37,674 bases of DNA from Candidatus Zixiibacteriota bacterium (GCA_016199865.1 JACQFV010000005.1:1-37674), one strand, 5' to 3'. Shown: positions 1-37,674, counted from the first letter of the stretch. Notes: generated from the sequence alone by a model not told the origin. Program-made: numbers and translations.

Positions 1-583
1 CATACTCTTCGTTGATGGTCAAAGGCAGAGTGCAGGCCGCCGCGACGATTGACTCGCCGCGGACGATGACGGCTCCATCATGCAAGGGCGAATGCGGCGT
101 GAAGATCGTCACCAGCATCTCGGCCGACAGCCGCGCATCGAGCGCCTTGCCGGTTTCGGCGAAATTGCGCAAGCCGACGTCCCGTTCCAAAACGATCAGC
201 GCTCCCCAGCCCAGTTCAGTCAGGCGGCCGGCGGCGCGCACGATTTGGTCGACGGCGGCGCCCTCCTCCAATTTCAAGAAGACACGGAGTAAACGCCAGT
301 GGCCCATTTGGGCCAATGCTCCGCGCAATTCGGGCTGAAAGACGACCACCAAGACGATAAAGCCCACGGTCGCCAGATTGGTGAAGAGCCACTTGAGCCC
401 CTGCAGTTGAAACCAGAAGGCGAGAAACGACACGATGCCCAACACGATCAACCCTGCGACGATCTGCGCCGAGCGGGTCCCCTTCATCAAGAGAAACAGG
501 CGATAGATGATGTAGCCCACAACCAGAACATCGATCAGATCGATGATCCCGAAATGCAGGAATCCGACGCGGAAAAGTTCCAC
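1..583 (-). CDS. cdaA: Diadenylate cyclase CdaA (C-terminus cut by window edge)
   Basis: Membrane enzyme that makes cyclic di-AMP from two ATP. Reading leftward from a GTG at 583 (GGAG five bases upstream), 194 codons are visible. Three hydrophobic segments lie at about residues 11-31, 39-56 and 64-80, followed by the family's FQPELR stretch and, near residue 169, the catalytic HDGA motif with the LPLT segment behind it. The RHR motif that should follow lies beyond the window edge, so completeness cannot be judged. CdaA proteins are usually near 270 residues. The gene follows folP by 97 bases on the same strand and appears to be the tail of the tilS-hpt-ftsH-folP block, an order seen in several bacterial phyla. 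Family assignment is secure; start choice is likely. Confidence 0.93.
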   Translation of the reverse strand, partial: MELFRVGFLHFGIIDLIDVLVVGYIIYRLFLLMKGTRSAQIVAGLIVLGIVSFLAFWFQLQGLKWLFTNLATVGFIVLVVVFQPELRGALAQMGHWRLLRVFLKLEEGAAVDQIVRAAGRLTELGWGALIVLERDVGLRNFAETGKALDARLSAEMLVTIFTPHSPLHDGAVIVRGESIVAAACTLPLTINEEY

Positions 584-680
584 GATATCTCCGGCGCAAT
601 GACGCCACTCCTTAAGGAATGATACGCACGATGGCGGCGCCGGTCAATCGCGGCAGCCACCGGCGGGGCCAAGTTCAGAA

Positions 681-1514
681 TCAGGAGGAGGAAGGACCCG
701 TGCTGAGAGCCGCCGCGACCGCCAATGCCTGCCGTGTCGGCCCGACGTCGTGGACGCGTACAATGCGCGCCCCCTGCCCGACCGCCCAAATCGCTGCGGC
801 GAGCGAGCCCTCGAGTCGATCGCCGACGGGCGCGCCGGTGATCTGGCCGATGAACGACTTGCGTGAAACACCGACCAGGATCGGATAACCGATGGCGGTC
901 AATTCACGCAATCGGCGCAGGAGCGCCAGATTGTGTTCGAGCGTCTTCCCAAAGCCGATCCCGGGATCGAGTATGATCCGATCCTCCCCGATCCCGCACG
1001 AACGGGCAAACCGGGCCCGCTCGCGGAGAAACAAGGTGGCGTCGGCGACCACATCGGTGTAGACGGGATCCATCTGCATCGTCGCGGGCTTTCCCTGCAT
1101 GTGCATCAGGATCACAACACATCCCTGACGTGCTGCCAACTCGGCCATGGCCGGATCGGCGCGCAACGCGGAAATGTCGTTGATCCAGTTGGCGCCACAG
1201 CCAACGGCGGCGGAGGCGACTTGGGCGCTCGTCGTGTCGACCGAGATGGGGCCACCCCAGAATTCCCGAATGCCACGGATAACGGGTGTCACGCGCCGGA
1301 TTTGCTCTTCAGCGGACACCCCCTCGGCCCCCGGCCGGGAGGATTCCCCGCCAATGTCGATGATGTCGGCTCCCGCCTCGACCATGCCACGCGCGTGGGC
1401 AATCGCGTGTGACGGTTCGAAAAAATGACCGCCATCGGAGAATGAATCCGGTGTCACGTTCAGGACGCCCATGACCCATGGGGGCGCAGACTTCGGCCAA
1501 AGATCGAGTGTCAT
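681..1514 (-). CDS. folP: Dihydropteroate synthase
   Basis: Cytosolic folate-pathway enzyme joining p-aminobenzoate to 6-hydroxymethyl-dihydropterin pyrophosphate. The 277-residue product carries the pterin- and pyrophosphate-binding signatures: NVTPDSFSDGG near residue 20, DIGGESSRPGA near 60, and VSRKSFIG near 220. This length is typical. The reading frame stays open another 35 codons upstream, but that extension has no family similarity and runs through palindromic DNA (1575-1636), so the ATG at 1514 was chosen; its ribosome-binding site is weak. It is separated from ftsH by about 246 bases of repeat-bearing DNA and precedes cdaA. Confidence 0.95.
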   Translation of the reverse strand: MTLDLWPKSAPPWVMGVLNVTPDSFSDGGHFFEPSHAIAHARGMVEAGADIIDIGGESSRPGAEGVSAEEQIRRVTPVIRGIREFWGGPISVDTTSAQVASAAVGCGANWINDISALRADPAMAELAARQGCVVILMHMQGKPATMQMDPVYTDVVADATLFLRERARFARSCGIGEDRIILDPGIGFGKTLEHNLALLRRLRELTAIGYPILVGVSRKSFIGQITGAPVGDRLEGSLAAAIWAVGQGARIVRVHDVGPTRQALAVAAALSTGPSSS

Positions 1515-1574
1515 GCCAGGTACATTGGTGTCTGCCACGGTGGTGGCGCTGAGACTATCCAACAAGAAGAAATT

Positions 1575-1636
1575 GTGGACGCCGGGCGTCCCCGCCCGGC
1601 GCGCACTTTCGGCACGCACGGACGCGTGGCGTCCAC
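1575..1636. repeat. Nested palindromes between ftsH and folP
   Basis: An outer inverted repeat, GTGGACGCC at 1575-1583 and GGCGTCCAC at 1628-1636, encloses a second perfect hairpin at 1580-1601 with arms CGCCGGGCG and CGCCCGGCG around a 4-base loop. It lies in the gap between ftsH and folP and may shape the mRNA of this operon. No T-run follows, so it is not a clear terminator. Confidence 0.7.
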
Positions 1637-1760
1637 TTGTGGTCGAGATGTTCTCGCGCTACTTCTGAGAACCGATGTCATTTCGCTGGGGGCTTTCAGG
1701 GCAGTCAGAGCCCGGAAGACAGACCCCCGGAATACCCCACGTTGTGGGAACGACGCACGA

Positions 1761-3815
1761 TCACGCCGGGGATGCGCCGGGAGCGATTTCTCCCAGCCGC
1801 TCGCCGCCAACGGCCCGAGCGGGGGCGGGCTTGGCCACAATAACGGGCGTAGGTTCGGCGGGGGGCGGGGTCGATTCACGTATGGGACTCAATTCCTCGC
1901 CGCGTAGGATCACGTCGATCTGATCGCCGTCCAAGATCTCACGTTCCAGGAGCGCCTTGGCCACGGCGTGCAGTTGATGGAGATTCTCCGAGAGCAGTTG
2001 CGTCGCTTTCGCCTCGGCTTCGGCGAGAATGCGCTTGACCTCATCGTCGATCTTCTGGGCGGTGCGTTCGGAGTAGTCACGGTGCCGCGCGATCTCCCGT
2101 CCCAGAAAAATCTCCTCCTGCTTCTTGCCGAAGGTCATGGCGCCGAGCGCGTCGGACATCCCCCACTCGCAGACCATCTTGTGCGCCAGCGCCGTGGCGC
2201 GCTCCAGATCGTTGCCGGCACCGGTGGTATACTGGTTGAACACGAGTTTTTCCGCGACTCTCCCACCCATCGTGTACATCAGACGCGCCTCCAGATATTC
2301 CTTGGAGTGGGTGTGCCGCTCATCGATCGGCAGGAAGTGAGTGACACCGAGAGCCATGCCCCGCGGGATGATCGTGACTTTGTGGACCGGGTCGGTATTC
2401 GGCGTCAGCTTGCCCACCAGCGCGTGACCGGCTTCATGGTAGGCGGTGGTCTTTTTCTCCTCCGGGGTGATCACCAAGGACCGCCGTTCGGTTCCCATCA
2501 TCACCTTATCCTTGGCGTTTTCAAAATCCTCCATCTCGACCTTGTCGCGGTTGCGCCGCGCCGCCAAGAGCGCCGCCTCATTGACCAGATTGGCGATGTC
2601 GGCGCCGGAGAGCCCCGGCGTGCCCCGCGCCAGAACCTTTAAGTCGACGTTGGCCGACAACGCGATCTTGCGGGTGTGCACTTTCAAGATGCCTTCGCGT
2701 CCGCGGACGTCGGGGGCATCGACCACCACCTGACGGTCAAAGCGGCCGGGACGCAACAGCGCGGGATCGAGAACATCGGGACGGTTGGTGGCCGCCAGGA
2801 GTATGACCCCTTCGTTGGATTCAAAGCCGTCCATCTCCACCAGCAATTGGTTCAAGGTCTGCTCACGTTCGTCATGGCCGCCGCCCAAGCCCGCCCCCCG
2901 GTGCCGTCCCACGGCGTCGATTTCATCGATGAAGATGATGCACGGCGCGGACCGTTTCCCCTGCTCGAACAAATCGCGAACCCGCGAGGCGCCCACGCCA
3001 ACGAACATCTCCACGAAATCGGAGCCGGACATGGAGAAGAAGGGGACTGAGGCCTCGCCGGCAACGGCGCGCGCCAGAAGCGTCTTGCCGGTGCCGGGCG
3101 GGCCGAGCAGGAGCACGCCCTTCGGAATCTTGCCGCCCAAACGCTGGAACCGACCGGGGTCGCGGAGAAAATCGATGACTTCCTCCAATTCCGCCTTCGC
3201 CTCCTCGGCCCCGGCCACGTCGCTGAAGGTGACCTTCGGACGGTCCTCAGTCAGCACGCGGGCGCGGCTCTTGCCGAAGGAAAAAATCCCCTTCGGCCCG
3301 GATTGCATCTGTCGGAACATGAACAGCCAGAAGAAAACGAGGATCAGCACCCACGGGGCGAAACCCAACAGCAGGCTGGTCCAATTGAGCCCCTCTTCTT
3401 CGGCTTTGATCTGGACTTTTTTCGTCTCCAGACGCGCCACCAGGGCCTGAGTGTCGGTCATGGGCAACAGTACCCGGAACTCCTTGACCTTGTTGGTGCG
3501 ATTGTTGTCGGTCTTCAAGACGTCGACTTTGAATTCGCCGGTTATGTGATGTTCGACAACCGTCACCGACACGACGTTGTCGGCGTCCAATTGTTCGAGG
3601 AATTCGCTGTAGGTGAAATCGGCGCCCTTCTGCCGGCCGAAACTGTAGTAGTTGACCAACAGCGCCGAGAGCGTGATCAACGCCACCCAGAAAATGAGCG
3701 TGCGCGACGACCGTTTCCATGAAAACGGCGGCCGCCCGCCGGGATCGGTCGACCCGCGCGGCGGACGCCCCTTCGGCGGGACATGATCGGAGTGTGGGGC
3801 GGTTGGTTCAGCCAC
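1761..3815 (-). CDS. ftsH: ATP-dependent zinc metalloprotease FtsH
   Basis: Membrane-bound AAA+ protease that degrades misfolded and regulatory membrane and cytosolic proteins. The 684-residue product has two membrane helices (about 38-57 and 148-167) flanking a periplasmic domain, Walker A GPPGTGKT at 238-245, Walker B FIDEID at 295-300, the second-region-of-homology arginines near 355-360, and the zinc motif HEAGH at 460-464. Residues 1-35 are a Pro/Gly-rich cytosolic tail and the C-terminus ends in a Pro/Ala-rich tail. It starts at GTG 3815, overlapping the last 8 bases of hpt, with GAGGAG about eleven bases upstream. Translational coupling with hpt is likely. All key motifs are intact. 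Confidence 0.98.
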
Positions 3816-4398
3816 GGGCTTGGGTCTCCTCGTCCTGATTGGGATCCAACTGGGCGATGTACGGCAGGTGACGGTACCGTTCCGCCAGATCCAATCCGTA
3901 TCCTACGACAAATCCCCGTCCAATCTGAAATCCCACGTATTCTATCGGCAGGTCCGCCTCCGGTCGCACACGCTTGTCCAGGAGAGCGACAACGGCCAGT
4001 CGCCGCGGCTGCCGTGCCATGAGCAGACGGCGGATGTAACTCACCGTGGTCCCCGAATCGACGATGTCCTCCACCACAATGACCGACCGCCCGGTAATGT
4101 TTACGCTCAAATCCTTCAAAAGTCGCACCGATCCCGACGGTGAGGTTCCGGCGCCATACGCGGCGAGGGCCATGAAATCGATGTGGTGAGCAGCCTGCAT
4201 CGCCCGGCACAAATCGGCCACAAAGATGAAACTTCCCTTGAGCATCCCGATCAGGACGGGTGTGTCCTCGGCAAAATCCAAGTCGATCTGCCGCGCCAGT
4301 TCCTGCACGCGGATGCGGATTTGCTCGGCGGAGATCAAGACTTCCATCTTCGGAACCTGCCGCTCCGTCATGACCGCGGCCGTGGCGTCACCGTTCAT
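3808..4398 (-). CDS. hpt: Hypoxanthine phosphoribosyltransferase
   Basis: Purine salvage enzyme making IMP or GMP from hypoxanthine or guanine and PRPP in the cytosol. The 196-residue protein has the PRPP-binding signature [11 protein letters not shown] near residue 110, the GMLKGSFIF loop near 50 and the C-terminal [11 protein letters not shown] segment. About 17 N-terminal residues precede the usual start; the ATG at 4398 is supported by a purine-rich ribosome-binding site (GGGAGGGGAG) and by a 4-base ATGA overlap with the stop of the tilS C-terminal frame. The next gene, ftsH, overlaps its end. The tilS-hpt-ftsH order is conserved in many bacteria. Confidence 0.97.
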
Positions 4399-5775
4399 CT
4401 CCCCTCCCTTACCACCTGCGCCACCAAAACCCGGCGCGTTCGTGCGGTGATCTTCGCCCGTTCGGCGATCGGATGACCAATCGGCCAGAGGATGCCCGCT
4501 TCGTCGGTCAGAACGGGCACATCCGGCCGTTCAAAGACAGGCACGCCGCGGTCCGCCAGAAGGTCGGCCAGCTTCTTGGAGCCGTTCAAGCCAATCGGAC
4601 GATACCGATCTCCGGCCTCAGGGCTCCGCAGGGACAACTGCCCCCGTAGATGATCGCAATCGAACTGGGCGCAGACTCGATCATTTCCTGACAGCGGCGC
4701 CGCCGTTTCACGCACTTGAGTTTTCAAATGCACGGCTCCGGGCGCTGCGATCTCGCCGTCGCGGGGAATCTTCACTGCCGGCCGCCGGGGTAAACGAGCC
4801 ACGCCACGCCGGGCGACGGCAATCTCACCTTTGGAGCGGATGATCACCAGTTCCCCCTGCTCGACCGTGCCGCTGGCCTGCCCGTCAGATCCCGAACGCA
4901 ACTGAGTGAACCGCTCGACGGTGCCGGGCCGGGGGACCATTTCCAAACCCACCCGTTCCATGAGGTCACGCAGCACGAACGGATCGAGCGCTGCATCATA
5001 CCGCCTGAGCGCCCCGACTTCAAGCGTCAAGCGGGCCGACCCGCTGGCGCGGATGGCCGTCTGAATTGTCCGGTGTGCCCGACGGCGGAGATACTCGTGT
5101 TGCCGCCAGAGTTGTTCACCCATTCGCGCCAGGCCCTCGACCGCGGCCGGATTGATCTGGCTCCACTGCGGCAGGATGGTGGCCCGGATACGATTGCGCT
5201 GATATCGGGTGGAGCCATTGGACGAATCCGTGCGGTAGGGAAGATCGTGTGAGTCGAGAAAGCGCAGAATAAGAATCGTTCAGCTGATGCGCCGTGGCAA
5301 TCCAGTCATACCCGTGCCTGTCGGCGAGGCGGTCAAAGAATTCGTAGCGCGCCCGTCGTGCCCACGATTGCAGATTGAATCCAGTCCCCTTCTCCATGTG
5401 TGCCATGCGACGGCTGTGGAAGCGAACACCCCAACGCCGGGCCAGACCTCGGGCGAATGCGTGGTCGCCTTCCGATTCGGCGCCGCGCAGGCCATAGTTG
5501 ACGTGCGCCGCCCCGATCGTCCAACGGTGTTGCCTGGCCAGCCCGGCCAGAATGGCCAGCAGTGCCACCGAGTCGGGCCCGCCGGAGAGCGCTACCAGAA
5601 CATGCGCGCCACGTCGCGGCCGCCCGTAGCGGGAGAAATAGCGCTCCACCAACGTCACGATGGGCATGTCCACGGGGGAAGACACGGCCGCGCGCACATC
5701 CGCCAACGAAGGGATGAATGGCCGCGCCGGACGAGCGCTTGACCTGTGGCCCGAAGCCGGTTGGGAGGATTTCAT
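4395..5775 (-). pseudogene. tilS: tRNA(Ile)-lysidine synthase with internal deletion and frame change
   Basis: TilS converts the CAU-anticodon cytidine of tRNA-Ile2 to lysidine, which is normally essential for reading AUA. The N-terminal frame (ATG 5775, ATGA overlap with the phosphatase stop) holds the P-loop SGGPDS and runs to IATAHQLND. It then becomes meaningless and stops at 5116. The next recognisable TilS sequence, RFLDSHDLPYR then DSSN and RYQRNRIR, is in another frame starting at about 5270 and stays open to 4395. Roughly 40-45 conserved codons (the DQxET / LLRG / GLAGM / RPLL region) are missing at the junction 5265-5281, and the missing length is not a multiple of three. The C-terminal frame has an in-frame ATG at 5123 overlapping the early stop, so a C-terminal fragment could be made. 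Either a true lesion or an assembly error. Confidence 0.88.
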
Positions 5776-7610
5776 CGCACGCACACCACCAGCATGGTCA
5801 CATCATCGACCGGCGCGTTTGGATCGGCGAACTCCTGCAGGGACGTGCGCACGGCGCTCACGATCTGCTCGGCCGATTGACTGGAATTGGCTCTCACCAG
5901 ATCGGTCAGCCGCGTCATGTCGTACATGCTGCCGTCCTTGCCGACCATCTCGGTAACACCATCGGTGTAGAGCAAAATCACGTCACCGGGCGACAGCCCG
6001 ATCGCCCGCTCCTCGAAAATCGAATTTTCGAACAAGCCCAGCGCCGTGCCCCCCTCTTTCAAGAAGAGGATCGTGCCGTCGGCGCGGCGCAGAATCCCCG
6101 GCGGATGGCCGGCATTGGAAAACGTGAAGATGCGGTTCTTCGTGTCCAGGACACCATAGATCGCCGTGACGAACCGGGCCTGATCATTGCGCTCGCAGAG
6201 GAGCCGGTTCACCTTTTGCATGATGCTGCGCAGGGCGTAGTTGTTGCGAATCTCGGCGATGAGCGAGGCGCGGAAGGAGGCCATGATGAGCGACGCCGGA
6301 ATTCCCTTGCCCGCCACGTCGGCGATGGCGATGCCGATCTGACCGTCGATGATGTCGATGAAATCGTAATAGTCGCCGCCAACCTCGGCCGACGGGATGT
6401 TGACCCCGGCGATGTCGAACCCGGCGATTTTCGGGCTGGCGCCGGGCAGGAAGGTCGTCTGGATCTGCCGGGCGACCTCCAATTCCCCCTTGATGCGCCT
6501 CTGCTCCAACACGGCCGCGTGGATGCGGGCGCGTTCCAGGGCCACACCGGCGTGCTGGGCGAAGGCCGAGACCAGATCCATATCCGCCTCAAAAAACCCA
6601 CTGACAAGGTCTCGTTCGATGTTCAGTACGCCCATCAGGCGGTCGCCGGCAAAAATCGGCACGACCATCTCGGAGCGCGTCAGCTCGCGGGCCTTGGCAT
6701 AACGGGCATCCTGCCGGACGTCATCGACGATCAACGGCTTGCCGTTGGCGGCCACCCACCCCACCAGACCCCGCCGCGCCTTGTTCTCGAGAGGTGACGC
6801 CCCCGTCTCCTTTTCCGGGGCGTAGCCCCGGTCGACGATCCGTTCCACGCGGCCATCCCTGCCGACCAGAAAGATCCCGCCGGCGTTGTAGGGGACCACT
6901 TTCTGGAGGGAATCGAGGATGGCGTCGAGAACTTCGTCAAGGTCCAAAGTCGACAGGAGCATCCGGCCGGCTTCCACGAGCATCTGGTTTTCGAGAGACT
7001 GCCTCTCCGTCTGGCGATAAAGCAAGGCATTGTCCAGCGCGACCGCCGCCTGTTCGGCCAGAGGTACCAGAAGCGTTTGGTTGCGCACTCCCGAATGGGT
7101 GGCGCTGGTCAGAACTCCGATTGCCCCCATGGTGCGGGCCCGATGAACCAGAGGCACCCACCGCTCCGCGGTGGCGCCACGGTCGCCGACGGCTTGTGCG
7201 ATGGCCTCTTCGACGGCGGGCAGCGTGTTCGAAAATGACCCCGTGCTCAAGGGACGCCCTTCCAGCCAGTGGATGAAGGTGCGGCCGACCGATGATGGCA
7301 GGTCCACGGGAGCATCGGTGTCCCGGAGCCACATTTTGAAAATGACCGGATGGTGCGTGCGCGGACGGTGCAGAAGAAGTATGGCCCCTTCCGATTCCGT
7401 CAGGGTCGCCACCGTCCTGACGACAATCTCGTAAAGCTCCCCCAGACGCAGGGTTGCGTGCATGGCGCGCGCCGCGCCGGCCAACGGTTCCGCCTCCGAG
7501 TGACTGACCCGCCCGGAGCCGCCATCTTGGCCGTTCGGCGAGTCCGGTTTGGGATTCTCGCGGTTCACTCGGACCGGTTCCTTGGATGTCGTCTGAGTCA
7601 GCGTGTTCAT
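5772..7610 (-). CDS. GAF-GAF-SpoIIE (PPM-type) serine phosphatase, RsbU-like
   Basis: Predicted soluble signalling phosphatase acting on a phosphoserine partner, probably an anti-sigma-factor antagonist. The 612-residue product has two GAF sensor domains (about 45-200 and 210-365), a short helical linker ending in the ARQIQ segment, and a PP2C/SpoIIE catalytic domain (about 385-612) with metal-binding GGDYYDF, IADVAGKG, the SNAGHPP motif, LLYTDGVTE and VDDVTMLVV. No membrane segment is seen. The start is the ATG at 7610 with GGGG eight bases upstream; a GTG two codons earlier is possible. Its stop overlaps tilS by 4 bases, so it heads the tilS-hpt-ftsH operon. No anti-sigma or STAS partner lies in the window. 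Confidence 0.92.
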   Translation of the reverse strand: MNTLTQTTSKEPVRVNRENPKPDSPNGQDGGSGRVSHSEAEPLAGAARAMHATLRLGELYEIVVRTVATLTESEGAILLLHRPRTHHPVIFKMWLRDTDAPVDLPSSVGRTFIHWLEGRPLSTGSFSNTLPAVEEAIAQAVGDRGATAERWVPLVHRARTMGAIGVLTSATHSGVRNQTLLVPLAEQAAVALDNALLYRQTERQSLENQMLVEAGRMLLSTLDLDEVLDAILDSLQKVVPYNAGGIFLVGRDGRVERIVDRGYAPEKETGASPLENKARRGLVGWVAANGKPLIVDDVRQDARYAKARELTRSEMVVPIFAGDRLMGVLNIERDLVSGFFEADMDLVSAFAQHAGVALERARIHAAVLEQRRIKGELEVARQIQTTFLPGASPKIAGFDIAGVNIPSAEVGGDYYDFIDIIDGQIGIAIADVAGKGIPASLIMASFRASLIAEIRNNYALRSIMQKVNRLLCERNDQARFVTAIYGVLDTKNRIFTFSNAGHPPGILRRADGTILFLKEGGTALGLFENSIFEERAIGLSPGDVILLYTDGVTEMVGKDGSMYDMTRLTDLVRANSSQSAEQIVSAVRTSLQEFADPNAPVDDVTMLVVCVR

Positions 7611-7703
7611 CGGCACAACCCCAGCAGGTCGATTTTACGTCAAACCCACCCTGTGTGTCGCAAAAGACAAAATACGTGCAAAGATTGATTTTGTGCGGAA
7701 AAT

Positions 7704-7719
7704 GTCCCCCTACGGGGAC
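7704..7719 (-). terminator. Short hairpin over the CPBP stop codon
   Basis: A 6-bp-stem hairpin (arms GTCCCC and GGGGAC) spans the stop codon of the CPBP protease gene and is followed on the minus strand by ATTTTCC. It could be a weak terminator or attenuator ahead of the phosphatase operon. The T-tract is short, so termination would be partial at best. Confidence 0.35.
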
Positions 7720-8603
7720 TCAGGCGGGGTTGGATCGGCCCACCGATCGATGGTATTCGCTTGTGGCGCTGGGGGATCAGTCCGGAGACGGTGGATGCGC
7801 CAAATGGCGATCACGAGGAACACTCCGGCCGGCAATGTCGCATACCACGGGAGAAATTCCAGCGGCCGTTCCCACTGCGCCGGGCTCTGGAACGCGAAGA
7901 CGACCAGCGCCAGGGCGTTGTTCAGGACGTGCACCAGAATCGCGGGCCAGATCGACGATGTTCGCTCGGTCAGGTATCCCAAGAGGCACCCGAATCCCCA
8001 CAGACCGAGAAAATTCCATGGGTTCAGGTGGAGAATGGCGAACAAAAACCCCGTCCAGATGATGGCCTGTTTGGGACCGAACGATCGGCGCAGACCGGTC
8101 TGGACCAGACCACGAAAGGTGATCTCTTCACACACGCCGGGAATGATCGCCGCCACCAACACGAATAGGAGCCACTCCCAGGGCGAATCCGCCGCCAGAT
8201 AATGCCGATAGAATTCGAATTGTGACGACGGGATCGGCCATAAACGGTCGAGCAGCACCGGCAGATTGGACTCGGTCACCGCAAAGGCGAAGACGGCCAC
8301 GATCGACCATACCCAAAATTCGGGGGGCACGCGTGGCGGTGAAAGCCAGCGTGACCAGCCGGTGTCGAACAGGCGGCTGACCAGATACGGCGCCAGGGCA
8401 AATCCGGCGATTTCCGCCACGACCACGGAACCATAGAATTTCAACAGCGGCAGAAGCACGATTCCCAAGAGGAGCGAACAGAGCGCGGCAAAGACAAAAA
8501 ACAGGATCGCCCGTCCACCGTCCCATAGCCGCCTGCTCCCGTGATGCTGGGGCTCAACGGGCGCAGGATGAATTTCATCCGGCTCTGGCGAGAATGGCTC
8601 CAT
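7710..8603 (-). CDS. CPBP-family intramembrane glutamic endopeptidase
   Basis: Polytopic membrane protein of the CAAX-processing/Rce1-related CPBP (ABI) family, predicted to cleave substrates within the membrane. The 297-residue sequence has several hydrophobic helices and the family signatures in order: EEITFRG (catalytic Glu pair and Arg), FAILHLNPWNF with its conserved His, and HVLNN near the C-terminus. About 30 N-terminal residues are hydrophilic and Pro/His-rich. It lies on the same strand as the phosphatase operon, 100 bases upstream. The substrate cannot be inferred; bacterial members act in bacteriocin self-immunity, peptide maturation or unknown roles. Confidence 0.9.
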   Translation of the reverse strand: MEPFSPEPDEIHPAPVEPQHHGSRRLWDGGRAILFFVFAALCSLLLGIVLLPLLKFYGSVVVAEIAGFALAPYLVSRLFDTGWSRWLSPPRVPPEFWVWSIVAVFAFAVTESNLPVLLDRLWPIPSSQFEFYRHYLAADSPWEWLLFVLVAAIIPGVCEEITFRGLVQTGLRRSFGPKQAIIWTGFLFAILHLNPWNFLGLWGFGCLLGYLTERTSSIWPAILVHVLNNALALVVFAFQSPAQWERPLEFLPWYATLPAGVFLVIAIWRIHRLRTDPPAPQANTIDRWADPTPPESP

Positions 8604-9094
8604 GCCGTGTCCGGGGGCGCCGCAATCAATCGACTTCTCTACGACCGCAACACAATCTCGATCCGTTCATTTAATCGGACAAGCGGTACCTCAATCCGAT
8701 GGCGTCTGTGCCTTCCTGTACTTCGGCGCGACGACCACATAAAGGAGGGAACCCCGGGTCGAGGGCGGCGACCCGGGGTTGAGGGAGGAGTTACATCGAG
8801 ATGGTTTGGGTCTCGGGGTCTTCTGGGTCAGGGCCGGGCCGCGTGCGAGGCGCTTGCCTTCGAATCCGCGGCCAGTGGCCACGATCTGGAGCAGGGCAAA
8901 TGTGCGGCCAGACTACAGGGAATCCATCGGCGCGGCGCTCACACCTTGTGGCGCAAGCAGTTGGCCACGTGTGCGAAACGTGAACAGAGGTGAAGGAGTT
9001 GAACAGTCGACAATTGACGGGTCAAAATCCATAGGCCCCGCCCCATACAGGATGGGAGGTGGACGGAACGGCTGGGTTTAGGCCGAAGTGACGG
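8604..9094. other. 491-base stretch without a convincing gene
   Basis: The gap between the CPBP gene and the CoA-transferase gene holds a strong hairpin (8750-8780) and no frame with recognisable protein similarity. A 63-codon minus-strand frame (8882-8691, GTG start) exists but lacks a ribosome-binding site and a homologue I know. A small palindrome TTGAC-GG-GTCAA occurs near 9013-9035. A promoter for the CPBP gene may lie here, but no good -35/-10 pair is evident. Confidence 0.5.
8750..8780 (-). terminator. 12-bp perfect hairpin, possible terminator
   Basis: Arms AACCCCGGGTCG and CGACCCGGGGTT pair perfectly around a 7-base loop. It lies about 300 bases downstream of the CoA-transferase stop on the minus strand. 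The following minus-strand sequence, CCCTCCTTTATG, is only modestly T-rich, so it may instead be an intergenic palindromic repeat. Confidence 0.4.
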
Positions 9095-10456
9095 CTACAG
9101 AATCTTCCGCGCCTTGGCTTGCGCGGTCAGTTCGTCGCGGAATTTGGGATGGGCAATCGCGATGAGTGCCGCGGCGCGTTCCCGGATCGAACGGCCGTGC
9201 AGATTGGCGACGCCGAATTCAGTGACGACGTAATGCACGTCGCCCCGGCTGGTCACGACGCCGGCGCCGGAATCCAGACTGGCGACGATCCGGGATAACT
9301 CGTCGTTTCGGGCAGTCGAAGGGAGCGCGATGATCGGTTTGCCCCCCTGTGAACGCGCCGCGCCGCGGATGAAGTCGACCTGCCCGCCGAAGCCGGAGTA
9401 AATGTAATCGCCGATCGAATCGGCGCAGACCTGGCCGGTCAGGTCGACCTGCAGGGCCGAATTGATCGCGACCATCCGGTCGTTCTCGGCGATGACGAAG
9501 GGATCGTTCACATAATTGCTGGGGTGGAACTCGCAGATGGGATTGTTGTCGATGAAATCGTACAGGGCCCGCGAGCCGAGCACGAACGAGGCGATGATCT
9601 TCCCCCGGTGGAGCGTCTTCTTCTCGTTGTTGATGACCCCCTTTTGCACCAGTTCGATGACGCCGTCGGAGAACATCTCCGTGTGAATCCCGAGGTCCTT
9701 CTTGCCCGCCAGATGGAAGAGAACCGCATCGGGGATGCCGCCGATTCCCATTTGCAAAGTCGAGCCGTTCTCGACGAGCGAGGCCACGTGCGCGCCGATC
9801 TGCGAATGCAAGGGGCTCATGCGCAGCCGCGGCAATTCCAGCATGGGTCGATCCACGGGCACGATGTAGTCGAGTTTGTGCAGATGGATGAAACTGTCGC
9901 CGAGCGTGCGGGGAGTCTGACGGTTCATCTCCGCGATCACCACGCGGGCGCTTTCGGCGGCGGTCTTGGTGCATTCGATGCCGACGCCGAAGGAACAGAA
10001 GCCATGCTCATCGGGCGGCGACACCTGGATTAGAGCAACGTCCAGAGGGAGCGTGCCGTCGGTGAACAGACGGGGGATTTCGCTTAAGAAAATGGGCGTG
10101 TAGTCGGCGCGTCCCTCATTGACGGCCTGGCGGACATTGGCGCCCGTGAACAGCGACCGGTGACGAAAATGCCCGGCCATGTCCGGCGTCACGTAAGGCG
10201 CGGTGCCCATCGTCAACAGGTGGACGATTTCGACGTTCTCCAACTGGTCCTTGCGCGCCACCAGCGCCTCTACTAAAGACTCGGGCTCGGCACAGCCGGG
10301 ATGGATGTAGACGCGGGCTCCGGACTGGACCACTTGCAGGGCCTCGGCGGCGCCGACGATCTTGCGCCGGTATTCCTCCGCCCACGTGGGCGTGCGACGC
10401 GTCGCCGCAGCCGGCAAGGGCGGAAAGGGCGTGTCCGTGATCGGAACCGTAGTCAT
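9095..10456 (-). CDS. Acetyl-CoA hydrolase/transferase family CoA-transferase (4-hydroxybutyrate CoA-transferase type)
   Basis: Predicted to move CoA between an acyl-CoA and a free acid such as acetate, by a covalent glutamyl-CoA intermediate. The 453-residue sequence has the family layout: N-terminal PGCAEPESLVEAL segment, VSPPDEHGFCSFG, the MGIGGIPDAV glycine-rich loop, and GIHTEMFSDG, which holds the likely catalytic Glu, followed by GFGGQVDF and TEFGVANL. Length is typical of AbfT/Cat2-like enzymes. It follows ald by only 36 bases and closes the ferredoxin/VOR/ald operon, which suggests that the acyl-CoA made by the oxidoreductase is its donor. The specific substrate is inference; acetyl-, propionyl-, butyryl- or branched acyl-CoA are all possible. 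Confidence 0.88.
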   Translation of the reverse strand: MTTVPITDTPFPPLPAAATRRTPTWAEEYRRKIVGAAEALQVVQSGARVYIHPGCAEPESLVEALVARKDQLENVEIVHLLTMGTAPYVTPDMAGHFRHRSLFTGANVRQAVNEGRADYTPIFLSEIPRLFTDGTLPLDVALIQVSPPDEHGFCSFGVGIECTKTAAESARVVIAEMNRQTPRTLGDSFIHLHKLDYIVPVDRPMLELPRLRMSPLHSQIGAHVASLVENGSTLQMGIGGIPDAVLFHLAGKKDLGIHTEMFSDGVIELVQKGVINNEKKTLHRGKIIASFVLGSRALYDFIDNNPICEFHPSNYVNDPFVIAENDRMVAINSALQVDLTGQVCADSIGDYIYSGFGGQVDFIRGAARSQGGKPIIALPSTARNDELSRIVASLDSGAGVVTSRGDVHYVVTEFGVANLHGRSIRERAAALIAIAHPKFRDELTAQAKARKIL

Positions 10457-10492
10457 TGTGTCACGATATCTCCGGATGTCGGTCAGAATAGG

Positions 10493-11599
10493 TCAGATCA
10501 CAGTGGCCGCGTTCATCTCCGCCAAAATCCCGACCGCCGGGTGCACCACGCGTCCGTCGCGCAGGTATATCCCCGCGCCAAATCGCGGCTGGTCGGACAG
10601 GACCCTGCTCAGACCCCCTTCAGCCATATTGCGCACGTAGGGAAATAGCGCATTGGCCAGGGCGAATGAGGCGGTGCGGGCCACCGCCGCGGGCATGTTG
10701 GGAATGCAGCAGTGAATCACCCCTTCGGCGACATAGGTCGGATCCGACAACGTTGTCGGACGCCCGGTCGCGCAGATCCCCCCCTGGTCAATGGAGCAAT
10801 CGACGATCACTGACCGCGGCTTCATCGACTGGACCATCTCCCGCGTGATCAGGATCGGCGGTTTGCCGCCATGCACCCAGACGGCGCCGATGACGACGTC
10901 GGCGTGGCGCAGCGCCCGCTCCAGATCGTAGCGATAGGAGAGATAGGTCACCACCCGCCGTTCGAAGAGGTGATCGGCCAGACGCAACCGCTCGGGATCG
11001 CTGTCGAACAGAACGACTTGGGCGCCCATGCCGATCGCGGCGCGCACCGCCGCCATGCCCACGGTCCCGCCGCCGATGACGACCACCTGCGCCGCCGGCA
11101 CCCCCGGCAATCCGGACAAGAGGATCCCGCGTCCCCCTTGCGGCAATTCGAGCAAGCGTGCCGCCAGAGACAGCGCCAAGGGCCCCGCAATCTCGCCCAT
11201 CACTTCGACGATGGGCCGACGGTTGGCGTCGTTTTCGATCCACTCGTAGGCCACGGCGGTAATGGACTTGTCGCACATGCCGTGCAGCGCCTCCGGCGAT
11301 AGCGTGACCAAGTGCCCGAACGACATGACCGTCTGCCCCGGCACCATGAGGTCGACGTCCTCGCGCTCAAAGGGCGCGACGCCGAGCACCAACTCCGCCC
11401 GACCGACGGCTTCGGCGTGGGAATAGACGACCTTGGCTCCGGCGGTCAGATAATCCTCGTCATTGAATCCCGCCGCCATGCCGGCATTGTGTTCGATGTA
11501 GACCTGATGGCCGCGCTGCGTGAGGAGGTGCGCCCCGGCCGGGACCATCGGCACCCGCCGCTCATCCAGACGGGTCTGTTTGATGACGCTGATGCTCAT
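10493..11599 (-). CDS. ald: Alanine dehydrogenase
   Basis: NAD-dependent oxidative deamination of L-alanine to pyruvate and ammonium, or the reverse. The 368-residue protein matches the AlaDH/PNT family: N-terminal ERRVPMVPAGA (substrate Arg/Lys region), the GHQVYIEHNAG segment, YEWIE, VMGEIAG, the Rossmann loop VVIGGGTVGMAA near residue 170, and VDCSIDQGG near 270. The usual Ald opening (IGVPKE) is replaced by ISVIKQ, a modest divergence. The start at 11599 has AGGA eight bases upstream. It sits between the oxidoreductase beta-gamma gene and the CoA-transferase, consistent with amino-acid breakdown or with recycling NADH by forming alanine. Confidence 0.93.
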   Translation of the reverse strand: MSISVIKQTRLDERRVPMVPAGAHLLTQRGHQVYIEHNAGMAAGFNDEDYLTAGAKVVYSHAEAVGRAELVLGVAPFEREDVDLMVPGQTVMSFGHLVTLSPEALHGMCDKSITAVAYEWIENDANRRPIVEVMGEIAGPLALSLAARLLELPQGGRGILLSGLPGVPAAQVVVIGGGTVGMAAVRAAIGMGAQVVLFDSDPERLRLADHLFERRVVTYLSYRYDLERALRHADVVIGAVWVHGGKPPILITREMVQSMKPRSVIVDCSIDQGGICATGRPTTLSDPTYVAEGVIHCCIPNMPAAVARTASFALANALFPYVRNMAEGGLSRVLSDQPRFGAGIYLRDGRVVHPAVGILAEMNAATVI

Positions 11600-11659
11600 G
11601 GATTGTTCCTAAGGAATCTTCACGGGCACGGCAACCAGAGCCCGCCCGAGACAGGCCGC

Positions 11660-13102
11660 TCACACGAGGGCGGCTGGGATCGGCTGCTTAATCTGTCGCT
11701 CGGCGGCCTGCCGCCCTGCTGCCAGGGCTTTGAGATTCACCTCCAAGAGCGCCTTCTTGGGGAGATTGCGCAAGAGCTCGACAAAGACCGTCTCGCCGAC
11801 CATCCCCGTCAAGGCGATGATGGCCCCGGCGGCCACCACATTGGCGACCTTGGCATTCCCCAATTCGTTGGCGATTTCAGACAACGGAATTGGCACACCC
11901 CGGATGTGGGCCGGCAACGCTACAGTCTTTACAAATGAACTATCGTAGATCACCACCCCCCCCGGCCGCACGCGCGCCGCAAATTTTTCCAAGGAGGGCT
12001 GGTTCATCGCCACCAGTAGGTTCGGCTCCGCCACATACGGGGAACCGATACGCTTTGAGGAGATCACGACATGGCAGTTGGCGGTGCCGCCGCGCATTTC
12101 CGGGCCATACGAGGGGAGCCAGGACACGTACTTGCCTTCGCGCATTCCCGATTTTGCCAGAAGTTGCCCCAAGAGGAGCACGCCCTGCCCGCCGAATCCC
12201 GACAGGACCACCTCGTGGGTCGGAAAGTCGCCGGGAGCGTGGCCGGAGCCCGACGCGACCTCGTCGGTGACGCCCAAGGCGTTCAGGACGGCATCCCGTT
12301 CGAACACAGGCGACGGCAATTCCTCGCGCGGCTCCGCCGGCTTGTCTTTGTAGACGTTGGGCGGAAATACCTTGACCATGTTGTCGGTGATCCACTGACG
12401 TGACTCAATCGGTTCCAGTTTCCACCCGGTCGGGCAGGGGCTGAGGACCTCCACCAGCGAGAACCCCTTGTTCTCGACCTGATACTCCAGCGCCTTGCGG
12501 ATCGCCTTGCGCGTGCGCATGATCGTCTTGCTGTCTTCGAGGGTGCAGCGTTCGATGTAGACTGGCGCTTCCAGCGTCGCGAGCAATTCGCACACGCGTA
12601 GCGGATAACCTTCATTGATCGACTTGCGGCCGTAGGGCGTGGTCGTCGTCTTCATGCCCAGAAGCGTGGTGGGCGCCATCTGGCCGCCGGTCATTCCGTA
12701 GATGGCATTGTTGACGAAGATCACCGTGATCGACTCGCCCCGGTTGGCCGCCTGCAGAATCTCATTGGCGCCAATCGCCGCCAGATCACCATCCCCTTGA
12801 TAGGAAATGACGATGGAGTGCGGCAGGGCGCGCTTGATCCCGGTCGCGACGGCGGGAGCGCGTCCGTGGGCCGCCTGCACGTTGCCGACGCGGAAGTAGT
12901 AATACCCGAATACCGCACAGCCGACCGGGCTGACAAAGACCGTCCGGTGGGCGATCGCCAGATCGTCGATTGCCTCGGCAATCAACTTGTGGAGATTGCC
13001 GTGTCCGCATCCGGGGCAGTAGTGGGTTGCTTCCTTGTCGGCCGCGGCCGAGCGGGTGAAGAACTCATAGAACGAGTCGGGTTTCTTGAAGACGTCCTTC
13101 AC
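11660..13102 (-). CDS. 2-oxoacid:ferredoxin oxidoreductase, fused beta and gamma subunits (VOR/KOR type)
   Basis: TPP-binding beta subunit joined to the gamma subunit in one 480-residue chain. Beta (about 1-270) has [10 protein letters not shown] (metal/TPP site), the TPP motif [10 protein letters not shown] and [12 protein letters not shown]. After a Pro/Glu-rich linker (about 275-310), gamma (about 315-480) has [14 protein letters not shown] and [14 protein letters not shown]. The enzyme decarboxylates 2-oxoacids, makes acyl-CoA and reduces ferredoxin. The frame is open well upstream, but the true start is GTG 13102, which overlaps the alpha-subunit stop as GTGA. The linked alpha subunit is of VorB type, suggesting branched-chain 2-oxoacids, though 2-oxoglutarate cannot be excluded. 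Confidence 0.93.
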
Positions 13103-14154
13103 GGCGCGCTCTCCCGGAGGCGGCCGATCGCCGCCACCAGTTCCGCGATGCCCGGCACATTGCCGCCGGTGCGGCTGCACAGTTGCACCGGAATCCGGCA
13201 TTCGACGGCGAGTCGGACGTCGTCGATCAACATCCCGGTGGAGCATTCGGCCACGAGGATGGCTTTGGCCGTGTGCGCCAATTCCTTCAGTCGCGGGGCC
13301 GGGAAGGGCCAGAGGGTGATCGGGCGGAGCATGCCGACCTTGATCCCCTCGGCGCGGGCTTGGTCGATGGCGCTCATCAACAGCCGCGACACGATCCCGT
13401 AGGCCACGGCGACATATTCGCAATCGTCCAGACGGTACTCCTCGAAGCGCACTTCATGCTGCTCGACTTGGGCATACTTCGCGTACAGCGCATTGATGTG
13501 CGCCTCGAGTTCATCGTGATCCAGAAAAATCGAAGTGATGAGATTGTCACGCGTGGCGTCCGTGGCGGTCACCGCCCAGGGACGTTGCGGCAATTCACGA
13601 ACGGGGTCGGGAATGGTGACCGGCTCCATCATCTGCCCGATGAAGCCATCGGCCAGGATCGCCACCGGGTTGCGGTATCGGTCGGCCAGATCAAACGCCA
13701 GCATCGTCAGGCCGCACATTTCCTGGGCGCCGTTGGGCGCCAGGACGATGACCCGGTAGTTGCCGTGGCCGCCGCCTTTGACCATCTGGTTGTAATCGGC
13801 CTGCTCCGGGCCGATGTTCCCCAGCCCAGGTCCGCCGCGCATAATGTCGACGATCACGCAGGGCAACTCGGCCCCGGCGCAGTAGGAAATCCCCTCCTGT
13901 TTGAGCGAAATCCCCGGTGAGGAGGAGGCGGTCATCGTCCGCTGCCCCGACGATGCCGCGCCATAGACCATGTTGATCGCCGCCACTTCCGATTCGGCCT
14001 GCAGGAATGTCCCGCCGACTTTGGGAAACAGGAGAGCCGCGGTCTCGGCGATTTCCGAGGCGGGCGTGATCGGATAGCCATAATACGACCGGCAGCCAGC
14101 CAGCACCGCGCCGACGACAACCGCTTCGTTCCCTTTCAAGAGTTCCTGGCGCAT
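13099..14154 (-). CDS. vorB: 2-oxoacid:ferredoxin oxidoreductase alpha subunit (VorB-like)
   Basis: Alpha subunit (pyrimidine-binding and transketolase-C-like domains) of a ferredoxin-dependent 2-oxoacid dehydrogenase. The 351-residue protein opens with [20 protein letters not shown] and [10 protein letters not shown], then has [29 protein letters not shown] and the RGGPGLGN loop, all characteristic of the VorB/KorA group. The C-terminal part (about 255-351) holds [12 protein letters not shown]. It follows the HdrA-N-like gene by 18 bases and overlaps the fused beta-gamma gene by 4, so the subunits are probably made in balance. Assignment to 3-methyl-2-oxobutanoate rather than 2-oxoglutarate rests on resemblance only. 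Confidence 0.9.
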
Positions 14155-14172
14155 CGCGTTGTTGTCCCTCGA

Positions 14173-14553
14173 TTACGGAGCCGTCATGCGTCCGAGGATC
14201 GCCTCGACGGCCGGACGCAACCGGTTGACGACACCGTCGTTGTCCACGCCGCGGATGTCCACGGCGATGAACCGTTCTTCCGGGAACTTGTGGACACGCA
14301 GCAAGTCCGCAAAAGCCGCCTTCTGAGTCTGGGGATCACAGGCGCCGCAGATGATGTAGGTCTCCCGATCGGCGCTCTTCATCAAGTCCGCCAAGGCCGT
14401 GTTCCCACCCGGGCCGCAGACTTCGGGATGGATGACCGAGTATTCGACGTCCAGTTCCCCTTCCACGGTGAACGGCAATCGTTTCATGTCCAGACCCTGA
14501 AATGAGGACGACGTTCCCCGGCAGTTGCAAATAATGACCTTGACTTTCATCAT
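14173..14553 (-). CDS. Stand-alone HdrA N-terminal-domain-like cysteine protein
   Basis: A 126-residue soluble protein that resembles the N-terminal iron-sulfur domain of heterodisulfide reductase subunit HdrA, without the FAD or ferredoxin domains. Visible cysteine motifs are ICNCRGT (residues 8-14), HPEVCGPGG near 43-51, and IICGACDPQTQKAAF near 67-81, matching the Cys layout of HdrA (VCxCG, then a Cys, then AACSPR). A 4Fe-4S cluster is therefore plausible. AGGAGG lies 5 bases before the first of two ATGs. Its place between the ferredoxin and VOR alpha genes suggests a role in electron transfer from, or redox control of, the oxidoreductase. Function is inferred, not known. Confidence 0.72.
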   Translation of the reverse strand: MMKVKVIICNCRGTSSSFQGLDMKRLPFTVEGELDVEYSVIHPEVCGPGGNTALADLMKSADRETYIICGACDPQTQKAAFADLLRVHKFPEERFIAVDIRGVDNDGVVNRLRPAVEAILGRMTAP

Positions 14554-14593
14554 CCTGACCTCCTGATCCCAAGTTCGGCCGCATCCGTCCGAG

Positions 14594-14875
14594 TCAACTC
14601 AACACCTTCTTTTCCTTCTTGTCGGCCGGCTGGCGCCAGACCACAATCGCCCCCGGTTCGGGACAGTTGTAGAAGCAAATGCCGCAGCCGGTGCAGCCAT
14701 CGCCCAAATAGAACGAATACCGGTAACCCCGCTCATTAATGTCGGTGGAAAATCCCAATACCCTCGGCGGGCAGGCCTCGACGCAAAAGTCGCACCCTTT
14801 GCACAGCCGGCTGGTTACATCGACCCAAGGCCGAGTGGGCGGCACGGGCAACAGCGCGTGGTCAGTCATTTCCAT
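14594..14875 (-). CDS. 2[4Fe-4S] ferredoxin, VOR/KOR delta-type subunit
   Basis: A 93-residue ferredoxin with two clusters: [13 protein letters not shown] and [15 protein letters not shown], both complete CxxCxxCxxxCP motifs. It likely takes electrons from the oxidoreductase encoded downstream (delta subunit or dedicated ferredoxin) and opens the operon. Three ATGs (14878, 14875, 14869) are possible; 14875 has GGGAG five bases upstream. The frame remains open upstream to 15037 without family similarity. Two TTGACA boxes on the minus strand lie 70-95 bases upstream. Confidence 0.92.
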
Positions 14876-14921
14876 CATCTCTCCCGCCCGGAAGACTGCT
14901 TCTTCCGGTCGTTCAACAGTT

Positions 14922-14971
14922 GTACCACTTCCCGGAAGGTACCATTTGTCAAATCGGGCTGGGATTGTCAA
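14922..14971 (-). promoter_or_regulatory. Possible promoter/operator region of the ferredoxin-VOR operon
   Basis: Two TTGACA boxes on the minus strand (14966-14971 and 14947-14952) lie 19 bases apart. Just downstream is an imperfect inverted repeat at 14922-14942 with arms GTACC(AC)TTCC and GGAAGGTAC. No good -10 element sits at 16-18 bases from either box, so an activator or a different sigma factor may be involved. Weak evidence. Confidence 0.3.
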
Positions 14972-15102
14972 GATTGAGGCGATCACACCCCGTCGTGCCA
15001 CATTTTTCAACATCGATGCCCACCACGGGGAAGTCAAAGGGGGTAGGCGCGAAAGATGTCAAAATCTTGCACAGAGGTGGAGAAGTAGCAGGCCTGCGAT
15101 TC

Positions 15103-16560
15103 TCAGGGGCGAAAATCCGTACCGAGGGGGAAGACCAACCCCCCCAGCCACGGTTGCACTCGCAGCATGTCGCGCCAGAGGTCGTGTGCGACCTTGCGGT
15201 AGGCGTCATGCCCCTTGGCGGTGCCACGCAACTTCACAAAATGGCAGACTTCGCGCAGGTTCCAGCCAAACAACGACCGCTTGCGAAAGGCCAGCATCAG
15301 GGCATACACCGCTTCATTGGAGAATTCGTCGTGTAGCGTATCGTAGGTCGAGGCCGACAGCCCGGCCAACCGTTCGAAGTAGCTGCGTAAACCCAACTGA
15401 TCGATCAACGTAGGTACGGCATATCCAAGTTCGGGAGTCAATTCCTGCGCCGTCTGGGTGCCGATCCGATGGCGCTGGATGTCACGCCAAGCACCGTAGT
15501 CGACCGTGATTTCGATCAGGTAATTCAGGTGCTCGAAGGCCCGGGGCAAAGGATCGAACGGCCCCAGCGGTGCCAAAGATCGATGGATCAGCTCGAGCAT
15601 TCCCACTGTCGACCATCGGTCGATCAGACACCCCAACTCTTGCCAATCGGCGGGCTGGTTGGCATAAGCCACGGCACACGCCAGATGTTTGAGGCCATCG
15701 GGATCATACTGCAGCACCCGCGCCTCCGGCGGACAGGCCCCGCCGATCCGGGAAGGCGCTCCCATCTGCGGTTCCATCACTGCCGCGACATTCCTAGCCC
15801 CTTGACTGCGCGCCAGATCGGGATCGGAGTATTTCAACAGCGTCGGCACTTTCTCCAGGGCGGCCATCTTGACCTCGTTGCCGATCTCGCGCAATTCCGC
15901 CAAATCGGACCCGGTCAACTTGCGGATCGCTCCGGCCAGCGCCCGCGCGTTGATGGTCCAACCCAGATTCGTCAGGGTGGCGGTCGGCAACAGATACCGA
16001 ATGGCATCGCAGGCCTGCGCCCGTAGACGCGACTCCCAGAGCCGTTCCGACTTGTCCGGCGGTCGGGGGATTTCGCGTTTCAGCCACGCCATCGCTTTCT
16101 CGGACCAGGCGATGTAAGTAGTCAAGAGTTCGGTGATCAGATTCTCATACTGCCGCGACAAAGCCGGATTCCCGGCGAGGCCGGCCGGACGGTAGACTCG
16201 CTTGGGGTCATAAATTTGGTAACGCGTCGATTTTTCCGTGTAGGATGCCAGACGGTTGTCTTCAATCGCCTTGGCGGCCAGAATCGAGACATTCTCGACG
16301 GCCAAGGACAGGATTGCGTGCTCGGCGACCGAGGCATGGCCATACCCCACAACCCACTTTTCATGGAATTGCGCCGATCCCGCCTCGGTCAGCTCGGCGG
16401 CGATCTGGTCGAATGGCTCCGGCGACCGGGAAGTCTTGGCAAAGGCCACCGCCACGACCTCCGGCGGCAGGTCCTTCATGAGGTAGATTCGCCGGGCCGC
16501 TTCGGGCTCACCGCACGATACCTTTGGGTCGTCTTGTATAATCGCCTGCTCCATCCGCAT
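15103..16560 (-). CDS. Tandem two-domain ThyX-like protein (FAD-dependent thymidylate synthase family)
   Basis: ThyX makes dTMP from dUMP with methylene-tetrahydrofolate and FAD, as a tetramer with active sites at subunit interfaces. This 485-residue protein is about twice the usual size and shows two ThyX-like halves. The first half has GHASVAEHA and, at 101-114, DNRLASYTEKSTRY, where the first two residues of the RHR signature are changed but the S-x-x-E-x-S-x-R-Y part remains. The second half has an intact RHR at 363-365, a degenerate tail ending in GY at 379-380, and NLREVCHFVKLR with a following GH (434-451). Long ThyX-family proteins of this kind occur in several phyla, with activity not established as far as I know. 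The start is ATG 16560 or 16554; a longer open frame upstream lacks similarity. Confidence 0.82.
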   Translation of the reverse strand: MRMEQAIIQDDPKVSCGEPEAARRIYLMKDLPPEVVAVAFAKTSRSPEPFDQIAAELTEAGSAQFHEKWVVGYGHASVAEHAILSLAVENVSILAAKAIEDNRLASYTEKSTRYQIYDPKRVYRPAGLAGNPALSRQYENLITELLTTYIAWSEKAMAWLKREIPRPPDKSERLWESRLRAQACDAIRYLLPTATLTNLGWTINARALAGAIRKLTGSDLAELREIGNEVKMAALEKVPTLLKYSDPDLARSQGARNVAAVMEPQMGAPSRIGGACPPEARVLQYDPDGLKHLACAVAYANQPADWQELGCLIDRWSTVGMLELIHRSLAPLGPFDPLPRAFEHLNYLIEITVDYGAWRDIQRHRIGTQTAQELTPELGYAVPTLIDQLGLRSYFERLAGLSASTYDTLHDEFSNEAVYALMLAFRKRSLFGWNLREVCHFVKLRGTAKGHDAYRKVAHDLWRDMLRVQPWLGGLVFPLGTDFRP

Positions 16561-16577
16561 GTTCTCGCGTGGCCAGT

Positions 16578-16605
16578 GTAGGGGCGTATTGCAATACGCC
16601 CCTAC
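16578..16605. repeat. 28-bp perfect palindrome
   Basis: GTAGGGGCGTATTG is followed directly by its exact reverse complement. It lies in the divergent gap between the ThyX-like gene and the M29 aminopeptidase gene. The GTAGGGGCG... arm resembles REP-like intergenic repeats found in many bacterial genomes, so it is likely a dispersed element rather than a specific operator. Confidence 0.75.
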
Positions 16606-16741
16606 CAAGTCGGCCGCAGAGGAATACGAAATCGACCGCGCGGATACCACCCTCTTTGCATCGAAATGACATATATTCCGGCGATGAAAACCGCCTCTAC
16701 TGATAGGTGTCGTTTGAAATCGACGAAACCGTGAGGATCCG

Positions 16742-17866
16742 ATGAAAGACCCCCGACTCATCAAACTGGCCGACACGCTCGTCAACTACTCGACCGCCGT
16801 CCAACCGGGCGAGCAGGTGCTGGTCGAATCCAAGGGCGAGGCGACCTTTAATTTGACCCGCGAGATCGTCACGGCGGTCGCCAACGCCGGCGGTCTGCCG
16901 TTTTGGTATCACAATGAAGAGGAGACCGAGCGCCGCTGGGTGATGAACGCCTCGGAGCCGCAACTGGAAGCGTACGGCAAGATGCACTTGAAGATGATGA
17001 AAGACATGGCCTGCTACATAGCCGTGCGCGGCTCCAACAATTCCTTCACCATGGCCGATCTCCCCGAAGACAGGCGCCGCGCCTACCAGAAATTCTACTA
17101 CAAGCCCGTGCATCTGGAGCAACGGGTCAAACGGACGCGCTGGGTGGTGCTGCGATATCCCAATTTCGCGATGGCGCAACTGGCCGAGACCTCGCGCGAG
17201 GCCTTCGAGGATTATTACTTCAATGTTTGCAATGTGGATTACCCGAGGATGGATAAAGCCCAGGATGCCCTGGCCGACCTGATGAAGCGCACTGACAGTG
17301 TCCACATTAAGGGTCCCGGCACCGATCTGCGATTCTCGATCAAGGGGATCCCGCCGGTCAAATGCGCCGGGAAACGCAACATCCCCGACGGCGAGGTCTT
17401 CACCGCCCCGATCCGCGACTCGATCAATGGCGAGATTACCTACAATACGCCGTCGCTGTACGAATCGGCTCTCTTCGAGCGGGTGCACCTGGTCTTCCAG
17501 AAGGGCAAGATCGTCCGCGCCGACTGCGCCGGCGACTCGGCGCGGCTGAACAAGATCTTCGACACCGATCCGGGGGCGCGGTACGTCGGCGAATTCTCCT
17601 TCGGGCTCAATCCCAACATTACGAAACCCATGAAGGATATCCTCTTTGACGAAAAGATCTTCGGCTCGATCCATCTGACTCCCGGCCAGTGCTACGATGA
17701 AGCACCCAATGGCAACAAGTCGGCGGTTCACTGGGACATGGTCTTGATCCAGACCAAAGAGTACGGTGGCGGCGAGATTCATCTGGACGGCCAGCTCGTC
17801 CGTAAGGATGGCCTCTTCGTCCATCCGGCGTTGAAGGACAAACTGTCGGCGAAGAATCTGCGGTGA
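16742..17866 (+). CDS. M29-family aminopeptidase (AmpS/PepS/aminopeptidase T type)
   Basis: Cytosolic dimeric metalloexopeptidase removing N-terminal residues from peptides. The 374-residue protein spans the whole family: N-terminal domain with VQPGEQVLVES, then the metal-ligand region with NIPDGEVFTAP (first Glu), YVGEFSFGLNP (second Glu), SIHLTPGQCYDE (His and Tyr) and VHWDMVLI (His, Asp). The C-terminal GGGEIHLDGQLVRKDG segment is also typical. AGG lies about six bases before the ATG at 16742. It is divergent from the ThyX-like gene and followed by a repeat-bearing gap. All expected ligands appear present. Confidence 0.93.
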   Translation: MKDPRLIKLADTLVNYSTAVQPGEQVLVESKGEATFNLTREIVTAVANAGGLPFWYHNEEETERRWVMNASEPQLEAYGKMHLKMMKDMACYIAVRGSNNSFTMADLPEDRRRAYQKFYYKPVHLEQRVKRTRWVVLRYPNFAMAQLAETSREAFEDYYFNVCNVDYPRMDKAQDALADLMKRTDSVHIKGPGTDLRFSIKGIPPVKCAGKRNIPDGEVFTAPIRDSINGEITYNTPSLYESALFERVHLVFQKGKIVRADCAGDSARLNKIFDTDPGARYVGEFSFGLNPNITKPMKDILFDEKIFGSIHLTPGQCYDEAPNGNKSAVHWDMVLIQTKEYGGGEIHLDGQLVRKDGLFVHPALKDKLSAKNLR

Positions 17867-17982
17867 TCGCGGATTAGGATCCCGGGGGTGCATCTCCGAG
17901 TACCTTCTCGTCATGTGTGAATTGGCTCCCGGCGAACGTGGCGAGGCGGTTCCGGTCCCCCCGCTAAGAGAGAAAAAGCAGA

Positions 17983-18030
17983 CCCTTCGCTTCATCCCAT
18001 CCGCCATCGGCGGATGGGATTCGCTCAGGG
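17983..18030 (-). repeat. Palindromic repeat, conserved-arm family, copy A
   Basis: Read on the minus strand: CCCTGAGCGA, a 12-bp perfect stem (ATCCCATCCGCC) with a 3-base loop, then GAAGCGAAGGG. The arms match the copies at 35713-35751 and 37303-37341, while the stem differs entirely in sequence. It lies between the M29 aminopeptidase and the SGNH hydrolase genes. Confidence 0.8.
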
Positions 18031-18089
18031 TGACAGTAGCGGACTAGTCTGTGCCAATTCGCTCAAGACCAACCAGGAAACCGCGTTCG

Positions 18090-19127
18090 ATGCGGCTGAT
18101 CGCGCTGGCGGCCGCTGCGCTCGTGCTGCTGGAAATCACAGGCCAACTGGTCGGCAAGCCCAATCCGCCGACCGACCCCACCTTCACATCCGCCCGCGAA
18201 TGGAGTTTTCCCGATCGGATCGCCAAAGATCATGACCTGTTCTGGCGCTACCGCCCCGGCCAGACTATAAAACGGGGATTCCTGGCCCCGGGGACGTACA
18301 GGATCAACTCACGCGGGTTTCGCACGCCGGAATACGCTGAATCGAAGCCCGGTGGCACGCAGCGGGTCCTCTGTCTGGGTGAGTCGACGACGTTCGGAGT
18401 CGGCATCGCCGATGAGGGAGTCTGGCCGCGCGCGCTGGAACGGCAACTGAATGCTCTCGACCCGCAGAAACGCCGTTGGGAAGTGCTCAATCTGGCGGTC
18501 ACCGATTACACGTCGCATCAAGGGCTGATTTTGGCCCGTCGCGAGTTGCCGCGCCTTCGTCCCGACTTAGTCCTCATCAATTTCTCCTGGGCGGATCATC
18601 AGGAGGCCGCAGGGAAAACCGACGCCGAGTTGTCCATGCCGCCGGCCTGGATGGTGGAATCCGGAAATCTCTTGTCCCGCTCCGCCATAGTCCGTTGGGC
18701 GGAGAACCTCTGGTACAGTGTCCGGCCGCCCTCACCGTCAAAATCAGAGCTGACCTACAGCGTCTGGCGTGTCCCGCCGGAGAACTACCCGACCAATATC
18801 GAAGCGATCTGCGCGGAGGCGATCCGTGTCGGCGCGCGGCCGGTGATCGTGACCTCACCCATCGCCTGGCCGCCTGTGGGAAACTCCGATGCCACGGGGA
18901 TTTTCCATATTCACCATCGCTACCGCCGTCTGGCGCGCTACGCCGCTATCGCCGGCGGCGGCGAGTTTGTCGAACTGGCCAACGAGTTTGATCACCATCG
19001 CGAGTTCTTTTCTGATCCTCAGCATGACTTCCAGAACTTCAACGCCCGCGGTCACGCCTTCGCCGGGGAATTCCTGGCGCGCTACCTCTTGGGCGCAACG
19101 GCGGACACAACTGACTCGCAGCGTTAG
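18090..19127 (+). CDS. SGNH/GDSL-type hydrolase, membrane-anchored or secreted
   Basis: Predicted esterase or carbohydrate O-deacylase of the SGNH hydrolase fold. The 345-residue protein begins with a hydrophobic segment (about 3-20) that could be a signal peptide or anchor. The nucleophile block is CLGESTTFG (Ser at about 99; GES in place of GDS), followed by LAVTDYTSHQ, and a C-terminal block with D-x-x-x-F-N-x-x-GH supplying the Asp/His pair. The frame is open 13 codons further upstream to a GTG; the ATG at 18090 places the hydrophobic segment at the N-terminus. Natural substrate unknown. It ends 9 bases before the first copy of a 10-bp direct repeat flanking a fold-back element. Confidence 0.8.
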   Translation: MRLIALAAAALVLLEITGQLVGKPNPPTDPTFTSAREWSFPDRIAKDHDLFWRYRPGQTIKRGFLAPGTYRINSRGFRTPEYAESKPGGTQRVLCLGESTTFGVGIADEGVWPRALERQLNALDPQKRRWEVLNLAVTDYTSHQGLILARRELPRLRPDLVLINFSWADHQEAAGKTDAELSMPPAWMVESGNLLSRSAIVRWAENLWYSVRPPSPSKSELTYSVWRVPPENYPTNIEAICAEAIRVGARPVIVTSPIAWPPVGNSDATGIFHIHHRYRRLARYAAIAGGGEFVELANEFDHHREFFSDPQHDFQNFNARGHAFAGEFLARYLLGATADTTDSQR

Positions 19128-19135
19128 CCGTCGAC

Positions 19136-19303
19136 GCCACCGACGGGGCGTGTTGAAAAAGCCCCGATTCTTGATGCGCGCCACGACCGTGGCGTCACAC
19201 GTCCTCGTGTGACGCCGTGTATGACAACGGGCTGCCACACGAGGACGTGTGGCAGCACTCCCCCGGTCGGGCATCCAGCGGATTTTTCAACAGGCCACCG
19301 ACG
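19136..19303. mobile_element. Fold-back (MITE-like) element with 10-bp flanking direct repeat
   Basis: GCCACCGACG occurs at 19136-19145 and again at 19294-19303, as a target-site duplication would. Between them, TGTTGAAAAA (19151-19160) and TTTTTCAACA (19283-19292) form terminal inverted repeats, and two internal hairpins (19191-19216 and 19231-19256) with 11-bp stems have loops TCCT and AGGA, making them inverted versions of one another. No transposase is encoded. Removing the element and one repeat joins the DNA so that the potassium-channel fragment reads GTC GAC GCC ACC GAC GAT, close to the family's GDATDD. Confidence 0.7.
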
Positions 19304-19851
19304 ATCGCATTCTGATCGGTGCCGGCGTCAAGACGGCGCGGGCGCTGGTGATTACCTTGCCGCAGGAAGCGGACAATGTCCTGATCGCATTGACCGCCCG
19401 GCAACTGAACCCACCCCTGCACATCGTCGCCCGCGCCGACGAGGATCGCAACCGTCGCCAGCTCCTCTTGGCAGGCGCCAACACGGTCATCAGCCCCCAC
19501 GAGATCGGCGGCCTGCGCATGGCAATCGCGACGGTCTCTCCCAACGTCCTGGATTTCATGCAGGTGGCCGGAGGGAGCGAGGTCTCAGGTTCCCAGATCG
19601 AGGAACTTCTGGTCGGGGCCGGGTCGCGTCTGTGCGGGGTCACGCTGCACGATTCCCCGATCATGTCGGAACTGGGGTTGGCCGTGATCGGGATGCGCAA
19701 GGCCGGTGGCACGATGCGTCTGGCTCCCGGCGCGGAGGAGACCATCGACCCTGGCGACGTCATGATCGTCATCGGCTCCCTCGACAAACTGGCGACTCTC
19801 CGTGATCTGACCGCTGCGCCGCCCGGTACGATTGAACCGCCCTCGCGTTAG
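19294..19851 (+). pseudogene. C-terminal fragment of a TrkA/RCK-type potassium channel
   Basis: The 185 residues visible begin at ATDDRILIGAGVKTARALVI, the middle of the TrkA-N (RCK) Rossmann domain, and continue through DNVLIALTARQLNP and SPHEIGGLRMA into a TrkA-C domain (about 105-180, IEELLVGAGSRLCG and GDVMIVIGS). The family's pore helices, selectivity filter and the first Rossmann beta strands with the GxGxxG loop are absent. Directly upstream lies a fold-back element and then an unrelated hydrolase gene. No start codon or ribosome-binding site serves the fragment. It is best read as a decayed channel gene; the remaining frame is uninterrupted, so the loss may be recent. Confidence 0.85.
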
Positions 19852-19879
19852 GCGAAAAGCAAACCTGGACCGCGTCCCA

Positions 19880-19917
19880 AAAGAAATCGGCGTCCCGCCG
19901 GTCAGTGGCGGGACGCC
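19880..19917 (-). terminator. Intrinsic terminator of the FadL/esterase operon
   Basis: An 11-bp perfect stem (GGCGTCCCGCC at 19889-19899 with its complement at 19907-19917, 7-base loop) is followed on the minus strand by GATTTCTTTTGG. It lies 20 bases beyond the esterase stop, where a terminator is expected. Confidence 0.7.
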
Positions 19918-19937
19918 GTCGTCACTTCAGGCCCACG

Positions 19938-21227
19938 TCATAGGCCCGGAGGCCGCTGCAGATACTGGTCATGGAACTTGATGATTTTTCGCAATCGCGT
20001 CATCAAGAGCTTCGAGTGGCCGGCGGATATCCCCGATGCTCCGGAGTACTCCTCATAATCGTGTGCGACACCGGCGGCCGTCAGAGCGGCGTCGAACTCC
20101 CGATTCTGTTCCAGATACCCCAACTCGTCGTCTTCGCCCACGTCCATGTAGATCGGCATGTCTTGGAAGAGTGTCGGATTGGAGGCACGCCGGTTCACGA
20201 AGACGGTCTTCACGTCGGCCGAATCGTGCCACAGGCGCCAGACCGCCGGATCGGGCTGTCCGGTTCGGTCAAAGATCATATCCACGCCAAACCCGTTGGT
20301 GTCCGCGCCGGGAAACTTGATGGTGCGGGGACCGCTGGCCAAAGGACTGAAGAAATCCCATGGGCAGATCGTGTACCAGATGGGACGGAAGGGATCCTTA
20401 TATCTGAGACACCCCACGGAATCAAGGATCCGCAGAGGATGTGGCGAAAAAGCCGAGGACATGGCCAAGAACATTCGAGTGTTTGGCTGGTCCGCATGGA
20501 GACGAATCTGGGTGTACAGGGAAGTATCGCCGGCTGCTACCCCGCTTTCCGTCATAACATTGGGGACCAGATCCTTCCACACCCCGGACGGAATGCTCGG
20601 GTCGCCGATCGAGAGCATCCCGGATAGGGACGAAATCGAGGAAAACACCTGTGGATGGTCCAAGGCGTAGCGCAGAGCGCCGTATCCGCCCATCCCATGC
20701 CCGGAGATGGCCCGGGCTCCCGGCCCTGCCTGCGTGTAGACCTTGTACGCCGAGCCGGGCGCCTCCATGTGGTTGATCAACTCAGTGATCACTTCCTCGT
20801 ACATGGTGGTCGAGTCGGCATTGCGGTAGTACGACCCGCCGAAAACGTTTGAGGCATCCACCATGACGACCAGCATCCGCCCGATTTCCCCCTTGCTGTA
20901 CATGTCGTCGAGCAACGCCTGCAGCCCGTAGCGCAGGAAGTAGCCGGCATCGCCGTCGAAGTCATGCAAGAGATAGAGTACTGGAAAGGGCTGTTGCTGA
21001 ACGTTGAGCGGCTGATCCGACGCGTAGGCGACAATCACCTGCCGTGAGACCCGGTCATTGGCCGAATTCCGTTTCAATTCGTTGGTAAATCCGAAGGTCT
21101 CCATGAAGGGGTCCCGCTGCTGCACGGTCGTCACCCCCAGCGGATCGTCGTGCTGGGCGCAACCGGAAACCCCGCCCAGACCCGCACACGCGACCACCAA
21201 CGCCACGAACCATTTCATCGCCGGCAT
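19938..21227 (-). CDS. Putative esterase-family lipoprotein lacking the nucleophile serine
   Basis: An alpha/beta-hydrolase of the putative-esterase family (S-formylglutathione hydrolase/antigen-85 fold), 429 residues. The N-terminus is a lipoprotein signal peptide with lipobox VSGC (Cys at 23), so it is likely anchored in the envelope. The nucleophile elbow, usually GHSMGG, reads GHGMGGYGAL with Gly at residue 178 in place of Ser. The acid residue region DVGEDDE and the late His in SAGHS remain. This suggests a non-hydrolytic binding protein, or a displaced nucleophile. The start is ATG 21227 with GGAAAGG eight bases upstream; earlier ATGs exist. It follows the FadL-like gene by 17 bases and is probably co-transcribed. 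Confidence 0.8.
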   Translation of the reverse strand: MPAMKWFVALVVACAGLGGVSGCAQHDDPLGVTTVQQRDPFMETFGFTNELKRNSANDRVSRQVIVAYASDQPLNVQQQPFPVLYLLHDFDGDAGYFLRYGLQALLDDMYSKGEIGRMLVVMVDASNVFGGSYYRNADSTTMYEEVITELINHMEAPGSAYKVYTQAGPGARAISGHGMGGYGALRYALDHPQVFSSISSLSGMLSIGDPSIPSGVWKDLVPNVMTESGVAAGDTSLYTQIRLHADQPNTRMFLAMSSAFSPHPLRILDSVGCLRYKDPFRPIWYTICPWDFFSPLASGPRTIKFPGADTNGFGVDMIFDRTGQPDPAVWRLWHDSADVKTVFVNRRASNPTLFQDMPIYMDVGEDDELGYLEQNREFDAALTAAGVAHDYEEYSGASGISAGHSKLLMTRLRKIIKFHDQYLQRPPGL

Positions 21228-21244
21228 CCTGTCATCCTTTCCCA

Positions 21245-22729
21245 TCAAAACCGATACGAAATCGAGGCGAGCGTCTCATACCGCGTGAGCGCGTAATCGC
21301 CGGGAAATACCACACTCCCAGCGCCGGCCCCGGACGAGGCCACTGTCCGTGACGACGCAAAGGCAATCTCCTGCGCCGCGTCGAGCCCCCAGCGCCCATT
21401 GAGGCGATAACCGATGCCGGCGGTCAGGCCGATGCGGTTGCCGACGTCGGGGAAATTGGGGCTGAAGGTCGAGTCCACCGCGGCCACGCCGTCGTAATAG
21501 GCGCCGCCCCGTATGAAGATGTTGTCACGCGCGTGACATTCCGCTCCCCCCGAAACCCGAACTTGATTTTTCCACCCGAACGGAATGGTCAGGTGGGTCA
21601 TACTCTGCGCCACGGCGTTGCTGTCGGCCCCGGTGTACAGGCCAGCGCCGTCGAACGAGATGTCCCAAGAGCCAACCGCCGACCAAAACGTCACGGCCAG
21701 ATCCAGAGCGACCGTCACCCTGGGGCTGGCCACCCAGCCGATTCCCGCGCCCACCTGCGCGGGCAGGTGGAGATCAAAGCCAAATCCACCCGACGATTGA
21801 AAGCGGGCGCTGTTGACTTCGTCGTGGACACCGCTGAAAAAACTCTTGGCCCGATTCAGCACCGTCATTTCGATGTTGGCCAGCTGCTGATTTCTCGGCC
21901 ACGCCATATTCAATGACGCCCGGCCGCTCATCGGCACGGTGACCGGGCTTTGAACGCTCAGCCCGACCGACACGGCTTCCGTTGCCTTCCAGAGCAGGCC
22001 GGCATTGGCTCCGATGGATAGGCCATGGCCGTCCAACGCGAAGTCTCCGGCAAATGCGTTGTAGGGGTACGCGTCGAAGGTCGATCCCAAACGGTTGGGG
22101 ACAAACAGGACTCGCCGGAGCACCAAATCTCCGTTGGTCAATGACAAACCGGCGCCCACAGCGAGGTTCTTGCCGAAGGTCTTGGCTGCCACGGGATGAA
22201 TGTCGAGAACGTCCAGATCCGTCCGGTAATTGGCGTCGGGGAACGCGTAATCGCTCGCGTAGCCGACGGGCTGGCGATACAAGTCCCAAGCATAGTTGAC
22301 ATCATGCGGCCACATGACGGCGCCGCCGAGGGCCCAACCTTTGCCACCCGACGGAACGGCGATGACGGCAAAAGACGGGATCGGCCAAACGTCCTTGAGA
22401 GGATACAATTTCCGACCGTTGGCCTGCCCGAATCCAACGTCCACCGCCCCCTCAGACACCCGTGGCGTGTAGCTCAACTGCGGGCTGTACGTCCCCAGGG
22501 AAACGTTCAATTCGCTGGATTTCAGAAAGGCGAGCCCAGCGGGATTGTAAGCGACGGCGCTCCAATCATCGGCCAGGCCACGAAAGGCCCCTCCCATGGA
22601 ACGCGCTCTAATGCCGACTCCGGCCGTGGCCAAACCGCTGGCCCGCACGCCAGCCGGATGCGCCAGAACTAGGCAGAGTCCAAAGGCGACCCAAGGGGTG
22701 ATGCCACGATCTTTCATCAACCGATGCAA
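21245..22729 (-). CDS. FadL/OmpP1/TodX-family outer-membrane transport protein
   Basis: Predicted outer-membrane beta-barrel for uptake of hydrophobic compounds such as long-chain fatty acids or hydrocarbons. The 494-residue protein has an N-terminal signal peptide ending near VRASG, the family's opening SMGGAFRGLADDWSAVAYNP followed by AGLAF, many alternating amphipathic strands, and a C-terminal Phe (ISYRF) expected for BAM-inserted barrels. The translation start may be TTG 22729 (GGGAG seven bases upstream) or ATG 22717. It leads a two-gene operon with the lipoprotein esterase homologue; the pairing suggests the lipoprotein handles or binds a related substrate, which is inference. Confidence 0.88.
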   Translation of the reverse strand: MHRLMKDRGITPWVAFGLCLVLAHPAGVRASGLATAGVGIRARSMGGAFRGLADDWSAVAYNPAGLAFLKSSELNVSLGTYSPQLSYTPRVSEGAVDVGFGQANGRKLYPLKDVWPIPSFAVIAVPSGGKGWALGGAVMWPHDVNYAWDLYRQPVGYASDYAFPDANYRTDLDVLDIHPVAAKTFGKNLAVGAGLSLTNGDLVLRRVLFVPNRLGSTFDAYPYNAFAGDFALDGHGLSIGANAGLLWKATEAVSVGLSVQSPVTVPMSGRASLNMAWPRNQQLANIEMTVLNRAKSFFSGVHDEVNSARFQSSGGFGFDLHLPAQVGAGIGWVASPRVTVALDLAVTFWSAVGSWDISFDGAGLYTGADSNAVAQSMTHLTIPFGWKNQVRVSGGAECHARDNIFIRGGAYYDGVAAVDSTFSPNFPDVGNRIGLTAGIGYRLNGRWGLDAAQEIAFASSRTVASSGAGAGSVVFPGDYALTRYETLASISYRF

Positions 22730-23045
22730 CGTCTCGCTCCCGTTTGAGGTTCGTGCCTCCGGCTACGGCCATTTCGCGTCCGGCGCCGTCGCCAAAAAGG
22801 ACAAACCGAAATCTACGCGCCTCCTGACAACCGGGTCAAACGCTTTCTCGGGCCTCCGTCGCAGTGGGACGGGGTTTCACGCCCGTCCGACGCCGACACG
22901 ATTACAGCGGAGCACAGGGATTATTCCCTCCCGAGTAAAGGAAAAACCACAGAAGCGATTGCCAAGCGCCTGACGGGGCCGTAAGTTGACCTGCTTGGGG
23001 CGGTTTGGGGTCCAACGCGCCCTCACAATAGAAGGTAGGGTCCGC
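22730..23045. other. Divergent intergenic region between fadL-like gene and uvrA
   Basis: No gene is evident in these 316 bases. A minus-strand promoter candidate lies at 22810-22839. A small inverted repeat GGACGGG/CCCGTCC is near 22869-22890. No LexA-type box (CTG-N10-CAG or similar) was recognised upstream of uvrA, so SOS control cannot be claimed. Confidence 0.5.
22810..22839 (-). promoter_or_regulatory. Candidate sigma70 promoter for the FadL/esterase operon
   Basis: On the minus strand TTGACC (22839-22834) is followed after 18 bases by TAGATT (22815-22810), matching 5/6 and 4/6 of the sigma70 consensus. It is about 85 bases upstream of the start codon region. Confidence 0.45.
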
Positions 23046-25940
23046 GTGTCAGGATTCATCCAAATTCAGGGAGCCAGAGAGCACAATCTCCGCAACCTCA
23101 CGCTGCGGATTCCCCGCGATAAGCTGGTGGTGTTCACCGGGTTATCGGGCTCGGGGAAATCGTCTCTGGCCTTCGACACAATCTACGCGGAGGGGCAGAG
23201 ACGCTATGTCGAATCGCTGTCGGCTTATGCGCGGCAATTCCTGGGATTAATGGAGAAGCCCGATGTCGATTTCATCGATGGGCTCTCACCGGCTATTTCG
23301 ATTGAGCAGCGTTCTTCCGCCAAGAACCCCCGTTCGACGGTCGGCACGGTGACTGAAATCTACGATTACTTGCGACTCCTCTACGCCCGCATCGGCATTC
23401 CCCACTGTTACCGCTGTGGCAGACCGATCAGCCGCCAGACAGTCTCTCAGATGGTGGACCATCTGATGGAATTGCCCCCCAAGACCCGGCTGGTGATCCT
23501 GGCGCCGCTCGTCGTCGGCCGAAAAGGGGAACACCGCGACATTCTTGATCAGATCAAGAAAAAGGGGCTGGTGCGGGTTCGCGTCGACGGCGAGATCTAC
23601 GATCTGGAGGAGATTCCGGCGCTCAACAAGAAGACCAAGCACACCATTGAAGCGGTGGTGGACCGCTTGCAGGCGGGGCCCACGATCAAATCCCGTTTGG
23701 CGGATTCACTGGCGACAGCCCTGCGTCTGGCGGGTGGCACGGCGCGGGTGGCCATCGCCAGCGCCGAAGAAGCGGTGTTCTCCGAGGATGCCGCCTGTCC
23801 CAACTGTGGTTTGTCGTTCGAAGAGCCGACACCCCGCCTGTTTTCCTTCAATTCTCCTTTCGGGGCCTGTCCAACGTGCGGCGGGCTGGGGCACAAGATG
23901 GAAATCGACCCCGATTTGGTCGTCCCCGATCCGACCCGGTCGATCTTCGAGGGCGCCATCGCCCCGTGGGGTGAAGATCCGGCCAATTGGTACCGGTTCA
24001 TGTTGCGCGGTGTCGCGACCCATTTCAATTTCAACTTCCGGACCCGATTCTGCGATCTGCCCAAGGAAGTGCGGCGGATCCTCCTCCATGGCTCGGGATC
24101 GAAGGAATTCAAGTTCGCCTATGAGCATGCCAGCGGAAAGGGGAAGGGGGAATACACCGGCCGCTTCGAGGGTGTCATTCCCAATCTCGAACGGCGCTAC
24201 CGGCAGACTGAGTCGCAGGGTGTCCGCCAATGGATCGAACAGTATATGCGCATGACCCCCTGCCCCGCCTGCCAGGGGGCCCGGTTGAAACCCGAAGCGT
24301 TGGCGGTCAAGGTCAGTGGGCAGTCGATCCATGAGGTGGTCGGCATGTCGATCAAGCAGTCGGCGGCCTTCTTCGCCAACTTGAAATTGAGCGCGCGTGA
24401 GCGCCAGATTGCGCGTCAGATTCTGAAGGAAGTGAACGAACGCTTGGGATTTCTGATCAACGTCGGCCTGGATTACATGACGCTCGAGCGCTCCGCGCAG
24501 ACCCTGTCCGGGGGCGAGGCGCAACGCATCCGATTGGCAACTCAAATCGGGTCGCGACTGGTGGGAGTGCTTTACATTCTGGACGAACCGTCGATCGGTT
24601 TGCACCAGCGCGACAACCGGCGCCTCCTGGACACGTTGATCGGCCTGCGTGACTTGGGCAATACCGTGATCGTCGTCGAGCATGACCGGGAGACAATCGA
24701 ATCGGCCGATTTTGTCGTCGATTTGGGACCGGGAGCGGGCAAGAATGGCGGAGATATTGTCGCGCTCGGACCGCCCGCCCGGATCAAGGCAACCAAGGGC
24801 TCCCTGACGGGTCAATACCTGTCATACCGCCGGTCGATCGCGACACCGGCGCGGCGTCGTAAAGGCAACGGGCAATCCTTACGGCTCGTCGGCGCGCGCG
24901 GCAACAACCTCAAGAACACAACCGTGGAATTCCCCCTCGGCGTGTTCACCTGCGTCACGGGTGTCTCCGGTTCGGGGAAGTCGACGTTGATTAATGAGAC
25001 CCTCTACCGCGTGTGCGCCCAACGCTTCTTCGATGCGAAGCGTCCGCCGCTGCCGCATGACCGTCTGCAGGGGCTGGAGGCCTTGGACAAGGTGATCGAC
25101 ATCGATCAGTCGCCGATCGGCCGCACCCCCCGCTCCAACCCGGCGACCTACACCGGTGTCTTTACATTCATCCGCGATCTATTTGCCCAACTCCCCGATG
25201 CCAAGATTCGGGGGTATGAACCGGGACGTTTCTCGTTCAACGTGAAAGGCGGGCGCTGCGAGGCCTGCGAGGGGGACGGGATCATCAAGATCGAGATGCA
25301 TTTTCTGCCCGACGTCTATGTCCCCTGCGAAGTCTGCAAGGGGAAGCGTTACAACCGGGAGACACTGGAAGTCACCTATAAAGGTAAGAGTATCGCCGAC
25401 GTCCTCGATCTGACCGTCGCGGAGGCGCTCGAGTTTTTTGCCAACATTCCCCGCATCAAGACCAAACTTCTGACATTGTCCCAAGTCGGTCTGGGCTACA
25501 TTCATCTGGGACAGCAGGCGACCACGCTCTCGGGTGGCGAAGCGCAACGGGTGAAACTGTCGACGGAGTTGTCCAAGGTGGCGACCGGCCAGACGCTGTA
25601 TATCCTCGACGAACCGACCACCGGTCTGCATTTTGAGGACATACGCATGCTGCTCGGGGTGCTCAATGAACTGGTGGAACGCGGGAACACGGTGATCGTG
25701 ATCGAGCATAACCTGGACGTCGTCAAGACCGCCGACTGGCTGATCGATCTGGGGCCGGAGGGAGGCGACGAGGGCGGCTGGGTGGTTGCGACCGGAACTC
25801 CCGAAGCCGTCGCCCGTAACCGCCGCTCGCACACGGGGCGCTTCTTACGCGTCGAGTTAGACCGGCGGACACCCGATGGTCGCGCCCGGTCCGGCGTCGC
25901 CCCGAGAGAACCGGCGTTGGCGGGCGAAGTGGCGGCGTAA
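23046..25940 (+). CDS. uvrA: Excinuclease ABC subunit A
   Basis: DNA-damage-sensing ATPase of nucleotide excision repair; loads UvrB. The 964-residue protein has both ABC modules: Walker [11 protein letters not shown] near residue 35 and GVSGSGKST in the second half, signatures [12 protein letters not shown] and [12 protein letters not shown], and Walker B regions [11 protein letters not shown] and [11 protein letters not shown]. Zinc-binding Cys pairs are CPNCG with CPTCG in the first half and CEAC with CEVC in the second. The start is GTG 23046 with AAGGTAGGG a few bases upstream; the frame extends 20 codons further without similarity. It heads a plus-strand run, but the 80-base gap to aconitase leaves operon membership open. 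Confidence 0.98.
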
Positions 25941-26020
25941 GCCAATGACGTGTGATGCCGCGAAGATGATGCGGTCTGTTTTGCGGAGCCAAGGTCCGGG
26001 GAAGATCGGGGGATGACGCC

Positions 26021-27949
26021 ATGGGCATGAATCTCGTCCAGAAAATCATTTCCGCGCATCTGGTCGAGGGGACAGTGGCGGCGGGCGAGCCGATCGCCAT
26101 CAAGATCGACCAGACCCTCACGCAGGATGCGACCGGCACGATGGCCTATCTGCAGTTTGAGGCGATGGGAATCGACCGGGTGCGAACGGAAAAATCGGTG
26201 TCTTACGTCGACCACAACATGCTGCAGACCGGATTTGAGAACGCCGACGATCATCTGTACCTGCAAACGGTGGCGGCGCGTTACGGGATTGATTATTCCC
26301 GTCCCGGCAATGGCATCTGTCATCAGGTACACTTGGAGCGCTATGGCGTGCCGGGAAAAACCCTGCTCGGCTCGGATTCGCATACGCCGACCAATGGCGG
26401 ATTGGGGATGCTGGCCATCGGCGCCGGTGGGTTGGACGTCGCGGTCGCCATGGCCGGCGGCCCCTTCCACCTGACCATGCCGAAAGTGGTGCGGGTGCAC
26501 CTGACGGGCAAACTCGGCCCGTGGGTCGCCGCCAAGGACATCATCCTGGACATCCTCCGGCAATTGACCGTCAAAGGCGGGGTCGGCAAGATCCTCGAGT
26601 ACACCGGGGATGGCGTCAAGACGCTGAGCGTGCCGGAGCGGGCCACGATCACCAACATGGGCGCCGAACTGGGAGCCACGACCTCGATTTTTCCCTCGGA
26701 CGACAACACCCGTCGCTATCTGGCGCTGCAGAAACGGGAATCCGAGTACCGCGCCGTGGCGGCCGACCCGGATGCCACCTACGATGAACAAATCACGATC
26801 GACTTGACGGCCTTGGAGCCCTTGATCGCGCAGCCACATTCCCCCGACAAAGTCGTGCGCGTCCGCGACGTCGCCGGACTGAAAGTGGATCAGGTGTGCG
26901 TCGGTTCGTGCACGAATTCGTCCCTGTATGACCTTCTGGTCACCGCGGCGATCCTCAAAGGACGGCACGTGCATCCCGACGTCAGCATGACCGTGACACC
27001 GGGATCGCGTCAGGTGTTCACCGCGGTCTCGCAGTTGGGGGCACTGACCGAGATGATATCCGCCGGCGCCCGCATCCTTGAATCGGCGTGCGGCCCCTGC
27101 ATCGGGATGGGCCAGGCCCCGCCGTCGGGCGGTGTGTCGATCCGGAGTTTCAACCGCAATTTCGAGGGGCGGTCGGGGACCAAAGACGCCAACGTTTATC
27201 TCGCCTCGCCGCAGGTGTGCGCCGTCTGCGCGCTCTCTGGCACGATCACCGATCCGCGGACCTGGGGAGAAGAACCTACGGTCACGTTGCCGGAGGCGAT
27301 TCCGATCGATGACGCCCTGATCGTCCACGCGCCCGCCCAACGAGAGGCGATTACCGTGCGGCGCGGACCCAACATCAAGCCCCTGCCGCAACAGACGCCC
27401 CTGACCGGCCGGATCGCCGGCGAAGTGCTGCTGAAAGTCGGGGACAACATCACGACCGATCACATCATGCCCGCCGGGGCGAAGGTCTTGCCCCTGCGGT
27501 CGAACATTCCCGCCATCTCCGAGTTCGTCTTCGTGCGGGTCGATCCGGAATTTCCGCAGCGGGCCCGCGCCAAGGGGGGCGGCTTCATTGTCGGCGGCGA
27601 CAACTACGGTCAGGGGTCCTCACGGGAACACGCCGCACTCGCGCCGATGTTCCTCGGCGTGAGAGCGGTGATCGCCAAATCGTTTGCGCGTATCCACCAT
27701 GCCAACCTCGTCAACTTCGGCATTCCGCCATTGACCTTCGTCGATCCGGCCGATTACGACCGGATCGAGCAGGGGGACAATCTGGAGATCGACGCCGTCC
27801 CCGACCGGATTCGATCGGGAGATCGGCTCCTGGTTCGGAACAAGAGCAAGAATTCTGAGTTTTGGGTGACCTATGATCTGTCCGCCTTCAACAAAGCCGT
27901 CCTCTTGGACGGCGGCCTCTTGAACCACACGCGCCGTCACGCCGCCTGA
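26021..27949 (+). CDS. Aconitate hydratase
   Basis: 4Fe-4S enzyme interconverting citrate and isocitrate in the TCA cycle. The 642-residue protein has the shorter aconitase layout, closer to mitochondrial-type/homoaconitase-like enzymes than to the roughly 890-residue AcnA. Cluster ligands appear in GSCTNSS and CGPCIGMG. The substrate loops SDSHTPTNGG, DHNMLQ and the swivel-domain GGDNYGQGSSREHAAL with catalytic Ser are intact. GGGGGAT lies seven bases before ATG 26021 (a second ATG is two codons later). gcvT follows after 16 bases. With 642 residues, the domain order is complete; homoaconitase activity is less likely but not excluded by sequence alone. Confidence 0.95.
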   Translation: MGMNLVQKIISAHLVEGTVAAGEPIAIKIDQTLTQDATGTMAYLQFEAMGIDRVRTEKSVSYVDHNMLQTGFENADDHLYLQTVAARYGIDYSRPGNGICHQVHLERYGVPGKTLLGSDSHTPTNGGLGMLAIGAGGLDVAVAMAGGPFHLTMPKVVRVHLTGKLGPWVAAKDIILDILRQLTVKGGVGKILEYTGDGVKTLSVPERATITNMGAELGATTSIFPSDDNTRRYLALQKRESEYRAVAADPDATYDEQITIDLTALEPLIAQPHSPDKVVRVRDVAGLKVDQVCVGSCTNSSLYDLLVTAAILKGRHVHPDVSMTVTPGSRQVFTAVSQLGALTEMISAGARILESACGPCIGMGQAPPSGGVSIRSFNRNFEGRSGTKDANVYLASPQVCAVCALSGTITDPRTWGEEPTVTLPEAIPIDDALIVHAPAQREAITVRRGPNIKPLPQQTPLTGRIAGEVLLKVGDNITTDHIMPAGAKVLPLRSNIPAISEFVFVRVDPEFPQRARAKGGGFIVGGDNYGQGSSREHAALAPMFLGVRAVIAKSFARIHHANLVNFGIPPLTFVDPADYDRIEQGDNLEIDAVPDRIRSGDRLLVRNKSKNSEFWVTYDLSAFNKAVLLDGGLLNHTRRHAA

Positions 27950-27965
27950 ACAATTTCGCCGCCCC

Positions 27966-29078
27966 ATGGACGCCACCGCCGCGCCTCTGAAGGACACCCC
28001 GCTGGCCCAGCGGCACCTGTTGCTGGGCGCCCGATTGGTCCCGTTCGCCGGATTCCGCATGCCGATTCAGTACACGGGGATCATTCCCGAGCATCGCGCC
28101 GTGCGAAGCCAGGTCGGCATGTTCGATCTGTCGCACATGGGTGAAATCGAGGTCCGAGGTCAGGGGATGCTCGCATTCCTCGAGCGCATGACCACCAATG
28201 ACGTCACCGCCTTGAGCACCTACCAGGCACAGTATTCGCTCTTCCTGAATGAGCAAGGCGGCATCATCGACGATCTGGTCGTGTACCATCTTCCCAACCG
28301 GGCGCTTTTGGTTGTCAACGCCGCCAATATCGAAAAGGATTACGCCTGGCTGACGAGCCACTGCCCGCCAGGGGTGCGACTCGCCAATCGATCCGACGAA
28401 ACGGCCTTGATCGCCATTCAGGGTCCCCGAGCCGAAGCGGTGATGACCGATCTCGTCGATTGCGACCTGTCGGAGATCGAATACTACCATTCGGCCGAAG
28501 GGACCGTGGCGGGCCGGCAGATTCTCTTCTCCCGCACCGGTTACACCGGCGAGGATGGATTTGAAATTTACCTGCCCAATGAACTGGCGGAGCCGTGTTG
28601 GGACGCTGCCTTGGAAGCGGGGGCGCAATACGGCATCGTGCCGGTCGGTCTGGGCGCGCGCGACACCTTGCGTCTGGAAATGAAGTACGCGCTCTACGGC
28701 AATGAGATCGACGAGACGACCCATCCGATCGAAGCCGGGCTGGGCTGGGTGGTCAAACCGGACAAGCCCCACGATTTTATCGGCAAGTCGGCCGTGGTCG
28801 CGATGAAACAGAAAGGGGCTTCACGCAAACTGGTCGCCTTCGTCATGGATGCCAAAGCCATTCCGCGCGGCGGGTGCCCGATTCAGGCGCAGGGAGCCGT
28901 GATCGGCAAGGTGACCTCGGGGACCCATTCCCCCTCACGCGACTGTGGCATTGGGATGGGGTATGTCGCCACAGCGCACGCCGCACCCGGCAGTAAGATC
29001 GAGATTGTGATCCGTGATCAACAGGTATCCGCCACCGTCATCAAACCGCCATTTGTCACCAACACCAGCCATCGGTAA
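27966..29078 (+). CDS. gcvT: Aminomethyltransferase (glycine cleavage T-protein)
   Basis: Transfers the aminomethyl-derived one-carbon unit from lipoylated GcvH to tetrahydrofolate, releasing ammonium. The 370-residue protein has the complete fold: FAGFRMPIQY and GMFDLSHMGEIEVRG near the N-terminus (catalytic Asp in FDLSHMGE), QYSLFLNEQGGIIDDLVVY, SRTGYTGEDGFEIY (folate site), and PRGGCPI with GKVTSGTHSPS at the C-terminus. It sits 16 bases after the aconitase gene and four bases before comB, so these three are probably one transcript. No gcvH or gcvP is in the window. The ribosome-binding site is weak. Confidence 0.96.
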   Translation: MDATAAPLKDTPLAQRHLLLGARLVPFAGFRMPIQYTGIIPEHRAVRSQVGMFDLSHMGEIEVRGQGMLAFLERMTTNDVTALSTYQAQYSLFLNEQGGIIDDLVVYHLPNRALLVVNAANIEKDYAWLTSHCPPGVRLANRSDETALIAIQGPRAEAVMTDLVDCDLSEIEYYHSAEGTVAGRQILFSRTGYTGEDGFEIYLPNELAEPCWDAALEAGAQYGIVPVGLGARDTLRLEMKYALYGNEIDETTHPIEAGLGWVVKPDKPHDFIGKSAVVAMKQKGASRKLVAFVMDAKAIPRGGCPIQAQGAVIGKVTSGTHSPSRDCGIGMGYVATAHAAPGSKIEIVIRDQQVSATVIKPPFVTNTSHR

Positions 29079-29082
29079 ACCT

Positions 29083-29823
29083 ATGAATGTAGCGGTCAGT
29101 CTGACCCCCGGCACACGCTCCGCCGACCTTTCCTTGTTCGGCGAGGGCCCGGGCGCCTATGTGGTCATCGACATCCTGCGCGCCTCGACCGTCCTGTGCA
29201 CGGCCTTGGCCAACGGCGCGGCCGAGATCAGTCCCGTCGCCGACGTCGACGCGGCGCGTCGACTCAAAGCGAACGATCCGGCCCGGAAGATTCTCCTGTG
29301 CGGCGAACGCGGCGGGGCAAGAATCGAGGGATTCGATCTGGGGAATTCACCATCGGAGTACACGCCCAAGATCATCACCGGACGCCATCTTGCGTATGCG
29401 TCGACCAATGGCTCGGTGGCATTGGCACAGGCGCCCAAGAACGTCGAAGTCACCGTGGCGGGACTGGTGAATATCTCAGCCGCCGCCGAGCACATTGTCG
29501 AACGCAATCTGCCGGCGCTCATCGTCTGCGCCGGCAAGTTCGATCAATTCGCCCTGGAGGACGTGGTGGGAGCGGGCGCCTTGATCGCCCGGCTATGGGA
29601 ACTCGATCCCGATCTCGAGATTGCCAACGACGGCGCCTTCACGGCCCAGATTCTCTGGGACCATTTCAAGTCCGACCCGGTGCTCCCGCTGTGGCAGAGC
29701 GACCACGGGAAATATCTCATCAGTCAGGGATTCGGAGCCGATCTGGCGGTGTGTGCGGGGGTTGATTCTCTGTCGGTCGTTCCGGTCATGCGAGACGGTC
29801 GATTGATCGCCGCGGGAAATTAG
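29083..29823 (+). CDS. comB: 2-phosphosulfolactate phosphatase (ComB family)
   Basis: Mg-dependent phosphatase that gives sulfolactate in coenzyme M biosynthesis. The 246-residue protein has the family's VVIDILRASTVLCTALANGA opening segment, LLCGERGG, GFDLGNSPSEY and TTNGS-like STNGSVAL, then ALEDVVGAGALI. ComB homologues are widespread in bacteria that are not known to make coenzyme M, where their role is unsettled. The frame is open 23 codons upstream inside gcvT, but the family begins at ATG 29083. Other coenzyme M genes (comA, comC) are not in the window, so sulfolactate or another sulfonate metabolite is only a possibility. Confidence 0.88.
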   Translation: MNVAVSLTPGTRSADLSLFGEGPGAYVVIDILRASTVLCTALANGAAEISPVADVDAARRLKANDPARKILLCGERGGARIEGFDLGNSPSEYTPKIITGRHLAYASTNGSVALAQAPKNVEVTVAGLVNISAAAEHIVERNLPALIVCAGKFDQFALEDVVGAGALIARLWELDPDLEIANDGAFTAQILWDHFKSDPVLPLWQSDHGKYLISQGFGADLAVCAGVDSLSVVPVMRDGRLIAAGN

Positions 29824-29856
29824 CAACCCCGGCCGCCGTTTCATCTCAATGGAGTC

Positions 29857-29880
29857 GTGCGTGTTCACACGCACCGGCTT
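29857..29880 (+). terminator. Probable terminator after comB
   Basis: A hairpin at 29857-29874 (arms GTGCGTGT and ACACGCAC, 2-base loop) is followed by CGGCTTTTTCC on the plus strand, about 35 bases after the comB stop. The T-run of five makes a modest intrinsic terminator for the uvrA/acn/gcvT/comB direction. Confidence 0.5.
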
Positions 29881-29898
29881 TTTCCGTAGCGAGAAAGA

Positions 29899-29971
29899 GG
29901 TGCGTGCAGAGCACGCACCCAGATGTTTAGATCCAGAGGGTGCCACGCACAAACAAGTTTGTGCGTGGCAC
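29899..29971. repeat. Two further perfect hairpins in the convergent gap
   Basis: At 29899-29919 arms GGTGCGTGC and GCACGCACC flank a 3-base loop. At 29940-29971 a 15-bp stem with arm GTGCCACGCACAAAC and a 2-base loop forms a near-perfect 32-base palindrome. They lie between the ends of comB and the octaheme cytochrome gene. Both share the GTGCGTG/CACGCAC core with the terminator hairpin beside them, so they may be related dispersed elements. Confidence 0.65.
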
Positions 29972-29989
29972 TCAAGACCCATCGATTCA

Positions 29990-32611
29990 TTACAAGGGCT
30001 TCAAGGTCAGCAGATAATCCCGCAGCGCTTCGATCTGTTCATCCGCGTCCTCATACATCTTCTGCCCCTCGGAATAGAAGAAGGACGGCATGTTGGTGCC
30101 GGGGTCGACCTTCTGCGGATCGGTGAGCCATTGGACGATCCAATCCGGCCGCAGGCGCTCGTGCGCCATCGCCAGATTGGGCGCCAGACTGGCGGCGCCG
30201 CGTTGGGGCATCGATTCGGCCGAGAGTACGTGGCAGGATTGGCACTTGAGCGTTTCAAAATTATCCCGTCCCTTGTGCACCGACTTGGGGTCCAGTTCGT
30301 CGGTGCGGACAAAGAGGAAGGGGGCATTCACGTCCGAGTTGGCCATGAAGTACTGGCTGATCATGGTGATTTCCGGTCCGGTCAGTCCGAAGGTCGGCAT
30401 GCGGACTTTCACCCAGGGGCGGATCGGTGACGGATTCTTCAGGAAGGCAAAGAGCCAATCCGACTGCACCTTCGCGCCTTCCCCATTGAGAACCGGGGGC
30501 TGGAAGCCGCGGTCGGCGATATAGGCGCGAATATCGCCCCCTTTGGACTCGATTTCGTGACAGCCGGTGCAATTATAGTATTCGACCAACTTGCGCCCGG
30601 CTTCCTGCCGTGACAGTTTGTCGGTCAGGGGCTCGCGATATTGCTCAAAGACCCTCCGGGCGTCGAATGAACGCAGCAGCATCGCCATCCGGTGCGCGTC
30701 CTCGTCGCTCATGGCGAAGTCGGGCATACGCTGAATAACCTGCTTGGTTTCGTAGCGGCGCGAGTTGGTCATCTTCCCCAACGCCCATCCCTCCCACGTC
30801 TGGGGAATGTCGGTGGCGTCGCCGAAGAACAATTCGCTCACGTCCTTGGCGCCGAAGGCCGTGAGCGACACGGAGACTTTGTTTTCATTCTCCATGCCGG
30901 GGATCTGATGGCAGCCGAAGCAGCCATAGGTCCGCACCCAGTATTCACCCTGCTTGACCAGATAATCAGGCGAACGATCGACCGCAGGTTGCGCCACCGG
31001 CTGATAGGAATCCTCGCGCAACGTCAGGAGATAGGCCACAATGTCGGCCGCCTCCTGATCGGTCAGACGCAGCGACGGCATGCGGGTGTCGGGGTTATAC
31101 GCTCGCGGGTTCTTCAGCCAGCCGAACAGCCAATCCGCGGACATCTTGCTCCCGATGCGTGACAAATTCGGGCCATGGTTGATCTCGGCGGCCTGTTCGG
31201 GGTGAACGGCGCCCGATCCCAGGCCGTCGATTTGATGGCAGCCCAGGCAACCGACGCTCTTGACCAATCCGGCGCCGTTGGCCGGGTCACCGGCGGGGTG
31301 GCTCTTGGGCCAGTCAGGCCCTGGCTTGTCTGCAGACACCGATCGCAGGTAGGAGACAATCGAGACCGCCTCAGAATCGGGGAGACGGAAATTCGGCATG
31401 CGCGTGTCGGGACGGAAATTCCGCGGATTCTTGATCCAGTCGTACATCCACGACGCCGTCACTTTGGTGGCAATCTTGTCCAGACGTGGCGCCACTTTGG
31501 GCAGATCGTTGTATCCCTCGATCTCATGGCAGCCGAAGCACCCCCAGCGCCGCAATTTCTTCTGCGCCGCCATCAGTTCCTCGGCATGGTCGAGACGCAC
31601 GCGGTTCGCATGGCATTTCTGACACCCGCCCTCGACCATGTCGTGCGCCAGCATCGGATGCTCCCAGAATTTCCGGGGCCGGTGGGCATCCTCGACCGTC
31701 AGGGCCGGTCCCTGTCCGTCGTGGCAGGGTGTGCAACCGAACTGATCAGGGGGATGCTTCTTGAAGTAGTCGTCGCGGCGCGGATGCGTGGTGTAGGGCT
31801 GCGGCGCGTCGGCGAATTCCGGCTTATTGATCCCCAAATGGCAACTCTGGCAGCGGTCAACCCGGATAATGGGATTGCGAAACTCATCCTCTTCGTAATC
31901 GGAGAGAACAACCTGACGGACTTTGATCGTCCGCTTGCGGATCGCCGCCAGCCGCTCGTTGAGCCGTGTAATCTCTTGTGTCTTTCCCTGCAACAGGCCG
32001 GCGAGTGAATCGACCGGCCCCTCCAAGGCCTCGATCCGGTGCCGCACCGAATCACGCCCGGCCGCCATCATCCTGATGATCGGCAGGAGGGAATCCATCT
32101 GACCCTTGAGACGGTCCGTCGCGGTGGTCAGGTCAGCGATGTCAAGGCCGGCGTGCTTCGCTTCCGTGAGACGGTAAAATTTCTCATCGTAGATGCTCTT
32201 GGTGAACTGATACGTCCGGTTCACCTTGAACAGGGCCAACTCCCGATCCGACAATTCGCTCTGCGCGGCATGGTAGTCCGCGTTGCCGGCCAGGTCGTGT
32301 CGGGCTGCCGCCACTTCCTGTGTCAGCCCCGCCCGGGTCTGGCTCGGATCCAATGTCTTCTCAGTCTCCTCCAGCGCCGTCACCAGGGAATCGCGCCGGG
32401 CCGCGACCATCTGATATTCATATTGGTTGAAGCCCCGCTGCGCATCCTTCCAGTCGTGGCGGCGGACGATCACCTCATCGGCGACGGCCCACAGGGTGCC
32501 CAGGGCCAACAGCAGCGAACAGACAAAAAACACCACCCCATACGGCCGCTTCTCGACCGGAATGTCCATGCGCCGGGGCGACGGAAAGGCGGCGGAGTCG
32601 TGATCGGGCAT
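29990..32611 (-). CDS. Octaheme c-type cytochrome of the quinol-cytochrome c oxidoreductase complex
   Basis: An 873-residue membrane-anchored cytochrome with eight CxxCH haem-binding motifs, at about residues 254, 293, 330, 358, 455, 564, 681 and 790. One N-terminal transmembrane helix lies at about 24-46, followed by some 180 residues of charged, helical, coiled-coil-like sequence before the first haem. From haem 4 on, cytochrome-c-type repeats recur (NPRxxxPDTRMPxxRL at about 395-410 and 501-515), with candidate distal Met ligands in RMP and NMP motifs. It follows the cytochrome b C-half by 14 bases, so it probably takes the place of cytochrome c1/f, passing electrons from the Rieske protein outward. 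Export by Sec and haem attachment by Ccm/Ccs are expected. Confidence 0.92.
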   Translation of the reverse strand: MPDHDSAAFPSPRRMDIPVEKRPYGVVFFVCSLLLALGTLWAVADEVIVRRHDWKDAQRGFNQYEYQMVAARRDSLVTALEETEKTLDPSQTRAGLTQEVAAARHDLAGNADYHAAQSELSDRELALFKVNRTYQFTKSIYDEKFYRLTEAKHAGLDIADLTTATDRLKGQMDSLLPIIRMMAAGRDSVRHRIEALEGPVDSLAGLLQGKTQEITRLNERLAAIRKRTIKVRQVVLSDYEEDEFRNPIIRVDRCQSCHLGINKPEFADAPQPYTTHPRRDDYFKKHPPDQFGCTPCHDGQGPALTVEDAHRPRKFWEHPMLAHDMVEGGCQKCHANRVRLDHAEELMAAQKKLRRWGCFGCHEIEGYNDLPKVAPRLDKIATKVTASWMYDWIKNPRNFRPDTRMPNFRLPDSEAVSIVSYLRSVSADKPGPDWPKSHPAGDPANGAGLVKSVGCLGCHQIDGLGSGAVHPEQAAEINHGPNLSRIGSKMSADWLFGWLKNPRAYNPDTRMPSLRLTDQEAADIVAYLLTLREDSYQPVAQPAVDRSPDYLVKQGEYWVRTYGCFGCHQIPGMENENKVSVSLTAFGAKDVSELFFGDATDIPQTWEGWALGKMTNSRRYETKQVIQRMPDFAMSDEDAHRMAMLLRSFDARRVFEQYREPLTDKLSRQEAGRKLVEYYNCTGCHEIESKGGDIRAYIADRGFQPPVLNGEGAKVQSDWLFAFLKNPSPIRPWVKVRMPTFGLTGPEITMISQYFMANSDVNAPFLFVRTDELDPKSVHKGRDNFETLKCQSCHVLSAESMPQRGAASLAPNLAMAHERLRPDWIVQWLTDPQKVDPGTNMPSFFYSEGQKMYEDADEQIEALRDYLLTLKPL

Positions 32612-32624
32612 GGAACTGGTGAAG

Positions 32625-33494
32625 CTACACGTTGAACCAGGGGGTGACCCAGACGTACTTGATGTTCAGTGTCCAGCGCAGGATCATCTTGATCGGCAGC
32701 GCCATCATCGTCAAGAACAAGAAGGAGACGATGGCATAGCGCACCAGACCCATCTTCTGCAGGGTCGGAATCGTTTTTTTCTTCCAGAAATAGAACAGTG
32801 GAACAAGGGAGTAATACCCTCCCACGACGATCATGCCGAAGAAGGCCGCGATCAGTTTCGAATGGATGCCGAACATCTCATGCAGGTTCACGTTCGTCAG
32901 CGCCACGACCTTGTGCGGATCCCAAGTCACCCACGGCCAGAAAAAGTACCACCCCGGACCGCGCAAGAACGTGCCGACGAAAATCAGCGACACCCACAGG
33001 ATGGTGAAGCCAAACAGGTAGGTCGAAATGGCGAACTTGCGCTGCTTGAACGAATAATAGCCGCTGCCGGTCGGGTTGGTGTCAATGTAGGGGATCAACA
33101 TCAGCCCGACGATGATCAAGCTGGGCAAGACGACTCCGGCAATCCAGGGATCGAAATACACCAGCATCTCCTGCAACCCGAGGAAATACCAGGGGGCCTT
33201 CGAGGGATTGGGCGTGCGATTCGGATTCGCCGGTTCCTCGAGCGGAGCGTTGATGAAAATCGACCAGATGGTGAAAATCACCATGATCGCGATGGCGCCC
33301 AGAAACTCGATCCGCACCAGATACGGCCAGACGTGCACTTTGTCCGGCACGGGGAGTTTGGCGGTTTCGGCAATGCTCTTGTCGTTGGCGAAGGCCTGAC
33401 GCAATGCCCACGCAACATAGAACGCCACCAGGAACAACATGATGACGATGGGGATATTGTCCCCCTTGCTGACGATGGCCCAGAGTTGATGCAT
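32625..33494 (-). CDS. Cytochrome b C-terminal half (PetD/subunit-IV-like)
   Basis: Membrane subunit carrying the quinol-oxidation-site helices of a split, b6f-like cytochrome b. The 289-residue protein starts with a hydrophobic helix, then VHVWPYLVRIEFLGA, and the Qo-site motif PEWY appears as KAPWYFLGLQEML, so the usual Glu is replaced. At least six hydrophobic helices follow or precede, more than the three of plant subunit IV. The APWY variant is seen in some other menaquinone-using bacteria (from memory of the family). It sits between a REP-like repeat and the octaheme cytochrome gene, all on the minus strand. Confidence 0.92.
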   Translation of the reverse strand: MHQLWAIVSKGDNIPIVIMLFLVAFYVAWALRQAFANDKSIAETAKLPVPDKVHVWPYLVRIEFLGAIAIMVIFTIWSIFINAPLEEPANPNRTPNPSKAPWYFLGLQEMLVYFDPWIAGVVLPSLIIVGLMLIPYIDTNPTGSGYYSFKQRKFAISTYLFGFTILWVSLIFVGTFLRGPGWYFFWPWVTWDPHKVVALTNVNLHEMFGIHSKLIAAFFGMIVVGGYYSLVPLFYFWKKKTIPTLQKMGLVRYAIVSFLFLTMMALPIKMILRWTLNIKYVWVTPWFNV

Positions 33495-33618
33495 GAGCTA
33501 AGACCCGACACCGAATGTCAAGATGCCGCTTCTTGAAAGATGAAGAGGACAAACCCCGTATTGAGATTGCTTGAGCTCACTGACGCCCTCACCTCGCAGA
33601 TCCCGGCAGCGGGGCCAG

Positions 33619-33673
33619 CCCTCTCCCTGAAAGGGAGAGGGGGATTTTTCCCCTCTCCCCTCTGGGGAGAGGG
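33619..33673. repeat. Paired CCCTCTCCC-type palindromic repeat
   Basis: Two hairpins lie side by side: 33619-33641 (arms CCCTCTCCC and GGGAGAGGG, 5-base loop) and 33651-33673 (arms CCCTCTCCCC and GGGGAGAGGG, 3-base loop), flanked further out by CCCTCACC and GGTGAGGG. This kind of CCCTCTCC repeat is common in the intergenic DNA of many bacteria. Here it separates the two halves of cytochrome b inside one operon. Confidence 0.8.
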
Positions 33674-33749
33674 TAGGGTGAGGGGAGTGAATCGTCCAGG
33701 ACATGGTCATGCTGTATTGCTCTTCAATGCATGGATCCGTGATCATTGG

Positions 33750-34526
33750 CTACAGCTTCCCCGTCGGTCCGGAAATTCCCCCGTCTTTACGGATACGCCA
33801 GAAGTGCACAATCATGAGCAGGCCGGCCGCGACCGGCAGAAAGACACAGTGCAGGACGTAGAACCGCAACAGGGCCGGTGGCCCGACCTGGGTTCCCCCC
33901 AACAGCAGGAAGCGGATGTCATTGTCGGGACGCATGCCGATCTGCGGCCCCAAGGGACCCTCATGACCCAGAAGGGGCGTGGCGCGCGCCATGTTCGTCC
34001 CGACCGTGACCGCCCACATGGCCAACTGGTCCCAGGGGAGCATATAGCCGGTGAAACTCAAGAGCAGGGTCAGAACCAAGAGAATCACGCCGATGACCCA
34101 GTTGAACTCACGCGGCGGCTTGTAGGAGCCGGTCATGAACACGCGCAGCATGTGCAGCCACACGGTGATCACCATCGCGTGCGCCGACCAGCGGTGCATG
34201 TTGCGGATGAACGCCCCAAACGGCACGTCGTTCATCAGATATTTCATGTCATAGTAGGCGTACTGGTCGGTGGGCCGGTAGTAGAACATCAGCACGACGC
34301 CGGTGACGGTCAGGACGAGAAAGATGAAGAACGAAATGCCCCCCATCCCCCAGGTGTAGCGCAGCTCGACCGCATGACGCGAGACCTTGGTCGGGTGCAG
34401 GTGCAGCCAGACGTTGGAGAGAACCTGCAGGTACCGGTTGCGCGGCGTATCCTTGTAGTCATGCCGGAAGACCGACTTCCAGATCGGCGATTTGGTGACC
34501 GTTTTTTTCAGATCGGCGATGGGCAT
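33750..34526 (-). CDS. Cytochrome b N-terminal half (cytochrome b6-like)
   Basis: Four-helix dihaem cytochrome b, 258 residues. Haem ligands are seen as His111 (MHRWSAH) with His125 (WLHMLRVF), 14 apart, and His226 (LHCVF) with His241 ([13 protein letters not shown]), 15 apart; the 15-residue second spacing is the b6f-type pattern. FYYRPT and [10 protein letters not shown] are conserved. The Cys that binds the extra haem c in b6f (YCLGG in plants) is absent; the matching region reads TWGMGG. It follows the Rieske gene by 37 bases and precedes the C-half after a 255-base repeat-bearing gap. Confidence 0.95.
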
Positions 34527-34563
34527 GTCGGGTTAGTCCGTATCTGGAACTCTGTGCGCCGGC

Positions 34564-35277
34564 TCACACTTTGAGGTACGACTGGGGATTGTCCCAGCCG
34601 CCGCTCTCATACAGAAACTTGATCGACTTGTCGACGATGATCTGGCGATCCTCGGCCAGCGCGACTTTCAATCGCTCCAAGGCCCGCGGCGCCGGGCCCT
34701 CGAAGTTGATCCCGCTGCGGTAAAACCCGGAGCCGTGGCAGGGGCATTTGAATTTGTCTTCCTTTTCCAGCCAGCGCGGTGTGCATCCCAGATGGGTGCA
34801 GATGCCGGACAAAGCGTAGATGCGCCCCTCATCGCGAATGATCCAGACGCGAAAGTCGCGCATCCATTTGGTCGACACGGTACCCGGCAGATACTCCTCG
34901 GGGAATCCGGCTTTGAAGATCGGCGACGGCTCGAACAGAACACGGGGGAACATGAACCGGAGTGTCCCAACCAGCATGACCCCCAAGAACGAGAAGATCG
35001 ACAGCCATCCCAGTTTTTCCAGAAATCCCCGCCGCGAGTACCGCCAGATATTTTGGTCGCCTTCGGCTTCGGTCGTGCGCCGCAGGCCATCGTCCTTCTT
35101 TTCCGGCTTGGGCGGGACATCCTTGATCGCCACATTGGCGCCGCGCTCCCGTGCCGGAGCGGCCTTGACCGCGGGACCGACCGGTCCGTCGGCCGCCTTC
35201 GGCTTGGGCGCCGGTTTGGCAGGCGTGCCCTCGGGCTCCGGGGAGCCGGCGATGTTGTCGGGAGTTTCGTCCGCCAT
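34564..35277 (-). CDS. Rieske iron-sulfur protein of the bc-type complex
   Basis: High-potential 2Fe-2S subunit, 237 residues, anchored in the inner membrane with its cluster domain outside. Ligands are in CTHLGC (Cys160, His162, disulfide Cys165) and CPCHGS (Cys178, disulfide Cys180, His181). A Tat-type signal anchor SRRGFLEKLGW precedes a membrane helix at about 89-108. Residues 1-75 form an unusual Pro/Ala/Lys-rich cytosolic extension. It is the first gene of the operon and lies about 125 bases downstream of a clear sigma70-like promoter. Confidence 0.96.
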   Translation of the reverse strand: MADETPDNIAGSPEPEGTPAKPAPKPKAADGPVGPAVKAAPARERGANVAIKDVPPKPEKKDDGLRRTTEAEGDQNIWRYSRRGFLEKLGWLSIFSFLGVMLVGTLRFMFPRVLFEPSPIFKAGFPEEYLPGTVSTKWMRDFRVWIIRDEGRIYALSGICTHLGCTPRWLEKEDKFKCPCHGSGFYRSGINFEGPAPRALERLKVALAEDRQIIVDKSIKFLYESGGWDNPQSYLKV

Positions 35278-35401
35278 TCTGCCTTATCGCGCCGATCTCA
35301 CGGAGTCCTTCGCCTGTCCCCTACTCCCGGATTCTCGCGAGTACGACTTATCGCAAATCCGGACCAATTTGCGGCCTTATTGCCGACCGCAAGAACTTTC
35401 G

Positions 35402-35430
35402 ATCATACCCCGACCGGCCGAGGTTGTCAA
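35402..35430 (-). promoter_or_regulatory. Sigma70-like promoter of the bc-complex operon
   Basis: On the minus strand TTGACA (35430-35425), a 17-base spacer, then TATGAT (35407-35402): a 6/6 and 5/6 match at ideal spacing. Transcription would begin near 35395 and give a leader of about 118 bases before the Rieske start. The rest of the 342-base gap (35278-35619) shows no gene. Confidence 0.8.
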
Positions 35431-35619
35431 GCCGATTCCCGGAACAGGGGCGCTGAAGAATGCCGACCCCGAGTTGTTTGCGAACCCGATGGCATCCTGG
35501 CGTTTGGGCTGGCTGTAAGGTGCCGGAAATGGTATCATGGGGGTTCTTCCGGTGGCGTGACCCTGTCCGCAAGAGATAGGGCGCGTGATCGGCGCCGCGT
35601 CTCAGTGGCGACGCAAAAG

Positions 35620-35707
35620 GGAGAGGTGGCCGAGTCGGCTTAAGGCAGCTGCCTGCTAAGCAGTTAGTGGGGAAACCCGCTCCCGGGTTCGAATCCCGGC
35701 CTCTCCG
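35620..35707 (+). tRNA. tRNA-Ser (anticodon GCU)
   Basis: An 88-base type II tRNA: acceptor arms GGAGAGG and CCTCTCC with G as discriminator base, anticodon stem-loop CTGCCTGCTAAGCAG with GCT as anticodon, a long variable arm, and the T-loop GGTTCGAATCC. CCA is not encoded. Its 3' end is repeated at 37283-37299. Confidence 0.97.
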
Positions 35708-35709
35708 TT
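35693..35709 (+). repeat. Direct repeat copy 1 (tRNA-Ser 3' end)
   Basis: ATCCCGGCCTCTCCGTT, the last bases of tRNA-Ser plus TT, is identical at 37283-37299. In both places a conserved-arm palindrome and a GIY-YIG gene follow. Confidence 0.85.
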
Positions 35710-35712
35710 TTT

Positions 35713-35751
35713 CCTGAGCGAATTTCGGCGGAGCCGAAATGAGTCGAAGGG
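35713..35751 (+). repeat. Palindromic repeat, conserved-arm family, copy B
   Basis: CCTGAGCGA, an 8-bp perfect stem (ATTTCGGC/GCCGAAAT, 3-base loop), then GAGTCGAAGGG. It sits between tRNA-Ser and the first GIY-YIG gene. The right arm supplies GAAGGG seven bases before that gene's ATG and so may act as its ribosome-binding site. Confidence 0.82.
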
Positions 35752-35758
35752 TTACCCG

Positions 35759-36037
35759 ATGACCAACGGACGCAAACCTTGGTTCGTTTATCTCGTTCGC
35801 TGTCGAGATGGCTCGATCTATGCAGGAATCACCGACGACATCAACGCGCGGATTAAGAAACACAACAGCGGCAAGGGCGCCACGTATACCGCTCAACGCC
35901 GTCCGGTGACGCTCCTGTTTTCCGAACCTCATCCCGATCAGAGTAGTGCTCGCCGTCGGGAGATTCAATTGAAGGGCTGGACAAGGGAAAAGAAGGAACA
36001 ACTCATTGCGGGTTTCCCTCGACCTCACTCGGGATGA
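35759..36037 (+). CDS. GIY-YIG endonuclease-domain protein (UPF0213/YhbQ-like), copy 1
   Basis: A 92-residue single-domain protein of the GIY-YIG superfamily (URI/UPF0213 group). The catalytic features are VYLVRC with the two-strand motif SIYAGIT (the GIY-YIG equivalent, Tyr and Ile-Tyr), Arg31 in the helix (INARIKKHN), YTAQRRPV, and a Glu in the helix RREIQLK that should bind the metal. The start is ATG 35759. A conserved-arm palindrome lies immediately upstream and a stem-less version of the same arms overlaps its 3' end at 36016-36033. It is about 58% identical, without gaps in a hand alignment, to the copy at 37372. Role of the subgroup is unsettled; nuclease activity is predicted. Confidence 0.9.
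   Translation: MTNGRKPWFVYLVRCRDGSIYAGITDDINARIKKHNSGKGATYTAQRRPVTLLFSEPHPDQSSARRREIQLKGWTREKKEQLIAGFPRPHSG
36016..36033 (-). repeat. Stem-less relic of the conserved-arm palindrome, copy D
   Basis: On the minus strand CCCGAGTGAG is followed directly by GTCGAGGG: both arms of the family without the palindromic stem. It overlaps the last codons of GIY-YIG copy 1, in inverse orientation to copy B. Confidence 0.45.
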
Positions 36038-36165
36038 ATCCCTCGGAGGAGTTCGGGATAGACGAATCACGGTCTCTCCACCATAAGAAAATGGCACACC
36101 AGCACCCGGCCCTACCGGACGTGTTGTATTGGTTGAGTGAAGAGAGGGTCTGCACCCAAAGTGGA

Positions 36166-36182
36166 ATCTGAAGACTTCAGAT
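36166..36182. repeat. Palindrome across the DUF1801 start codon
   Basis: ATCTGAAG-A-CTTCAGAT, 8-bp arms around one base, with its last two bases inside the ATG at 36181. It occupies the place where a ribosome-binding site should be. Confidence 0.6.
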
Positions 36183-36558
36183 GAAGAAACCGATCAGCGT
36201 CGACGCGTACATCGCCGCGGCACCCAGGGAAGTGCGGGGAAGACTGAATCAGGTTCGCTCAGCAATCAGGAAAGCAGCCCCCAAAGCGATGGAAAGAATA
36301 AGCTACGGGATGCCTTTCTACGAGTACGGGGGTTCGGGCTACAAGGGTCGATTGATTTACTTTGCCGCGTTCAAAGAACACATCGGCGTGTTCATACCAC
36401 CGTCGCAGGGGGCGGTACCGCGTGAAATGGAGATGTATCGAACCGCCAAGTCTTCATTTCGTTTCCCGCTGAAAGAGCCGATCCCGCTGGGAGTGATCAG
36501 CAGAACGGTGAAGCAACTGGTAAGGCAAAGAGTCGCGGCAAACAGAATGAAGTCATGA
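36181..36558 (+). CDS. DUF1801 / YdhG-like family protein
   Basis: A 125-residue soluble protein of the DUF1801 (YdhG/Fra-like, 'iron chaperone' in some annotations) family. Seen features are the N-terminal SVDAYIAAAPREVRGRLNQV helix, AIRKAAPKAMERISYGMPFY with its conserved Ile-Ser-Tyr-Gly-Met-Pro segment, and LIYFAAFKEHIGVFIPP. Molecular function is not established. The palindrome over its start codon replaces a normal ribosome-binding site; the nearest purine run, GGAA, is about 14 bases away. It lies between the two tRNA-Ser 3'-end repeats, so it may be part of an acquired segment. Confidence 0.85.
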   Translation: MKKPISVDAYIAAAPREVRGRLNQVRSAIRKAAPKAMERISYGMPFYEYGGSGYKGRLIYFAAFKEHIGVFIPPSQGAVPREMEMYRTAKSSFRFPLKEPIPLGVISRTVKQLVRQRVAANRMKS

Positions 36559-36616
36559 TCGTGTTGCGGACAAGTTAAGGGTCTTGGAAGCACGTTTCAG
36601 ATCTGGATAACGACCT

Positions 36617-37114
36617 GTGAAGAGCAGAACAATACTGATCGCCATGGCGGTCGCGGCTTTCGAGGTAGCAGGGCTTTTTCTCTTCGGACGACCAGGCGGC
36701 CGTCCTGAGCGTCTACCGAAGGGTACTCCAGCCGAATTCAATCTCATCTTCAAGTATGACGGAAGCGTGCTGAATACCTTTGAGCATACCTATACCAAGG
36801 ACATGGTGGGTGATCCCTCCATCACGATCAGGTTTGAACTTTCGCAGAGCGAACTGGCCCAAGTCTATCAGAAAATATATGACTTGGATCCATACGATGT
36901 CGGCCAACGGACGAGTGGGAATGGCGCGAGAATCCCCTGCTCGTACTTCTTCCTGAGAGTTCAGGTTGATTCAACCACGAAAGAAATGTCGTGGAGTGAT
37001 TGCCGGGGATTGGTGAACGACACACTGCAGCAGTTGACCGAGTACATCATCTCAGTAATTGAGTCAAAAGAAGACTACAAGAGACTGCCGGCGCCAAGAT
37101 TCTTTCGCTATTGA
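36617..37114 (+). CDS. Hypothetical membrane-anchored or exported protein
   Basis: I do not recognise this 165-residue protein. It has a GTG start at 36617 (no strong ribosome-binding site; an ATG nine codons later is possible), an N-terminal hydrophobic segment (about 5-24) that could be a signal peptide or anchor, and a mixed alpha/beta remainder with two cysteines (in RIPCSYFF and WSDCRG) that might form a disulfide outside the cytoplasm. Base composition is lower in G+C than its surroundings: two 60-base lines counted here (36781-36900) give about 43-48%, against about 63% for a line in the aconitase gene. This fits a transferred origin. Confidence 0.6.
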   Translation: MKSRTILIAMAVAAFEVAGLFLFGRPGGRPERLPKGTPAEFNLIFKYDGSVLNTFEHTYTKDMVGDPSITIRFELSQSELAQVYQKIYDLDPYDVGQRTSGNGARIPCSYFFLRVQVDSTTKEMSWSDCRGLVNDTLQQLTEYIISVIESKEDYKRLPAPRFFRY

Positions 37115-37282
37115 TGATACCCGGAGGGATTTCCTGCCAAAGAGAAACTCAACATCGCCGATTCTGCTCTGGTTCCCGCGCATCTTTCGTGTGGACAAGA
37201 CGAGGCCACTCAATTGTCAACGGAAATGCAACGCCATGAAAATGGTTCCCGGGCTTACGCTGATGGCGGCGGCAATCGAGGC

Positions 37283-37299
37283 ATCCCGGCCTCTCCGTT
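37283..37299 (+). repeat. Direct repeat copy 2 (tRNA-Ser 3'-end remnant)
   Basis: Identical to 35693-35709. Upstream bases (ATCGAGGC) only loosely recall the T-loop, so this is a fragment, not a second tRNA. It lies in a 257-base gap (37115-37371) that otherwise holds palindrome copy C and no gene. Confidence 0.85.
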
Positions 37300-37302
37300 C
37301 AT

Positions 37303-37341
37303 CCCGAGCGAGTTCCGCCTCTGGCGGAACGAGTCGAGGGA
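37303..37341 (+). repeat. Palindromic repeat, conserved-arm family, copy C
   Basis: CCCGAGCGA, an 8-bp perfect stem (GTTCCGCC/GGCGGAAC, 3-base loop), then GAGTCGAGGGA. Same distance after the tRNA-Ser 3' end as copy B; stem sequence differs from copy B but still pairs perfectly. Confidence 0.82.
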
Positions 37342-37371
37342 CTTATCCTGAACGATTCCCGAGATAAACGA

Positions 37372-37650
37372 ATGCCCAACGCCCGCAATCCCTGGTATGT
37401 CTACCTTCTCCGCTGTTCTGACGGTTCCATCTACACCGGAATATCGAAAGACGTTGACACCCGGGTGAAGAAGCACAATGCCGGTGCCGGTGCCGTCTAC
37501 ACGGCCCAGCGGCGTCCTGTATCTCTGATATACCAAGAACGACACCGCAACCAGAGTTCGGCGATGGTGAGAGAACGGCAGATCAAGCGGCTGAGGAAGG
37601 CCCAGAAAGAAGTCCTCGCCTTGGGATCGCCCCGGCTGCATTCGCAATGA
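37372..37650 (+). CDS. GIY-YIG endonuclease-domain protein (UPF0213/YhbQ-like), copy 2
   Basis: A 92-residue paralogue of the protein at 35759, equal in length. VYLLRC with SIYTGIS gives the GIY-YIG pair; Arg31 (VDTRVKKHN), YTAQRRPV and the helix VRERQIKRL with its Glu are kept, so it looks active. Its start is ATG 37372, 30 bases after palindrome copy C; a sequence TCCTGAACGA, close to the palindrome's left arm, lies in that spacer. The gene ends 24 bases before the window edge, so whether a further repeat follows cannot be seen. Confidence 0.9.
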   Translation: MPNARNPWYVYLLRCSDGSIYTGISKDVDTRVKKHNAGAGAVYTAQRRPVSLIYQERHRNQSSAMVRERQIKRLRKAQKEVLALGSPRLHSQ

Positions 37651-37674
37651 GAAGCCCGCACTCCGCGCAAGATT

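Follow-up and report, generated by a model that had tools for sequence, protein, structure and literature searches.

Introduction

Mobile endonuclease genes of fungal mitochondria bring with them a replacement 3' end of the target gene, which keeps the target functional. SegB, a free-standing GIY-YIG homing endonuclease of phage T4/T6, was reported to cut in tRNA-containing sequence (PMC13096335). In integrase islands, the 3' ends of tRNA genes can be displaced as repeats, attL/attR (PMC9897764).

Here a stretch of 37,674 nt from Candidatus Zixiibacteriota bacterium (GCA_016199865.1, JACQFV010000005.1:1-37674; contig C53 of genome G000), hereafter the window, was compared with 129 genomes of its class, many of which are probably metagenome assemblies. 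E-values from single-genome searches and parsimony counts are descriptive. The window probably contains a miniature mobile element of the homing type, a nuclease gene with palindromic ends that resides in tRNA genes; it is present twice, and the second copy is degenerate.

Results

Organization of the window locus

A preliminary description of this DNA had noted that a tRNA-Ser 3' end, a palindrome and a GIY-YIG gene occur twice in the same order. The repeat was recovered as described, with 17 identical bases of the tRNA-Ser 3' end (ATCCCGGCCTCTCCGTT) at 35693-35709 and 37283-37299, and it continues beyond these bases through both palindromes at 78% identity. In copy 1, tRNA-Ser(GCT) is followed by 5 bases, an imperfect palindrome of 39 nt and a GIY-YIG gene encoding 92 residues. 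The tRNA gene preceding it is complete, a point absent from the preliminary description. Copy 2, at 37283-37650, has the same order but retains just the last bases of the tRNA. The features of the locus are as follows, with the evidence for each in brackets.

35620..35707, + strand: intact tRNA-Ser(GCT) gene, host of the putative element (ARAGORN; Rfam RF00005)
35690..35707, + strand: left direct repeat, running from the T-loop to the tRNA 3' end, CGAATCCCGGCCTCTCCG (sequence; relatives share the junction)
35713..35751, + strand: palindrome 1, putative left end of the element, CCTGAGCGA...GTCGAAGGG (pattern searches, fold)
35759..36037, + strand: GIY-YIG nuclease gene 1, 92 aa, UPF0213/YhbQ-YazA type (ORF, Pfam, solved structures)
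36016..36033, - strand: relic of an inverted palindrome that makes up the 3' end of gene 1 and encodes the C-terminus ..PRPHSG (sequence, self-comparison)
36040..36057, - strand: second degenerate inverted palindrome, putative right end (sequence; G001 has two inverted copies)
36063..36083, + strand: right direct repeat, degenerate tRNA 3' end, CGAATCACGGTCTCTCCACCA (sequence; intact counterparts in relatives)
36181..36558, + strand: DUF1801 ORF between both units, outside the conserved unit (Pfam; absent from relatives' units)
37283..37299, + strand: 17 nt of the tRNA-Ser 3' end, bounding copy 2 on the left (self-comparison)
37303..37340, + strand: palindrome 2, CCCGAGCGAG...GAGTCGAGGG (self-comparison, fold, relatives)
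37372..37650, + strand: GIY-YIG nuclease gene 2, encoding 92 aa with 58% identity to protein 1 (ORF, Pfam, alignment)

The length of 92 aa and the 58% identity of the two proteins, both given earlier, were confirmed by alignment, and proteins 1 and 2 match the Pfam GIY-YIG domain with E-values of 2.5e-19 and 2e-17. The palindromes were also said to keep their arms and self-complementarity. The outer arms are largely conserved and the inner stem carries compensating substitutions, TTTCGGC/GCCGAAA in one copy versus TTCCGCC/GGCGGAA in the other. Minimum free energy folds of the two palindromes as single strands are moderately stable beyond shuffled sequences (z -1.3 to -2.7); the structure is supported because the stems co-vary, and not by the fold energy. 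The palindrome relic reported in opposite orientation over the end of gene 1 is real, and intact inverted palindromes occupy the equivalent place in G029, G056 and G059. A tRNA 3'-end repeat after gene 1 had been overlooked. It matches the tRNA 3' end at 15 of 18 bases and closes unit 1.

No right-hand repeat was detectable for copy 2 in the window end or in contig C82 of the same genome. C82 starts with the last bases of the window (37535-37674), so it continues the window's contig end, and its initial fragment was rejected as a further copy of the element. The ORF immediately after gene 2 on this continuation looks, by eye, like an amino-acid transporter. At the gathering score, Rfam returned the tRNA only, with no self-splicing intron around the nuclease gene; the tRNA gene is intact.

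The unit and its tRNA junction in related genomes

In relatives, the unit spans about 350-480 nt and runs from an intact tRNA-Ser through a palindrome, a GIY-YIG gene and an inverted palindrome to a tRNA 3'-end repeat. Homologs from a protein search directly follow tRNA-Ser genes with GCT, GGA, CGA and TGA anticodons, and also tRNA-Gln and tmRNA. The window's own lineage is labelled A; the labels of lineages A-D were read off a 203-protein tree based on a short alignment, in which many forks are unresolved. Lineage-A copies away from tRNA genes or without a palindrome were found at L010, L025, L026, L028 and L031.

At least ten loci, belonging to the isoacceptors Ser(GCT), Ser(GGA), Ser(CGA) and Ser(TGA), carry direct repeats 18-23 nt long that reproduce the tRNA 3' end next to them and begin at CGAATCC of the T-loop. 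In L008, L009, L011, L012, L013, L016, L019, L022, L024 and L030, the repeat starts at the C of the T-loop, between GGTT and CGAATCC, and the two bases preceding the right repeat differ from the tRNA. One example is the post-gene repeat CGAATCCCAGTCTCTCCGCCAT in L012. Flanking repeats scoring at least 14 were obtained for 44 of 94 class genes versus 12 of 281 mismatched controls. The last codons of the gene (..GFPS..) lie in the inverted palindrome in about a dozen relatives. In L012, L015 and L016 the CCA end of the tRNA itself takes part in the pairing of a first hairpin, with compensating changes, as in CCATTGTC-GACA-GACAATGG and CCACTGCC-ACA-GGCAGTGG. At the level of sequence, the units share a fixed T-loop junction, a restored tRNA and terminal palindromes. 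The tRNA 3'-end repeats that bound the unit point to site-specific insertion in tRNA genes rather than to spreading of the palindrome.

A direct repeat of the tRNA 3' end on both sides of the unit is also a feature of tRNA-integrated islands, and such repeats are typical of integrase islands (PMC9897764). An outside tyrosine recombinase could accordingly have inserted the units at tRNA-Ser attachment sites with the GIY-YIG gene as a passenger, and integrase-like ORFs, judged by eye, directly follow tRNA-Ser genes in G040 (L209) and G099 (L229). However, the GIY-YIG gene is the sole gene in the 350-480 nt units and an integrase is absent from them, the divergent lineage B adjoins 5' or internal pieces of tRNA genes, and the linkage of palindrome and gene holds away from tRNA genes too. 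We consider insertion by an integrase highly unlikely.

Linkage of palindromes to GIY-YIG genes

The preliminary description proposed that GIY-YIG genes and palindromes form a linked unit, as RAYT transposases and REPs do, and suggested measuring palindrome enrichment beside the genes. The enrichment was found. The long-palindrome pattern TGAGCGA-N(6-36)-GAGTCGAAGG, searched in the 129 class genomes with the reversed pattern as control, gave 22 matches in 9 genomes and 1 match for the control. When matches joining two short palindromes are omitted, 15 to 16 single hairpins are counted, 16 being reached when the copy that follows the first gene of G004 is added. All but two (14 of 16) have a lineage-A GIY-YIG gene no more than 700 nt away. 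Three hairpins belong to G000, two to G001, one to G003, six to G004 and one each to G029, G056 and G059, those of the last three genomes being inverted and located at the right end of the gene. A protein-independent search for a tRNA T-loop and 3' end followed by the palindrome returned six matches in the 129 genomes and none in the control, and all six directly precede a GIY-YIG gene.

The density of TGAGC...CGAA palindromes with paired outer stems is 1.4-1.8 per kb within 150 nt of class genes versus 0.04-0.07 at 1-1.5 kb. For palindromes of the same core at loci of other phyla the values are 0.57-0.97 versus 0.04-0.06 per kb at the same distances, and scrambled-core controls are near zero at class and other-phylum loci alike. 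Among 72 core sequences collected near GIY-YIG genes without requiring pairing, 38 have four perfect outer pairs, compared with a mean of 4.3 and a maximum of 10 in 500 trials with shuffled 3' stems. Chance is excluded because of the hairpin-gene linkage, the palindrome density near the genes and the six-of-six result of the tRNA-plus-palindrome search, which give strong support to a linked unit of GIY-YIG gene and palindrome.

In lineage C, the palindrome that flanks the gene also occurs scattered through the genome, and its stems co-vary. G001 holds 25 copies at up to 2 mismatches, and the three exact ones all flank its GIY-YIG gene. The exact palindrome is likewise concentrated at the gene in other genomes, with 3 of 14 copies there in G040, 3 of 8 in G056 and 1 of 1 in G049. 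At L194 (G001:C15:107446), a lineage-C gene lies between two nearly identical palindromic doublets of about 100 nt, an arrangement resembling a composite element. The two hairpins away from lineage-A genes are both in G000, within a REPIN-like repeat with inverted ends. This repeat, present in two copies in the window genome (L245, G000:C90:9462; L248, G000:C113:9150), reads GTCATCC-palindrome-ATCTC...GAGAT-inverted palindrome-ATGAC.

These patterns bear on a RAYT/REP-like explanation, by which the GIY-YIG protein acts on the folded single-stranded palindrome and spreads palindromes, with tRNA 3' ends merely as convenient landing sites. It would account for one-core, co-varying palindromes that reach, within 150 nt of GIY-YIG genes, 14-50 times the density found 1-1.5 kb off, for the exact palindromes around the lineage C gene with dispersed stem variants, and for the REPIN-like doublets of the window genome. 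The palindrome of the window lineage, however, is hardly dispersed, its two solo copies in G000 both lying inside another repeat, and tRNA repeats with a fixed junction require a target-specific step. As an account of the element, we regard RAYT/REP-like spreading as rather unlikely. The likeness to RAYT and REP drawn in the preliminary description is apt for other lineages of the class and holds best for lineage C with its dispersed co-varying palindromes; for the window lineage it misses the main feature, the tRNA 3'-end boundaries.

Other GIY-YIG lineages and the ordinary clade

The 203-protein tree separates the lineages associated with tRNA genes or palindromes from a 41-member ordinary YhbQ-type clade. 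Genes of lineage B, including loci outside the class, adjoin tRNA-Asp, Val, Ala, Gly, Ser, Glu, Tyr and Met genes or pieces of them. They are often accompanied by a broken tRNA copy in which a small hairpin, e.g. TCCGCC..GGCGGA, takes the place of the D-, anticodon- or T-loop. Broken-tRNA loci were seen in several phyla (L004 on contig C65 of the window genome, the second gene of L012, L170, L186, L203, L208, L306, L310, L319 and L322). GIY-YIG units in other phyla are located at tRNA-Arg, Gln and Asn.

The window genome has five GIY-YIG genes, two at tRNA-Ser pieces, one at tRNA-Met and one at tmRNA. The gene after tmRNA (L005, C126) is diverged, and the tmRNA 3' end TTCGATTCCCCCCGCC(T/G)CCA is repeated past it. 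The fifth gene (L003, C171) is of lineage C type and directly follows an ORF with a resemblance, judged by eye, to mutL. The relatives found in phages and plasmids are distant, with 54% and 49% identity or less among the best matches listed, and no annotated tRNA lies beside the phage gene inspected (Rhizobium phage RHph_Y65).

Linkage to tRNA genes was rejected as a property of all UPF0213 genes, as only 3 of 80 loci had a tRNA within 400 nt upstream; these loci came from a general consensus query of genome contigs, are mostly ordinary YhbQ-type and were then used as a control.

The protein is clearly related to UPF0213 (1ZG2, E 1.9e-18), and hairpins immediately 3' of tRNAs are common. The locus could thus be an ordinary duplication, in which a tRNA-Ser flank was copied together with a YhbQ-type housekeeping gene, the palindrome serving to terminate or process the tRNA. 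This explanation, already disfavoured, is very improbable given that the unit recurs at four tRNA-Ser isoacceptors, at tmRNA and at tRNA-Arg, Gln and Asn of other phyla, that inverted palindromes lie at the 3' end of the gene, and that the 41 genes of the ordinary clade have neither a tRNA neighbour nor the core palindrome.

Occupied and unoccupied tRNA genes, and conservation of the nuclease

Both occupied and unoccupied tRNA alleles exist among the class genomes. The tRNA-Ser(GCT) genes of G005-G008 carry no element. G040 and L016 have flanks that are 99% identical as far as the last base of tRNA-Ser(CGA), beyond which the two differ. The vacant tRNA-Ser(CGA) of G040 is the closest vacant site and is not cleanly empty, since an integrase-like ORF (by eye) follows it; a clean empty site with two flanks was not obtained among the class genomes. 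Other elements in the class may also use tRNA-Ser as a landing site.

G004 and G126 show further signs of mobility. Five left palindromes lie between tRNA-Ser and the first of two genes in G004, and three of these belong to units of 94 nt that lack a gene. In G126 the element is complete at tRNA-Ser(TGA), whereas tRNA-Ser(CGA) has the left hairpins without a gene. At L206 (G079:C177), two identical GIY-YIG copies about 430 nt apart lie beside tRNA-Ser(CGA) and share 142 identical nt including part of the tRNA, which is either a recent tandem duplication or an assembly artefact. The tRNA-Ser(GCT) copy of the window family may be one old insertion that was vertically inherited.

Y11, Y21, G23, R31 and E68 are invariant in the subfamily and constitute the intact motif residues of GIY-YIG. 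dN/dS is 0.04-0.23 in most resolvable pairs, with 0.35 and 0.69 (L015/L016) in two very close pairs, which are few. Such conservation might also be expected of a domesticated gene useful to the host, e.g. one promoting tRNA gene amplification, as GIY-YIG enzymes of the SegB type near phage tRNA genes are reported to do (PMC13096335). The presence of the gene in the class is patchy, however, relatives have unoccupied tRNA genes, and the tRNA 3' end alone is amplified, not the tRNA itself. Domestication accordingly has a very small probability.

Discussion

The layout recurs in related genomes from several phyla. It looks like that of a family of miniature mobile elements, so far undescribed, which would take up residence in tRNA genes and leave them intact. 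Its unit would consist of the left palindrome, one GIY-YIG nuclease gene encoding the catalytic domain only, and an inverted right palindrome that holds the 3' end of the gene. From this arrangement we infer cutting and movement in the following way. The nuclease would cut an unoccupied tRNA gene at or near the T-loop, and an occupied copy would serve as the template for repair of the break. The inserted DNA would supply a fresh tRNA 3' end, by which the tRNA stays functional while the old end is displaced rightwards. The palindromes may mark the ends of the element, and in the course of the reaction they probably fold or are bound by the nuclease. As a candidate cut site, the T-loop junction is at least as good as the palindrome.

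It is nearly as likely as not that the element belongs to a broad undescribed superfamily of GIY-YIG mini-elements in which the nuclease is partnered with TGAGC...CGAA palindromes whose stems co-vary. Some lineages would home into and restore tRNA or tmRNA genes, and others would be the source of dispersed bacterial palindromes like CATTCTGAGCGAAGCGAAGAATC and CCCTGAGCTTGTCGAAGGG.

No description of the element was found in the open-access literature. Searches of open-access PMC articles gave nothing joining GIY-YIG with 'repetitive extragenic palindromic', no discussion of the palindrome strings (some matches were off topic by title) and no treatment of UPF0213 or COG2827 as mobile elements. 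TGAGC...CGAA palindromes occur in several phyla examined, and a mobilising enzyme for them was not found in the open-access literature searched. A tight link across phyla to a 90-aa nuclease would make the origin of these palindromes testable. If the proposed homing mechanism is true, a nuclease made up of the catalytic domain alone would insert DNA at one set position of the T-loop and rebuild the tRNA. Few autonomous site-specific elements would be as small, and it might serve as a tool. The mechanism would further account for the tRNA gene fragments and hairpin-bearing pseudo-tRNAs by which annotation is misled.

Comparison with known systems

As in RAYT (TnpA-REP) systems with REP/REPIN, a single small nuclease gene lies between palindromes with a conserved core and co-varying stems, and lineage C shares their dispersal. 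The enzyme here is GIY-YIG, whereas that of RAYT is HUH/Y1; a TnpA-REP transposase gene is absent from the unit, which contains the GIY-YIG gene alone. Boundaries derived from a tRNA, and a palindrome inverted into the 3' end of the gene, also set the element apart from RAYT/REP.

The protein fits UPF0213 (YhbQ/YazA) in having a short single GIY-YIG domain, with 1ZG2 and 1YWL as the nearest solved structures, but differs from the ordinary clade of that family in its linkage to tRNA genes and palindromes. In the fungal mitochondrial case the targets are protein genes in mitochondria, and palindromic ends are not known from that system.

Like homing endonucleases, the protein belongs to a known nuclease family and has intact motif residues. 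The tie of a GIY-YIG enzyme to tRNA genes is shared with SegB (PMC13096335), whereas the element is chromosomal, encodes the catalytic domain only (~92 aa), and has palindromic ends and a duplicated tRNA 3' end. The intact tRNA on one side and the displaced tRNA 3' end on the other are as in integrase islands in tRNA genes (PMC9897764); unlike those islands, the element is shorter than 500 nt and has no integrase, and other GIY-YIG lineages sit at 5' or internal tRNA pieces. Neither SegB nor integrase islands match the whole element. Each component of the proposed mechanism has a precedent.
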